A DNA stretch of 64,000 bases from Rhodococcus rhodochrous (GTDB taxonomy: Bacteria > Actinomycetota > Actinomycetes > Mycobacteriales > Mycobacteriaceae). The DNA is taken from the NCBI RefSeq assembly GCF_900187265.1, contig NZ_LT906450.1:3401444-3465443 (forward strand). The letters run 5' to 3'. Position 1 is the stretch's first letter. Each line of letters starts with the position of its first letter. Shown here piece after piece: positions 1 through 64,000 of this stretch. The notes under the pieces were generated by a model, which saw only the letters and a list, made by a program, of their open reading frames with translations, was not told where the DNA came from and did no database searches. The translations under genes were made by a program, and so were the position numbers.

Positions 1-105
1 GATTCACGCGCTCGACGGTAGGCGCATGGTGTCCAGACAGTCAACTTGGTGCGGTCGACCGTCCCAGAATGTGAGATGCCGCGGCTGCAGTGCGAAGATG
101 TAGAG

Positions 106-648
106 GTGTCATCTTCCCAGCAGCCCGTGCCACCGCCTCCATCATCCCACACGCCCGATTCGACGACGCAGGTCATCCAGATCTCGCGACTGTCGTTCCT
201 CGCGTGCGCTCTGCTCCTCCTCGCCCTCGCCTCTCCGGCGCTGGCGTGGCCGGAGGCCTTCACATGGACGCTGATCATCCCGTTCCTCGTCGCGGCCTGG
301 ATCGTGCGGGTACGCACCGTCGTCGGCCCCGAGGGCATCGTCGCGCGAGCGACCTTCAAGACCACGAACCTGAAGTGGGACGAACTCGACGGCCTCCGGT
401 TCCCGAAGCGGGGCTGGGCCCGCGCACGGCTCACCGACGGCAGCGAGGTCGCACTGCCGGTCGTCACCTTCGGCCGGCTGCCGCAGCTGTCGGAGGCCAG
501 CGGAGGCCGCATCACCGATCCGTACGCGGCCGCACAGCTCGCCGAGGAGAAGGCATACCGCGAGAAGGCGGCCGCCGAAGCCGGTCCGGATGCCGAAACC
601 ACCGACGACGCAGTCACCGTCGAGAAGAAGGACGACCGCTCCTCCTGA
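106..648 (+). CDS. PH-domain membrane protein, CFP-6-like
   Basis: Small membrane protein resembling M. tuberculosis CFP-6 (Rv3004). From the chosen start, a Ser/Pro-rich head is followed by two hydrophobic segments (about residues 29-48 and 52-68), then a compact beta-rich domain of the bacterial PH type (about 72-125, opening [14 protein letters not shown]) and a charged Ala/Glu-rich tail. The GTG at 106 is preferred; an in-frame TTG at 46 would add 20 residues of poor character. Neither has a clear ribosome binding site. The family has no established biochemical role; by analogy it is a membrane-anchored protein with a cytosolic PH fold. It lies upstream of ilvD on the same strand with a 139-nt gap, so it is probably a separate transcript. 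Family assignment is fairly sure, start uncertain. Confidence 0.75.
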
Positions 649-787
649 TCCTCGCGACCGGGTGCGAATAGAGGCATCCGGAAGCACGCGAGTAGATTCG
701 TCGGTGCCGTTGCCCGGATCCGCCCAGCCCGGCGACCGGACGCGGCCCGGCCGATTGCGCACCAGCCACCGTCAAGGAAGTCAGCCC

Positions 788-2629
788 ATGCCCCCGTTGA
801 GGTCACGCACCACCACCGTCGGACGAAACGCCGCGGGAGCGCGCTCCCTGTGGCGCGCCACCGGCCTGACCGATTCCGACTTCGGCAAGCCGATCGTCGC
901 GATCGCGAACTCCTACACGCAGTTCGTACCCGGTCACGTCCACCTCAAGGACGTCGGTGAGATCGTCGCGAAGGCCGTGCGCGAAGCGGGCGGCGTGGCG
1001 CGCGAGTTCCACACCATCGCAGTCGACGACGGCATCGCCATGGGCCACGGCGGCATGCTCTACTCGCTGCCGAGCCGCGAGATCATCGCCGACTCCGTCG
1101 AATACATGGTCAACGCGCACACCGCCGATGCACTGGTGTGCATCTCGAACTGCGACAAGATCACCCCGGGCATGCTCAATGCCGCGATGCGCCTGAACAT
1201 CCCGACGATCTTCGTCTCCGGTGGTCCGATGGAGGCCGGTAAGGCGGTCGTCGTCAACGGTGTCGCGCAGGCCCCCACCGACCTCATCACCGCCATCTCG
1301 GCCTCCGCCAGCGAGGCCGTCGACGACGCGGGTCTCGACGAGGTCGAGCGCAGCGCGTGCCCGACCTGCGGTTCGTGCTCGGGCATGTTCACCGCCAACT
1401 CGATGAACTGCCTCACCGAGGCCCTCGGTCTCGCGCTGCCCGGCAACGGTTCGACCCTCGCCACCCACGAGGCGCGACGCGCACTGTTCGAGACCGCCGG
1501 CCGAACGATCGTCGAAGCGGCCCTGCGCTACTACCGCGACGACGACGAGTCGGTGCTTCCGCGCAACATCGCCACCCCGGCCGCCTTCCGCAACGCGATG
1601 GCGCTCGACGTCGCGATGGGTGGTTCCACCAACACCGTGCTGCACACCCTCGCCGCTGCGCAGGAGGGTGAAGTCGACTTCGACCTCACCACCATCGACG
1701 AGATCAGCCGCCGGGTGCCCTGCCTGGCGAAGGTCTCCCCGAACTCCGACTACCACATGGAGGACGTGCACCGCGCCGGCGGAATCCCCGCCATCCTCGG
1801 CGAGCTGCGCCGCGGTGGCCTGCTCGAGACCGACGTCTCCACGGTCCACACGAAGAGCTTCGACGAGTGGCTCGACACCTGGGACATCCGTTCCGGCAAG
1901 GCGTCCGAGACGGCCCTCGAGCTGTTCCACGCCGCACCGGGCGGTGTGCGCACCACCGAACCGTTCTCGACCGACAACCGCTGGTCGTCGCTCGACACCG
2001 ATGCGGCGAACGGCTGCATCCGCGACATCGAGCACGCCTACACCGTCGAGGGCGGCCTGTGCGTGCTGCGCGGAAACCTCGCACCGGACGGCGCGATCCT
2101 CAAGACTGCCGGTATCGACGAGGACCTGTTCCACTTCGAGGGCCCGGCCTACGTCGTCGAGTCGCAGGAGGAGGCCGTCTCGGTCATCCTCGGCAAGAAG
2201 ATCAAGGCCGGCGACGTCGTCGTCGTCCGCTACGAGGGCCCGGCCGGCGGCCCCGGCATGCAGGAGATGCTGCACCCCACCTCCTTCCTCAAGGGCATCG
2301 GCCTGGGCAAGGTGTGCGCCCTGATCACCGACGGCCGCTTCTCCGGCGGCACGTCCGGTCTGTCCATCGGGCACGTCTCCCCCGAGGCCGCGTCCGGTGG
2401 TGTGATCGGCCTGATCGAGCAGGGCGACCGGATCCGCATCGACGTCGCGACTCGCACCCTCGAGGTGCTCGTCGACGACGAGGTGCTCGCCGATCGTCGC
2501 GCGAAGATGGAGGCCTCCGAGCGGCCGTGGCAGCCCGTCGACCGTGAGCGCACGGTCTCGAAGGCACTGCGCGCCTACGCCGCTCTGGCGACCTCCGCCG
2601 ACAAGGGTGCCGTCCGGCGCCTGCCGTAA
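788..2629 (+). CDS. ilvD: Dihydroxy-acid dehydratase
   Basis: Dehydrates 2,3-dihydroxy-3-methylbutanoate and its valerate homologue to the 2-keto acids in isoleucine/valine synthesis; cytosolic Fe-S enzyme. The 613-residue protein closely follows the long, E. coli-like IlvD type: [22 protein letters not shown] at the N-terminus (cf. the conserved TTxGRNxAGAR), [12 protein letters not shown], the NCDK motif (Cys122, carbamylated-Lys candidate Lys124) and CPTCGSC (Cys191/194/197) for cluster binding, ending with the conserved ATSADKGAV. The frame stays open back to 590, but ATG 788 matches the family N-terminus and has an AAGGAAG site at 774-780. It stands alone here, with a strong bidirectional terminator right after it; other ilv genes are not in the window. 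M. tuberculosis lacks ilvD at this position, as I recall. Confidence 0.96.
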
Positions 2630-2647
2630 CACCTCACGACAGCAAGA

Positions 2648-2686
2648 GCGAGGGCCCCGCGATCGTTCCGATCGCGGGGCCCTCGC
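2648..2686. terminator. Bidirectional terminator between ilvD and the DoxX gene
   Basis: A perfect 18-bp stem (2648-2665 with 2669-2686; arm GCGAGGGCCCCGCGATCG) closes on the three-base loop TTC. It sits between the converging ilvD and DoxX genes, so it can end transcripts from both sides. There is no U-tract, as is common in actinobacteria. Confidence 0.85.
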
Positions 2687-2707
2687 CTGTCGTGCGTGCT
2701 TCCTATG

Positions 2708-3466
2708 TCAGCGTCCGAAGATCCACAGGCACACGCCGGCTGCCACGCCCAGCAGCAGCACGACGAACGAACCCAGGAAGGGGCGTGTCGCCCAGCCGCG
2801 TCGTCCGTCGATCGCGATGCGTCCCGGTCCTGTGAGGGTGATCGCCACCGCGCAGGCGACGAGGAGGGCTTCGAACTCGAAGCCCGACGATTCGGCGGCG
2901 AAGAACTGGACGCCCGGCTCGAGTTCGTGTTTGAACAGCACCGCGTTGACCATGATGGCGACGATCGCAGCAGCGGCGAACGGAGTGAGCAGCCCCAGGA
3001 CGAGCAGTCCTCCGGCCGCGATCTCACCGACCGCGCCGACGATCGCGAGCACGGCGGGCTGCTGGTACCCCGCGTCGCGCAGCAACGACTCGAAACCGTC
3101 GAGACCCGGGCCGTTCCACAGACCCACCAGCTTCTGCAGTCCGTGTGCGACGAGGATCGCCCCGACCGCCGCGCGCAGGACGAACAATCCGAGGTCGAGC
3201 GTCCCGCGGCGCACCTTCGAGGTCTGCTCGCCGACGGCCACCGCGCCGCCCGCATCCGCACCGAATACCGGCTCCGGCCGGTACATCTGCTCGGTGGGAG
3301 CGGCGTAGGCGTCGTTGCCGAGGGGCGTTCCCCCGGCCCCGAAGTCGTCGTCCGATCCGAGATACGACTCGCGTGGTCGGTGCATCTCGAGTGTGTGCTC
3401 GTCGGGCTGGTTTCCGTAGGGACTCGAACCCGCGTCCGGTATGCCACCGTTCTTGTTGTCGGCCAC
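2708..3466 (-). CDS. DoxX family membrane protein
   Basis: Integral membrane protein of the DoxX family, similar to Rv3005c. The first 85 residues are hydrophilic and Gly/Asp/Pro-rich, probably a disordered cytosolic arm. From about residue 90 comes the DoxX core (LGLFVLRAAVGAILVAHGLQK, then further helices around 140-160, 162-185 and 205-225) with a last helix at the C-terminus (about 230-250), giving four to five membrane spans. M. tuberculosis DoxX has been linked to a membrane oxidoreductase complex with SodA and SseA; no such partner is encoded beside it here. Start is a GTG at 3466, preceded by a G-rich stretch. It is divergent from the lipoprotein gene at 3544, with 77 nt shared for promoters, and ends at the strong hairpin after ilvD. 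Confidence 0.85.
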   Translation of the reverse strand: MADNKNGGIPDAGSSPYGNQPDEHTLEMHRPRESYLGSDDDFGAGGTPLGNDAYAAPTEQMYRPEPVFGADAGGAVAVGEQTSKVRRGTLDLGLFVLRAAVGAILVAHGLQKLVGLWNGPGLDGFESLLRDAGYQQPAVLAIVGAVGEIAAGGLLVLGLLTPFAAAAIVAIMVNAVLFKHELEPGVQFFAAESSGFEFEALLVACAVAITLTGPGRIAIDGRRGWATRPFLGSFVVLLLGVAAGVCLWIFGR

Positions 3467-3543
3467 GCCCCCAGCCTAGGCCCGTGACTGCCCCCGCACC
3501 CGGCATCCGCGGGTGCGCGCGTCGTGCCGGTAACGTTTGCGGC

Positions 3544-4689
3544 ATGACACGGGGTACGCGGTGGACGGGTTCGTGGGGCGTACGTGCGGCAGCGGCGGCG
3601 CTCGCCGTCGGAGTCCTCGCCGTCCCGTCCTGCGCCCGCTTCGACGACTCCGCATCGAGCCCGTTCACCCCCGAACCCACCTTCGATCCGGGACCGGGCG
3701 TCGGGCCCCAGGACCCCACCGAGACGACCACGCCGAGCGCCTCCCCCAAGCCGCCGGGGCCGTGTGTCGATCCCGATCCGTCCGTGATCGCGACCTGCCT
3801 CGACGTCACCGGCGGCCTGGTGACGATGCCCGACGGCAACTCCGCGCTCGTCACCGAGCGCCGGACGGGTCGGATACTGCAGGTCGCGCCGGAGACCGAG
3901 CCGGTGGAGATCGCGACGATCCCGGTCGACGGATCCGGGGACGGTGGGCTGCTGGACGTGGCACTCTCCCCCACCTTCGCCGAGGACCGACTGCTCTACG
4001 CCTACATCACCACGGCCTCGGACAACCGTGTGGTCCGCATCGCCGCGGGCGACACTCCCAAGGACGTGCTGACGGGAATCCCGCGCGGCGCGACGGGCAA
4101 TTCCGGCGCCATCGAGTTCGTCTCGCCCACCGAGCTCGCCGTCCTGACCGGCGACGCCGGAAACGCAGCGGCCGCAAACGATCCGAACGTCCTGTCCGGC
4201 AAGCTCCTGAACCTGCCGCTCCCGGCACCCGGCGCGGCACCCACTCCCTCGGTGATGCTGTCGGGCATCGGCACCGCGGGCGATGTGTGCCGCGATCCGA
4301 ACGGCAACCTGTGGATCACCGACCGCACCCCCCTCGAGGACCGGCTCCAGCGGGTGGGGGTCGACGGCTCGACCGGCACCGGCCCGGCCTGGACGTGGCC
4401 CGAACGGCCCGGTGTCGCCGGGTGCGCGGCGGCTCCCGACGGGATCGCGATCTCGCTCACCGACGCGAAGGCCGTCGCGGTCGTCGCCACCGACCCGGGT
4501 ACCGGCGCGGTCACGGCGTCCCCCGTCCTCGCGGCGGAGGACCGCTACGGCATGCTGCGCGGCGCCTCTTCGTCGCCCGACGGCCTACTGTGGGTCTCGA
4601 CGGTCAACAAGTCCGGCGCCGAACCGGGACCGAACGACGACCGAGTCATCCGCATCCAGTTCCCGGCCGGTGGCGGCGGATTCGACTGA
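3544..4689 (+). CDS. LppZ-like lipoprotein, PQQ-type glucose/sorbosone dehydrogenase fold
   Basis: Predicted exported lipoprotein resembling M. tuberculosis LppZ (Rv3006). Residues 1-29 form a signal peptide (basic TRGTRWTGSW, then an Ala/Val-rich core), and Cys30 in LAVPSC is the likely lipidated residue; the Pro at -2 is unusual for a lipobox. A Pro/Thr-rich linker follows, then blades of a beta-propeller of the glucose/sorbosone dehydrogenase type (TERRTGRILQV, DGGLLDVALSPTF, LLYAYIT, NSGAIEF, GTAGDVCRDPNGNLWITD). The frame is open back to 3145, but the ATG at 3544 is the one directly before the signal peptide. Substrate and any cofactor are unknown. Stop codon lies immediately beside that of the convergent antiporter gene. 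Confidence 0.82.
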   Translation: MTRGTRWTGSWGVRAAAAALAVGVLAVPSCARFDDSASSPFTPEPTFDPGPGVGPQDPTETTTPSASPKPPGPCVDPDPSVIATCLDVTGGLVTMPDGNSALVTERRTGRILQVAPETEPVEIATIPVDGSGDGGLLDVALSPTFAEDRLLYAYITTASDNRVVRIAAGDTPKDVLTGIPRGATGNSGAIEFVSPTELAVLTGDAGNAAAANDPNVLSGKLLNLPLPAPGAAPTPSVMLSGIGTAGDVCRDPNGNLWITDRTPLEDRLQRVGVDGSTGTGPAWTWPERPGVAGCAAAPDGIAISLTDAKAVAVVATDPGTGAVTASPVLAAEDRYGMLRGASSSPDGLLWVSTVNKSGAEPGPNDDRVIRIQFPAGGGGFD

Positions 4690-5895
4690 TCATGCCCGCT
4701 CCGGCGTCTCCGCCGGAGCGGGGCGGTGGAGCAGCCCCGCGAGCATCGGCAGGACGAAAACGGTGACGGCGCCCGCCGCCACGAGGATCGACGCGCTCGC
4801 GTTCGTCATCTGATCGGCACTCACCGCGACGCCCGTGACCGCGACGATCAGCGGAAGACCCGTCGTGGAGTACAGGGCGATCTGCAGCTGTTCGGCGGTT
4901 CCGAACATGCGGTTGCCGGTCTCGTCGCGTTCGAGGCGCGATGCGACGAACACCGGTACACCCCTCACCAGGACGAGCAGTCCGAGGAATGCCAGCAGGA
5001 TGCCCGGGGCACTCGCGACGGCACCGACGTCGATCGCCATGCCCGAGGTGACGAAGAAGATCGGGATGAGGAAGCCGTATCCGAGACCGTCGAGCTTCTT
5101 CTCGAGCCGCTCGTCGCCCGTGGGGATCGTGCGGCGCAGGATGAAACCGGCCGCGAACGCACCGAGGATGATGTCGAGATCGAAGACGGCGGCGACCGCG
5201 ATGAGTCCGACGAGCAGCAACATCGTCAGGCGCACCGGGATCTGGGCGGTGGTGTCGGAGCCGAGCCGGACGAACTGGGTGAACCGTGAGCCCTCCCCCA
5301 GGATCCAGGTCGGCAGCACGGCGACGGCGACGGCGACGACCGCGAACGCCAGCAGGACGATCAGCGAGCCGAGTGCGCCGCGCGCACCGAGCAGGGTTGC
5401 CATGGCCACGACGGGCAGCAGTTCTCCGAACGCCCCGTGATTGAGCACCGACCGTCCGAGTGGGGTCGCGACGAGCCCGCGGTCGGCAAGGATCGGCAGG
5501 AGCGTCCCCAGCGCCGTGGATGTCAGGGCGATCGCCACGGCGATCTCGGCGTGCACCTGGCCTACCGCTCCCAGTGCGGCGACGGTGCCGAGCGCCGACA
5601 GCATGCACACGCACCAGGTGAGCATCGCGCGGCGCCCACCCCGCCCGCGCAGCTCGGCGGGGTCGATCTCGTATCCGGCGAGCAGGAAGAGCATTCCCAG
5701 GCCGAGTTCGCGCAGGATGCCGATCTCGCTGCCCGTCTCCGCGAGGTCGAACGCGTAGGGGCCGATGAGGACACCGGCCACCAGCAGCAGCACGACCTCG
5801 GGGACCAGCCGACGCGGGACGGCGCCGGCGATCAGCGGTGCCAGCACCGCCGCGACGGCGATCCAGAACAGCGAGGTGGCTACAGCAGCGTCCAT
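4690..5895 (-). CDS. CPA2-type cation/proton antiporter
   Basis: Monovalent cation:proton antiporter of the CPA2 (KefB/NapA-like) group. The 401 residues form about 11-12 membrane helices, beginning MDAAVATSLFWIAVAAVLAP and including the family segments GMLFLLAGYEIDP and LGAFAAGFILRR; there is no C-terminal TrkA-N/RCK domain, so it is a bare transport unit. The ORF continues upstream to 6660 out of frame with any real gene; ATG 5895 is chosen because it precedes the first membrane helix and leaves the SDR gene free. It is divergent from the SDR-TetR pair. A 12-bp hairpin lies inside its last codons and may stop transcription of the convergent lipoprotein gene. Ion specificity (Na+ or K+) cannot be read from the sequence. 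Confidence 0.88.
   Translation of the reverse strand: MDAAVATSLFWIAVAAVLAPLIAGAVPRRLVPEVVLLLVAGVLIGPYAFDLAETGSEIGILRELGLGMLFLLAGYEIDPAELRGRGGRRAMLTWCVCMLSALGTVAALGAVGQVHAEIAVAIALTSTALGTLLPILADRGLVATPLGRSVLNHGAFGELLPVVAMATLLGARGALGSLIVLLAFAVVAVAVAVLPTWILGEGSRFTQFVRLGSDTTAQIPVRLTMLLLVGLIAVAAVFDLDIILGAFAAGFILRRTIPTGDERLEKKLDGLGYGFLIPIFFVTSGMAIDVGAVASAPGILLAFLGLLVLVRGVPVFVASRLERDETGNRMFGTAEQLQIALYSTTGLPLIVAVTGVAVSADQMTNASASILVAAGAVTVFVLPMLAGLLHRPAPAETPERA
4695..4722. terminator. Terminator-like hairpin inside the antiporter 3' end
   Basis: A perfect 12-bp stem (4695-4706 with 4711-4722, arm CCCGCTCCGGCG) with a 4-nt loop, starting 6 nt after the stop of the LppZ-like gene. It lies within the last codons of the antiporter gene, which ends head-on to the lipoprotein gene with no spacer. 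Confidence 0.6.
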
Positions 5896-5979
5896 GCGCC
5901 GAAACTCTAGCCGCGCAAGATCAACGTACGCGCGAGGACGAGGACCGACACACTCACGACCAGCAGGCGCGAACCCCGA

Positions 5980-6037
5980 TGGACGGTCGGTTGTGGACGG
6001 ACCGTCCATGACCGTGTTTAAATGGACGGACCGTCCA
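5980..6037. promoter_or_regulatory. Paired TetR-type operators of the SDR-TetR operon
   Basis: The 15-mer TGGACGGACCGTCCA occurs twice, at 5994-6008 and 6023-6037; it is a palindrome except for its middle base. Centres are 29 bp apart, nearly three helical turns. A half-matching copy (TGGACGGTCGG) starts at 5980. The first full copy covers the likely -35 and the second starts at the end of the likely -10, the layout expected of a repressor site. The TetR protein encoded at 6798 is the natural candidate binder, by inference. Confidence 0.8.
5994..6022 (+). promoter_or_regulatory. Predicted promoter of the SDR-TetR operon
   Basis: TGGACG (5994-5999) and TTTAAA (6017-6022) are spaced by 17 bp and could serve as -35 and -10. 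Both are flanked or covered by the operator copies. Weak -35 match, so this is a prediction only. Confidence 0.45.
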
Positions 6038-6057
6038 CATCTCCGGAAGGAGCTCTC

Positions 6058-6801
6058 GTGTCCGACGCGAACACCACACCTCGGGTGGCCCTGGTCACCG
6101 GTGGATCCGGCGGTATCGGCCGCGCCGTGAGCGAACGTCTGGCAGCCGACGGGTTCGCGGTTGCCGTGCATTACGGCGGGAACGCCCGGCGAGCCGGGCA
6201 GATCGTGGACGAGATCGTCGCGGGCGGCGGGCGGGCGATCACCGTCGTGGGCGACGTCGCCGACGAAGTCGGGATGGCCGAGGCATTCGACTCGGTGGAG
6301 GCCGAGTTCGGAGGCCTCGACGTGGTGGTCAACACCGCCGGGATCATGGTGCTCTCCCCCGTCGCGAGCCTCGATCTGGCCGACCTCGACCGGATGCACC
6401 GAACCAATGTCCGCGGCGCCTTCGTCGTCTCCCAGCTCGCCGCCAACAGACTTCGCAGGGGCGGCGCCCTGATCAACGTGTCCACCAGCCAGACCCGGCT
6501 CCAGCACCCGACGTACGCTGCGTATGCCGCAAGCAAGGCCGCCGTCGAGAGCCTGACCCTCGTCCTTGCCCGCGAGTTGCGCGGCAAGGACATCACAGTG
6601 AACGCGATCGCGCCCGGCCCGACCGCGACACCGCTGTTCCTCGACGGCAAGGACGAACACACCGTCGAGCGCCTCGCCGGCCTGGCCCCGCTCGAACGCC
6701 TGGGCACGCCCGAGGACATCGCGGAGGTCGCGGCCTTCCTCGCCGGTCCGGGCCGCTGGATCAACGGTCAGGTCGTCTTCCCCAACGGCGGGATCGCTTG
6801 A
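6058..6801 (+). CDS. SDR family NAD(P)-dependent oxidoreductase
   Basis: Classical short-chain dehydrogenase/reductase of 247 residues. Visible motifs are the nucleotide-binding TGGSGGIGRA near the N-terminus, NTAG(I) in the middle, the Ser in INVSTSQTR, the catalytic YAAYAASKAA (Tyr-x3-Lys) and the PGPTATPLF segment. It resembles 3-oxoacyl-ACP reductase-like SDRs, but the substrate is unknown. GTG 6058 is chosen because GGAAGGAG lies at 6045-6052; the upstream in-frame ATG at 6022 falls inside the second operator. The stop overlaps the start of the TetR gene, so the two are translated from one message and probably respond to the same ligand, perhaps the substrate of this enzyme. Confidence 0.93.
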   Translation: MSDANTTPRVALVTGGSGGIGRAVSERLAADGFAVAVHYGGNARRAGQIVDEIVAGGGRAITVVGDVADEVGMAEAFDSVEAEFGGLDVVVNTAGIMVLSPVASLDLADLDRMHRTNVRGAFVVSQLAANRLRRGGALINVSTSQTRLQHPTYAAYAASKAAVESLTLVLARELRGKDITVNAIAPGPTATPLFLDGKDEHTVERLAGLAPLERLGTPEDIAEVAAFLAGPGRWINGQVVFPNGGIA

Positions 6802-7382
6802 CGCGCCGCGGGCGTCGCCCCGCCGAGGAGGTGCGCGCCGACATCCTGGAGGCCGTCGGGGCGATCCTCCTGAGCGAGGGCAGCGCGAACCTCACCTTCG
6901 AGCGAGTCTCACGCGAGGCCTCCGTCAGCAAGACGACCCTCTACAAGTGGTGGCCTTCGATGGGTGCACTCGCGCTCGACGGCTACTTCCACGCGGTGGA
7001 AGGCACTCTCGCATTTCCCGACACCGGCGACATCCGCGTCGATCTCATCAGCCAGCTCCGCGCCTTCGGCGAACTGATGACCCGGACTCCCGGGGGACGG
7101 GTCCTGACCGAACTGATCGGGCGGTCCCAGACCGACGAAGACCTGGCGATCGCATATCGGCGCCTGTATTCGTCCCAACGCCGCCGTCTCGCCTGCGAAC
7201 GGCTGCGGCGCGCTCAGGAGGTCGGCCAGATCCGTTCCGACGTCGACCTGCAGATCATCGTGGACCAGCTCTGGGGAGCGGTCTACCACCGGCTCCTGAT
7301 CCCCGACGAACCCGTCACGGATCGCTTCATCGACGGCCTGGTCACCAACCTCCTCGACGGCGTCGCATCCCGGAAGGCATGA
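6798..7382 (+). CDS. TetR family transcriptional regulator
   Basis: One-component repressor of 194 residues. The N-terminal helix-turn-helix is clear (RADILEAVGAILLSEG, then LTFERVSREASVSKTTLYKWW, about residues 14-55); the C-terminal ligand-binding region is of the TetR_C type with LLDGVASRKA at the end. It begins with TTG at 6798 inside the SDR stop (overlap TTGA), which points to coupled translation. It most likely represses its own operon through the paired palindromes at 5994-6037. Ligand unknown. Followed by a hairpin and the convergent gatB. Confidence 0.92.
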   Translation: MTRRGRRPAEEVRADILEAVGAILLSEGSANLTFERVSREASVSKTTLYKWWPSMGALALDGYFHAVEGTLAFPDTGDIRVDLISQLRAFGELMTRTPGGRVLTELIGRSQTDEDLAIAYRRLYSSQRRRLACERLRRAQEVGQIRSDVDLQIIVDQLWGAVYHRLLIPDEPVTDRFIDGLVTNLLDGVASRKA

Positions 7383-7417
7383 CGCGACGATCCGTCGCCC
7401 GAGGGCGGGAGTGCGAC

Positions 7418-7449
7418 GCCCTGTCCCGCGGTCGTCCACAGGACAGGGC
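7418..7449. terminator. Hairpin between TetR gene and gatB
   Basis: A 9-bp stem, GCCCTGTCC (7418-7426) with GGACAGGGC (7441-7449), and a 14-nt loop, placed between the convergent TetR and gatB genes. Loop is long and there is no U-tract, so confidence is moderate. Confidence 0.5.
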
Positions 7450-7463
7450 CCCGCTGTGCGGGA

Positions 7464-8972
7464 TCAACTGCACGCGGCGATGACGAGTTCCTTCACGCGC
7501 GCCGGATCGGCCTGTCCGCGAGTGGCCTTCATGACGTCGCCGACGATCTTGCCGGCCGCCTGGACCTTGCCGGAGCGGATCTTGTCGGCGATGTCGGGGT
7601 TTGCGGCCAGAGCGGCGTCGACCGCGGCCTGCAGCGCCGAATCGTCGCGCACGACCTCGAGACCGCGAGCCGCCACCACCTCGTCGGGTTCGCCCTCACC
7701 GGCGAGCACACCGTCGACGACCTGCCGGGCCAGCTTGTTCGTCAGCTTGCCGTCGGCCACCAGCGCGATGACGCGGGCGACCTGCTCGGGCGTGATGGGC
7801 AGTTCGGCGAGTTCGACACCGCGGGTGTTGGCCTGCTGGGCCAGGTAGGCGACCCACCACGAGCGGGCCTCCGAGGCGGGGGCACCGGCCTCGGTGGTCG
7901 CGATGACGAGATCGAGCGCGCCGGCGTTGACGAGGTCGCGCATCTCCTCGTCGGAGACACCCCAATCGGCCTGGATGCGGGCGCGGCGCAGCCACGGCAG
8001 CTCGGGCAGCGTCGCGCGAAGCTCCTCCACCCAGGCAGCGTCGGGCGCGATCGGCTCGAGGTCGGGTTCCGGGAAGTAGCGGTAGTCCTCGGCGGTCTCC
8101 TTGCGGCGACCGGGCGAGGTGGTGCCGTCGGCCTCCTGGAAGTGCCGGGTCTCCTGGATCACCTCACCACCGGAGACCAGCACGGCCGCCTGGCGCCGCA
8201 TCTCGTAGCGCACCGCGACCTCGACGGACTTGAGGGAGTTGACGTTCTTCGTCTCGGTACGGGTACCGAACTCCTTCGCGCCGATGGGCATCAGCGAGAT
8301 GTTCGCGTCGCACCGCATCGAGCCCTGGTCCATGCGGACGTCGGAGACGTCGAGGGCCTTGAGCAGGTCGCGCAGGGCGGTGACGTAGGCGCGGGCGACC
8401 TCGGGGGCGCGCTCACCGGCACCGACGATCGGCTTGGTGACGATCTCGACGAGCGGCACACCAGCGCGGTTGTAGTCGAGCAGCGAGTGGCTCGCACCGT
8501 GGATGCGGCCGGTGGCGCCACCGACGTGCAGCGACTTGCCGGTGTCCTCCTCCATGTGCGCGCGCTCGATGTCGACGCGCCAGGTGGTGCCGTCGTCGAG
8601 CACGACGTCGAGATATCCGTCGGTGGCGATCGGCTCGTCGTACTGCGAGATCTGGTAGTTCTTCGGCTGATCCGGGTAGAAGTAGTTCTTCCGCGCGAAA
8701 CGACCCCAGGGGGTGATCGAGCAGTTCAGCGCGAGGCCGATGCGGATCGCGGACTCGACGGCGGCCTGGTTGACGACAGGCAGTGCCCCCGGCAGACCGA
8801 GGCAGACCGGGCACACCTGCGTGTTGGGCTCGGCACCGAAGGCGGTCGGACAGCCACAGAACATCTTGGTGGCGGTGTGCAGCTCGACGTGCACCTCCAT
8901 GCCCATCACGGGCTCGAACTTCGCGAGCACGTCGTCGTAGGCGAGCAGGTCAGCGGACACGGAGGCAGTCAT
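7464..8972 (-). CDS. gatB: Asp-tRNA(Asn)/Glu-tRNA(Gln) amidotransferase subunit B
   Basis: Subunit B of GatCAB, which amidates mischarged Glu-tRNA(Gln)/Asp-tRNA(Asn) using ammonia from GatA; it activates the aminoacyl-tRNA with ATP and carries the tRNA-binding tail. The 502 residues start with the family signature [18 protein letters not shown] and include [16 protein letters not shown] and [12 protein letters not shown], with the YqeY-like helical tail ending in [21 protein letters not shown]. Length fits the family. ATG 8972 lies 7 nt after a TAAAAT box, so it may be read from a leaderless transcript. gatA and gatC lie 5 kb upstream on the same strand, separated by pfkA and accessory genes. 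Confidence 0.97.
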
Positions 8973-8979
8973 GGTGTCG

Positions 8980-8985
8980 ATTTTA
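8980..8985 (-). promoter_or_regulatory. Predicted -10 element of gatB (leaderless start)
   Basis: On the minus strand TAAAAT (8985-8980) is followed by 7 nt and then the gatB ATG, which would place transcription start at or one base before the start codon. No ribosome binding site is seen in the short upstream stretch, and no convincing -35 is visible. Confidence 0.45.
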
Positions 8986-9014
8986 GACGGCGCCGGGAGT
9001 GCCGACGCGCGGCC

Positions 9015-10043
9015 TCACCCGAACAGGATCCGCATCTCCTGATAGCGCTCGTCGGGTACGTACTTCGGTTCGGCGAGCTCGTCGAAATCGACCCGGGCGA
9101 TGTCGGTGCCGTGCAGCGCGACCATGTGGCCCCAGTCCTCCTCGGCGACGAGATCGGTCACCGCCATGCCGAGCCGCGTGGCGAGCACCCGGTCGAATGC
9201 CGTGGGTACACCGCCCCGTTGGATATGACCGAGCACCGTCGCGCGGGCCTCGACGCCGGTGTGCTTCTCGATGAGCGGCGCGAGCACCTCCGCGATACCG
9301 CCGAGACGCGGCCGGTCGAATCCGTCGAGCCCCTTGGTGGAGTACGCCTCCTCCATCTCGGGCAGTGTGAAGCCCTCCGCGACGACGACCATCGGCGAAC
9401 GCCCGCGGTCGCGGACGCTGGTCACCCACTCGCAGATCTGTTCGAGGCTCTCGGGGTGTTCGGGGATGAGGATGGCGTGTGCGCCACCGGCGGTACCCGC
9501 GTGCAGTGCGATCCATCCGGCGTGCCGGCCCATGACCTCGAGCACCATGCACCGCTTGTGGGAGTTGCCGGTGGTGCGGAGGCGGTCGATCGCCACCGTC
9601 GCGATCTCGACGGCGGTGTCGAAACCGAAGGTGTAGTCGGTGTGGCTGAGGTCGTTGTCGATCGTCTTCGGCACACCGACGATGCGGATCCCTTCACCGA
9701 ACAGTCGCTTCGAGGCGGCGGCGGTGCCCTCTCCCCCGATGGCGATCACGGCGTCGATCCCGAGACGGTCGAGGGTCTTCTGGATGTTCTGTGCCCCACC
9801 GTCGGGTCCCTGGTACGGACCGAACCGGCTCGTGCCGAGGATCGTGCCACCCTGCTGGGCGAGACCGCGAACACGGCTGCGGTCCAACGGGATCACATCT
9901 CCTTCGACGAGACCGCGCCAGCCGTCGAGGAATCCTACGAACTCCTGTCCGTGGACCTCGGTCCCCTTGAGCACCGCACCGCGGATGACCGCGTTGAGAC
10001 CGGGGCAGTCCCCGCCACTGGTGAGAATTCCGATCCTCGTCAC
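9015..10043 (-). CDS. pfkA: 6-phosphofructokinase
   Basis: Phosphorylates fructose 6-phosphate to the 1,6-bisphosphate in glycolysis. The 342-residue chain starts RIGILTSGGDCPGLNAVIRG and carries PKTIDNDL (catalytic Asp129), the MGRHAGWIAL segment and LGHIQRGG. The phosphate-donor motif is GGEGT (residues 103-107), with Gly106 where pyrophosphate-dependent enzymes have Asp; this favours ATP as donor. Lys126 in PKTIDND, Gly in E. coli PfkA, is typical of the actinobacterial group III enzymes, and Glu105 replaces the usual Asp. GTG 10043 has a good GGGAGG site upstream. It is 42 nt upstream of gatB on the same strand, as in M. tuberculosis (Rv3010c-Rv3009c). Confidence 0.95.
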   Translation of the reverse strand: MTRIGILTSGGDCPGLNAVIRGAVLKGTEVHGQEFVGFLDGWRGLVEGDVIPLDRSRVRGLAQQGGTILGTSRFGPYQGPDGGAQNIQKTLDRLGIDAVIAIGGEGTAAASKRLFGEGIRIVGVPKTIDNDLSHTDYTFGFDTAVEIATVAIDRLRTTGNSHKRCMVLEVMGRHAGWIALHAGTAGGAHAILIPEHPESLEQICEWVTSVRDRGRSPMVVVAEGFTLPEMEEAYSTKGLDGFDRPRLGGIAEVLAPLIEKHTGVEARATVLGHIQRGGVPTAFDRVLATRLGMAVTDLVAEEDWGHMVALHGTDIARVDFDELAEPKYVPDERYQEMRILFG

Positions 10044-10080
10044 GCACTACCTCCCGTCGGATGGACCAGTACCGCACCGG

Positions 10081-10101
10081 ACCGGTTCTGCCCGAACCGG
10101 T
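10081..10101. terminator. Hairpin after the two-component operon
   Basis: ACCGGTTC (10081-10088) pairs perfectly with GAACCGGT (10094-10101) around a 5-nt loop. It lies downstream of the response regulator gene and upstream of pfkA on the same strand, so it could separate the two transcripts. Confidence 0.5.
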
Positions 10102-10148
10102 GCTGCACTGCCAATCCTGCCCGTTCGCAGTCGCGACGGCAGCCCGAT

Positions 10149-10826
10149 TCAGCCGGGTGTGACGAGACCGGACTCGTAGGCGAGCACCACGGCCTGTGCG
10201 CGGTCGCGCAGGTGCAGTTTCGCGAGAACCTTGCCGACGTGGGTCTTGACGGTCTGCTCGGCGACGAACAACCGCTCCGCGATCTCTGTGTTCGACAGGC
10301 CGTGCGCGATCAGTTCGAGCACCTCGAGTTCGCGCGGGGTGAGCGGATCGAGGACGCGGTCGCGTCCTCTCGCCGGCCGGCGCCGGCTGGTGACGTCGGC
10401 GATGAGGCGACGGGTGACGGTCGGCGCGAGCAGCGCCTGGCCGTCGGCGACCACCCTCACTGCACGCACGAGTTCGTCGGCGGGGGCGTCCTTGAGCAGG
10501 AATCCGCTCGCTCCCATACCCAGCGCTTCGTAGACGTAGTCGTCGAGGTCGAAGGTGGTGAGCATGAGCACCTTCGACCGCGGCTCACGAGTGTCGGCGA
10601 GGATGTGCCGCGCCGCGTCGAGACCGTTCATCTCGGGCATGCGCACGTCCATGAGGACCACGTCGGGTCGCAGTCGCGCGACCTCCGAGACGGCTGCTCG
10701 ACCGTCGGGGGCATCGCCGACGACGCTGATATCGGGCTGGGCTCCGAGCAACGCTCCGAAGCCCTGCCGGACCATGGCCTGATCGTCGGCGATGAACACG
10801 GTGATGGGAGGGTGCGGTTCGGTCAT
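10149..10826 (-). CDS. NarL/FixJ family response regulator
   Basis: Two-component response regulator, partner of the histidine kinase encoded just upstream. The receiver domain (about residues 8-125) has the acidic pair ADDQ, the phospho-acceptor Asp60 in VVLMDVRMPEMNG, and the Thr/Lys switch residues (MLTTFD, FLLKD). The C-terminal LuxR-type HTH (LTPRELEVLELIAHGLSNTEIAERLFVAEQTVKTHVGK as consecutive pieces, about 160-215) binds DNA. ATG 10826 has AAGG nine bases upstream; a GTG two codons earlier (10832) is possible. Target genes are unknown; the divergent PLA2 pair beyond the kinase is the nearest candidate. Family assignment is certain, target is inference. Confidence 0.93.
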   Translation of the reverse strand: MTEPHPPITVFIADDQAMVRQGFGALLGAQPDISVVGDAPDGRAAVSEVARLRPDVVLMDVRMPEMNGLDAARHILADTREPRSKVLMLTTFDLDDYVYEALGMGASGFLLKDAPADELVRAVRVVADGQALLAPTVTRRLIADVTSRRRPARGRDRVLDPLTPRELEVLELIAHGLSNTEIAERLFVAEQTVKTHVGKVLAKLHLRDRAQAVVLAYESGLVTPG

Positions 10827-10837
10827 CGGCACCCACC

Positions 10838-12088
10838 TTAGGCCCCGGTCAGCACCGGGAGAACCGCTCGGACCTCGAAACCTCCGCCGGGCCGGGGATG
10901 GGCGACGAGTTGCCCGCCCACGACGGACGCGCGTTCGACCATGCCCAGGATGCCGTTGCCGCCGCTGCGGTCCGATTGCCGAAGGGCGGCGTCGACCTCA
11001 CCGGGCGAGGCCGGCCCGTTGGTCACCTCCACCGTGACGGTCGCCGGCTCCCACTGCAGCCGTGCGCACACGCGGGCGCCGGGTGCGTGCCGGGCCGCGT
11101 TCGCCAGGGACTCCTGCAGGATCCGGTAGACGGTGAGTCCGACACCGTCGGAGACTGGTACGGGGACGCCGACCGTCTCCGTCTCGAGCGCCATACCGGC
11201 TCGGCGGGAGGACTCGAACAGCTCACCGATGCGGTCGATGTCGGGCTGCGGTTCGCGTTCGGGGAGCTGCCCGTCGCTGCGAAGCACCCCAAGCAGGGTG
11301 CGGACCTCGTTCAGCGCCTCCCGTGCGGTCGCACCGAGGGCGTCGAATTCGGCGCGCACGTCGTCGTTCACGTCCGGAAGCCGGTAGGGCGCGCTCTGCG
11401 CCTGCACGACGATCATCGACATGTGATGGGCAACGATGTCGTGGAGGTCGCGTGCGATGTGGGCCTTCTCTTCGAGGATGGCGCGCCGTGCACGTTCGAG
11501 CTCGCTGACCTCCTCCTCCTGGGCGAGTTGCCGTCGGGAGATCACCAGCCAGCGCACCAGCAGCCCGAATACCACCAGGGCGCTGATCCCGATCCCCCAG
11601 CCCCAGCCGTCGCTGCCGGGGACGAAGGCCGCGAAGAGCAGAACCGTCGAGACCCAGACGACGAGGACGATCCGGATCTCCTCGCGGATCGCAACGGCGA
11701 ACACCAGCGCGAGCATCACCAGGATGTGCACGACCTGCCACGGATAGTCGTAGCCGGGGACCAGGTCGAACGCTATCGGGATGACGAGTCCCGCCGCCGC
11801 GACCACCGCCCATCCGAGCGCCGGCCGGACGAGCACGAGGAGGAACGGGAACACCGCCATCCCCGAGATCAGCGGCAGGAGGGGTGGGGAGATGTCGTGG
11901 GTCAGGGGCAGCGTCGGCCACGCGATCGCATAGAGGATCAACGTCACGGTGACCACGGTGACGACGCTCCACCGTCCCCGGCCCAGGCGTCCCGCGGTTC
12001 TCACGCCGGACTTCGCAAGCTCTTTCACCTCACCCACGCTAGGAGCCGGGGTCTCGACTGTCCTCATACCTGGGGGTGAGATCCGCAT
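10838..12088 (-). CDS. Sensor histidine kinase, NarX/DesK-like
   Basis: Membrane sensor kinase. About five to six hydrophobic segments lie between residues 40 and 180, with no large extracellular loop, so it probably senses within the membrane. A short coiled-coil leads to the HisKA_3 dimerisation box with His216 (ARDLHDIVAHHMSM), then the ATPase domain with LTVYRILQESLANAARHAPGA (N box), NGILGMVERA and GGGFEVRAVLP. The protein resembles actinobacterial kinases that pair with LuxR-type regulators. ATG 12088 is used; an ATG at 12067 is an alternative and neither has a strong ribosome site. The regulator gene starts 11 nt after its stop. It is divergent from the phospholipase gene with an 83-nt gap. 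Confidence 0.9.
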   Translation of the reverse strand: MRISPPGMRTVETPAPSVGEVKELAKSGVRTAGRLGRGRWSVVTVVTVTLILYAIAWPTLPLTHDISPPLLPLISGMAVFPFLLVLVRPALGWAVVAAAGLVIPIAFDLVPGYDYPWQVVHILVMLALVFAVAIREEIRIVLVVWVSTVLLFAAFVPGSDGWGWGIGISALVVFGLLVRWLVISRRQLAQEEEVSELERARRAILEEKAHIARDLHDIVAHHMSMIVVQAQSAPYRLPDVNDDVRAEFDALGATAREALNEVRTLLGVLRSDGQLPEREPQPDIDRIGELFESSRRAGMALETETVGVPVPVSDGVGLTVYRILQESLANAARHAPGARVCARLQWEPATVTVEVTNGPASPGEVDAALRQSDRSGGNGILGMVERASVVGGQLVAHPRPGGGFEVRAVLPVLTGA

Positions 12089-12171
12089 AGCTCTGCGGGT
12101 GGTGTCGGTCTCCTCGAGATCGCTCCGTCGCGGGGTCCGGTGCAGGGCTACGCGTTCCTAGCGTCACCGGC

Positions 12172-12783
12172 ATGACAGTGAGATCCGCAGCGGTCCGAGT
12201 CGCGTCGGTCGTCTTCCTCGCCACCGCAGCATATGCCGCCGTGCCGGGGGCGCTCGCCCACTCCGCCGCGCCCCCGACGGAGGACGCCGCGGCCGCAGCG
12301 ACGGTGACGGCGCTCGTCGCCGACGACGCGGAGGGAGCACTGTCGTCCCTGCCGGCCGATTTCACCGCCGTGATGGGGTATGCGCCGATCGTCGAACAGT
12401 GGGCGGACGGGACGACGGTGCTCGCCGACCCCGAAGGTGACTGCTCCGCCCCGGTGCCGCTGCCGGCGGCGTTCGAATCGGCCTGCCGGGTGCACGATCT
12501 CGGGTACGACCTCCTGCGGTACGCCCACACCACCGGTGGCGAGCTGGGCACCGGTGCCCGCCGCGACCTCGACGGTCTGTTCGCGCGGCATCTCGACACC
12601 GTCTGCCGTTCCGAACCCGACATCACCTCCTGCACGCCGATCGCAGGGATCTCTTCTGCAGCAGTGGAATTCAACTCGTGGCGACAGGGCCACCGGACGC
12701 CTGTCGCGGAATCGCCGTGGGCCCTGGCCGTCGCTGCGGGCTCGGTCGCTCTGGGCTTCACGGCACGAAAGGTACGGCGATGA
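12172..12783 (+). CDS. Exported phospholipase A2 family protein
   Basis: Prokaryotic phospholipase A2-like protein. A signal peptide spans residues 1-29 (cleavage after GALA). The PLA2 active-site motif is clear: CSAPVPLPAAFESACRVHDL, with His108-Asp109 in the C-x2-H-D-x-G-Y pattern and Cys91/Cys105 for a disulfide; a second Cys pair (Cys144 region, DTVCRSEPDITSC) follows. Unusually, the C-terminus carries a hydrophobic stretch and a basic end (about residues 182-203, ending TARKVRR), which could anchor the enzyme in the membrane. The next gene starts inside its stop (ATGA), so the pair is co-translated. Likely acts outside the membrane on phospholipids; substrate not known. No toxin-like neighbours are seen. 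Confidence 0.82.
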   Translation: MTVRSAAVRVASVVFLATAAYAAVPGALAHSAAPPTEDAAAAATVTALVADDAEGALSSLPADFTAVMGYAPIVEQWADGTTVLADPEGDCSAPVPLPAAFESACRVHDLGYDLLRYAHTTGGELGTGARRDLDGLFARHLDTVCRSEPDITSCTPIAGISSAAVEFNSWRQGHRTPVAESPWALAVAAGSVALGFTARKVRR

Positions 12784-14060
12784 CGATCCTCACGGTGGTT
12801 CTCGCGACGGTGATCTCCCTCGCCCCTCCCCTGCTGCCGCGACAGTCGGTCGTGCAGGGCGTCGTCACAGGGGTGTTCGTCGTGGTCGCGCTGGCCGTTC
12901 TCCGTCTCGTCGTGACCGCGCGGCGGCGGACCGGTCGGGCTCCGCGGCCGGCGAGGCCGGAACTGCGTGTGCCCGTCGCGCTCGTCGGCGGGTCCGTCGT
13001 GCTGGTCGCGGCCGCCGGTGCGCATCGGTGGCAGAACGGTCTGCGGGAGGCGCTGGCGGTCCCGGCGCTTGATGTGCGCTGGTGGCTCGAGGCACTGGCG
13101 GTCGCGATCGTGGTCGTCGCGGCGCTGCTCGCCCTTCCGCGCCTCGTGCACCTCCTGTCGCGACGCGGGGTGGCAGTGGCCGTCGCCGCGACGCTGGGAA
13201 TCGGCGCCACGGTTGGGATCGGCGCCACGGCGGCCTTCTCACCCGGAGGGGCGATCGACACGGTCGCCTCCCCCACCGCGCTCTCGGTGGGACTGTCGGG
13301 TGGCGTGGGATCGGCGGTGTCATGGAACCGGTTGGGTCGAGAGGGGCAGAAGTTCGTGTCCCTGCCCTCCGAGGGGTCACCGATCCGGATCTACGTGCCG
13401 TTGTCGGCCGCACCGGATCCGTCTGCGCGCGCCGAGTTCGCGGTGGACGAACTCCGCCGGGCGAGAGCCTTCGACCGACCGCATCTCGTGGTGGCCGTGC
13501 CGACCGGCTCGGGCTGGGTCGATGCCGCTGCGGTCCGCGGCTTCGAGGGCCGGTGGGGCGACGATGTCGCCATCGTCGCCCAGCAGTACTCGGACATGCC
13601 GAGCTGGGCGACCTTCGTCCTCGATCGCGGTGCTGCGGAGGAGGAGGCCCGCGCGCTCGTCACCGCATTGCGGGCGCACCTGTCCACGCTGCCCGACGAG
13701 CGACGCCCCGCCCTGCACGTCTACGGGCAGTCTCTGGGAGCGACCGGCGCGAGCGCCGTCTTCGACGACGAACCGGAGCCGTGTGCACTGTTCCTCGCGG
13801 GGCCGCCCGCGGGGGTCCGCACCGCCGGTGCGAGTGTCCGGGCGAACACCTCCGACCCGGTGGTGTGGTGGCGGCCGTCGCTGCTGTGGTCGCCGCCCGA
13901 TCTGTCGCATGCGCGCGCCGATGCTCCGACCCCGCCGTGGCTGCCGGTGGTGTCGTTCGTGAACACGACGGTGGACCTGCTCACCTCGCTGGAGGCAGCA
14001 CCCGGTCACGGTCATCGCTACGGCGACGATCAGGCCCGATGCACCTCCTCCGACGGATAG
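12780..14060 (+). CDS. Alpha/beta-hydrolase family membrane protein (PF10081-like)
   Basis: Membrane protein with an extracytoplasmic hydrolase domain of the actinobacterial PF10081 type. Four hydrophobic helices lie in residues 3-45, 63-80, 104-120 and 130-152. The domain then follows with SWNRLGREGQKFVS, PIRIYVPL, LVVAVPTGSGWVD, AQQYSDMPSWATF and the nucleophile elbow VYGQSLGATG with Ser318. The ATG at 12780 overlaps the phospholipase stop (ATGA); the frame continues upstream but the overlap start is natural. Together with the PLA2 it looks like a two-enzyme module acting on lipids or cell-wall esters. The substrate of this family is not established to my knowledge. Confidence 0.82.
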   Translation: MTILTVVLATVISLAPPLLPRQSVVQGVVTGVFVVVALAVLRLVVTARRRTGRAPRPARPELRVPVALVGGSVVLVAAAGAHRWQNGLREALAVPALDVRWWLEALAVAIVVVAALLALPRLVHLLSRRGVAVAVAATLGIGATVGIGATAAFSPGGAIDTVASPTALSVGLSGGVGSAVSWNRLGREGQKFVSLPSEGSPIRIYVPLSAAPDPSARAEFAVDELRRARAFDRPHLVVAVPTGSGWVDAAAVRGFEGRWGDDVAIVAQQYSDMPSWATFVLDRGAAEEEARALVTALRAHLSTLPDERRPALHVYGQSLGATGASAVFDDEPEPCALFLAGPPAGVRTAGASVRANTSDPVVWWRPSLLWSPPDLSHARADAPTPPWLPVVSFVNTTVDLLTSLEAAPGHGHRYGDDQARCTSSDG

Positions 14061-14095
14061 ATCGCGCCCGCACGGATCGGTGTCCGGATACACCG

Positions 14096-14129
14096 CGACC
14101 CGCCGGCCGACGAACGGCACGGCGGGTCG
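14096..14129. terminator. Terminator between the PF10081 gene and gatA
   Basis: A 10-bp perfect stem, CGACCCGCCG (14096-14105) with CGGCGGGTCG (14120-14129), and a 14-nt loop, between convergent genes. Confidence 0.6.
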
Positions 14130-14142
14130 TGATGGGAAAGGA

Positions 14143-15618
14143 TCAGGCGACGATGGGTCCTCGTGCCGCCTCGAAGGCCGCACCCACGCGGTACAGACGC
14201 TCGTCGGCCAGGGCCGGGGCCATGATCTGCAGGCCGACGGGGAGACCGTCGTCCGCCGAGAGGCCGGACGGCACCGACATCGCGCAGTGCCCCGCGAGGT
14301 TGGTCGGGAGCGTGCACAGGTCGGACAGGTACATCGCCAGCGGATCGTCGACCTTCTCGCCGAGCTTCCACGGCGTGAACGGGCTCGTGGGCGAGACCAG
14401 CACGTCGACCTGCTCGTAGGCCTTGTCGAAGTCCTGCGCGATGAGGCTCCGGACCTTGAGCGCCTGACCGTAGTAGGCCTCGTAGTAGCCGGAGGACAGC
14501 GCGTAGGTGCCGATCATGATGCGGCGCTTGACCTCCTTGCCGAAGCCGGCGGCGCGGGTCGCGGCCATGACCTGCTCGGCACTCATCGTGCCGTCGTCGA
14601 CGCGCATGCCGTACCGCATCGCGTCGAAGCGGGCCAGGTTGGAGGAGACCTCCGACGGCAGGATCAGGTAGTACGAGGCGAGCGCGTACTCGAAGTGCGG
14701 GCACGAGACCTCGACGACCTCCGCGCCGAGCTTCGTGAGCGTCTCGACCGCCGCGTCGAACGAGGAGAGCACGCCGGGCTGGTAGCTGTCGGAGTGCAGC
14801 TCCTTGACCACGCCGACCTTCAGGCCCTTCAGGTCGCCGGCCGCACCCTGGCGCGCCGCCTCCACGACGGGACGCACGGGGGCGTTCACCGACGTCGAGT
14901 CGCGCGGGTCGTGCCCGGCGATGACCTCGTGCAGCAGCGCCGTGTCGAGGACGGTGCGGCCGCAGGGGCCACCCTGGTCGAGCGACGACGCGCAGGCGAC
15001 GAGGCCGTACCGCGAGACCGTGCCGTAGGTGGGCTTGGTGCCGACGGTGGCGGTGACCGCGGCGGGCTGGCGGATCGAGCCACCGGTGTCGGTGCCGATC
15101 GCGAGCGGAGCCTGGTACGACGCGAGCGCCGCAGCGGAACCACCACCGGAGCCACCCGGGATACGGCTGGTGTCCCACGGGTTGCGGGTGGGGCCGTAGG
15201 CCGAGTTCTCGGTGGACGAACCCATCGCGAACTCGTCCATGTTGGTCTTGCCGAGGATGGGGATCCCGGCCTCGCGCAGCTTCGTGGTGAGCGTCGCGTC
15301 GTAGGGCGAGACCCAGCCCTCGAGGATCTTCGACCCGCACGTGGTGGGCATGTCCGTGGTGGTGAACACGTCCTTGAGCGCGAGCGGCACACCGGCGAGC
15401 GCCGAGGCCGGCTTCTCGCCCGCGGCGACGGCCCGGTCGACCTCGGCCGCGGCGGCGAGCGCCTGCTCGGAGGCGACGTGCAGGAAGGCGTTGTACTCGC
15501 CGTCCACCTCGGAGATGCGATCGAGGTGGGCCTGGGTCACCTCCACCGACGACAGTTCGCCGGCATGGATCTTCGACGCCAGGGTCGCGGCGTCGAGGCG
15601 TGTCGTATCCGTGCTCAT
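14143..15618 (-). CDS. gatA: Asp-tRNA(Asn)/Glu-tRNA(Gln) amidotransferase subunit A
   Basis: Glutaminase subunit of GatCAB: releases ammonia from glutamine for GatB. Amidase-signature enzyme of 491 residues with the Ser-cisSer-Lys triad at Lys82 (ALKDVF), Ser157 ([10 protein letters not shown]) and Ser181 ([13 protein letters not shown]), matching the spacing in characterised GatA proteins. Conserved NPWD and KPTYG are present. Its start ATG overlaps the gatC stop (ATGA), so gatCA is one translational unit. Ends beside a bidirectional terminator. gatB is 5 kb downstream on the same strand, so expression of the complex depends on two or more transcripts. Confidence 0.97.
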
Positions 15619-15914
15619 TCGCCCTCTCCCAGGATCTGCGGGACCGAGAAGCGGTCCTCCTCGACGGCCGGGGCGCCGGAGAGCGCCTGCTCGGGCGTGA
15701 GACCGGGGACGACGACGTCGGGTCGCGTCACGTTGGTGACGGCGTTCGGGTTCGCCATGGGAGCCACATCGTCCGCGGCCACCTCCGACACCGCCTTGAC
15801 GTGGTTGAGGATCGAATCCAACTGACCGGCGAACTCGTCGAGTTCGGCATCGGTCAGCGCAAGCCGGGACAACCGGGCGAGATGCGCGACCTCGTCACGG
15901 GAGATGGCAGGCAC
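15615..15914 (-). CDS. gatC: Asp-tRNA(Asn)/Glu-tRNA(Gln) amidotransferase subunit C
   Basis: Small subunit that wraps around and stabilises GatA. The 99 residues begin [20 protein letters not shown], the standard GatC N-terminus, with the [14 protein letters not shown] helix and the C-terminal R-x-D-V motif ([11 protein letters not shown]) that contacts GatA. The ORF is open far upstream (to 16256), but GTG 15914 is the family-length start and has AAAGGGG upstream. Overlaps gatA by 4 nt. First gene of the gatCA unit; the promoter must lie in the 367-nt divergent region before the ACT-domain gene. Confidence 0.96.
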
Positions 15915-16281
15915 CGTGAATGGCCCCTTTCCGATGGAGAGTGAACGTCCTGTCCAGGGTAATGCGTCCTGGATGCGACGGCGCACGCGGTTCGGCGACA
16001 TCACTCGTCGCACGGTCGGCGTCGCGTCCCGTCCACCGATGTTGCAAGCTTCGCAACGCTGTGTTGCGTTCGTGTGACATGCACCGTCGCGACCGGGGAT
16101 TATCGATGGGGTCGGCATATTTTCGGATCTGCACCGTCCCGGACGCCGTCGCCGAGGTGCAAGGATGTGGTCTGCCAGAGGTCGACACGGGCCCCTGGGC
16201 CGGCACGCGGATGCCGGCGCACCATGTGCCGTCGGTGCGGCGTTCGTCGACGGCACGAAACCGACTGGGGAAAGGACTCAC
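15915..16281. other. Divergent intergenic region, gatC / ACT protein
   Basis: No credible gene in these 367 nt. It must carry promoters for gatCA (leftwards) and the ACT-domain gene (rightwards). Three GTTGC/GCAAC half-sites cluster at 16041-16067 (GTTGCAAGCTTCGCAAC, then GTTGC again), and an AT-rich patch with TATTTT sits at 16118-16123. No riboswitch-like structure was recognised. Confidence 0.6.
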
Positions 16282-16932
16282 GTGTCGTACCTCTTGCGTG
16301 TCAGGCTCCCCGATCGTCCCGGTAGCCTCGGCTCGCTCGCCGTGGCGCTCGGTTCGGTCGGCGCCGACATCCTGTCGCTCGATGTGGTCGAGCGCGGCAC
16401 GGACTTCGCGATCGACGATCTCGTCGTCGATGTCGAGCCGGGCAAGCTTCCCGACACGCTCCTCACCGCGGCCGAGGCTCTGCCCGGTGTGACGGTCGAC
16501 TCGATCCGGCCCTACGCCGGAATCCTCGACACGCATCGCGAACTCGAACTGATCGATCACGTCGCCGCCGCCCGCGACGACCGCATCCAAGTCCTCGTCG
16601 ACGGCGCTCCCCGGGTGCTCCGGGTGGGCTGGGCGACCGTGCTCGGGGTCGGCCCGAACGGCATCTTCCGCATCGCGGGGAGCCCGGGTTCGCCGGAGAC
16701 CCATCTCAACGGTGTGCCCTGGATGCCGCTCGCCGAGGCCACCCTGCTCGACCACGACGGTGAGTGGGTGCCGCAGCTCTGGCGCGACATGGACACGATG
16801 CTCGCGGCCGCTCCCCTCGGCTCGTCCGAACGTGTCCTCGTCCTCGGCCGCCCCGGCGGACCGGAGTTCCGTCCGTCCGAGATCGCGCGCATCGGCTACT
16901 TCGCGGGCATCGTCGGCACCGTCCTCCGATAG
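16282..16932 (+). CDS. ACT domain-containing protein (Rv3013-like)
   Basis: Cytosolic protein of 216 residues with an N-terminal amino-acid-binding ACT domain (about 1-75: SYLLRVRLPDRPGSLGSLAV, then ADILSLDVVERG and DDLVVDV), followed by a domain I do not recognise (about 85-205, with VLGVGPNGIFRIAGSPGSPE and GPEFRPSEIARIGYF). It probably senses an amino acid; the ligand is unknown. GTG 16282 has GGGGAAAGGA just upstream; the frame is open further back but without family resemblance. Conserved in this position in M. tuberculosis as Rv3013, next to gatCA and ligA, as I recall. Confidence 0.85.
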   Translation: MSYLLRVRLPDRPGSLGSLAVALGSVGADILSLDVVERGTDFAIDDLVVDVEPGKLPDTLLTAAEALPGVTVDSIRPYAGILDTHRELELIDHVAAARDDRIQVLVDGAPRVLRVGWATVLGVGPNGIFRIAGSPGSPETHLNGVPWMPLAEATLLDHDGEWVPQLWRDMDTMLAAAPLGSSERVLVLGRPGGPEFRPSEIARIGYFAGIVGTVLR

Positions 16933-16940
16933 TCCCCCGG

Positions 16941-16964
16941 GTTCCGGTCCCCAGGTTCCGGAAC
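16941..16964. terminator. Hairpin between the ACT gene and the LuxR regulator
   Basis: GTTCCGG (16941-16947) pairs with CCGGAAC (16958-16964) over a 10-nt loop in the 37-nt gap between two convergent genes. Short stem, moderate support. Confidence 0.45.
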
Positions 16965-16969
16965 GGGTC

Positions 16970-19459
16970 TCAGCCGACAACGAGCCTGTGCGCCTGCGCG
17001 ATCGCTTCCTCACGCGAGTGCACGCCCAGTTTCCTGTAGAGGGAACGCAATTGGGTCTTGACGGTGTTGAGGGTGACGAACTGTTCCTTGGCGATCGAGC
17101 TCGCGGTTCCGCCGGCGAGCAATGCCTCGAGGACCGCGCGCTCGCGCGGGGTCAGCCGTACGACGACACGGATCTCGCGGAAGACGCCGTACTCGGCCAT
17201 CGCCGAGTCGAGATCGATCGGCAGGTCGACCCCGAGCGACAGGATGTCGCGCACGGCCGAGGGCGGGACACCGACGAACGGCCGTGTCACCCCGGCATGT
17301 TCCGCCAGCACCACGGCCCGCTGGAGATGCCGTCGCGCATCGGTGCGGCGACCGAGTCGCAGCGACGCCACCGATCCGATCAGGGCGAGTTCCGCACCGA
17401 CGGCCGGACAGTGCTCACGGGCGGCATCCCCACGATGCACGATCACCTCCGCGCCTCCGGGATCGCCGCCGAGCAGACGCAATCGCGCACGGGCCGGAGC
17501 CGTGAGGGGGTGCGTCGAGCCGTCGAGCAGCTCGCGCGCCGCGCGGGCCTCGCCGAGCGCGAGGTGCAGGTCGGCACGCGCGGCATCGACCAACACCGCA
17601 GAGATACCGGTGAGGCGATGGGAGAAGTGCTGAAGTTCCGAATCGATGTACAGCAGGCCGTCGGCGGGCACACCGCTCAGCAGCGCCAGTCGCCCCCGCG
17701 CGTACATGACGGCCGCCCACAACTCTTCCGTGTGGCGGGGAGTGCCGAGTTCGGAGAGCGCGCGGAAGGCCGTGCCGGTGTCGAGCCTGTCGAGGGCCAC
17801 GAGCGCGGTGGCGACCAGGCCCGCCGTACGGACGAGGGCCTCGGCCTCTCCCATGATCGGCGGATGCCGGAGCTCCTCCTCGATCCACCGGGTCGCCTCG
17901 TGGGTCCGGCCCCGGAGGGCTTCGAGGAGCGCGAGTTTGCCCGCGGCCTCCCGCTCGACGAACACACCGCGTCCCGCCGTGTGGGCACGGCGCAGCATCG
18001 TTCCGGCATCGGTGGTGCGTCCGCCGAGGAGGTAGACGGTGCCGAAGTTGAGGTATTTCAGTCCGTGGGCGTGCCGGGTCGTGTCGTCCAGCGTCTCGAA
18101 ATCCGGCACGGGTTCGGTGGCCAGGCCGTCGCACACTTCCATCGCCTCGTCGTAGGCACCCTGCATCCGGAGACTTCCGAGGCGGAGGATCGTTTCGAAG
18201 GATTGCGGGAAGGCCCACTGCCCCGGCTCTCCCGCCTCGTTCCGGGCACGGGTGATCGTCCGCAGCGACGCGACGGTGCGATCGTTGGTCGCCATGTCGT
18301 CGGGGAGCAGCTCGAGCAGCACGATCCCCAGGGAGCGGAGCGATCCGCTTCCGTACAGTGCCACCCAGTTCTTCTCGACGATGTCGATCGCGCATCGCCA
18401 GTCGCGCCGCTCCACGGCATGTTCGAGCGCGATGTCCGGACGTGAGCGCTGCAACCAGTAGTCGATGAGAGCCGACCGCGCATCCCACAGTTCCTCGGGG
18501 TATTCGGCGCTGCCCACCCGCAGGAGTGATCTGCGGACGACCTCGGGATAGCACCAGGCGGTCTCGCCGTCCGTGGAGTCCTCGTCCGTCGAGCAGGCCT
18601 CGATCAGTCCCGACTCGGCCAGCGCGGTGAGGAAGGCGTCGCTGTCGTCGATGTGCGGTAGAGCCGAGATCGACGACTCCGTCACCGTGTTGGGTGCGGC
18701 GGAGACGAGGACCGAGCGGGAGGACAGTGCCAGTGAGGGATCCGCGGCCACGACATGCATGACGACGAGATCGACGGCCGAGTCGACCAGGACGTCGAGG
18801 GCGTCGGTGCCGTAGACCCGATCCGGCTTCTCGGCGCGCAGTGTCGCACACACCGCCGCGACGAATGCGGCGAATCCTTCGGTGCGGCGGGTGATCCACT
18901 CGATGGTGCGTTCGTCCCGCGCAAGTCCGAAGAGCCGGCACAGTGCAGCGGTCTCGTCCACAGTGAATGCCAGGTCGTCGTCGCCGACGATCGTCCTGCG
19001 CGGGTGTCCGTCGACGTGTTCGGCCCACGCCCCCGTGGCCCTGCTGGTGACCACGATCCGCACCTGTGGCCCGAGCCGCAGCAACTGCCCGACCCGGTCT
19101 TCGATCGCCTCGACCGACCGGACACCGTCGAGCACGAACATCACGGGCCGGGAGTGCCGGACCAGTATCGAACACAACGAGTCGAAGGAGCCTTCCGCCG
19201 CAACGGGTTCGTCGACTCCGAGGGAGGTACACAGCGACGATGCCACCGTCGCCCAGTAGGTCTCGGGTGTGACGTCGTGCGCGGGTTCGGGAATCACCAC
19301 CGGCGCCCACTCGGGGCACGGGTCGGTCGCCAACCACGTGTCGACGAGGGTCGTCTTGCCGGAGAAGGGGCCACCGACGATCACGGCGAGTTCGGAATGC
19401 GCGAACAGAACGGAGAACAATCGGCGACGGGACAAAGGCAGTGTTCTCGGCACGTCCAC
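16970..19459 (-). CDS. Large LuxR/MalT-type ATP-binding regulator
   Basis: Transcription factor of 829 residues. Near the N-terminus is a Walker A motif, VIVGGPFSGKTTLVDTW, of a STAND/AAA-type ATPase; LVVMFVLDGVRSVE-like Walker B follows (PVMFVLDG). The middle is alpha-helical and TPR-like (residues about 330-740), as in MalT, and the C-terminus holds a LuxR HTH: LTPRERAVLEALLAGGTASS then TLNTVKTQLRSLYRKLGVHS. Such proteins sense a ligand through the repeats and multimerise with ATP. GTG 19459 is preferred, with AAAGGG just upstream; the ORF extends 19 codons further. A terminator separates it from the glutamate decarboxylase gene upstream on the same strand, so it is probably transcribed alone. 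Its target may be the decarboxylase block; this is inference. Confidence 0.88.
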   Translation of the reverse strand: MDVPRTLPLSRRRLFSVLFAHSELAVIVGGPFSGKTTLVDTWLATDPCPEWAPVVIPEPAHDVTPETYWATVASSLCTSLGVDEPVAAEGSFDSLCSILVRHSRPVMFVLDGVRSVEAIEDRVGQLLRLGPQVRIVVTSRATGAWAEHVDGHPRRTIVGDDDLAFTVDETAALCRLFGLARDERTIEWITRRTEGFAAFVAAVCATLRAEKPDRVYGTDALDVLVDSAVDLVVMHVVAADPSLALSSRSVLVSAAPNTVTESSISALPHIDDSDAFLTALAESGLIEACSTDEDSTDGETAWCYPEVVRRSLLRVGSAEYPEELWDARSALIDYWLQRSRPDIALEHAVERRDWRCAIDIVEKNWVALYGSGSLRSLGIVLLELLPDDMATNDRTVASLRTITRARNEAGEPGQWAFPQSFETILRLGSLRMQGAYDEAMEVCDGLATEPVPDFETLDDTTRHAHGLKYLNFGTVYLLGGRTTDAGTMLRRAHTAGRGVFVEREAAGKLALLEALRGRTHEATRWIEEELRHPPIMGEAEALVRTAGLVATALVALDRLDTGTAFRALSELGTPRHTEELWAAVMYARGRLALLSGVPADGLLYIDSELQHFSHRLTGISAVLVDAARADLHLALGEARAARELLDGSTHPLTAPARARLRLLGGDPGGAEVIVHRGDAAREHCPAVGAELALIGSVASLRLGRRTDARRHLQRAVVLAEHAGVTRPFVGVPPSAVRDILSLGVDLPIDLDSAMAEYGVFREIRVVVRLTPRERAVLEALLAGGTASSIAKEQFVTLNTVKTQLRSLYRKLGVHSREEAIAQAHRLVVG

Positions 19460-19516
19460 TATCCCTTTCTCATCCGGGCAGCATCGTCCTCGAAACGGAC
19501 TCACAAATGTGTGCAA

Positions 19517-19522
19517 ATATTA
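19517..19522 (-). promoter_or_regulatory. Predicted -10 of the LuxR regulator gene
   Basis: TAATAT on the minus strand (19522-19517), in a locally AT-rich patch about 60 nt before the GTG. No good -35 was seen. Confidence 0.35.
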
Positions 19523-19634
19523 GCAGCCGGCGGGGGAAATGACGGATTTCGCCGGAATTCGGATTGCGCGTCAGAATCACATCGAAGTAATTCCGCACCT
19601 CCATTCACACGGTCCACGAACGGATCTCACGCCG

Positions 19635-19667
19635 GCGGGGGAGAAACTCGGTGAGCTTCTCCCCCGC
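19635..19667 (-). terminator. Terminator of the glutamate decarboxylase gene
   Basis: GCGGGGGAGAA (19635-19645) pairs over 11 bp with TTCTCCCCCGC (19657-19667); the loop can add a CTC/GAG pairing. It lies 12 nt after the decarboxylase stop and ahead of the LuxR gene on the same strand. Confidence 0.75.
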
Positions 19668-19678
19668 AGCGACTTCGT

Positions 19679-21058
19679 TCAGTGTGCGAATGCCTGGTCG
19701 GTGTGACCGCGACCGACACCCTTGCGGAGATATCCGACCACATCGGCGATGTCTTCACCGAGCTTGTGGGCGATGTCCCGACTGAAGCCCTCGCGAAGCA
19801 CGATTCGCAGGACCGCGACGTCCTCCGCGTCGGCCGGCATCGTGTAGGCCGGGACCTGGAATCCGCGGGCCCGCAATTCGTGGGAGATGTCGAACACCGT
19901 GAAGCCGGGGTCGCCCGTCACCTCGAAGGAGATGACCGGGATGGCGGAGCCGTCCGTGATGATCTCCATGTTCTCGATCTCGGAGATCTGCTTCGACAGC
20001 ATGAGCGCGGTGTCGCGCAGGCTCTCCATGATCTGCGTGTAGCCGGCGATACCGAGCCGGATGAAGTTGTAGTACTGACCGATGACCTGGTTGCCAGGAC
20101 GCGAGAAGTTCAGTGTGAACGTCGGCATGTCGCCACCGAGGTAGTTGACCCGGAAGACCAGGTCCTCGGGCAGATGTTCCTTCGAGCGCCAGACGACGAA
20201 ACCGATACCCGGATAGGTCATGCCGTACTTGTGACCACTGACGTTGATGGACACGACCCGCGGCACACGGAAGTCCCATTCGAGGTCCGGATGGAGGAAG
20301 GGCACCACGAAGCCACCGGAGGCGGCGTCGACGTGCAGCGGGACGTCCGGACCGCCGGAGGCCGCGAGCTCGTCGAGCGCGGCGGCGATCTCCGCCACCG
20401 GCTCGAGTTCACCGGTAAAGGTGGTGCCGAGGATCGCGACGACGCCGATGGTGTTCTCGTCGACCGCTTCACGGACCTGCTCGGGGGTGATGACGTAGCG
20501 GCCGGGCTCCATCGGCAGGTACTTCGGCTCGACGTCGAAGTAGCGGCAGAACTTCTCCCACACCACCTGCACGTTGCTGCCGAGCACGAGGTTCGGCTTC
20601 GACGCGTCCTTGCCGGCGGCCCTACGGGCCTCACGCCAGCGCCACTTGAGCGCGAGACCGCCGAGCATGACGGCCTCGGACGAACCGATCGTCGAGACGC
20701 CGGTGGCCGACGACGGATCGGCCGGATCGAGGTCTTCGGCGTGGAACAGGGCCGCGACCATGTTGACGCAGCGGGTCTCGATCTCCGCCGTGGCCGGATA
20801 CTCGTCCTTGTCGATCATGTTCTTGTCGAACGTCTCGGCCATGAGACGACCCGCCTGCGGATCCATCCACGTGGTGACGAAGGTCGCCAGGTTGAGCCGC
20901 GAGCTGCCGTCGAGCATCAGCTCGTCGTGGATGAACTGGTACGTCGCCTCCGGATCGGTCTCCGACTTGGGAAGTCGCAGAGCAGGAATCGGTTCGGTAC
21001 CGAGTCTGCCGGTGAAGGCAGGTGCGAGTGTCTCGGCTGGAGCATTGGACTCTGACAT
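19679..21058 (-). CDS. gad: Glutamate decarboxylase
   Basis: PLP enzyme converting glutamate to GABA and CO2 while consuming a proton. The 459 residues cover the whole GAD family: HDELMLDGSSRLNLATFVTTW, TGVSTIGSSEAVMLGGLALK, the PLP-ring Asp244 in HVDAASGGFV and Lys277 in SINVSGHKYGMTYPG, which forms the Schiff base. ATG 21058 has a strong GGAGGA site; the ORF extends 7 codons further. No glutamate/GABA antiporter (GadC) is encoded in the window, so a simple acid-resistance pair is not shown. It lies downstream of the YhgE/Pip gene with 67 nt between them, and a terminator follows it. GABA catabolism genes are also not seen here. Confidence 0.95.
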   Translation of the reverse strand: MSESNAPAETLAPAFTGRLGTEPIPALRLPKSETDPEATYQFIHDELMLDGSSRLNLATFVTTWMDPQAGRLMAETFDKNMIDKDEYPATAEIETRCVNMVAALFHAEDLDPADPSSATGVSTIGSSEAVMLGGLALKWRWREARRAAGKDASKPNLVLGSNVQVVWEKFCRYFDVEPKYLPMEPGRYVITPEQVREAVDENTIGVVAILGTTFTGELEPVAEIAAALDELAASGGPDVPLHVDAASGGFVVPFLHPDLEWDFRVPRVVSINVSGHKYGMTYPGIGFVVWRSKEHLPEDLVFRVNYLGGDMPTFTLNFSRPGNQVIGQYYNFIRLGIAGYTQIMESLRDTALMLSKQISEIENMEIITDGSAIPVISFEVTGDPGFTVFDISHELRARGFQVPAYTMPADAEDVAVLRIVLREGFSRDIAHKLGEDIADVVGYLRKGVGRGHTDQAFAH

Positions 21059-21125
21059 GGTTTCCTCCATTTCCCGCATCGAACACTCGTCGATCCGGTG
21101 ACATCAGGACATACGGGGGCGGCTC

Positions 21126-23111
21126 TCACACCTCGATCGGCGGGTACAGCCTCTCCATCGTGTAGCGGCGGTTCCGCCGGACCGACAGGGCACTCAGGGT
21201 CAACGATACGAGCAGGATTCCGGCCAGAACAGCGATTGCGATCCACAATCGCGAGTCGATGTTCTCGGCGACGGTGAGCTGTCGCAGGCCGTTGACGGTG
21301 TAGGTCATCGGGTCGAACGGATGGATGTACTGGAACGGCTTGGCGGTGGTCGGCACGGGGTAGATACCGCCGGCCGAGACCAGTTGCAGCATCAGGAAGG
21401 CCAACGTCACCACACGGCCGACAGCGACACCGAAGATCGCGTTGAACGCCTGGATCATGGCCAGATACGTCGCGGAGATCAACATCAGGAACAGGATCGT
21501 GCCCACCACGTGCTTCACGTCCAGGCCGACACCGAAATGGACGACCGTGTACATCACGATCACCTGCAGGATGCCCACCAGCAGAGCCGGCCAGTACGAC
21601 GCGAGAACCGTGCGGTAGGCGCCGAGTCCCACAACGGTCGGCCGCGACTGCAGCGGGGTGAGCAGCATCCAGGTGATGATGCCGCCGACAAACAGGGCGA
21701 GCGACAGGAAGAACGGCGCGAAACCGGTACCGAAAGTGGGTGCCTCGTTCGTGTAGTTCTGTTGCAGTGCAACCGGAGTCGACAATGTCTCGGCGGTGGC
21801 GGTGCGTTGTTCGTCGGTCCAGCTCGGCACCTGGGTGGCGCCTTGGCTCAGGGCCTGCGCGAGTTCCTGGGAACCCGACTGCAGCTCGACCATGCCCGAG
21901 GACAGCTCTCCTGCTCCGTCGGCCAACTGGAAACTGCCGTCGGTGAGTTGGACGAGACCCGAGTTCAGCGTGGCGGCACCGGAGCTCAGTTCGTTCACAC
22001 CGCTGCGGAGTTGGTTCACCTCCGCCGCCAGACCACCGCTCGACAACGTCGCCAGAGCGCCCTGCAGCGGACTGTTCGGATTGCCGAGTTGGTATTCGAG
22101 CTGTTCGGCGTCGGCCTGCAGACGCACGATCTCTGCGCGCAAGGCGTCGGCATCGGTGGCCGCCTGTTGTGCCGTCAGTGGCGTCAACGCGGTGATCGCC
22201 TGCTGCACGACCGGATCGGAGCTCTGGTTCAGGATGTCGACGACCTGCTGCACGGCCTGGTTCACCGTCGACTGCGTTGTCTGCGGCACCCGTGATTCGA
22301 GCGCGTCGAGCGAGGCCCGCAGCTCCGCCGCCTGCCCCGCGACACCCGAGAGGGCACCGCTGTCGAGCGCGCTGAGCAGCGGACCGGTCACGCCGTCGAT
22401 CGCAGTCGCCAGTTCGTTCGCGCCTGCTGCGAGCTGCGCCGATCCGTCCCGCGCCGTGACCATGTTCGTCGCGAGCTCCTGCGATCCCGAGGCGAGCTGG
22501 TCCGCACCGCTCTTGGCCGTGTCGATACCGTCGGCGAGCTGCCCGGCACCGTCGGCGGCCTGCTTCAGACCCGAGCCGGCGGTCTCGAGACCGGTGAGCA
22601 CGGTCCCGACGCCCTGGGCGCCGATCGTGGAGTTCACCTGTCCGATCACCTGTTCGGACGCGTCCTGCCCGATGATCGTCGCGAGATAGTTGTTCGCGTC
22701 GTTGAAGGTGAAGACCAGATTCGCCTTCTCGGGGTTGTCGCCGTTGGGGGATTCCACCGCTTCGGTGAAATTCTCCGGAATCGTGATGGTGTAGTAGTAC
22801 TTTCCGTCGGCCAGACCCGCGACGGCGTCCTCCTCCGACACCTCCGCCAGATCGAGCTGACCGGATGCGATGAGGGACTTCACGACCTGATCGCCGGCGT
22901 CGACCTGTTCCCCCGTCGACGAACGACCGGTGTCGTTGTTGACGATCGCCGCCGGGATCTTGTTCACCGCACCGAACGGGTTCCAGAAGGCCCACAGGTA
23001 CATGGCGCCGTACAGCAACGGCATGAGAATGATCGTCGCGATCGCGATGCGCGGCATCGTGCCGCGGAAGTATCGCTTCGAGTCGCTACCGAGAGAGACG
23101 CCTGCGAGCAC
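21126..23111 (-). CDS. YhgE/Pip family membrane protein
   Basis: Large membrane protein of 661 residues with the ABC-2-like YhgE/Pip architecture. One membrane helix near the N-terminus (about 20-42) precedes a long extracytoplasmic region (about 50-440) with YhgE features (IPAAIVNNDTG) and many repeats of the type LADGxxxLxxGxxELA, typical of an elongated helical stalk. Five to six further helices follow (about 460-640), including LALFVGGIITWMLLTPL, and a short basic C-terminus. GTG 23111 lies 4 nt after the stop of the ABC-like gene, with GAGGAAG upstream, so the two are translated together. Members include the lactococcal phage infection protein Pip and type VII secretion-related EsaA; the transported or exported substrate of this one is unknown. 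Confidence 0.88.
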   Translation of the reverse strand: MLAGVSLGSDSKRYFRGTMPRIAIATIILMPLLYGAMYLWAFWNPFGAVNKIPAAIVNNDTGRSSTGEQVDAGDQVVKSLIASGQLDLAEVSEEDAVAGLADGKYYYTITIPENFTEAVESPNGDNPEKANLVFTFNDANNYLATIIGQDASEQVIGQVNSTIGAQGVGTVLTGLETAGSGLKQAADGAGQLADGIDTAKSGADQLASGSQELATNMVTARDGSAQLAAGANELATAIDGVTGPLLSALDSGALSGVAGQAAELRASLDALESRVPQTTQSTVNQAVQQVVDILNQSSDPVVQQAITALTPLTAQQAATDADALRAEIVRLQADAEQLEYQLGNPNSPLQGALATLSSGGLAAEVNQLRSGVNELSSGAATLNSGLVQLTDGSFQLADGAGELSSGMVELQSGSQELAQALSQGATQVPSWTDEQRTATAETLSTPVALQQNYTNEAPTFGTGFAPFFLSLALFVGGIITWMLLTPLQSRPTVVGLGAYRTVLASYWPALLVGILQVIVMYTVVHFGVGLDVKHVVGTILFLMLISATYLAMIQAFNAIFGVAVGRVVTLAFLMLQLVSAGGIYPVPTTAKPFQYIHPFDPMTYTVNGLRQLTVAENIDSRLWIAIAVLAGILLVSLTLSALSVRRNRRYTMERLYPPIEV

Positions 23112-23114
23112 TCG

Positions 23115-23990
23115 TCACTTCCTCTTCGTCAGGACGCCGATGTCACCGGGTCCGAGCAGATCGTGCATGTCCACCACGGCCCGGACCCCGACGGCGGGAT
23201 CGACAGGGTTCACGTCGCCGATGATCACCGACTGGTTCTCACCGAGCGCGACGAGCCGGTCGAGCAGGGTGGCGCGTTCGACGTCGTCGGCGATCCTGTC
23301 GATCCGGCCCACCGCCAGCAGTGGCGGACGTCGGGTGTTGGCCACCGCGATCCGCAGCAGCAGTTGCTGGAGTTCGGGGAGATCGTCGACGAATGCCTCG
23401 AGCGGTGGCAGCGGCACCTCGCCGAAGATCTCCTCGCACATCTCGGCGACACCGTCCTCACGGACTCGCGGAACGAACTTGTACCACGGGGAATCCCACC
23501 GCTTCTGCTCGGTGACGATGTCGCGCACGGTGACCGACGGGCGCACCTCGTCGAGCTCGTTCATGCACGCGATCGCCGACCGCGCGATGATCTTCTGCGG
23601 TCTGCCCTCGCCGAGAACCGTCAGCGATCCCCGTGTCAGTCGCATGCGACCGCACAGGGCCATGAGCAACGCGGTCCGTGCGGCGCCGGCCTGCGCGGCC
23701 AGAACCGTCACTCCCCCGGCATCGAGATCCAGATCGAGAGGCCCGAAGACGTGCCCCCACGGTCCGTGGAGTTCGATCCCGCGCGCCGACACGAGCGTGC
23801 CCGGGGTCTCCCGGGCGACCGCCTGCTGCACGGCCGGTGCGCCGTACGGAGGGGTCTCGACATCGTCCGGTCCGGCTGGGCCCGCCGATGTTCCGCTGTA
23901 GTTTCCGTCCGCGACGAAGGGGTCCTCGAGTTGCTCGTCCGACAACTCGTCCCATGCTTCTGCGTCGCTGTGCTGTCCGTAGTGGGTCAC
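23115..23990 (-). CDS. Degenerate ABC-type ATP-binding protein, YhgE partner
   Basis: ABC ATPase-like protein of 291 residues with a 65-residue hydrophilic acidic head. The ABC fold is recognisable (RGIELHGPWGHVFGPLDLDL, AGGVTVLAAQ, LTRGSLTVLGEGRP, ELDEVRPSVTVRDIV), but the catalytic parts are damaged: the Walker A is AQAGAART (residues 99-106), with Arg105 for Lys and Ala for two glycines; the signature site reads LPELQQ rather than LSGGQ; the Walker B end is PLLAVGRIDRI, without the Asp-Glu pair. ATP hydrolysis is therefore doubtful. The coupled downstream YhgE/Pip protein is its natural partner, so it may act as a scaffold or nucleotide sensor. Relatives in actinobacteria often have GRT in place of GKT; this one goes further. 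Confidence 0.8.
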   Translation of the reverse strand: MTHYGQHSDAEAWDELSDEQLEDPFVADGNYSGTSAGPAGPDDVETPPYGAPAVQQAVARETPGTLVSARGIELHGPWGHVFGPLDLDLDAGGVTVLAAQAGAARTALLMALCGRMRLTRGSLTVLGEGRPQKIIARSAIACMNELDEVRPSVTVRDIVTEQKRWDSPWYKFVPRVREDGVAEMCEEIFGEVPLPPLEAFVDDLPELQQLLLRIAVANTRRPPLLAVGRIDRIADDVERATLLDRLVALGENQSVIIGDVNPVDPAVGVRAVVDMHDLLGPGDIGVLTKRK

Positions 23991-24048
23991 CGACCGTCCT
24001 TGCGCCGAACGAGTGGGGCGTCGTGTCGTGTCCGATGCGCGTCCACGA

Positions 24049-25350
24049 TCACAGGCTGTTCTTGACGACGTGGCCGTTCTTCACGATGACCGACAGGTTC
24101 TTTGCCGGATCGGCGATCAGGCTCAGATCCTCGAGCGGGTTGCCGTCCACGAGGAGCACATCGGCCCAGGCGCCCTTGTCGATCACGCCCCACCGGGCCT
24201 GCCGGTACGGATCGCGCTCGCCTGCGAGCCGGAACAGTTCGGCGTTGCCGGAGGTGAGCATCCGCAGCGCGTCGAGATTGCTGTAGTGGTCACCGAGCCG
24301 CGCGGCCATCTCGCTCTGCCGCGGGGCGATCTGCGGCTCGAGCAGCAGGTCGGTTCCCCATGCGGTCTTCACCCCGTGCTTCTGCGCCCACTCGTAGACG
24401 TGGTCGGTACCGGTGCAGATCTGCTTGTCCTTCTCCGCGCGATCCGGATCGGGATAGTGGTGGTCGCCGAGCGCGAAGGGCTGCATCGACAACCACACTT
24501 CCTTCTCCGCGAGCAGGGCGACGGTCTCCTCGTCGGCGAGGTGTCCGTGCTCGATCGACTTCACCCCGGCCGCGACCGCGCGGCGGATCCCGGTGACGTT
24601 GTAGACGTGGGTGGCCACGTAGGTGCCGTAGTCGGATGCGGCCTGGACGGCCGCACGCAGTTCCTTGTCGATGAACTGGACGGTGTACAGCGGGTCGTAC
24701 ATGGACGCCGCCCCACCGCCGACCATCAGCTTGATCTGCGATGCGCCCTTCTTGAGCTGCTCGCGCACGGCCGCGAGGACCCGGTCCTCACCGTCGGCGA
24801 CCCTCATGAAACCGATCTGTTCGGCGCGCGCCTGGTCTCCACCGAGGGCTGTGGGGCATTCGTAGACGAAGCCGAAGTCTCCGTGCCCGGAGGTCTGCGA
24901 GATCGCGGCCTGGGACGGGTAGATGCGCGGTCCGTCGAACAGCCCCCGGTCGATCACCGACTTGATGCTGCCGGTGTCGCCGGCCATGTCGCGGACGGCA
25001 GTGAAGCCGCGCAGCAGCATGTTCCGGGCCTCGGCGAGGCCGTTGAGCGCGATGTGCGCTTCGCTGCCCATCACCATGTCGATGTAGGAGTTCGCGTTGC
25101 CGACGAGGTGGACGTGCGCGTCGGACATGCCGGGCATGAGGACCCGCCCGCCGCCGTCGATCACTTCGGTTTCGCGACCGGGTTCGTCGCCGATCGGCGA
25201 TTCGGACACGGCGACGATGCGGTCTCCGTCGATCAGTACGTCGCCGGTGACGAGCTCTCCGGAAATTCCGTCGAAAACTCGCACATTACGAAAAAGAAGG
25301 CGATGAGTGGACTTACCGGTCTCCGTCATGGCCGGAACGCTAACGCGCAT
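24049..25350 (-). CDS. Amidohydrolase, imidazolonepropionase-like
   Basis: Metal-dependent hydrolase of 433 residues with the composite amidohydrolase layout: beta-sandwich segments at both ends (LLFRNVRVFDGISG; GAWADVLLVDGNPLEDL) around a TIM barrel. Metal-site residues are visible: His79/His81 in DAHVHLVG, Lys207 in SQIKLMVGGG (possible carboxylated Lys), His248 in VATHVYN, His268 in SIEHGHL and Asp334 in WGTDLL. Substrate is unknown; relatives include prolidase-type and aryldialkylphosphatase-like enzymes. ATG 25350 and ATG 25329 are both possible starts. It is the first gene of a same-strand run leading to the ABC-like, YhgE/Pip and glutamate decarboxylase genes, 58 nt upstream of the ABC-like gene. 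Confidence 0.88.
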   Translation of the reverse strand: MRVSVPAMTETGKSTHRLLFRNVRVFDGISGELVTGDVLIDGDRIVAVSESPIGDEPGRETEVIDGGGRVLMPGMSDAHVHLVGNANSYIDMVMGSEAHIALNGLAEARNMLLRGFTAVRDMAGDTGSIKSVIDRGLFDGPRIYPSQAAISQTSGHGDFGFVYECPTALGGDQARAEQIGFMRVADGEDRVLAAVREQLKKGASQIKLMVGGGAASMYDPLYTVQFIDKELRAAVQAASDYGTYVATHVYNVTGIRRAVAAGVKSIEHGHLADEETVALLAEKEVWLSMQPFALGDHHYPDPDRAEKDKQICTGTDHVYEWAQKHGVKTAWGTDLLLEPQIAPRQSEMAARLGDHYSNLDALRMLTSGNAELFRLAGERDPYRQARWGVIDKGAWADVLLVDGNPLEDLSLIADPAKNLSVIVKNGHVVKNSL

Positions 25351-25490
25351 CGAACAGGGCTTCCCGCCAACGAAAGAGTTTTCGTCTCATTTCACCCCGG
25401 CCGTTCACCCTTTTCGGAAACCGCCCTTGAACTGCACCTATCCGATCGGGTAGTTTCCTCCGAACACCCGCATATTTCCGGCCTCTGCCT

Positions 25491-25496
25491 TATACT
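25491..25496 (+). promoter_or_regulatory. Predicted -10 of a leaderless membrane-protein gene
   Basis: TATACT (25491-25496) is followed by six bases and then ATG 25503, so transcription should begin at the A of the start codon. No ribosome site is present. A second possible promoter, TTGAAC (25427-25432) with TAGTTT (25451-25456) at 18-bp spacing, lies upstream. Confidence 0.55.
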
Positions 25497-25502
25497 GCGC
25501 CA

Positions 25503-26144
25503 ATGCTGATTCACCCGACATTGCGCATGCAGTCCTGGGGATTCGTTATCGGGGCCGCCCTGTTCGCATTGGGATCGGCACCCGGAATTGCGACGATTCT
25601 CAGCACTGCCGGTGCAAATACTTCGTTCTTCGTGGGTTCCTGGTTCTTCACGGGTGCAGCATTCGTCCAACTGATGCTGAGTGGGCCGGCCACCGTCTCG
25701 GACAAGGGCAGCCCGGCGATCCGCGCCGACTGGCTCGCGTCGCTGATCCAGTTCATCGGTACGCTGCTGTTCAACGTCAGCACGGGGGCCGCACTGCATG
25801 CCCACACCGTCAAGGGCGAGATGCACCTGGTGTGGAACCCCAATCTCGAAGGCTCCCTGTGCTTCCTGGTGTCGAGCGCCATCGCGTGCGCGATCCTGTG
25901 GCGCTCCGGCTCGCATTGGGCGCCGCGCTCGAAGGATTGGATCAGCGGCTGGCTGAACATGCTCGGATCGATCGCTTTCGGGGTCTCCGCAGTCGGTGCG
26001 TTCGTCCTCGACGACGGAAACACTCTCGACCCGAGCCTGGCCAACGCCGGCACGTTCGTCGGCGCGATCTGCTTCCTCCTGGCCGCGGCCGTGTTCCTCG
26101 GCAGGCGCAACGCCGACGAACACGAATCCGCAACGGCCCCCTGA
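25503..26144 (+). CDS. Six-helix membrane protein of unknown function
   Basis: I do not recognise this 213-residue protein. It has six hydrophobic segments in three helix pairs: about residues 12-33, 42-60, 76-97, 115-131, 147-167 and 178-197, with short loops and a hydrophilic, acidic C-terminus (GRRNADEHESATAP). The loop between helices 3 and 4 (HAHTVKGEMHLVWNPN) and the one between 2 and 3 are the only sizeable soluble parts. The start is set by the TATACT box directly before it, suggesting a leaderless message. It is divergent from the amidohydrolase block, and the region before it is less GC-rich than its surroundings. A role linked to that block is possible but not shown. Confidence 0.75.
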   Translation: MLIHPTLRMQSWGFVIGAALFALGSAPGIATILSTAGANTSFFVGSWFFTGAAFVQLMLSGPATVSDKGSPAIRADWLASLIQFIGTLLFNVSTGAALHAHTVKGEMHLVWNPNLEGSLCFLVSSAIACAILWRSGSHWAPRSKDWISGWLNMLGSIAFGVSAVGAFVLDDGNTLDPSLANAGTFVGAICFLLAAAVFLGRRNADEHESATAP

Positions 26145-26147
26145 GAA

Positions 26148-26174
26148 CCCGCCGACAGGGTACCTGCCGGCGGG
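26148..26174. terminator. Terminator between the membrane protein gene and ligA
   Basis: A 12-bp stem with one mismatch (26148-26159 with 26163-26174, arm CCCGCCGACAGG) and a 3-nt loop between two convergent genes. Confidence 0.65.
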
Positions 26175-26180
26175 GGCGTC

Positions 26181-28325
<2,145 letters not shown>

Positions 28326-29351
28326 TCAGAGCGTGTCGGCTTCCTCGGCGAATGCCGACGCGACGTCGCGCAGCGAACGCAGAGCGGCACGCGCTCCCTC
28401 CGTGGAGGCCGAGGCCAGCCCGCAGACCGGGCTCACCGCCACCGATTGCAGCACCTTCCGGGGGAAACCGAGCCGGTCGATCAGGTCGACGGCCGGTGCC
28501 GCGCACTCGCGCCAGCCGGTCGAGGCCGATTCGGGGGCAGGCGCGAGTCCCAGGATCGGGACAGTGCCGGAATCGAACAGCTCGCCGAGTCCGTCGAGGT
28601 CGGAGCGTCGCACGCGTCCGACGTCGAAGGCGACCGCGTCGGCAGCGCTGCGCCGCAGGAAGTCGGCCGGGAAGGTGCCCGCACAGCAGTGCACGGCGAC
28701 GGACAGCCCGGTGCCGCGGATCGTCGTGTCGAGCACGTCCAGCGCTTCCGGATCCGGCACGGCCGGGACGGTCTCGAGGACGGTCCGCCCCTTCAACGTT
28801 CCGGCGAGCACATCCGGCAGCGACGGTTCGTCGAGTTGCACGACGACGCGCACCCCGAGCCGGCGGGTGATCTCGGCCGCGTGTCGGGCCAGCCCCTCCG
28901 CGAGCGATTCGGCCAGGTCGCGGACGGCGCCGCGGTCGGTGAGCACCCGCCGTCCGGTGGCGAGTTCGACGTGGGCGGCGAGAGTGAGCGGTCCGGCGGC
29001 CTGCACCTTCACGGGACGGTCGGCCCCGAGCCCGGCACGTTCCCATGCCTCCTCGAGCGCGTCGAGATCCTGTGCGAGCAGGTCGCGCGCCCGGGCGGCC
29101 ACGCCGCCGCGTCGCGACACGAGGCGGTAACCGGTGGTGGAGGTGTCGAGGTACATGTCGACGAGCAGGGCGCTGACCCGGCCGATCATGTCGGCACCGA
29201 GACCCCGCGCCGGCAGTTCGACGAGGTGCGGCAGGTCGGTGAGTTCGCCGACCACGACCGCCGCGGCCTCACGCGGGTCCGTTCCGGGCCACGAACCGAT
29301 GCCTGTCGCGAGACCGGACCACACCTTGCGGCCGGTGGCAGGTGCCGTCAC
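28326..29351 (-). CDS. MetE C-terminal-like protein (Rv3015c-like)
   Basis: Protein of 341 residues resembling the C-terminal half of cobalamin-independent methionine synthase. Visible are [14 protein letters not shown] at the start, [11 protein letters not shown], the zinc-ligand pair in [11 protein letters not shown] and a later Cys in [11 protein letters not shown], matching the MetE zinc-site pattern. It lacks the N-terminal half of MetE, so it may transfer a methyl or related group from another donor; function is not established. The ORF is open to 29576, but GTG 29351 overlaps the mnmA stop by 4 nt (GTGA) and fits the start of similarity. Coupled to mnmA and cysteine desulfurase, so it may belong to sulfur or tRNA-modification metabolism. 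Confidence 0.8.
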
Positions 29352-30427
29352 CGGTCCCCTGCCGTGATGGTGCCGCTGCCGATGACGATGTCTCCGGCAG
29401 CGTCGGGCCGGTACAGCACGGCGGCCTGACCGGCGGCGACACCGGTGAGCGGTTCGCGCAGCGAGATCTCGATGCCCGAACCCACCGCTTCGGCGACGGC
29501 CGGAGCCAGGCCACCGTGGGCGCGGACCTGGACGACGCACTCGATCGGTCCGACGGGAGCCGTGCCCGAGGTCCACACGGCGCGCTCGGCCCGGATCGAC
29601 TCGACCTTCAGTTGTTCGGCGCTGCCGACCCGCACGGTGCCGCTGTCCGGTTCGATCGCGGTGACGTAGCGGGGGCGGCCGTCCGGTCCGGGCCCGGCGA
29701 TGCCGAGTCCCTTGCGCTGACCGATGGTGAAGCCGTGCACGCCCTCGTGTTGCGCGAGCACCTCACCCGAACGGTCGTCCACGACGGCACCGGGACGCAC
29801 ACCGATGCGGGCACCGAGGAAGGCACGGGTGTCGCCGGACGGGATGAAGCAGATGTCGTGGCTGTCGGGCTTGTTCGCCACCGCGAGTCCGCGTTCGGCG
29901 GCCTCCTCGCGGATGCGGCTCTTGGGGGTGTCGCCGACGGGGAACACCGCGCGCGACAACTGCTGCGCGGTGAGCACGGCCAGCACGTACGACTGATCCT
30001 TGTCGGCGTCGACGGCGCGGCGCAGCACTCCGTCGTTCAACTGCGCGTAGTGACCGGTGGCGACGGCGTCGAAGCCGAGCGCGACGGCACGATCGGCCAG
30101 CGCCGAGAACTTGATCTTCTCGTTGCAGCGCAGGCACGGATTCGGGGTCTCACCGGCGGCGTAGGACGCGACGAAGTCGTCGATCACGTCCTCCTTGAAC
30201 CGGTCTGCGAAATCCCATACATAGAAAGGGATTCCGAGCACATCGGCCGCGCGGCGGGCGTCGCCGGCATCCTCCTTCGAACAGCATCCGCGCGAGCCGG
30301 TGCGCAGCGTGCCCGGCGCGGTCGACAACGCGAGATGCACTCCCACGACATCGTGTCCGGCCTCGACCATGCGGGCGGCGGCGACCGCCGAGTCCACACC
30401 GCCGCTCATTGCCGCAAGAATCCTCAT
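29348..30427 (-). CDS. mnmA: tRNA-specific 2-thiouridylase
   Basis: Thiolates the wobble uridine of Lys, Glu and Gln tRNAs, taking sulfur from cysteine desulfurase. The 359 residues have the PP-loop [11 protein letters not shown] at the N-terminus, the TPNPCLRCN segment with catalytic Cys98, the second catalytic Cys193 in [10 protein letters not shown], and [18 protein letters not shown] 30427 overlaps the stop of the desulfurase gene (ATGA), so sulfur donor and acceptor enzymes are made from one message. The MetE-like gene overlaps its stop in turn. Confidence 0.97.
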
Positions 30428-31659
30428 CTCCGGTCACCTCCTCGTCCACCGGCGCTCGCCAGTCCGGCGGCGCGAGCCCTGTCCACCACGGAAGGGAGAG
30501 TTTCGATCAGTTTGTCGATGTCACCGCGGGTCGTGGTGTGCCCCAACGAGAATCGGAGCGAACCACGCGCCTTGACGGGGTCCGCCCCCATCGCGACGAG
30601 CACGTGACTCGCCCGCGCGACCCCGGCGGTGCACGCCGAACCGGTCGAGCATTCGATACCGGCCGCGTCGAGCAACATCAGCAGCGAATCCCCTTCGCAT
30701 CCGGGGAACGTGAAGTGCGCATTGTTGGGCAGTCGTCCCGCCTCGCGAGGACCGTTGAGGATCGCATCGGGGATCGCCGCCTCGACACCCTCGACGAGAA
30801 GGTCGCGCAGGCGTGCGAGTTCGGCGGTGCGGCCGGGCAGATCCGAGGTGACCTCGCGCAGCGCGGCGGCCATCGCCACGATGGACGCGGTGTCCTGCGT
30901 CCCGGACCGCACATCGCGTTCGTGGCCTCCGCCGTGGGCGAGCGGCACGCACGGCACCTGCCTGCCCAGCAGCAGCGCTCCCACTCCCTGGGGCCCACCG
31001 AACTTGTGGGCGGCCAGGGTCAGGGCCGACAGTCCGCTCGCGGTGAAGTCGACCGGCAGATGCGCGACCGCCTGCACGGCGTCGCTGTGCATCGGGACGT
31101 CGAACTCGGCGGCGATCGCAGCGAGCTCGGTGATCGGTATGACGGTGCCGACCTCGTTGTTCGCCCACATCACGGACACGAGGGCGACCTCGCCGGCGTG
31201 GCGCGAGAGTTCCTCACGGAGCGTGGTGGGATCGACACGGCCGGACCCGTCCACCGGAAGCCAGGTCACTTGGGCGTCCTCGTGCTCGACGAGCCATTCG
31301 ACGGCGTCGATCACGGCGTGGTGTTCGACCGCGCTCGCGAGGATCCGGCGACGCCGGGAGTCCTGGGCGCGGCGGCCCCAGTAGATACCCTTGACGGCCA
31401 GGTTGTCGCCCTCGGTACCACCGGAAACGAAGATCACTTCGGAGGGTCGGGCGCCGAGGGCGGCCGCGATCGACTCCCGCGACTCCTCGATGCGCCGGCG
31501 CGCTGCGCGCCCCGATCCGTGCAGGGAGGATGCGTTTCCGACGGTGGTGAGGACCGACGTCATCGCCTCGATGGCCGCAGGAAGCATCGGCGTCGTCGCG
31601 GCGTGATCGAGGTAGACGGTCGTGGGGGTACCGGAGGGACCGGCGGCGGGCGAGGTCAT
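30424..31659 (-). CDS. iscS: Cysteine desulfurase, IscS/NifS-like
   Basis: PLP enzyme that takes sulfur from cysteine and hands it on as a persulfide. The 411 residues include [13 protein letters not shown], the Schiff-base Lys219 in [25 protein letters not shown] and the catalytic Cys343 in [13 protein letters not shown]. tuberculosis Rv3025c is the positional counterpart. It is the first gene of a coupled run with mnmA and the MetE-like gene; a direct role as sulfur donor for MnmA is well supported by the overlap. No scaffold protein gene (IscU) is nearby. Start ATG at 31659; no strong promoter was identified. Confidence 0.95.
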
Positions 31660-31772
31660 GACCGATCCAGGATAGCGGGTCGACGCAGGTGCCCGTCGCG
31701 CTCAGGGGGTCGGCGAGCGGGCGATATCCGGCACATCCCAGGTCGAGCGGGTGGTCACTCCCCCCGAACGCA

Positions 31773-31807
31773 CGCGGCCCCGCTCCTTTCGAAGGAGCGG
31801 GGCCGCG
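31773..31807. terminator. Terminator after etfBA
   Basis: A perfect 16-bp stem, CGCGGCCCCGCTCCTT (31773-31788) with its complement at 31792-31807, and a 3-nt loop, 24 nt after the etfA stop. No U-tract. Confidence 0.8.
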
Positions 31808-31831
31808 CAGGGATCGATCTGCCGGAGCGGA

Positions 31832-32788
31832 TCAGCCCTTGTGCTTCTTGACCTCTTCGGTCAGCTGCGGAGCGACGTTGAACAGGTCGCCGACGACGCC
31901 GTAGTCCGCGATCTCGAAGATCGGGGCCTCTTCGTCCTTGTTGACCGCGACGATGGTCTTCGACGTCTGCATGCCGGCGCGGTGCTGGATGGCGCCGGAG
32001 ATACCGAGCGCGACGTACAGCTGCGGGGAGACCGTCTTACCGGTCTGACCGACCTGGAACTGGCCCGGGTAGTAGCCCGAGTCGACGGCGGCGCGGGAGG
32101 CACCGACGGCGGCACCGAGCGAGTCGGCGAGCTCCTCGACGACGGAGAACTTCTCGGCCGAACCGACACCGCGGCCACCGGAGACGACGATCGACGCCTC
32201 GGTGAGCTCCGGACGGTCGCCACCGACGATCGGATCGCGCGAGACGATCTTCACGGCGTTCTCTTCCTGGGCCGGAACCTCGACGGCCACGCGCTCTGCG
32301 GCGGCAGCCTCGGGCTTGGCCTCGATGGCGCCCGGGCGGACGGAGATCACGGGGACCTCACCGTTGGCCTTGGCGTCGACGGTGAACGCGCCACCGAAGA
32401 TCGAGTGCACGGCGGAACCGTCGGCCTTGACGTCGACGACGTCGACGAGCAGGCCGGAACCGATGCGGGCAGCGAGGCGACCCGACACCTCCTTACCCTC
32501 CACGGACGCGGCGGTGATGACGGCGGCGGGGCTGGTGGACTCGACGAGCGACGCGAGGACGTCGACCTTCGGGGTCACCAGGTAGTTGTCGACGTCTTCC
32601 GACTCGGCGGCGTAGACCTTGACCGCACCGGCGGCGGCGAGGGCGTCCTGCAGCGCGTCGGCGGTGCCGGGGGCACCTGCGACGACGGCGGAGGGTTCAC
32701 CCAGCACACGCGCGGCGGTGATGAGTTCGGTGCTGACCTTCTTGAGCGCGCCCTCGGCATGCTCGACGAGCACGAGTACTTCTGCCAT
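31832..32788 (-). CDS. etfA: Electron transfer flavoprotein, alpha subunit
   Basis: Alpha subunit of ETF, which binds FAD and carries electrons from acyl-CoA dehydrogenases to the respiratory chain. The 318 residues begin [17 protein letters not shown] and contain the FAD-binding signatures [15 protein letters not shown], the V-G-Q-T-G-K-T-V segment and [17 protein letters not shown], ending with the Asp in [15 protein letters not shown]. It follows etfB with a 45-nt gap and is probably co-transcribed. A strong terminator follows it. Counterpart of Rv3028c (FixB). Confidence 0.97.
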
Positions 32789-32833
32789 TACTACTTCTCT
32801 CCTAGATATGTCAGATGTTGTCGCGGGGCGCGA

Positions 32834-33619
32834 TCAGATGATCTTCTGGCCGACCAGGTACTGAGCGATCTTGGTGCCGCCGTCGCCCTCGTCGGTGACG
32901 CGCTCACCCGCGGTGCGCGGGGGCTTCGGGGTCACACCGGTGACGGTGGACGCAGCGTTCGCAACACCGAAGATCTCGGGATCGAGACCGATGTCGGCGA
33001 GGGTGAGGGTCTGAACTTCCTTCTTCTTGGCGGCCATGATGCCCTTGAAGGAGGGGAAGCGGGGCTCGTTGATCTTCTCGGTGACCGAGACGATGGCGGG
33101 GAGCGGAGCCTCGATACCGAAGACACCTTCGTCGGTCTCGCGCTCGCCGGTGGCCTTGCCGTCCGCGATGGTGAGCTTGCGCAGGTGCGTCAGGTGGGGC
33201 AGGCCCAGGTACTCGGCGATGATCGCGGGCACGGCGCCCACGCGACCGTCGGTGGCCTCGTTACCGGCGATGACCAGCTCGACACCCTCGATCTGGCCGA
33301 GTGCAGCGGCGATCGCGTACGCGGTCTGGATCGAGTCGGAGCCGTGCATGGCGGGATCGTTGAGGTGGATCGCCTTGTCGGCGCCCATGGACAGCGCCTT
33401 GCGGATGGCGTCGGTGGCGCGGTCCGGGCCGGCGGTCAGAACGGTGACCTCGCCGCCGTCGCGCTCCTTGATGAGCAGAGCTTCCTCGACGGCGCGCTCG
33501 TTGATCTCGTCGAGCACGGCGTCGGCGGCCTCACGGTCGAGCGTGTAGTCGCCGTCGCTGAGCTTGCGCTCGGACCACGTGTCGGGGACCTGCTTGATCA
33601 AAACGACGATGTTCGTCAT
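32834..33619 (-). CDS. etfB: Electron transfer flavoprotein, beta subunit
   Basis: Beta subunit of ETF; binds AMP in known structures and docks to dehydrogenases. The 261 residues begin TNIVVLIKQVPDTWSERKL and hold the nucleotide-binding LTAGPDRATDAIRKALSMGADKAIHL, the DGRVGAVPAIIAEYLGLPHLT segment and the recognition loop around PRFPSFKGIMAAKKK. First gene of etfBA. Start ATG 33619 with GGAGG upstream at longer than usual spacing. A 20-bp palindrome in the upstream divergent region overlaps the predicted promoter and suggests control by a TetR-type regulator, as is common for fatty-acid oxidation genes. Confidence 0.97.
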   Translation of the reverse strand: MTNIVVLIKQVPDTWSERKLSDGDYTLDREAADAVLDEINERAVEEALLIKERDGGEVTVLTAGPDRATDAIRKALSMGADKAIHLNDPAMHGSDSIQTAYAIAAALGQIEGVELVIAGNEATDGRVGAVPAIIAEYLGLPHLTHLRKLTIADGKATGERETDEGVFGIEAPLPAIVSVTEKINEPRFPSFKGIMAAKKKEVQTLTLADIGLDPEIFGVANAASTVTGVTPKPPRTAGERVTDEGDGGTKIAQYLVGQKII

Positions 33620-33726
33620 GGGTCTGCGTCGACCTCCTGTGTGTAGCTGCCTTTGGTCGGCAAGGCGCTGCCTGAACCGAGCACTCGTGTCTTTCGCACG
33701 GCGTGTGCGATAGATTATCAGCCGCT

Positions 33727-33746
33727 AAGTTACCAGTCAGTAACTT
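33727..33746. promoter_or_regulatory. Palindromic operator between etfB and methyltransferase gene
   Basis: AAGTTACCAGTCAGTAACTT has perfect 7-bp arms (AAGTTAC/GTAACTT) around a 6-nt centre. A likely -10 for etfB (GATAAT on the minus strand, 33719-33714) is 8 nt to the left, so the palindrome covers the -35 zone; to the right TTGACG (33745-33750) may be a -35 for the rightward gene. The binding protein is not identified in the window; TetR-type by inference. Confidence 0.65.
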
Positions 33747-33842
33747 GACGGGATTCCCGGTTCACCATAGCCGTACGGAAGGACGACGAAACCTGTGATC
33801 TGGAACACCGGAGACCACCCCTCCGGGGAGAGGTCTAATGTC

Positions 33843-34643
33843 GTGGCGGTGAGCGACACCCCCGCCCGCGCCGACGACGCGCACACCCTCCCCCTCACCG
33901 GCGAACGGACGGTCCCCGGCATCGCCGAGGAGAACTATTGGTTCCGACGTCACGAGGTCGTCTACCAGCACTTTCTCCCCCGCTGTGAGAATCGGACCGT
34001 CCTCGAGGCCGGCGCCGGCGAAGGCTACGGAGCCGACATGATCGCCGACGTCGCGACGCGCGTGATCGGCCTCGACTACGACGAGAGCGCCGTCGCGCAC
34101 ATCCGCGCGCGCTACCCCCGCGTGGACATGCGGCACGGCAATCTCGCCGAACTCCCCCTCGAGGACGAATCGGTCGATACGGTCGTGAACTTCCAGGTGA
34201 TCGAGCATCTGTGGGATCAGACACAGTTCCTACGCGAATGTCACCGCGTTCTCACTCCCGGTGGCGAGTTGCTGATCAGCACCCCCAACCGCATCACCTT
34301 CTCCCCCGGCCGCGACACCCCGCTCAACCCCTTCCACACCCGCGAGCTGAACGCCGCCGAACTGACGGAACTGCTCGAGGACGCCGGCTTCCGCGTCGAA
34401 CTCATGACCGGCGTGCACCACGGCCCCGCGCTGCGCGCACTCGACGCCAAACACGGCGGATCGTTCATCGACGCCCAGATCGAGCGCGCGCTCGCCGGTC
34501 GGCCGTGGCCGGACGATCTCGCCGCCGACGTCGCCATCGTCTCCACCGACGACTTCGCCATCGTCCCCGAGAACATCGACGCGAGCCTCGATCTCGTCGC
34601 GATCGCCGTGAAGGACCCCGCAGCGAAGGACACCGCTCCGTGA
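33843..34643 (+). CDS. SAM-dependent methyltransferase (Rv3030-like)
   Basis: Class I methyltransferase of 266 residues. The SAM-binding motif I is VLEAGAGEGYGADMIA, followed by VIGLDYDESAV (acidic residue for the ribose), VDTVVNFQVIEHLWD and VLTPGGELLIST. In M. tuberculosis the counterpart Rv3030 starts a gene group tied to methylglucose lipopolysaccharide synthesis, so a sugar O-methyltransferase role is likely but not proven here. Of several in-frame GTGs, 33843 has the best ribosome site (GGGGAGAGG, 33825-33833). Its stop overlaps the GH57 gene start (GTGA), beginning a chain of four genes coupled by 4-nt overlaps. Confidence 0.87.
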   Translation: MAVSDTPARADDAHTLPLTGERTVPGIAEENYWFRRHEVVYQHFLPRCENRTVLEAGAGEGYGADMIADVATRVIGLDYDESAVAHIRARYPRVDMRHGNLAELPLEDESVDTVVNFQVIEHLWDQTQFLRECHRVLTPGGELLISTPNRITFSPGRDTPLNPFHTRELNAAELTELLEDAGFRVELMTGVHHGPALRALDAKHGGSFIDAQIERALAGRPWPDDLAADVAIVSTDDFAIVPENIDASLDLVAIAVKDPAAKDTAP

Positions 34644-36190
34644 GTGCCGCATCGTCCCGCGAACCCGGCATGTTCGCGCTCGTCCTCCACTCCCACCTCC
34701 CCTGGCTCGCCCATCACGGCCGGTGGCCCGTCGGCGAGGAATGGCTCTACCAGTCGTGGGCAGCGACCTACCTGCCCGTCACCGATGTCCTGCGGCGACT
34801 CGCCGCCGAAGGCCGGACCCGGATGCTCACACTCGGCATCACTCCGGTACTCGCCGCGCAACTCGACGACCCGCACTGCCTCGCCGGGATGCACCACTGG
34901 CTCGGCAACTGGCGGCTCCGCGCGCACGAGGCCGCCGGCATGCGGGAGGAGTCCTACCGCGCGCTCGGCGCCCGCGAGCACCGCGCGGCCACCGCGGCAC
35001 TGGAGGACTTCGAAACCCATTGGCGCCACGGCGGATCCCCCGTCGTGCGGCAGCTGATCGACGCCGAAGCGATCGAACTGCTCGGTGGGCCTCTCGCCCA
35101 TCCGTTCCAGCCCCTCCTCGATCCGCGACTGCGCGCCTTCTCGCTGTCCGAGGGCCTCGACGACGCCCACGCCCGCTGGAACCATCGCCCGCGCGGCATC
35201 TGGGGCCCGGAGTGCGGTTACACACCGGGCATGGAGAACGGTTACGCCGCAGCGGGAGTCGAGCACTTCATGGTCGACGGCCCCGCGCTGCGCGGCGACA
35301 CCTCGCTCGGCCGCACCGTCCGCGACTCGGACGTCGTGTGCTTCGGCCGCGACCTGCAGGTCTCGTACCGCGTGTGGTCGCCGAAGTCCGGCTACCCCGG
35401 CCACTCCGCCTACCGCGACTTCCACACCTACTGCCACGACACCGGACTCAAGCCGTCCCGCGTCACGGGCCGCACGGTGCCCTCGCACGAGAAGGCGCCC
35501 TACGACCCCGAACTCGCGTCGCAGGCCGTCGACCGGCACGTCGCCGACTTCGTCGAGACGATCCGGCAACGACTGCGCAGTGAGTCCGACCGCATCGGCC
35601 GGGACGCACTCGTCGTCGCGGCCTTCGACACGGAACTGTTCGGCCACTGGTGGTACGAGGGCCCGATCTTCCTCGAACGACTGCTCCGTGCTCTTCCCGA
35701 AGCCGGCATCGAGGTCGGAACACTCGCCGATGCCCGCGACCGCGGATATGTCGGAGCCTCGGTCGATCTGGAGAACTCGTCGTGGGGTTCGGGCAAGGAC
35801 TGGCGGGTGTGGGCCGGCGACCAGGTCGCCGATCTCGTGCGCCTCGACGACGAAGTGGTGCGCACGACCCTCGACAGCATCGACAAGGCCCGCGAGCAGA
35901 GCACGTCGTCCGTCGCACTCCGCAACCGCGTGCACGACCAGATGTTGCGCGAAGCGCTGCTGACGGTGTCCAGCGACTGGGCGTTCATGGTCAGCAAGGA
36001 CACTGCCGCCGCCTACGCGCGCGACCGCGCACACAAACACGCCCACGCCCTGCGGGAGATCGCCGAGGCGGTCGACTCCGGACGCACCGAGACGGCACAG
36101 CGTCTGGCCGACGGATGGAACCGCGCCGACAATCTCTTCCCAGGACTCGACGCCCGACGACTGCCCGGACGCCACGGAGGCCCGCGATGA
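34640..36190 (+). CDS. GH57 family glucan-active enzyme (Rv3031-like)
   Basis: Family 57 glycoside hydrolase of 516 residues, the type that includes alpha-1,4-glucan branching enzymes. The conserved regions are visible: LHSHLPW (residues 16-22), the nucleophile Glu191 in GIWGPECGY, and the acid/base Asp330 in AAFDTELFGHWWYEG. A C-terminal helical region (about 390-500) follows as in GH57 branching enzymes. In M. tuberculosis Rv3031 is assigned to polymethylated glucan or glycogen synthesis. GTG 34640 overlaps the methyltransferase stop, and the glycosyltransferase start overlaps its own stop. Branching rather than hydrolysis is likely from context; the sequence alone does not prove it. Confidence 0.9.
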   Translation: MSAASSREPGMFALVLHSHLPWLAHHGRWPVGEEWLYQSWAATYLPVTDVLRRLAAEGRTRMLTLGITPVLAAQLDDPHCLAGMHHWLGNWRLRAHEAAGMREESYRALGAREHRAATAALEDFETHWRHGGSPVVRQLIDAEAIELLGGPLAHPFQPLLDPRLRAFSLSEGLDDAHARWNHRPRGIWGPECGYTPGMENGYAAAGVEHFMVDGPALRGDTSLGRTVRDSDVVCFGRDLQVSYRVWSPKSGYPGHSAYRDFHTYCHDTGLKPSRVTGRTVPSHEKAPYDPELASQAVDRHVADFVETIRQRLRSESDRIGRDALVVAAFDTELFGHWWYEGPIFLERLLRALPEAGIEVGTLADARDRGYVGASVDLENSSWGSGKDWRVWAGDQVADLVRLDDEVVRTTLDSIDKAREQSTSSVALRNRVHDQMLREALLTVSSDWAFMVSKDTAAAYARDRAHKHAHALREIAEAVDSGRTETAQRLADGWNRADNLFPGLDARRLPGRHGGPR

Positions 36191-37434
36191 AGATCCTGCT
36201 CGTCTCATGGGAATACCCACCCGTCGTCGTCGGCGGCCTGGGCAGACACGTCCACCACCTCGCCACCGAACTCGCCGCGGCGGGCAACGAGGTGGTGGTG
36301 CTGTCCCGTCGTCCTACCGGCACCGATGCGTCGACCCACCCCACGATCAGCCACATCGCCGACGGCGTGCTCGTGGTGGCGGTCGCGGAGGACGCCCCCC
36401 ACTTCGACTTCGGCGAGGACATGATCGCCTGGACCCTGGCGATGGGCCACGCGATGGTCCGCGCCGGGATCGGATTGAGCCGCGGCGGCATCGGCGAAGG
36501 CTGGTATCCCGACGTCGTCCATGCCCACGACTGGCTCGTCGCCCACCCCGCGATCGCGCTGGCCGAGTACTTCGACGTGCCGCTCGTGTCGACCCTGCAC
36601 GCAACCGAGGCCGGTCGCCACAGCGGCTGGCTGTCGGGCCGAATCAACCGGCAGGTGCATTCCGTCGAGTGGTGGCTCGCCAACGAATCCGACCGTCTCA
36701 TCACGTGTTCGGCATCGATGCACGACGAGGTCACCGAGCTGTACGGCCCGGACCTCCCGGAGATCTCGGTGATCCGCAACGGCATCGACATCACCACCTG
36801 GTCGTACCGCGAGCGTGAGCCGCGTCCCGGGCCGGCACGACTGCTCTACGTCGGTCGCCTCGAATACGAGAAGGGTGTGCAGGACGCGATCGCCGCGCTC
36901 CCCCGCATCCGCCGCTCGCATCCCGGCACGACCCTCGTGGTCGCCGGTGAGGGCACCCAGTTCGAGTGGCTGCGCGAGCAGGCACGCGTGCACCGCGTCG
37001 CACGCTCGGTGAGCTTCCTCGGCAACCTCGACCACACCGAACTTCTCGGCTGGCTGCACGGCGCGGACGCGATCGTGCTGCCGAGCCGCTACGAGCCGTT
37101 CGGCATCATCGCCCTCGAGGCCGCAGCGGCGGGTACCCCGCTCATCACGTCCACCGCAGGTGGACTGGGCGAAGCCGTGGTCGACGGCGTGACCGGACTG
37201 TCGTTCCGGCCCGGCGACGTGGCCGGACTCGTCTCGGCGGTCCGGGAGACCCTCGACGATCCCGAGGCCGCACAGGTGCGCGCGCGGGCTGCTCGGGCAC
37301 GACTGACCGACGACTTCGACTGGCGCCGCGTCGCCGAGGAGACCGCGCAGGTCTATTCGTCGGCGAAGCGGCGGGTGCGGCACCCGCTGGCCCGCCCGAC
37401 GATCCCGCAACGACCACTCCCGGATCGCGGATGA
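36187..37434 (+). CDS. GT4 family glycosyltransferase (Rv3032-like)
   Basis: GT-B glycosyltransferase of 415 residues, matching Rv3032, an alpha-1,4-glucosyltransferase linked to methylglucose lipopolysaccharide and glycogen elongation. Visible are the N-terminal glycine-rich SWEYPPVVVGGLGRHVHHLA, VIRNGIDITTW, LLYVGRLEYEKGVQDAI and the nucleotide-sugar site LPSRYEPFGIIALEAAAAGTP with the E-x7-E pair. ATG 36187 sits in the GH57 stop (ATGA). The enzyme probably uses an NDP-glucose donor in the cytosol, extending a glucan that the neighbouring GH57 enzyme remodels and the methyltransferase caps. Confidence 0.92.
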   Translation: MKILLVSWEYPPVVVGGLGRHVHHLATELAAAGNEVVVLSRRPTGTDASTHPTISHIADGVLVVAVAEDAPHFDFGEDMIAWTLAMGHAMVRAGIGLSRGGIGEGWYPDVVHAHDWLVAHPAIALAEYFDVPLVSTLHATEAGRHSGWLSGRINRQVHSVEWWLANESDRLITCSASMHDEVTELYGPDLPEISVIRNGIDITTWSYREREPRPGPARLLYVGRLEYEKGVQDAIAALPRIRRSHPGTTLVVAGEGTQFEWLREQARVHRVARSVSFLGNLDHTELLGWLHGADAIVLPSRYEPFGIIALEAAAAGTPLITSTAGGLGEAVVDGVTGLSFRPGDVAGLVSAVRETLDDPEAAQVRARAARARLTDDFDWRRVAEETAQVYSSAKRRVRHPLARPTIPQRPLPDRG

Positions 37435-37973
37435 ACGAGCAGCACACCGTCGAGGTCGAGCGCCTCGCCCCGCACGAATCCGACGTCGCCGCCGTCACCG
37501 AACTGCTCAACGCGGTCTACGCGGTGGCCGAGGACGGCATGTGGGTGCCGGGCACCACACGGACCGACACGGACGAGATCACCCGGTACGCGCGGGAGGG
37601 CAGCATCCGCATCGCCCGCTCGCACGGCCGGGTGGTCGGCTGCATCCGCGTGACCCCGGTCGGCGCGACGACGGCCGAGTTCGGGATGCTCGCCTCCGAC
37701 CCGAAGGTCCGCGGCACGGGCGTCGGCCGCCTGCTGATCGACACGGTCGAGACGGAGTTCGCCGAGCGCGGTTTCGAGACGATGCAGCTCGAGGTGATCC
37801 GTCCGCGCGACACCTCGCACGGGTCGAAGGTGTTCCTCGACCGGCTCTACACCCGGCTCGGCTACGTGCCGGAGGAACCCGCGCCGCTCGATACGCGCCA
37901 TCCGGAACTTGTTCCGGCTCTTGCGGTCCCGTGCGAGACCGTCGTGTACCGGAAGCCTCTGGCTCGATCCTGA
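37431..37973 (+). CDS. GNAT family N-acetyltransferase
   Basis: Acetyltransferase of 180 residues. The GNAT core is clear: GRVVGCIRVTPV (beta strands), EFGMLASDPKVRGTGVGRLLIDTVE, which holds the acetyl-CoA loop R-G-T-G-V-G, then QLEVIRPRDTSHGSKVFLDR. It is the last of four genes joined by 4-nt overlaps (ATG in the GT4 stop), so it probably acts with the glucan group, for instance as a sugar or small-molecule acetyltransferase. Acceptor unknown. Its stop codon forms part of a hairpin shared with the convergent amidase gene. Confidence 0.85.
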   Translation: MNEQHTVEVERLAPHESDVAAVTELLNAVYAVAEDGMWVPGTTRTDTDEITRYAREGSIRIARSHGRVVGCIRVTPVGATTAEFGMLASDPKVRGTGVGRLLIDTVETEFAERGFETMQLEVIRPRDTSHGSKVFLDRLYTRLGYVPEEPAPLDTRHPELVPALAVPCETVVYRKPLARS

Positions 37974-37989
37974 GCCGGACTTCGGCTCA
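37971..37989. terminator. Hairpin containing the stop codons of two convergent genes
   Basis: TGAGCCG (37971-37977) pairs with CGGCTCA (37983-37989) over a 5-nt loop. The left arm begins with the GNAT stop TGA and the right arm ends with the amidase stop. Confidence 0.5.
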
Positions 37990-39489
37990 CGAAGCAGCGG
38001 ACAACTCGGCCGGAGCGAGCGGCGGCTGCCGATCGAACCACGGCCGCGCCTGTTCGAGTTCGCCTGCGAGGGCGAGGAGCACGCCCTCCCCACCGAGCGG
38101 GCCGACGAACTGCACCCCGAGCGGCAGACCGGACGTCGTCCAGTGCAACGGCACCGAGATCGCCGGTCGTCCGGTGATGTTGGCGAGCTGCGTGTAGGGG
38201 GTACGGCCGAGATTGTCGTCCACCACCCGATCGATGAAACCGGCCCGGGTCGCGATCCATGCGGTGCGGGTCCGCAGGAGCGCCTCACCGGCACGCCGCA
38301 TCCAGCGGGGTGTGTCGAGTTCGCCGATGCGTGACGGTGGGAAGGCGAGCGTCGGCGTGAGCAGCAGATCGTAGCGTTCGTGGAACTGCGCGAGACCGCT
38401 CGCGTACTCGGCCCAGCGGGCATGTGCCGCAATATAGTCCGACGCCGAGGTGGACCTGCCCACGGCGGCGATGATGCGGGTGTCGAACTCGAAGTCCTCC
38501 GGTCGTGCCCCGGTGAGGCGGCAGGCCTCGGCGACCTCCGCTGCGGCCGTGGCGAACCACATCGTGAGGAAGTCCTCGGCGAGACGCCGTTCGTCGATAC
38601 CCGTCGAGGCAGGCTCGACGTGATGGCCGAGTTCCTCGAGCACCGCGACGGCGGCGTCCACCGCGGCCTCCGCCTCCGGGTCGACCGGCGTCCCGATCGG
38701 TGACACGGTCTCGTACCCGATCCGCAGCCGCTTCGGCGCCGAGCGCGCGACCTCCGCGTACGACTGCGCACGCTCGACGAGATACGGCCCGCCCGCGTAC
38801 GGACCCGCCATGACGTCGAGGAAGGCAGCGGCGTCGCGCACCGTCCGGCAGATGACCCCGTTGGTGGCCGCCCCGTGCAACGGTTCGCCGCCGCGCATAC
38901 CGGTGGGCACGAGTCCGCGACCGGGCTTGAGCCCGAGGAGCCCGCAGCAGGCGGCGGGGATGCGGATGGAGCCGCCGCCGTCGCTCGCTCCCGCAGCGGG
39001 GACGACCCCCGCCGCGACCGCGGCAGCGGAACCACCCGACGACCCACCCGGTGTCACCGCCGGGTCCCACGGGTTGCGGGTGGCCCCGAACGCCTCGGGC
39101 TCGGTGATGCCCTTCGCCCCGAACTCGGGGGTGTTGGTCTTGGCGAACGGGACCAGGCCCGCCTCGAGCCACCGGTCGACGATCACCGAGTTCTCGTCCA
39201 TCGGCAGGTCCGCGAGGACCCGGGACCCGCACGAGGTCGGCTCACCGGCCAGATCCTGCCCCAGATCCTTGAGCAGGAACGGCACACCGGCGAACGGGCC
39301 GTCGAGCGGTTCGCGTGCCCGGACACGCGCCTTGTCGTCGAGCCTGCGGACGACGGTGTTCAGTGTCGGTTCGACCGTGTCGAGCCGCGCAATCGCGGTC
39401 TCGAGCAGTTCGCTCGCCGACACCTGACCCGTCGCGACGAGTTCGGCCAGGCCGATCGCGTCATGACTCCGATACTCCGAGTAGTCCAT
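37987..39489 (-). CDS. Amidase signature family enzyme
   Basis: Amidase of 500 residues with the Ser-cisSer-Lys triad: Lys in PFLLKDLGQD, cis-Ser in TPGGSSGGSAAAV and nucleophile Ser in ASDGGGSIRIPAA. Conserved NPWD and the Cys-Gly-rich CCGLLGLKPGRG are present. It is not GatA (gatA is at 14143) and lacks GatC next to it, so it is a general amidase or aminohydrolase, substrate unknown. ATG 39489 has GGGGGACAG upstream; the ORF runs on 37 codons more. It interrupts the Rv3030-Rv3037c-like group and so looks like an insertion relative to M. tuberculosis. Confidence 0.9.
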   Translation of the reverse strand: MDYSEYRSHDAIGLAELVATGQVSASELLETAIARLDTVEPTLNTVVRRLDDKARVRAREPLDGPFAGVPFLLKDLGQDLAGEPTSCGSRVLADLPMDENSVIVDRWLEAGLVPFAKTNTPEFGAKGITEPEAFGATRNPWDPAVTPGGSSGGSAAAVAAGVVPAAGASDGGGSIRIPAACCGLLGLKPGRGLVPTGMRGGEPLHGAATNGVICRTVRDAAAFLDVMAGPYAGGPYLVERAQSYAEVARSAPKRLRIGYETVSPIGTPVDPEAEAAVDAAVAVLEELGHHVEPASTGIDERRLAEDFLTMWFATAAAEVAEACRLTGARPEDFEFDTRIIAAVGRSTSASDYIAAHARWAEYASGLAQFHERYDLLLTPTLAFPPSRIGELDTPRWMRRAGEALLRTRTAWIATRAGFIDRVVDDNLGRTPYTQLANITGRPAISVPLHWTTSGLPLGVQFVGPLGGEGVLLALAGELEQARPWFDRQPPLAPAELSAAS

Positions 39490-39523
39490 CTGCTGTCCCC
39501 CGACAGTGTCCCGGCCCGCGTCG

Positions 39524-40282
39524 CTACTGATGCACGTCCGCGGGCGTATCTCCCGACTTCTTCCGTGCGATATCGGCGAGCGCCGCCTCCCGGGCGGCAC
39601 GCTCGGCAGCGGCGCTCTCCCACGCCACCTTACGGTTCTTCACGACCTTGGCGGGCGAACCCACCGCGATACTGAAATCGGGGATGTCGCCCTTGACGAC
39701 CGCGTGCGCTCCGAGCACCGAACCGCGGCCGACCCGGGTGCCGCGGAGCACGGTCACCTTCGCAGCGATCCAGGTGTCCGGACCGATCCGGACGGGGCTC
39801 TTGACGATGCCCTGGTCCTTGATCGGGTAGGTGACGTCCTCGGTGCGGTGGTCGAAGTCGCAGATGTAGCACCAGTCGGCGACCAGCGTCGACGCGCCGA
39901 TCTCGATGTCGAGATAGGTGTTGACGACGTTGTCCTTGCCGAAGACGACCTTGTCGCCGATCCGGAGCGAACCCTCGTGGCAGCGGATGGCGTTGCCGTC
40001 GCCGATGTGGACCCAGCGGCCGATCTCGAGGCGCGACAGTTCGGGCGTCGCGTGGATCTCGACATTCTTGCCCAGGAAGACCATGCCGCGCAGCACCACG
40101 TGCGGATTGGCCAGCCGGAACTTCGCCAGGCGGTAGTACCGGACCAGGTACCAGGGCGTGTACGCCTTGTTGTCCAGCACCCACTTCAGAGAGGACAGCG
40201 TCAGGAATCGTGCCTGTTCGGGATCCCTTCGACGGGACCCGCGCCACCTCGCCGTCAGAGGTGCACCCCACATGCTCGTCAT
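39524..40282 (-). CDS. Hexapeptide-repeat acyltransferase (Rv3034c-like)
   Basis: Left-handed beta-helix acyltransferase of 252 residues. Hexapeptide repeats run from about residue 80 to 205 (EIGRWVHIGDG, SLRIGDKVVFG, DIEIGASTLVAD, PVRIGPDTWIAAKVTVLRGT, RVGRGSVLGAHAVV), with the C-terminal GSPAKVVKNRK typical of the WbbJ/CysE-like group. The N-terminal 75 residues are basic and hydrophobic and may contact membrane. The M. tuberculosis counterpart Rv3034c belongs to the polymethylated glucan group, so O-acylation of sugars is likely. Gap to the amidase gene is 34 nt on the same strand. Confidence 0.88.
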   Translation of the reverse strand: MTSMWGAPLTARWRGSRRRDPEQARFLTLSSLKWVLDNKAYTPWYLVRYYRLAKFRLANPHVVLRGMVFLGKNVEIHATPELSRLEIGRWVHIGDGNAIRCHEGSLRIGDKVVFGKDNVVNTYLDIEIGASTLVADWCYICDFDHRTEDVTYPIKDQGIVKSPVRIGPDTWIAAKVTVLRGTRVGRGSVLGAHAVVKGDIPDFSIAVGSPAKVVKNRKVAWESAAAERAAREAALADIARKKSGDTPADVHQ

Positions 40283-40375
40283 AGGGGCAGCCTACGGTCC
40301 GCCTCGTTCGCGGCTCACGACCCCCGGCCCGATACGCTGACACGTCGAATCGTTCGCCTGTGGAGGAGTTGAGTG

Positions 40376-41692
40376 ATGCGGGGTGTCCTGCGGACCGCGG
40401 TCCCGGCGCTGACGGTGGTCTTCGCGCTGAGCGCGTGCGGCGGTGGGGCCGGCACCGACGACGTGTTGTCGAGTGGCGGCTGGCCGGGACGGCACTCCGA
40501 TGCCCGCAACAGCAACACCGCGACCGCCGAGAGTGTCGAGGACCTCGCGCCCGGCTGGACGCGTCCGCTGGGCGGCCCGGTCGGCTCCCCCGCCGGCATC
40601 GCGGCCAACGGCCAGGTCTCGGTGGCGGCCTCAACGGAGGCCGGATGCAATCTGTTCTCCTTCCAGATGGACACGGGCCGCAAGCGCTGGTGCACGCGTC
40701 TCGCCCCGGCCGTCACGACGATCACGCCCGTCTCCGACGGGGTCGCGAACATCTACGTCGGTGAGGACGGCGGACTGCTGTCGTTCAACGAGCACGGCCA
40801 GCGTCGCTGGCGCATTCCCGTGAGCGGCAGTCCCCGCAGCGCACAGTTCACCTCCGACGGAAGCCTGTTGGTGGTCACGCATTTCGGTCAGGTCAACGTC
40901 GTCGACCCGCAGACGGGGCACCTCGAGGCACCGCTGTTCGATCTCGTGCCGGTGCCGACCGTCGAGGACGGGCAGAACCTGCCGCGACTCGCGAGCGATC
41001 ACGGCCTGCCGGCCTGCTTCGGTGGTTCGGAGGACTGCCCGGTCGCCACGACGCCTGCCGTCGACACCGCCACCGACCGCGTGTTCGTCACCGTGTGGCG
41101 TCCGGGTGCGGACCGGTCTGCGCTCGTGGCGCTGCGCTACACGCCCGGTGACGACGCCGTGGTGTCCGAGGAGTGGTCGGTACCCGACCTTCCCGGAGGT
41201 GCGGTGACGAGTCCGGTTCTGTCCGCGGACGGTTCGACCGTCTACGTCCACGACGGGGAGGGTGCCCTGTGGGCGCTCGACGCGGAGACGGGCGAGGCGC
41301 GGTGGACCCACGAGACCGGCCGTCCCACGGCGCTCGGTCCCGCCGTCACGGAGGACGGACTGCTGCTCCTCGCGTCGGCCGACGGCAGCGCCCCGCTGAC
41401 GGCGCTGCGCGACGCCGGCGACAGCGTCGAGGTCGAGTGGGAGCGGACGGACGTGGTTCCGTACGGTGCGCCGGCGGTGACCGCCGACGGCCGGGCCTAT
41501 GTGGTCGTCGACGGCGATCGGGCTCTCGCAGCAGCGGTGCTCGATCTCGCGGACGGAGCGACGCTCGAGGAGGAACCCCTCGATCCCTCCACCGGACTGC
41601 CGGTCGGGACCGGTGTCGGCCCGGGCGGGGAGTTCGTGATCACGACCGTCGACGGCGACGTGGTGGTGCTGCGCGAACCGCAGTCCGTGTGA
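40376..41692 (+). CDS. PQQ-like beta-propeller lipoprotein (Rv3035-like)
   Basis: Exported lipoprotein of 438 residues. The signal peptide ends in a good lipobox, ALSACGGG. The rest is made of beta-propeller blades of the PQQ/YVTN-like type: WPGRHSDARNSNTA, DGVANIYVGEDGGLLSFNEHGQRRWRIPV, DGSTVYVHDGEGALWALDAETGEARWT. ATG 40376 has GGAGGAG 7 nt upstream; a GTG one codon earlier is too close to that site. Function unknown; it is conserved in this place in M. tuberculosis (Rv3035). Faces away from the acyltransferase gene and ends against the convergent THUMP-like methyltransferase gene, 25 nt away, with no clear terminator. Confidence 0.85.
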   Translation: MRGVLRTAVPALTVVFALSACGGGAGTDDVLSSGGWPGRHSDARNSNTATAESVEDLAPGWTRPLGGPVGSPAGIAANGQVSVAASTEAGCNLFSFQMDTGRKRWCTRLAPAVTTITPVSDGVANIYVGEDGGLLSFNEHGQRRWRIPVSGSPRSAQFTSDGSLLVVTHFGQVNVVDPQTGHLEAPLFDLVPVPTVEDGQNLPRLASDHGLPACFGGSEDCPVATTPAVDTATDRVFVTVWRPGADRSALVALRYTPGDDAVVSEEWSVPDLPGGAVTSPVLSADGSTVYVHDGEGALWALDAETGEARWTHETGRPTALGPAVTEDGLLLLASADGSAPLTALRDAGDSVEVEWERTDVVPYGAPAVTADGRAYVVVDGDRALAAAVLDLADGATLEEEPLDPSTGLPVGTGVGPGGEFVITTVDGDVVVLREPQSV

Positions 41693-41717
41693 GGACAGCG
41701 AGTTCGCGCGCGGGCGG

Positions 41718-42875
41718 TCAGCGTGACGGCGTGCAGACGAAGGCTTCCGGCGTCCGGCCGATGCGGGTGAGCACCACGCTGAGCGAGGCCGACCCGCGCA
41801 GCTTCAGGCGCGGACGCAACACCGCTGGGTCGACGTCGACACCTCGTACGAGGATCTCGGCCGCACCGCAGTCGTGGCGGGCGAGCGCCTGACGGAGCGT
41901 CTTCTCGCTGTACTTGAGACGCTCGACGATCCGGAAACCCCGTACTCCGTCGGGCAGGCTGTCGCCGGTGAGATAGGCGATCCGCGGGTCGAGTTGCCAC
42001 AATCCGTGCGCGGCGGCGTAGTGACGGACGAGACCGGCGCGCACGATCGCGCCGTCGGGGTCGACGATCCACTCCCCCGGCTCCCGCTCCGGGATGTCGT
42101 CGTCCGCGGCATCGGTGATCTCGAAACCGGTGCCGTCCGAACGCAGTACCGCAGCCCGTCGCCGCACGCCGGGAGTGCTCAGCCCCGGTGAGTACAGGCA
42201 CGCCTCGCGGACTCCGCCGTCGAGCGAGACGACCTCGACCTCACCGGACCAGTCGAGCGAGTCGAAATCCAGTCCGGGTGCGCACTTCACGGCGAGATCG
42301 CGGCCCGCGTAGGCGTCGAGGAGATCGGGCAGCGGTGGTTGCAGCGCCGCCGGATCGTGGGTCCGTCGCCCACCCGAACGGCGTGCGGGATCGGCGACGA
42401 CGGTGGTGTCTCGCGTGACCGGACGCAGGGCGTCGGCGCGCAGGAGGTAAGCCCCGGGGACGTTGTGCGCGGCCATCGCCAGACGCACATCGTCGAGATC
42501 ACTGCCGATCACGGTCTCGGCGACCCCGACGAGTTCGGTGAGTTCGGCGCCGATCGAACACGTCACGTCGTGCACCGTGCGGCCGCGCAACCGTCGCGCG
42601 CGGTGCGCCGCGACGCGGGTGGGCGTGGACTGCTGCAGAGCGTCGTCGGTGAGCACCCACCCGGCGCCGCCGGCGATCTTCGCCTCCGCCTTGCGCCGCA
42701 GGATGACGGTTTCGACGAGCATTCCGGCGCGGTCACCGAAACGCGTACGCGCCCAGCCGATGTCGGCGAGGCGCGTACGCGTCGACAGTTCCCGGTCGGC
42801 GACGCTCGCGAGAGCGTCGCGGCCGTCGTCCGACGTCAGGTACTCGACGTCGGCGAGGGTGAAGTCGTAGCCCAA
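41718..42875 (-). CDS. Class I SAM methyltransferase, THUMP-like C-terminus (Rv3037c-like)
   Basis: Methyltransferase-fold protein of 385 residues. Residues 90-170 hold a SAM-binding region (VHDVTCSIGAELTELVG, then VIGSDLDDVRLAMAAHN and TVVADPARR) and the C-terminal part (about 290-385, with YLTGDSLPDGVRGFRIVERLKYS) is the THUMP-like domain found in this family. The motif I glycines are reduced (TCSIGAEL), as in its relatives. Substrate unknown, RNA or sugar. Start is a TTG directly after the TAG stop of the neighbouring methyltransferase gene (no spacer), so translation is probably coupled. Counterpart of Rv3037c. Confidence 0.85.
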   Translation of the reverse strand: MGYDFTLADVEYLTSDDGRDALASVADRELSTRTRLADIGWARTRFGDRAGMLVETVILRRKAEAKIAGGAGWVLTDDALQQSTPTRVAAHRARRLRGRTVHDVTCSIGAELTELVGVAETVIGSDLDDVRLAMAAHNVPGAYLLRADALRPVTRDTTVVADPARRSGGRRTHDPAALQPPLPDLLDAYAGRDLAVKCAPGLDFDSLDWSGEVEVVSLDGGVREACLYSPGLSTPGVRRRAAVLRSDGTGFEITDAADDDIPEREPGEWIVDPDGAIVRAGLVRHYAAAHGLWQLDPRIAYLTGDSLPDGVRGFRIVERLKYSEKTLRQALARHDCGAAEILVRGVDVDPAVLRPRLKLRGSASLSVVLTRIGRTPEAFVCTPSR

Positions 42876-43853
42876 CTACTTGCCGGGCTTCACACCGGTG
42901 ATCATGACGTTGTAGAAGAAGCTGCGGGGCACGACGTGCTTGAGGACGTTCTCGTCGACCCAGCTCAGCGTCTTCCAGCCGCCGAAGGCGAACTTCGCCC
43001 AGTTCCAGCCCAGCTTCTCCTGCGGGACGGCGGCCTCGAAGGTGCGCACCGGCCAGCCGAGCAGGGCCGCGGCGAACTCCTCGCTCGACGCCTTCACCTC
43101 GACGGCACCGGCCGACGAGGCCAACTTCTCGAGATCCGCAGGGTCGAAGGTGTGCAGATCGACGACGGCCTCGAGGGCGGCCGCCCGGGAGGACTCGTCG
43201 AGCTCGGTCTGCGGACGACGCCAGTCGCGCAGGAAGGGCAGCTTGGTGATGTTGGTGGTGGCCTCCCACGTGACCCGGCCGAGCATGCGGGCGTAGAAGT
43301 TGCCGATCGTGCTGGGCTCGCCGGCGAAGACGAAACGGCCGCCGGGCTTGAGCACGCGCAGCACCTCGCGCAGCGACTGCTCGACGTCCGGGATGTGGTG
43401 CAGCACGGCGTGCCCGACCACGAGGTCGAAGGTGTCGTCGTCGTACGGGATGGTCTCGGCGTCGGCGACACGGCCGTCGATGTCGAGACCGAGGTTCTCG
43501 GCGTTGCGGAGCGCGACCTTCACCATGCCGGGCGACAGGTCGGTCACCGAACCGGTCTTCGCGACCCCGCCCTGCATGAGGTTGAGGAGGAAGAAGCCCG
43601 TGCCGCAGCCGAGTTCGAGTGCGCGCTCGTAGGGCAGCGGCTGGTCGCCCGCAGCGGCGACGAACCGACCCTTGGCGTAGTCGATGCACCGCTCGTCGTA
43701 CGAGATAGACCATTTCTCGTCGTACGTCTCGGCTTCCCAGTCGTGGTAGAGCACCTGGGCGAGCTTGGTGTCCTCGAGGGCCGCTGCGACCTCTTCGGCA
43801 GTGGCGTGCGGATTCGGCGCGGGGTCGACCCCGTCGGTCCTGCTGGCAGTCAT
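42876..43853 (-). CDS. Class I SAM-dependent methyltransferase (Rv3038c-like)
   Basis: Methyltransferase of 325 residues. SAM-binding motifs are textbook: ALELGCGTGFFLLNLMQGG, VTDLSPGMVKVALRN, DLVVGHAVLHHIPDVEQSL, VLRVLKPGGRFVFAGEP. A C-terminal extension (about 200-325) is unlike small-molecule Ubi/Coq methyltransferases and contains WEATTNITKLPFLRDWRRP and LLGWPVRTFEAAVP. Substrate is unknown. It leads directly into the THUMP-like gene. It lies 53 nt downstream of the enoyl-CoA hydratase gene on the same strand, so the genes from the ABC ATPase to here could share a transcript. Counterpart of Rv3038c. Confidence 0.88.
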   Translation of the reverse strand: MTASRTDGVDPAPNPHATAEEVAAALEDTKLAQVLYHDWEAETYDEKWSISYDERCIDYAKGRFVAAAGDQPLPYERALELGCGTGFFLLNLMQGGVAKTGSVTDLSPGMVKVALRNAENLGLDIDGRVADAETIPYDDDTFDLVVGHAVLHHIPDVEQSLREVLRVLKPGGRFVFAGEPSTIGNFYARMLGRVTWEATTNITKLPFLRDWRRPQTELDESSRAAALEAVVDLHTFDPADLEKLASSAGAVEVKASSEEFAAALLGWPVRTFEAAVPQEKLGWNWAKFAFGGWKTLSWVDENVLKHVVPRSFFYNVMITGVKPGK

Positions 43854-43906
43854 GCGGTGATCCTACTCATGGGTAAGCTGTGGACAAGTGCGGGTGCCGG
43901 TCGGCA

Positions 43907-44686
43907 TCACTCGCCGACGAACTTCGCCTTGCCCGGCCCGTTCTCGATGAACGATTCGAGACCGATGGTGCGGTCCTTCGTGGCGAACAACCCGGCGAAG
44001 ACGTGCTGCTCGATCTTCAGACCCGTATCCAGATCGGTGTCGAGACCCTGGTCGATCGCGGCCTTCGCAGCGGCGAGCGCGCGCGAGGCGGCGCCGGTGA
44101 ACTGCCCGGCCCAGCGACGTGCCGCCTCGTAGACGTCGTCGGGGGCGACGACCTCGTCGACCAGACCGATCGACAGGGCTTCGTCGGCACCGACGAAGCG
44201 ACCGGTGAAGACGAGATCCTTCGCCTTGGCCGGGCCGATGAGCCGAGCCAGTCGCTGGGTGCCGCCGCCGCCGGGGATGATGCCCAGCAGGATCTCGGGT
44301 GTGCCGAGCTTGACGTTGTCGCCGACGATGCGCCGGTCGGCGCCGAGGGCGAGTTCGAGGCCCCCGCCGAGGGCGTAGCCGGTGATCGCGGCGACGGTGG
44401 GCTTGGGGATGTCGGCGATCGACCCGAGGGCCGACTGCAGGTCGCCGACGATCTCGCTCATCTGCACGTAGCTCAGGTCGGCCATTTCCTTGATGTCGGC
44501 GCCGGCCGCGAACACCTTCTCGCCGCCGTAGACGATCACCGACTTCACGTCCGAACGGACGGTCGCCTCGCGCGCAGCGGTCCGGATCTCCTCCTGGAGC
44601 TGCCGGTTCAACGCGTTCATCGGAGGTCGGTCGAGACGGATGGTGCCGATGCCGTCGGAGACGTCGAGGGTCACGAATTCAGCCAT
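43907..44686 (-). CDS. Enoyl-CoA hydratase/isomerase
   Basis: Crotonase-superfamily protein of 259 residues, counterpart of EchA17 (Rv3039c). The oxyanion-hole segments are present (FAAGADIKEMADL; ALGGGLELALGADRRI), as are the two acidic catalytic positions in GTPEILLGIIPGGGGTQRL, which fits a true hydratase. C-terminal FIENGPGKAKFVGE is typical. Hydrates trans-2-enoyl-CoA in fatty-acid oxidation. ATG 44686 has GAGGACC upstream; the ORF is open 31 codons more. It starts 10 nt after the Nudix gene, so the two are likely co-transcribed. Confidence 0.93.
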   Translation of the reverse strand: MAEFVTLDVSDGIGTIRLDRPPMNALNRQLQEEIRTAAREATVRSDVKSVIVYGGEKVFAAGADIKEMADLSYVQMSEIVGDLQSALGSIADIPKPTVAAITGYALGGGLELALGADRRIVGDNVKLGTPEILLGIIPGGGGTQRLARLIGPAKAKDLVFTGRFVGADEALSIGLVDEVVAPDDVYEAARRWAGQFTGAASRALAAAKAAIDQGLDTDLDTGLKIEQHVFAGLFATKDRTIGLESFIENGPGKAKFVGE

Positions 44687-44696
44687 GGTCCTCAGC

Positions 44697-45530
44697 CTAG
44701 ATGTCGGAGCGCTGGGCCCACGGATGAGTACCGACCTCGTAGTAGCCCTCGTCACCGTCGAACGCGATGTGGACCGCACCGTCGCGGCGGCCCATGATCG
44801 GCAGGATCGGCTCGATGACCGGGTCCGCCGCCATGAGGTCGGCGACCGTGGCGAAGCCCGACAGGATCGACAGCTGACTCCATGTGGGCGGGAGCAGGAT
44901 GCACCGGCCCGACCGCCAGTCGGCGAGGGCCTCCTCGGCGGTCTGCCACTGCACCAGATCGGTCTCGCTGGTGTTCCCGTCGGCCCGCTGCCCTTCCGGT
45001 ACCGCGGCGACGAAGAAGCGCGTGTCGTAGCGGCGCCGCTCCCCCAACGGGGTGATCCAGTTCGCGTGCGGACGCAGCAGGTCGGCGCGCAGCACCAACT
45101 GCTCCTTCTCCAGGAAGTCCCCGAAGGACAGCTCGCGCGCTTCGAGCAGACGACGCGCCTCGGCGTAGTCGCTCGTGTCGGCCACCACCGAATCCTCGGT
45201 GGGGCCGGCGAGCAGCACGCCGCACTCCTCGAAGGTCTCGCGCACGGCCGCGAGCACCAGCGCGCGGGCCTGCGCCTCGCCGATACCGAACCGCTCGGCC
45301 CACCAGGTCACGTCCGGACCGGTCCACCGCACGTCGGCGTCGGTGTCCGAGGGGTCGACCCCGCCGCCGGGGAAGACGGTCATGCCGCCGGCGAAGTCCA
45401 TGCCGACGACACGACGCTGCAGGAACACCTCGACGCCGCGCGCGGAGTCCCGCACGAGCATCACGGTGGACGCGTCGCGGATGGGCACCGCGGTGGGATC
45501 GAAGGTGGATGCCGAGCGATCGTTGGACAT
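44697..45530 (-). CDS. Nudix hydrolase, NUDT19-like (Rv3040c-like)
   Basis: Nudix protein of 277 residues. The Nudix box is split: GGMTVFPGGGVDPSD gives the first part, and AVRETFEECGVLLAG gives the RExxEExG part, with about 30 residues inserted between (WTGPDVTWWAERFG and neighbours). That layout matches the NUDT19/RP2 type, known to act on CoA and acyl-CoA. The next gene is an enoyl-CoA hydratase, which fits a role in CoA metabolism; this is inference. Start ATG at 45530. Counterpart of Rv3040c. Confidence 0.85.
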   Translation of the reverse strand: MSNDRSASTFDPTAVPIRDASTVMLVRDSARGVEVFLQRRVVGMDFAGGMTVFPGGGVDPSDTDADVRWTGPDVTWWAERFGIGEAQARALVLAAVRETFEECGVLLAGPTEDSVVADTSDYAEARRLLEARELSFGDFLEKEQLVLRADLLRPHANWITPLGERRRYDTRFFVAAVPEGQRADGNTSETDLVQWQTAEEALADWRSGRCILLPPTWSQLSILSGFATVADLMAADPVIEPILPIMGRRDGAVHIAFDGDEGYYEVGTHPWAQRSDI

Positions 45531-45574
45531 GGCCTCAACCTAGCCGATCGGTCCCGGCACCACCCGACCCGGAG

Positions 45575-46405
45575 TTACCTGCGGTGCCGTCCCGCCTGGC
45601 GGGTGCGGCGGGCGAAGAACCGGTCGTCGACCTTGTCGAGCGAGATGGACTGGCTGAACGCCGCGCTGAGGTTCTCGGCGGTGATCACGTCGTCGAGCAG
45701 GCCCTGGGCGACCACGCCCCCCTCCTTCAGGAGCAGGGCGTGCGTGAAGCCCGGAGGGATCTCCTCCACGTGATGGGTGACGAGCACGATCGCGGGTGCA
45801 TCCGGGTCGGCCGCGAGAGTGCCGAGCCGGGCCACGAGTTCCTCACGACCACCGAGGTCCAGGCCGGCCGCGGGCTCGTCGAGCAGCAACAGTTCGGGGT
45901 CGGTCATGAGCGCCCGGGCGATGAGCGCGCGCTTGCGCTCGCCCTCCGACAACGTCCCGTACAGACGGTCGGCGAGATGTTCCGCGCCGAGACTCTCGAG
46001 CATCTCCACCGCGCGGCTCGTGTCGATGTCGTCGTACTGCTCGCGCCACCGGCCCAGCACGCCGTAGCCCGCGGAGAGCACGAGATCGGTGACCTTCTCG
46101 TCGTTCGGCACCCGGTTGGCCAGGGCCGCGGAGGACAATCCGATCCGGGGTCGCAGTTCGGACAGATCCGTCTTTCCGAACGTCTCCGCGAGGACGTGCG
46201 CGGTGCCGGAGGTGGGGAAGGTCTCGGCCGCCGCGACCCGCAGCAGCGAGGTCTTTCCTGCCCCGTTGGGTCCGAGAACCACCCAACGTTCGTCGAGTTC
46301 CACCTTCCAGGTCACGGGACCGACGAGGACGTTCCCGCCGCGTCGGACCACTACGTCGTCGAATTCGATGAGCAAATCGGGATCAGGTTGTGCCACGCGG
46401 ACCAT
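45575..46405 (-). CDS. ABC transporter ATP-binding protein (Rv3041c-like)
   Basis: Single ABC ATPase of 276 residues with all motifs intact: Walker A LGPNGAGKTSLL, signature GTLSEGERKRALIARAL, Walker B LLLLDEPAAGLDLGG and the H-loop VTHHVEEI. It resembles the ModF/YnjD-like single-domain ATPases. No membrane partner is encoded nearby, so it may act in trans or in a non-transport role. Start ATG at 46405; 44 nt separate it from the Nudix gene. Divergent from glgX with 43 nt between start codons. Counterpart of Rv3041c. Confidence 0.9.
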   Translation of the reverse strand: MVRVAQPDPDLLIEFDDVVVRRGGNVLVGPVTWKVELDERWVVLGPNGAGKTSLLRVAAAETFPTSGTAHVLAETFGKTDLSELRPRIGLSSAALANRVPNDEKVTDLVLSAGYGVLGRWREQYDDIDTSRAVEMLESLGAEHLADRLYGTLSEGERKRALIARALMTDPELLLLDEPAAGLDLGGREELVARLGTLAADPDAPAIVLVTHHVEEIPPGFTHALLLKEGGVVAQGLLDDVITAENLSAAFSQSISLDKVDDRFFARRTRQAGRHRR

Positions 46406-46448
46406 CTTCTCTTACGCCCGAGCCCGAAACGCGGCAGGATCGGTTCCC

Positions 46449-48611
46449 GTGTCGTCCTCCGCATCCGAAACTGCTGTCGTGTCCGGCTCGGTCGCGCTCC
46501 CCGACCGGGCTGCCTTCCCGCTCGGACCCATCCCGGTCGACGGCGGCACACGCTTCGCCGTCCACGCCCCGCACAGCGACCGCGTCCAGGTCTGCCTCGT
46601 CGACGACGACGGGAACGAACACCGCGTGGACCTGCCCGACCGCACCTACGGGGTCTGGCATGGGGTGGTCCCCGGCGTCGGCGCCGGGCAACGGTACGGC
46701 TACCGCGCCTACGGGCCGTGGCAACCGCAGTGGGGGCTGCGCACCAACCCGCACAAGATCCTGCTCGATCCGTGGGCCCGGCGGATCGACGGCGACGTCG
46801 GCGACCCGGACCGGTTGATCCCCCACCAGGGCGACCCGTTCGGTGCGATGTCGACCGTCGACTCGCTCGGTCACACGCCCCTGTCCGTGGTGACACCCGC
46901 CCTGACGCCCATGCACGACAAGCCCCGCGTGCCGTGGGAGAACACCGTCGTCTACGAACTGCACGTCGGTTCGTACACGGCCCACCACCCGCTCGTGCCA
47001 CCGGAGCTGCGTGGCACCTATCTCGGACTCGCCCACCGGTCGGTCATCGACCATCTGGTGGGGCTGGGGGTGACGACCGTCGAGTTGCTGCCCGTGCAGG
47101 CCTTCGTGACCGAGCCGTCGGTGCGTGCGCGGGGGATGCGCAACCACTGGGGTTATTCGACCGCCTCGTACTTCGCGCCGCATCCCGCCTACGCCGTCAC
47201 GCCGGGCAACGAGATCGCCGAGTTCCGGACGATGGTCGACGCCTTCCACAGCGCCGGGCTCGAGGTGCTGCTCGACGTCGTCTACAACCACACGTGCGAA
47301 GCGTCGGTCGACGGTCCGAGCCTGTCCTGGCGCGGCCTCGACGCGCCCGGCTACTACCTGCTCGACGCGCACGGACGGGACGTCGACCTGACGGGGTGCG
47401 GCAACACCCTCGACGCGTCCTCACCGATCGTCGTGCGGATGGTGTGCGACAGCCTCCGGTACTGGGCGGACGTGATGGGTGTGGACGGCTTCCGCTTCGA
47501 CCTCGCCAGTGCGCTGGCCCGTCCCCGCGGTGGGGCCTTCGATCCGCGGGCGGCACTGCTCACCGCGATCGTCACCGATCCCGTCCTCTGCGACGTCAAG
47601 CTCGTCGCCGAACCGTGGGACGCCACCGCACACGGTTACCAGCTCGGGAACTTCGGCGCGCAATGGGCCGAATGGAACGACCGCTACCGCGACACGGTCC
47701 GCCGCTACTGGGCGGGACGTTCCGGGATCCGCGAGATGGCGTCGCGGCTCACCGGTTCGGAGGACCTCTACGACAGGAACATCCGGCAGCCGTGGATGTC
47801 GGTCAACTTCGTCACCGCCCACGACGGTTTCACCCTCGCCGACGCAGTCTCGTACGAGCGCAAGCACAACGACGAGAACGGTGAGGAGGGCCGGGACGGG
47901 TCGAACAACAACGAGTCGGTGAACCACGGGGTCGAAGGGCCGACCGACGATCCGGAGATCCTCGCCGCTCGCGATCGGCACATCCGGGCGATGCTCGCGA
48001 CACTGCTGTTGTCGACGGGCACACCGATGTTGCTCGCCGGCGACGAGTTCGGGCATACGCAGAACGGCAACAACAACGCCTACTGCGTCCCCGAGGACGT
48101 CCCGGTCCGCGACGCCTGGCCGCTGGACTGGGAGCACGCCGACCGTGCGCGAACGGATTACGTGCGCGAACTGCTCCGGCTGCGCAAGCGCGTCCCGGTG
48201 CTGCGGCAGCGACGCTTCTTCGAGGGGCGTGCCCGGTCCGTGGGGTATCCCGATCTGGTGTGGTTCGGCATCGAGGGGATCGAACTCGACGAGGACGCGT
48301 GGCACGACGACAGTCGCCGCACGCTGCAGGGCTGGGTCGACGGCTCGCAACTCGGCACCGTGACCCGCACCGGAGTCACCCTCGAGGACAGCAGCGGCCT
48401 GTTCGTCCTGCATGCGGGCGACGCCGCCACGGTGACCCTCGCCGGACCCGAGTGGTATCGCGGCGACATCGCGTGCGTCTTCGATTCGAGCGCCCCCGAC
48501 GGCAGGCCTGCGAACACCTCCCCGATGCGGGTGGGGAGTTCGTACCCGGTCGACGGGCCGACGGTGCTGATCTTCCGGATCGCGGACGACGACCCCATCG
48601 AGCACGAATGA
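46449..48611 (+). CDS. glgX: Glycogen debranching protein GlgX
   Basis: GH13 isoamylase-type enzyme of 720 residues that removes short branches from glycogen. An N-terminal CBM48 domain (FPLGPIPVDGGTRFAVHAPH) precedes the barrel. Visible regions: LLDVVYNHTCE, GVDGFRFDLAS with the nucleophile Asp, KLVAEPWDA with the acid/base Glu, and FVTAHDGFTLAD with the stabilising Asp; DEFGHTQNGNNNAY is typical of GlgX/TreX. GTG 46449 is favoured with CAGGAT upstream; GTG 46479 is possible. No glycogen synthase or trehalose genes are next to it. A broken GNAT gene overlaps its stop. Not at this place in M. tuberculosis, as I recall. Confidence 0.94.
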   Translation: MSSSASETAVVSGSVALPDRAAFPLGPIPVDGGTRFAVHAPHSDRVQVCLVDDDGNEHRVDLPDRTYGVWHGVVPGVGAGQRYGYRAYGPWQPQWGLRTNPHKILLDPWARRIDGDVGDPDRLIPHQGDPFGAMSTVDSLGHTPLSVVTPALTPMHDKPRVPWENTVVYELHVGSYTAHHPLVPPELRGTYLGLAHRSVIDHLVGLGVTTVELLPVQAFVTEPSVRARGMRNHWGYSTASYFAPHPAYAVTPGNEIAEFRTMVDAFHSAGLEVLLDVVYNHTCEASVDGPSLSWRGLDAPGYYLLDAHGRDVDLTGCGNTLDASSPIVVRMVCDSLRYWADVMGVDGFRFDLASALARPRGGAFDPRAALLTAIVTDPVLCDVKLVAEPWDATAHGYQLGNFGAQWAEWNDRYRDTVRRYWAGRSGIREMASRLTGSEDLYDRNIRQPWMSVNFVTAHDGFTLADAVSYERKHNDENGEEGRDGSNNNESVNHGVEGPTDDPEILAARDRHIRAMLATLLLSTGTPMLLAGDEFGHTQNGNNNAYCVPEDVPVRDAWPLDWEHADRARTDYVRELLRLRKRVPVLRQRRFFEGRARSVGYPDLVWFGIEGIELDEDAWHDDSRRTLQGWVDGSQLGTVTRTGVTLEDSSGLFVLHAGDAATVTLAGPEWYRGDIACVFDSSAPDGRPANTSPMRVGSSYPVDGPTVLIFRIADDDPIEHE

Positions 48612-48779
48612 TCGACGGCGCCGGTGGATTCCGCGTGCGGGTTCCCACTGCCGACGAGGCGGAGGCGATCGCGGGCGACCCGATCGGCGACGACGCTCCC
48701 GTCCGCGCGCTCCGGCTCCACACCCTGTATGTGCTGCCCGGCCACCGCGGATGCGGTGCGGGACAGGCACTGGTCGAGG

Positions 48780-52780
<4,001 letters not shown>

Positions 52781-53049
52781 TAATCCTCCTGAATGCGCGC
52801 TCGACCTCGGGCTGGAGGCGAACGGTCTCTGGCTTGCGCTCATCGAATCGTAGACCCTCCCCGAAACGGTCGCCCTCCGGGTCCTACTCACTGTCGTACT
52901 CGACTCGCGAGGCTACCTGGAGCGGAGCCGACAACCACAATCCGAGGGTGTGCTGCACCTCACACGCAGGGACGACACCAGGTGACCTCACCACGCGCGA
53001 ACAGCCCGGGTTAGGGTGCACTTCCCCCGCAATCACAGAAGGACGACCC

Positions 53050-54057
53050 GTGCCTGTTCCCTCCTCCCGCCCCGCCCGGTTCGCGGCAGCACTGCTGACC
53101 GCCGCACTCCTCGTCGCCGGCTGCAGTTCGGCCGACACCTCCGACGACTCGTCCACCGACACCGCGTCCGACTCGGCCGCCGACTTCCCCCGGACCGTCG
53201 AACACTTCCGCGGTTCCACCACGATCGAAAGCGAGCCGACCCGCATCGTCGCGCTCGACACGAGCTACTCCGACGCCGTCCTCCTCCTCGAAGCGCCTCT
53301 CGTCGGCTACGTCGACTACCGCACCGACGAGTTCCCCGACTATCTCGGCGACTCGCGGCAGTACGCGACCGACGCCGTGTCCGTCGGCAGAACCGCGGAC
53401 GTGAGCCTCGAACAGGTGGCCGCGCTCGAACCCGACCTCATCCTCTCGGCGGAGGTGCGCGACGGGGAGAACTACGAGGAACTGTCCGCCATCGCCCCGA
53501 CCGTCTTCTCCCAGTCGACCGGACCGACGTGGAAGGACAACATCCGTCTCGTCGCGCAGGCCATCGGCAAGGAGGACCTCGCCGAGCAGAAGATCTCCGA
53601 GTACGAGGAACGCGCCGCGGCAATCGGCGCGGACATCAACGCGAAGGCGGGCAACCCCACGATCTCGGTCGTCCGCTTCGCCGGTGAGCCGACGGCGCGG
53701 CTGTACCGCACCACCTCGTTCAGCGGCATCGTGCTCGAGGACGCCGGTCTCGCCCGCCCCGCGAGCCAGGGCCCCGATCCGTCGGATCCGTCGAGCATCA
53801 TGAACGCCATCAGCCCCGAACTGATCACCGAGGCCGAGGCGGACGTCATCTTCGTCACCACCTACGACCTCGGCGACGGCAAGGCACAGGCGGCGGCCGA
53901 ACCCTTCGTCACCAATCCGCTGTGGGAGAACCTGCAGGGACGGAAGGTCGAGGTCGACGACAGCGTGTGGATGATGCCGGTGAGTATCCAGGGTGCGCAC
54001 CGCATCCTCGACGATCTCGCGGACACCTTCGGCGTCGATCGTCACACGACCGGATAG
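53050..54057 (+). CDS. fecB: Iron-siderophore-type substrate-binding lipoprotein (FecB-like)
   Basis: Extracytoplasmic solute-binding protein of 335 residues, counterpart of Rv3044 (FecB). Signal peptide with lipobox LLVAGCSS, an acidic Ser/Thr/Asp linker, then the periplasmic-binding-protein fold of the cobalamin/Fe3+-siderophore class (RIVALDTSYSDAVLLL, DVSLEQVAALEPDLILSAE, APTVFSQSTGPTWKDNI). GTG 53050 has AGAAGGACG upstream; the frame is open further back. A TAGGGT box at 53012-53017 may be its -10. No permease or ATPase is adjacent, so transport partners must be elsewhere. A homologue follows 46 nt downstream. No complete IdeR iron box was seen. Confidence 0.9.
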   Translation: MPVPSSRPARFAAALLTAALLVAGCSSADTSDDSSTDTASDSAADFPRTVEHFRGSTTIESEPTRIVALDTSYSDAVLLLEAPLVGYVDYRTDEFPDYLGDSRQYATDAVSVGRTADVSLEQVAALEPDLILSAEVRDGENYEELSAIAPTVFSQSTGPTWKDNIRLVAQAIGKEDLAEQKISEYEERAAAIGADINAKAGNPTISVVRFAGEPTARLYRTTSFSGIVLEDAGLARPASQGPDPSDPSSIMNAISPELITEAEADVIFVTTYDLGDGKAQAAAEPFVTNPLWENLQGRKVEVDDSVWMMPVSIQGAHRILDDLADTFGVDRHTTG

Positions 54058-54103
54058 CCTGAGCCGTCCGATCCGAGCAGCGTCCTACAGGAGTTGGTCC
54101 GAC

Positions 54104-55162
54104 GTGTTTTCCGTGCACCGGTCACGAGCAGTGCTCGTCGCAGCCGTCGCTGCGGTGACGACAGCCCTGGCCGGATGCTCCACACCTCCCGACGACGACG
54201 CGTCCGAGATCGTGCGCACCACGACCCGCATCGCCGGTGCGTCGGTCGTGGGCATCGACCGGGACACGTCGACCGCGTGCGCACTCCCCTCCCCGCTCGA
54301 TCCGGGACAGCCCACCACCGGCACCCGACCGGTCCTGCACACCGCAGGCCGGTCGGATGTGCCCGCCGACCCGCAGCGGATCGTCGTCCTCGACCCCGCG
54401 GCGCTCGACGCGGTGTGCGCCCTGGGCCTGTGGGAGCGCGTCGTGGGAGCGAGCGCCGAGGTCACCGGCCGGCCGGAATACCTCGGCTACGGGATCGGCG
54501 AACTCCCGCCCGTGGGTGCCGCGGGCAACCCGGACGTCGCGGCGATCGAACGCGCACAGCCGGATGTGATCCTCGGCTCCTCCACCGCCCCGGACGTGTA
54601 CGCCTCCCTCAGTGGCATCGCACCCACCGTGCTGGTCGGGTCCGATCCGGTCTTCTGGAGGGAACAGTTCGTGCGGGTCGGTGAGGCGCTCGGGCGCACG
54701 GAGGCCGCGCGGCGCGTGCTCGACGACTACGCGACGGCCGCGCGCGATCTGGGCCGCGAGCTCGTGTCGTCCCAGACGCAGGCGTCGATCGTCCGGTTCA
54801 CGCCCGACGGTCCCACCGTCGAGGGCACCGCGTCGTTCGCGGGGCAGGTGCTCGGCGACGTCGGGGCTGCCCGGCCACCGGCCCAGCGGTTCGCGGTGGT
54901 CGACGGACAACCGTGGCAGGCCGTCGACACGGAGGACCCGGCCGCCGCCGACGGCGATGTGATCTTCGTCCGCTTCGCCGGTGAGGACGGGCTCGGGGCC
55001 GGCAAGGACTACATGCAGACCGACGAGTGGCTCGACCTCGGTGCCGTGCGCGACAACCGTCTGTTCTCCGTGGCCGACGACGTGTGGTCGACCCCCGGAC
55101 CGGTCGCCGCCCGGGCGATCCTCACCGACCTGACGTACACCCTCAACGGATATTCGAACTGA
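54104..55162 (+). CDS. Second FecB-like substrate-binding lipoprotein
   Basis: Solute-binding lipoprotein of 352 residues, paralogous in fold to the preceding gene but strongly diverged. Lipobox TALAGCST; a roughly 60-residue insert with a Cys (DTSTACALPSPL) precedes the binding domain. Domain segments: DPQRIVVLDPAALDAVCALG, NPDVAAIERAQPDVILGSST, APTVLVGSDPVFWREQFVRV, DDVWSTPGPVAARAIL. GTG 54104 has ACAGGAG upstream; GTG 54113 is possible. Probably co-transcribed with the first binding protein. Ligand unknown. M. tuberculosis has only one gene here, as I recall. Confidence 0.87.
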   Translation: MFSVHRSRAVLVAAVAAVTTALAGCSTPPDDDASEIVRTTTRIAGASVVGIDRDTSTACALPSPLDPGQPTTGTRPVLHTAGRSDVPADPQRIVVLDPAALDAVCALGLWERVVGASAEVTGRPEYLGYGIGELPPVGAAGNPDVAAIERAQPDVILGSSTAPDVYASLSGIAPTVLVGSDPVFWREQFVRVGEALGRTEAARRVLDDYATAARDLGRELVSSQTQASIVRFTPDGPTVEGTASFAGQVLGDVGAARPPAQRFAVVDGQPWQAVDTEDPAAADGDVIFVRFAGEDGLGAGKDYMQTDEWLDLGAVRDNRLFSVADDVWSTPGPVAARAILTDLTYTLNGYSN

Positions 55163-55170
55163 TCGCCGAC

Positions 55171-55202
55171 TCGACCGGCGGCAGCACGATTGCCGGTATA
55201 GA
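55171..55202 (+). promoter_or_regulatory. Weak predicted promoter of the second Nudix gene
   Basis: TATAGA (55197-55202) lies 9 nt before the GTG at 55212, and TCGACC (55171-55176) sits 20 bp upstream. Spacing is long, so this is tentative; it would give a transcript with almost no leader. Confidence 0.3.
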
Positions 55203-55211
55203 AACGAGGGC

Positions 55212-55685
55212 GTGCCGATACCCGATTTCGTCCTCCAGCTCCGCTCACACGTAGGAACCGCTCCCCTGTGGCTGCCGGGGGTGAGCGCGATCGTCACGGA
55301 CGACCGTGATCGCGTCCTGCTCACCCGCCGCGCCGACAACGGCATGTGGGCCGTGGTGTCCGGCATCCTCGAACCCGGTGAGGAACCGGCGGTCGCCGCG
55401 GTCCGGGAAGTGCTCGAGGAGACGGGGGTCGCCGCCGAGATCGTGCGGCTGACGAGCGTCGATGTCACGGCACCGATCACCTATCCCAACGGCGACGTCG
55501 CGCAGTACCTCGACGTGTGCTTCCTGCTCCGCGCGACCGGCGGGGACGCACGCGTCGCCGACGACGAGAACCTCGAGGTGGCCTGGTTCGCGCCGGACGA
55601 CCTTCCCGAACCGCTCACCGAGACGTCGCGTCTGCGGCTCGGGAAGGCTCTCGCCGGCCGTGCGGAGGCGTGGTTCCGTCAGTAG
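55212..55685 (+). CDS. Nudix hydrolase, MutT-like
   Basis: Nudix protein of 157 residues with an uninterrupted box: GILEPGEEPAVAAVREVLEE followed by TGV. The N-terminus (PIPDFVLQLRSHVGTAPLWL then PGVSAIVTD) resembles actinobacterial ADP-ribose/NTP-type Nudix enzymes. Substrate unknown. Start is a GTG at 55212. Its last codons overlap by 7 nt the 3' end of the convergent arabinosyltransferase gene. Confidence 0.9.
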   Translation: MPIPDFVLQLRSHVGTAPLWLPGVSAIVTDDRDRVLLTRRADNGMWAVVSGILEPGEEPAVAAVREVLEETGVAAEIVRLTSVDVTAPITYPNGDVAQYLDVCFLLRATGGDARVADDENLEVAWFAPDDLPEPLTETSRLRLGKALAGRAEAWFRQ

Positions 55686-58600
55686 GCGGTGTTGATCGGA
55701 CCCGGGCTCCACAGACCGCTGCGTGTGACCGTGGCGGTGTCGGGTTCCACGGTCTCCGTCGACGGATCGATCGGCGTGTACTGCTCGATCGCTCCCCAGT
55801 CGCGGTCCCAGTCGTGATGGAGATACGACGGGATCGTGCGGGCCCGCAGCAACTGGTCGGTCCAGCCGAGAGGACCGCCACCGTTGTGGTCCTGCCACAG
55901 ATCCGTGGAGATGGCACCGATCCGGTCCGGCAGGATCCGGTACTCGGGGATCTCGGCGATGCCGTTGCGGTGCAACATCTGCCGCTGGCACGGGAAGTTG
56001 AGCCCGACCGCCCAGTCCAGCAGGACCGGAGTGTCGCTCCCGACGACCTGCTGCAGGGTCTGCGTCTGCGGCACGCGTGGCGGAGTGAACGCCAGCCACT
56101 GTTCGGGCGCGAGATCGTTGTCGGAGGCGACAATCCGTACCGCGTCGACCTCGCCCGGCAGCGTGTCCATCGGGACACGCAGATTCCTCCACGAGGGCGC
56201 CGGACCGATGTCGATCGGCAACGCCCGTCCCAGCGCGGTGACGCTGCCGTCGGCCGCGGTGGTCCCGTATTCGAGTTCGAGTCGCTGACCGTAGGTTTCG
56301 GTTCCGTCGGCGTCGACGGAGAAGATCCGGCCGGCCGCGGCGATGGTGACGAGATCCCCGCGCGAACCGGCTGCGTCGGGTTCGGGCAGCCGGAACCAGG
56401 CGCTCGTGACGTCACCGAGGGACGATCCGTGGCTGCCCAGCACCGGGGTGGTCGCCGGATCGAGCCCGAACGGCAAAGCGACGGTGCTGCCGTTGATTCC
56501 GACTCCGCCGGTACCACCGCCGGTGCCTCCGGTACCGCCGGTCGAGGTCTGGTCGTCGTTCGTGTCGACCGTGTTGGCGGTACCGGCCGAGGCCGAGTCG
56601 TCGTCCGGGGTCAGATCGAGGGCGACACCACCCGGCGTGAACCCGTCCCCTCCTCCGGCATCGAGAGCGGTGGCCGTGTCGGCGCCGATCGGAGTGAGCA
56701 CCGAGGCGTTCGGGTCCGTCTCGAGCAACACGTCGTTCGCGAGCGCACACGAGTTGCCGGTGAGCGTGTCGAAGTTGGACCGTGCCACCGAATAACCCGG
56801 GTACTGCGAGATCGCGCCCTTGGCCAGTGACAGCACCTCGAACAGCACCATCGCGGCGGCGGCGACGGTCAACGGCGGCACCGCCCACAACCGGGACGGG
56901 ACGTCGGTGCGGGTGGAGGCGACGGGGTGGATGTGCCACCACGCGGCGAGCAGCAAGGCGACGACCGTCACCGCGAAGAACACGGTGGAGAAGCCGAACC
57001 CGGCGACCGACGGCGGCTTGTCCCACCACGGGACCCCGTAGCTCGAGACGTACCACCAGCCGTTGGGGCCGATGAACGACATGGTCACCACGAACGACAC
57101 CGCCGCGGCGAACAGGGCGCGGTTGCGTCGCGAACGCAGCACCGCGGGGCCGGTGGCCACGGCGGCGAGCATCGCCACTGCGGCCGCCAGACCTGCGTAG
57201 ATCCCGAAGTGGTGGGTCCACTTGGTGGGCGCGAACATCATCAGCACCAGCGCGCCGAGGGTGATGCCGACGATGCGGCGGGACGGACCCTGCGCGGTGC
57301 CGGGGATGTGCCCACCGCGGCGCAGCATCGCCACGATCGCCACTGCCAGGCACAACGCCAGGGTGAAGACCGCGAACCTGCGGGCCAGCGAGCCGTCCAC
57401 GGTGATCTGCAACAGGTACTGGTAGCGCAGATACTCCTGGAACCACGGCACGTTCGGGCCGACACCGTGCACGTGCTGCATCTCCAGCACCGCCGCGAGA
57501 GTCTGGTCGGCGAAGACCGGCACCAGGATCACCAGTCCGGCCGCGAGCATCGGCGCGAGAACCGGCAGCCATCCCAGGGTCTGTGCCCGTCGATGGAGGA
57601 TGCGGGCGATGGGGCGGGCACCGGCGATCAGCGCGGCGAAACAGATGATGCCCGAACGGTCCCGCGGTCACGGTGAGCGCGGCGACGAGGATCGCGGCCG
57701 CCGCGGGCAGCAGACGCCGGGTGGCGATCGCGCGTTCGACCGAGCACCAGGTGAGCACGATGCCCGTCGCGACGATCGGTTCCGGGCGCAGTCCGTTGTT
57801 GAGCGGCAGCCAGAACGCCAGGAACACCAGCGCCCCGGTCCACAGCGGAAGCCGGTTGCGGCGCAGCGCGACGCCGAGACGCGGAGCGACCTCGCGGCTG
57901 AGCACCCACCAGCACAGGATTCCGGCGGTCAGCGCCGGTAGCCGCATCCAGATGCTCGCCGTCGAGACCTGGGTCATCAGGGCGAGGACGTCGTAGAAGG
58001 GGGTACCGAAGGGCGCTTCGGGCACACCGAACCACCGGAAGTAGTTCGCCATGTACCCGGCCTCACCCGCGGCGCGGGCCATCCCGAGCTGATAGCCGTC
58101 GTCGGCGGTGTTCGCCCCGATGACATGCCAGAGGAGCAGCGTTCCGGCGACCAGCGCGTCGATGCGGGTGAACGACCACCAGGACGCCGGCAACAGGCGA
58201 CGGTGAAGACGACCGTCGGCGCGATCGAGCCGGGCCAGCGTCCACAACGCCAGTGCCGTGGCCACCACCGCGACGATCATCGCGACGATCTTCAGCACTG
58301 TCGGAGACGTCGTGAAACGGGTGTCGACGGTCGCGGTGACCGAGACACCGTCGAGTGCGGGTCCGGGCAGGTCGGTGAAGATGCCGACCAGTTGGGGCCG
58401 CAGGTCGCGGTCGAAGGTCCGCTCCCCCGCCGCCCCGGCAGAGCCGGTGATCGTGGCGACGGTGCGTTCCGAGTTCGAGGACAGGGTGATCGAGCAGTCC
58501 CCGGCCAGGTCGTCCACCGGTGCCGAGGAGAGCAGCGTGTTGCGGGAGATCACCTCGAACATCGCCGGCCCGTCGTCACCGGCCGGCCGGACACGGGCGA

Positions 58601-58955
58601 TCAGTCCGTAGCGCTCACGGTCGGGAGCTCCCGAGGGGAGTGTGGAGAAGACGGTGCCGCCGTCCGGCAGCGCATCGCGCACGGACCGGCACTCGATCGT
58701 GGCGTCGAGATCGACCGGCGCATAGGACACCAGCGGGGCCGAGATGCCGGCGTTGCTCCCGCCCTGCGGCCAGTCGATGGTCGAAGTGGTCTGTGTCACG
58801 GGCAGGAACGGCATCGCGATCGATGCGGCGATCCCCACGACGGCGGCGAGCACCGCCCACAGACGGGTCCGCTGGTCGACTGCTCGCCCGCCCGAAGGCG
58901 CGCGTTCGGTTGTCACCGGCCGAGGCGAGCCCGACGCTTCTCTTGTCTCGGTCAC
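55679..58955 (-). pseudogene. emb: Arabinosyltransferase (Emb family) with a frameshift
   Basis: Homologue of EmbA/B/C, which add arabinofuranose from decaprenyl-phosphoarabinose to cell-wall arabinogalactan or lipoarabinomannan. From GTG 58955 the first frame encodes the N-terminal domain and membrane helices with the GT-C acidic motif in GANTADDGYQLGMARAAGE, up to LVAALTVTAGPFG; there the frame is lost. From about 57652 a second frame continues GIICFAALIAGARPIARI and on through the C-terminal carbohydrate-binding domain to the stop at 55679. Total length is 3277 nt, 1092 codons plus one base, so a single extra base (CCC at 57651-57653 on the plus strand is the likely run) accounts for it. 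An intact protein would be about 1091 residues, the Emb length. Real mutation or sequencing error cannot be told apart here. Confidence 0.85.
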
Positions 58956-58999
58956 GAGGAGCGATGCTATCGGTGACGGGCCGGGCCGCGAAAAGCACA

Positions 59000-59041
59000 C
59001 GATCCCGCACCCGGGCGCTGCTGCGCCGGTGTGCGGGATCG
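59000..59041 (-). terminator. Terminator of the nrd genes
   Basis: CGATCCCGCAC (59000-59010) pairs over 11 bp with GTGCGGGATCG (59031-59041); the 20-nt loop can fold further through GCGC pairs with one bulge. It is 33 nt after the nrdF stop. Confidence 0.7.
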
Positions 59042-59074
59042 ATGCGTTCGGGCCGGTGACGGAGAATGTCTACG

Positions 59075-60079
<1,005 letters not shown>

Positions 60080-60128
60080 TTACCTACCTGAATTGTGTGC
60101 TGGTGCAAGGACTGTCGGGGAGAACGGA

Positions 60129-62294
60129 TCACAGCATGCAGGAGACGCAGTTCTCCACCTCGGTGCCCTCGAGCGCCATCTGCCGCAGGCGGATGTAGTA
60201 CAGGGTCTTGATTCCCTTGCGCCACGCGTAGATCTGGGCCTTGTTCACGTCGCGGGTGGTGACGGTGTCCTTGAAGAACAGCGTCAGCGACAGCCCCTGG
60301 TCGACGTGCTGCGTCGCGGCAGCGTAGGTGTCGATGATCTTCTCGTAGCCGATCTCGTAGGCATCCTGGAAGTACTCGAGATTCTCGTTCGTCATGTAGG
60401 GCGCCGGGTAGTAGACACGCCCGATCTTGCCCTCCTTGCGGATCTCGATCTTCGACGCGACCGGGTGGATCGAGCTCGTCGAGTGGTTGATGTACGAGAT
60501 CGAACCGGTGGGCGGAACCGCCTGCAGGTTCTGGTTGTAGATGCCGTGCTTCTGCACGGACTCCTTCAGCTCGCGCCAGTCCTGCTGCGTGGGGATCGTG
60601 ATGTTCGACTCGGCGAACAGCTGACGGACCCGCTCGGTCGCGGGCTCCCACACCTGATCGGTGTACTTGTCGAAGAACTCACCCGACGCGTACTTCGACT
60701 CCGGGAAGCCCTTGAAGTACGTACCGCGCTCGATCGCGATCTTGTTCGACGCACGCAGGGCGTGGAACAGCACGGTGTAGAAGTAGATGTTCGTGAAGTC
60801 GACGCCTTCTTCGGACCCGTAGAAGATGTGCTCGCGGGCGAGGAAGCCGTGCAGGTTCATCTGGCCGAGGCCGATGGCGTGGGATTCGTTGTTGCCCCGC
60901 TCGATCGACGGCACCGACGAGATCGTCGTCTGGTCGGAGACGGCCGTCAGGCCGCGGATGGCGACCTCGATGGTCTGCGCGAAGTCGGGCGAGTCCATCG
61001 TCTTCGCGATGTTCAGCGAGCCGAGGTTGCACGAGATGTCCTTGCCCACATGGCTGTAGGACAGGTCGTCGTTGAACTCCGAGGGGGTCGAGACCTGCAG
61101 GATCTCCGAGCACAGGTTCGAGTGCGTGATCTTTCCGGCGATCGGGTTGGCCCGGTTCACCGTGTCCTCGAACATGACGTAGGGGTAGCCCGACTCGAAC
61201 TGCAGCTCGGCGACGGTCTGGAAGAACTCGCGCGCCTTGATCTTCGACTTGCGGATGCGCTTGTCGTCGACCATCTCGTAGTACTTCTCGGTGACGTCGA
61301 TGTCAGCGAAGGGCTTGCCGTAGACACGCTCGACGTCGTACGGCGAGAACAGGTACATGTCCTCGTTCTTCTTCGCCAGCTCGAACGTGATATCGGGGAT
61401 GACGACGCCCAGCGAGAGGGTCTTGATGCGAATCTTCTCGTCGGCGTTCTCGCGCTTGGTGTCGAGGAAACGGTAGATGTCGGGGTGATGCGCGTGCAGG
61501 TAGACCGCACCGGCACCCTGACGGGCACCGAGCTGGTTGGCGTAGGAGAACGAGTCCTCGAGCAGCTTCATGATCGGGATGACGCCGGAGGACTGGTTCT
61601 CGATCTTCTTGATCGGGGCGCCGTGCTCACGAATGTTGCTGAGCAGCAAGGCGACACCGCCACCGCGCTTGGACAGTTGCAGTGCGGAGTTGATGGAGCG
61701 GCCGATCGACTCCATGTTGTCCTCGATGCGGAGCAGGAAGCACGAGACGGGCTCGCCGCGCTGCTTCTTGCCCGAGTTGAGGAAGGTCGGGGTGGCCGGC
61801 TGGAAACGACCCGAGATGATCTCGTCGACGAGGTGCCGGGCGAGGATCTCGTCGCCGTCGGCGAGCGTCAGCGCGACCATGCACACGCGGTCCTCGAAAC
61901 GCTCGAGGTAGCGCTTGCCGTCGAACGTCTTGAGCGTGTACGAGGTGTAGTACTTGAACGCACCGAGGAAGGTCGGGAACCGGAACTTCTTCGAATATGC
62001 GTGCTCGAACAGCGATTTGACGAATGCGCGCGAATACTTCTCGAGCACCTCGGGCTCGTAGTAGTTCTCCTCGACGAGGTAGTCGAGCTTCTCGTCGAGG
62101 TTGTGGAAGAAGACCGTGTTCTGGTTGACGTGCTGCAGGAAGTACTGACGGGCGGCGGCCACATCCTTGTCGAACTGGATCTCGCCGTTGGGGCCGTACA
62201 GATTCAACATCGCGTTGAGCGCGTGGTAGTCGAGATCCTTGAGCGAATCGTCGAGGTGTGCGCTCGTGGCGGGAGCGGGATCGGTAATGGTCAC
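60129..62294 (-). CDS. nrdE: Class Ib ribonucleotide reductase, alpha subunit
   Basis: Catalytic subunit that reduces ribonucleoside diphosphates. The 721 residues contain [26 protein letters not shown] with catalytic Cys, the [11 protein letters not shown] region, the radical-transfer Tyr pair in the C-terminal part and the C-terminal VENCVSCML, whose CxxC is re-reduced by NrdH. The N-terminal ATP-cone of class Ia enzymes is absent, as expected for NrdE. GTG 62294 is the start. An 83-nt gap separates it from nrdI. Long open frames on the opposite strand here are codon-bias shadows. Confidence 0.98.
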
Positions 62295-62377
62295 AGTGCT
62301 GTCCCCACTTGTCGGAGTTAGGAAACGGCCGCGCAGTCACGTCCGCGACGCGCGTCGAATACGGATACGGATGTGGC

Positions 62378-62830
62378 TCAGGCGTTCTGGAGAACGGACT
62401 CCCAGAATCGGGCGAGACCGTCGCGGACACGCTCGACGTCGTCGGTCGTGCCCATCAACTCGAACCGGTACAGATACGGCACCTTGCACTTGCGCGAGAC
62501 GATGTCTCCCGCGAAACAGTACGAGTCGCCGAAGTTGGTGTTACCCGCCGCGATGACACCGCGGATCAGGCTCCGATTGTGCTCGTTGTTGAGGAATCGG
62601 ATGACCTGTTTGGGAACGTAGCGGGTATCGCGGCCCGTGGCGGTCGTCCCGCCACCGTAGGTCGGCACGATCAGTACGTACGGATCGCGGACCTCGAAAT
62701 TCCCCTCACGATCGTGCAGCGGGATCCGGCTGGCCGGGATCCCGAGTTTCTGCACGAATCGGTGGGTGTTCTCGGATGTACTCGAGAAGTACACCAGCGA
62801 TGTTCCCGGGATCGACCCCAGCGAAGCCAT
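62378..62830 (-). CDS. nrdI: NrdI flavodoxin-like protein
   Basis: Flavodoxin-fold protein of 150 residues that supplies the oxidant for making the Mn-tyrosyl radical in NrdF. Recognisable segments: [18 protein letters not shown] with the FMN phosphate loop, [12 protein letters not shown], the NrdI-type [20 protein letters not shown] and [10 protein letters not shown]. It follows nrdH after a 106-nt gap holding two hairpins, and precedes nrdE. Start ATG at 62830. Confidence 0.96.
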
Positions 62831-62868
62831 CGGTAGTCACCACTCTTCATTCGATTGCGAAGACCGGC

Positions 62869-62897
62869 CCGGGCGGACACGGAAGACGTCCGCCCGG
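62869..62897 (-). other. Second hairpin in the nrdH-nrdI gap
   Basis: CCGGGCGGAC (62869-62878) pairs over 10 bp with GTCCGCCCGG (62888-62897), loop 9 nt. It sits between nrdH and nrdI in the transcribed strand and may be a partial terminator or an RNA-processing or stabilising element. Confidence 0.6.
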
Positions 62898-62910
62898 AGA
62901 CGACGACGAT

Positions 62911-62933
62911 CGGGCCGCTGCGAACGCGGCCCG
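62911..62933 (-). other. First hairpin after nrdH
   Basis: CGGGCCGC (62911-62918) pairs over 8 bp with GCGGCCCG (62926-62933), loop 7 nt, directly after the nrdH stop. Confidence 0.55.
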
Positions 62934-62936
62934 GGC

Positions 62937-63167
62937 TCAGGCAGCGACGGTGAGCGCCTTGATGCGATCGGGGCGGAAGCCCGACCAGTGGTCGTCGCCG
63001 GCGACGACGACGGGCGCCTGGAGGTATCCCAGCGCCATGACGTAGTCGCGGGCCTCGGGGTTCTCACTGATGTCGACGACGTCGTACTCGATGCCGGCCT
63101 TGTCGAGGGCGCGGTAGGTGGCAGTGCACTGGACGCAGGCAGGCTTGGTGTAGACGGTGATGTTCAT
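62937..63167 (-). CDS. nrdH: NrdH glutaredoxin-like redoxin
   Basis: Small redox protein of 76 residues that delivers electrons to NrdE. Begins MNITVYTKPACVQCTATYRA, with the CVQC active site at Cys11/Cys14; the QAPVVVAGDDHWSGFRPDRI end is the NrdH signature including the WSGFRPD motif that sets thioredoxin reductase as its partner. First gene of the nrd set. ATG 63167 has AAAGGGG upstream. Controlled by the promoter and NrdR boxes about 130-180 nt upstream, leaving a leader of roughly 150 nt. Confidence 0.97.
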   Translation of the reverse strand: MNITVYTKPACVQCTATYRALDKAGIEYDVVDISENPEARDYVMALGYLQAPVVVAGDDHWSGFRPDRIKALTVAA

Positions 63168-63297
63168 GAATGCCCCTTTTCCGACGGCCGTGGGCGGCCT
63201 GACGACTGACTGCTGTGCGTTACCCGGAAGCCCACTTATCCGTCCGATCCCGCTTCCCCGAGAGATCGTCGGCGCTTGTGGCCCTCCAGCGGTCTAG

Positions 63298-63313
63298 ACA
63301 CTACACCTTGTGC
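63298..63313. promoter_or_regulatory. NrdR box 1
   Basis: ACACTACACCTTGTGC matches the NrdR consensus ACACWATATATWGTGT at 12 of 16 positions. Box 2 starts 32 bp away, the three-turn spacing known for NrdR box pairs. Confidence 0.7.
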
Positions 63314-63329
63314 CCGTCGGATACATAGA

Positions 63330-63345
63330 ACCCAGGATGTTGTGA
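63330..63345. promoter_or_regulatory. NrdR box 2
   Basis: ACCCAGGATGTTGTGA is a weaker match to the NrdR consensus (TTGTG arm good, other arm partial), placed 32 bp from box 1. The probable nrdH promoter overlaps this pair, so NrdR bound to both boxes would block it. NrdR itself is not encoded in the window. Confidence 0.55.
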
Positions 63346-63519
63346 CTTACAAAGGTGATATTCCCAGGTCGCGACCCTCCCTCCACGGCGTTTCGGGCGT
63401 GTCTCGGCGTGTCGCCGCAGTGTGCCCGACAGAGACCTCGAGCACAGTGTGGCGGGTGCCACCGACAACTTCGCGAGGGCGCCGCAAGAACACCTCCCGA
63501 CTGCGCTGTGCGGGGAAGC

Positions 63520-63565
63520 CGGAGGCGGGACGAGCGACCACTTCCGATCGCTCGTCCCGCCTCCG
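63520..63565 (-). terminator. Terminator of the molybdopterin-binding subunit gene
   Basis: A perfect 18-bp stem, CGGAGGCGGGACGAGCGA (63520-63537) with its complement at 63548-63565, and a 10-nt loop, starting 11 nt after the stop of the gene to the right. Confidence 0.8.
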
Positions 63566-63575
63566 ATCCGGTGTG

Positions 63576-64000
63576 TCAGGGCAGTCCGGCCAGCAGGTCG
63601 TCGAGGCGGGCCGGCAGGTTCCGGACCCGCACCCCGGTCGCGTGCCACAGGGCGTTGACGACCGCCGCCGCGCTGCCCACGATCCCGATCTCACCGATCC
63701 CCCGCGACCCCATGGGGGTCGCATGCAGATCTTCGTCGTCGAGCCACTCCGCTTCGATTCCGCGGATGTCGGCGTGCGTCGGGACGTGGTACTCGGACAG
63801 GTCGTGGTTGACGACGTGCCCGAAACGGGCGTCACGGATGCTCTCTTCGAACAGCGCCATCGAGATCCCGAACGACATCCCGCCGATGAACTGCGACCGC
63901 GCCGTCCGCGGGTTGATGACCCGTCCCACGGAGAACAGCCCGAACATCCGGGGCACCCGGATCTCGCCGGTGTCGGCGTCGACGTGCACCTCGGCGAAGT
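63576..64000 (-). CDS. Molybdopterin-binding xanthine-dehydrogenase-family subunit, partial
   Basis: C-terminal 141 residues of a large molybdenum hydroxylase subunit; the 5' part lies beyond the window. It shows the family end: EVHVDADTGEIRVPRMFGLF, GRVINPRTARSQFIGGMSFG, HVVNHDLSEYHVPTHADIRG, the MGSRGIGEIGIVGSAAAVVN segment with the Glu that is the catalytic base in this family, and RNLPARLDDLLAGLP. Substrate (purine, aldehyde, carbon monoxide or an N-heterocycle) cannot be told from this part. Transcribed towards nrdH but insulated by a strong terminator. Confidence 0.92.
   Translation of the reverse strand, partial: FAEVHVDADTGEIRVPRMFGLFSVGRVINPRTARSQFIGGMSFGISMALFEESIRDARFGHVVNHDLSEYHVPTHADIRGIEAEWLDDEDLHATPMGSRGIGEIGIVGSAAAVVNALWHATGVRVRNLPARLDDLLAGLP

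What the first reader, a model, noticed from the sequence alone, without database searches (positions are those of the whole stretch)
55679..58955. Full-length emb arabinosyltransferase split by one extra base
Two open frames on the minus strand encode the N-terminal and C-terminal parts of one Emb protein. The total, 3277 nt, is 1092 codons plus one base, and both frames read as good Emb sequence on either side of a single point near 57651-57653 (a GGG run on the coding strand). Emb proteins build cell-wall arabinan and are ethambutol targets, so loss, phase variation by slippage, or a split protein would all matter. A sequencing error is the plain alternative.
Basis: partly seen in the sequence, partly recalled or inferred. 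Interest (0 to 1): 0.7.

Follow-up and report, generated by a model that had tools for sequence, protein, structure and literature searches.

The report
Frameshifted accessory Emb arabinosyltransferase gene
A Rhodococcus genome carries an extra copy of a cell-wall sugar-transfer gene that is broken in two by a single reading-frame slip not seen in its close relatives; it is either a very recent loss of a dispensable gene or a sequencing error, and two intact genes of the same family remain elsewhere in the genome.

Summary
An emb-type arabinosyltransferase gene on the minus strand changes frame once. The N half (58955-57657, 433 aa) and the C half (57655-55682, 658 aa) both match the Emb Pfam domains; the total is 3n+1.

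The gene is a third Emb, outside the intact emb pair of the same genome, in a separate, supported Rhodococcus clade. All ten other genus genomes that carry it read one frame across the break site. Both halves still show purifying selection and no stops, so a real loss would be very recent.

It is the only clear mid-gene frame break of this genome among 413 genes compared with a close relative; two other rows stay unresolved. The gene looks dispensable: 6 of 18 genus genomes show no copy and one keeps a decayed remnant. I favour a recent natural null mutation (about 0.6) over sequencing error (about 0.35). I found no support for phase variation, programmed frameshifting or a functional split. 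Low interest.

The parts
57657..58955 (-). N-terminal half of third Emb (433 codons): N-terminal binding domain and first part of the GT-C membrane domain, with an Asp-Asp pair at residues 285-286
   Evidence: Pfam PF17689 and PF04602 1-216; aligned to solved EmbC through the ADDGY stretch; motif position; frame listed from 59000
57650..57660 (-). Stretch in which the reading frame changes, at about 57656; net length 3n+1 relative to relatives
   Evidence: the GGG run 57651-57653 itself is unchanged in the four nearest relatives
55679..57655 (-). C-terminal half of third Emb (658 codons plus stop): rest of the membrane domain and C-terminal binding domain; frame open from 57667, first listed start codon ATG at 57550
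   Evidence: Pfam PF04602 217-458 and PF14896
56412..57656 (-). Out-of-frame continuation of the N-half frame: 414 codons, 42% Arg+His+Pro, no TM-like segment by a simple hydropathy scan
59078..60076 (-). nrdF, ribonucleotide reductase small chain, upstream neighbour
   Evidence: Pfam PF00268
55212..55685 (+). NUDIX hydrolase gene, convergent, overlapping the emb end by 7 bases; directly next to nrdF in 10 genus genomes that have no emb there
   Evidence: Pfam PF00293

Best explanation
A third, accessory Emb arabinosyltransferase gene, located between nrdF and a NUDIX gene in one Rhodococcus clade, has suffered one recent frameshift private to this genome. Shown: the frame change; its absence in the relatives examined; purifying selection in both halves; two intact Emb genes elsewhere in the genome. 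Inferred: the frameshift is a real mutation; translation of the N half runs into a 414-residue Arg/His/Pro-rich out-of-frame tail without membrane segments, so no working GT-C enzyme is made; the strain tolerates this because the intact pair makes the core arabinan and the third copy is optional.
For: The break is private among the genomes seen: all 10 other genus members that carry the gene read one frame across this site (nine of them in one frame throughout the matched part). dN/dS of own against G002, G004, G006, G015 is 0.12-0.19 (N half) and 0.08-0.10 (C half), close to the values between those relatives, with no stop in either half, so the lesion is young. The gene is dispensable: no copy seen in 6 of 18 genus genomes, a decayed remnant in G016, a separate frame change in R. 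rhodnii L068. Among 413 comparable genes (about 490 kb coding) emb is the only clear mid-gene frame break of this genome. Two intact paralogues lie at 235-242 kb. No run longer than three bases is at the break.
Against: No reads and no second genome of this species were available, so an isolated assembly error is not excluded. The lack of a second lesion and of relaxed selection is what an error would show too. The survey bounds residual error only loosely, its threshold was set after seeing the rows, and two rows stay unresolved.
Confidence: 0.6

Rival explanations
1. Sequencing or assembly error: the strain's gene is intact and codes for a full third Emb.
For: One isolated one-base-size length difference; both halves under normal purifying selection and free of stops; no relative examined shares it.
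Against: Only clear break of this genome in 413 surveyed genes; single-contig assembly, 100% complete, 0.11% contamination; no run longer than three bases at the site; other genus members have lost the gene.
Confidence: 0.35
2. Programmed ribosomal +1 frameshifting yields a full Emb from the two frames.
For: Both halves are conserved, and the N frame has no early stop after the break.
Against: No relative examined needs a shift; the RNA after the site folds less stably than 195 of 200 shuffles (z 1.77); no stop codon at the site.
Confidence: 0.02
3. Phase variation by slippage in a repeat tract, or two separately working half-proteins.
Against: The G run is three bases and unchanged in the four nearest relatives; no tandem array covers the break; no relative examined is split at this site; the break lies inside the GT-C membrane domain, with the Asp pair in one half and the C-terminal binding domain in the other.
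Confidence: 0.03

Closest known systems
EmbC/EmbB/EmbA arabinosyltransferases (Pfam PF17689 + PF04602 + PF14896; solved structures 7bvh, 7bvf, 7bvc)
   Same: All three domains in the usual order, and an Asp-Asp pair aligned to EmbC. Both halves match solved EmbC best (417 and 620 bits).
   Different: Not in the emb pair; in a separate clade from the paired Rhodococcus Emb genes; broken by one frame change in this genome.
The two paired Emb genes of the same genome (235102-238380 and 238470-241679)
   Same: Same family; 54-60% identical over the two halves.
   Different: Open frames of 1125 and 1117 codons without stops; nearest solved relatives are EmbB for the first (1095 bits, EmbC almost equal at 1087) and EmbC for the second (1175 bits).
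Frameshifted pseudogenes and isolated indel errors in bacterial genomes (recalled)
   Same: One frame-breaking length change in an otherwise normal, dispensable gene.
   Different: Nothing found to differ, except that relaxed selection has not set in.

Membership tests
Emb arabinosyltransferase (GT-C) | N-terminal binding domain, GT-C membrane domain and C-terminal binding domain in order | tested here: met
   each half searched apart
Emb arabinosyltransferase (GT-C) | Adjacent Asp pair required for catalysis (D285/D286 of M. smegmatis EmbB and counterparts; PMC7341804, passages only) | tested here: met
   Asp-Asp at residues 285-286 of the N half; aligned ADDGY in EmbC
Emb arabinosyltransferase (GT-C) | One continuous reading frame | tested here: not met
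   met in nine genus relatives over the matched part
Emb arabinosyltransferase (GT-C) | Arabinosyl transfer activity | not testable with these tools
   None
Frameshift pseudogene | Intact orthologues in relatives, disrupted frame here | tested here: met
Frameshift pseudogene | Relaxed selection or further lesions | tested here: not met
   dN/dS 0.08-0.19 and no stops; fits only a very recent event or an error
Frameshift pseudogene | Frame change confirmed in independent sequence of the strain | not testable with these tools
   No reads and no second genome of the species held
Phase-variable gene | Simple-sequence tract at the frame change | tested here: not met
Programmed frameshift gene | Frame change conserved among orthologues | tested here: not met

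The most novel reading that the evidence does not exclude
Rhodococcus has an optional third Emb clade that moves between genomic sites and is repeatedly lost: present in 11 of 18 genus genomes, at the nrdF/NUDIX junction in only five of these, a decayed remnant in one further species, frame-broken in this genome and in R. rhodnii. It may tailor arabinan (lipoarabinomannan or arabinogalactan side chains) in a strain-specific way, and this genome would be caught just after its loss.
Probability: 0.4. Interest if true: 0.35.

Novelty: new member of a known kind. Interest (0 to 1): 0.17.

Why it matters
As a single frameshift it is ordinary. The useful part is the context: the broken gene is not one of the paired emb genes but an accessory third Emb whose presence varies among Rhodococcus species, so it offers a natural comparison for what an extra Emb adds to cell-wall arabinan. 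It also warns against reading a cell-wall or drug-response phenotype from this locus alone.

Tried and rejected
Slippage at the GGG run: the run has the same length in G002, G004, G006 and G015.

Phase variation: Tandem Repeats Finder gave two weak short arrays in 55600-59100, neither covering the break.

Programmed frameshifting: the RNA after the site is not unusually stable (z 1.77; two relatives -0.17 and 0.03), and the frame change is not conserved.

An error-ridden assembly: a first blastn indel survey aligned only 118 kb, because my guessed positions in G004 mostly missed, and was confused by intergenic indels. Gene-level surveys followed. In one search, 413 of 464 G004 ORFs matched this genome over at least 60%; 18 rows showed a frame change, and only emb had coding-like composition (GC3-GC2 of at least 0.20) on both sides. 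I set that threshold after seeing the rows. I read the other rows mostly as over-extended starts or overlapping genes, but checked only three (SDR, fasciclin and FAD-oxidase genes). Two stay unresolved: a 170-codon ORF (0.11 and 0.23, but 0.24 in the last 150 nt before the change) and a 1056-codon ORF with two changes (0.20, 0.12 and 0.44). In the reverse direction 415 of 440 ORFs matched and 5 of 31 rows pass the same threshold; these would be changes in G004 and were not examined.

Searches without a match: Rfam at gathering scores in 52000-64000; NCBIfam for both halves. PADLOC and PHROGs were not searched.

Literature: six searches, of which searches listed only 15 of 30 and 8 of 53 papers. 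No listed title is about a third Rhodococcus Emb. I saw listings with the starts of abstracts, and passages of three papers (PMC3388012, PMC3229680, PMC7341804); no paper was read whole.

Full report
OBSERVATION. The window is G000:C1:3401444-3465443 of a single-contig 5.27 Mb genome, 100% complete. On the minus strand, the frame listed from 59000 carries Emb sequence from 58955 to 57657 and then continues as non-Emb sequence to 56412. A second frame, open from 57667, carries Emb sequence from 57655 to the stop at 55679-55681. Pfam splits the membrane domain between them, positions 1-216 in one half and 217-458 in the other, with the N- and C-terminal binding domains on the outer sides. The length is 3n+1.

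WHAT IT IS. The same genome has two more Emb genes, side by side at 235102-241679, in open frames without stops. Their best solved matches are EmbB (with EmbC almost equal) and EmbC. The broken gene is a third copy. In a tree of 136 C-half sequences it falls in a clade of 22 rows with SH-aLRT 100, apart from the paired genes (quick method, midpoint root, Nocardia row L076 on a long branch). The Asp-Asp pair that passages of PMC7341804 describe as required for catalysis in related Emb proteins is present at residues 285-286 of the N half.

RELATIVES. Of 18 genomes of the genus (this one included), 11 carry the third copy by my reading. All ten others read one frame across the break site. Nine of them are in one frame over the whole matched part (L110-L118; G009 is cut by its contig end). 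The tenth, G005 (75% complete, 950 contigs), reads through the break site in one frame but seems to change frame near residue 100, and its nrdF is split over two frames too, so its assembly is unreliable. Six genomes show no copy (G003, G007, G008, G012, G014, G017). G016 keeps a remnant spanning about 270 residues of the family, with gaps and more than one frame. Of the named loci, 16 that I assigned to the third clade were checked: 15 are in one frame over the matched part, and R. rhodnii L068 changes frame near residue 386. That leaves 20 distinct copies besides this genome's, 19 of them in one frame. L076, the G005 copy and the G016 remnant are outside that count.

SITE. In G008 and G012, and in eight other genomes (G001, G005, G007, G009, G011, G013, G014, G017), nrdF and NUDIX are neighbours with no emb between. 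G003 and G010 show neither emb nor a NUDIX match next to nrdF, and G016's contig ends there. G001, G009, G010, G011 and G013 have the gene in fetched stretches without any match to the nrd genes. The simplest history is insertion at nrdF/NUDIX in one clade; this is inference.

AGE. dN/dS between this genome and its four nearest relatives is 0.118-0.188 for the N half and 0.081-0.102 for the C half; among those relatives it is 0.110-0.223 and 0.086-0.107. From those numbers I estimate the private branch by hand at about 0.16 (N) and 0.09 (C). Neither half has a stop. A real break must be very recent.

ERROR OR MUTATION. Among 413 genes compared with G004 (about 490 kb coding), emb is the only clear mid-gene break of this genome, by a threshold set after seeing the rows; two of the 18 rows stay unresolved. 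Taking 0 of the other 412, the rule of three gives at most about 0.7% of genes, so isolated errors remain possible. With no reads I put a real mutation at 0.6 and an error at 0.35. The gene's dispensability in the genus tips the balance towards mutation; this is judgement.

MECHANISM. If real, the N half would run into 414 residues that are 42% Arg, His and Pro with no membrane-like segment by a simple hydropathy scan. The Asp pair would be cut off from the rest of the membrane domain and the C-terminal binding domain. A null is the likely outcome. Frameshifting, phase variation and a functional split found no support.

COMPARISON AND VERDICT. Family and lesion are both of known kinds. The mildly new point is the patchy third Emb clade in Rhodococcus, found at different sites. 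Six paper searches listed no title about it, but two lists were capped and the library lacks most subscription journals.

Noticed in passing
L111:2673-3860 (G002, inside nrdE): The NrdE of G002 is interrupted by about 1.2 kb with Hint and LAGLIDADG matches, that is, a probable intein; the NrdE in this window (60132-62294) has none.
   Followed up: partly
L119:6998-7656 (G016): Decayed remnant of the third emb, spanning about 270 residues with gaps and more than one frame, in a genome with no full third copy.
   Followed up: partly
L068:1318-1327 (R. rhodnii NBRC 100604): An independent frame change in the third emb near residue 386; draft genome, so it may be an error.
   Followed up: partly
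window 52990-55159: Two neighbouring periplasmic binding protein genes (PF01497) beside the emb/nrd region; the two types are about 30% identical to each other when compared across genomes.
   Followed up: no
window 56516-56542: A short nine-base tandem repeat in a Thr/Gly-rich part of the C half of the gene; not at the break.
   Followed up: no
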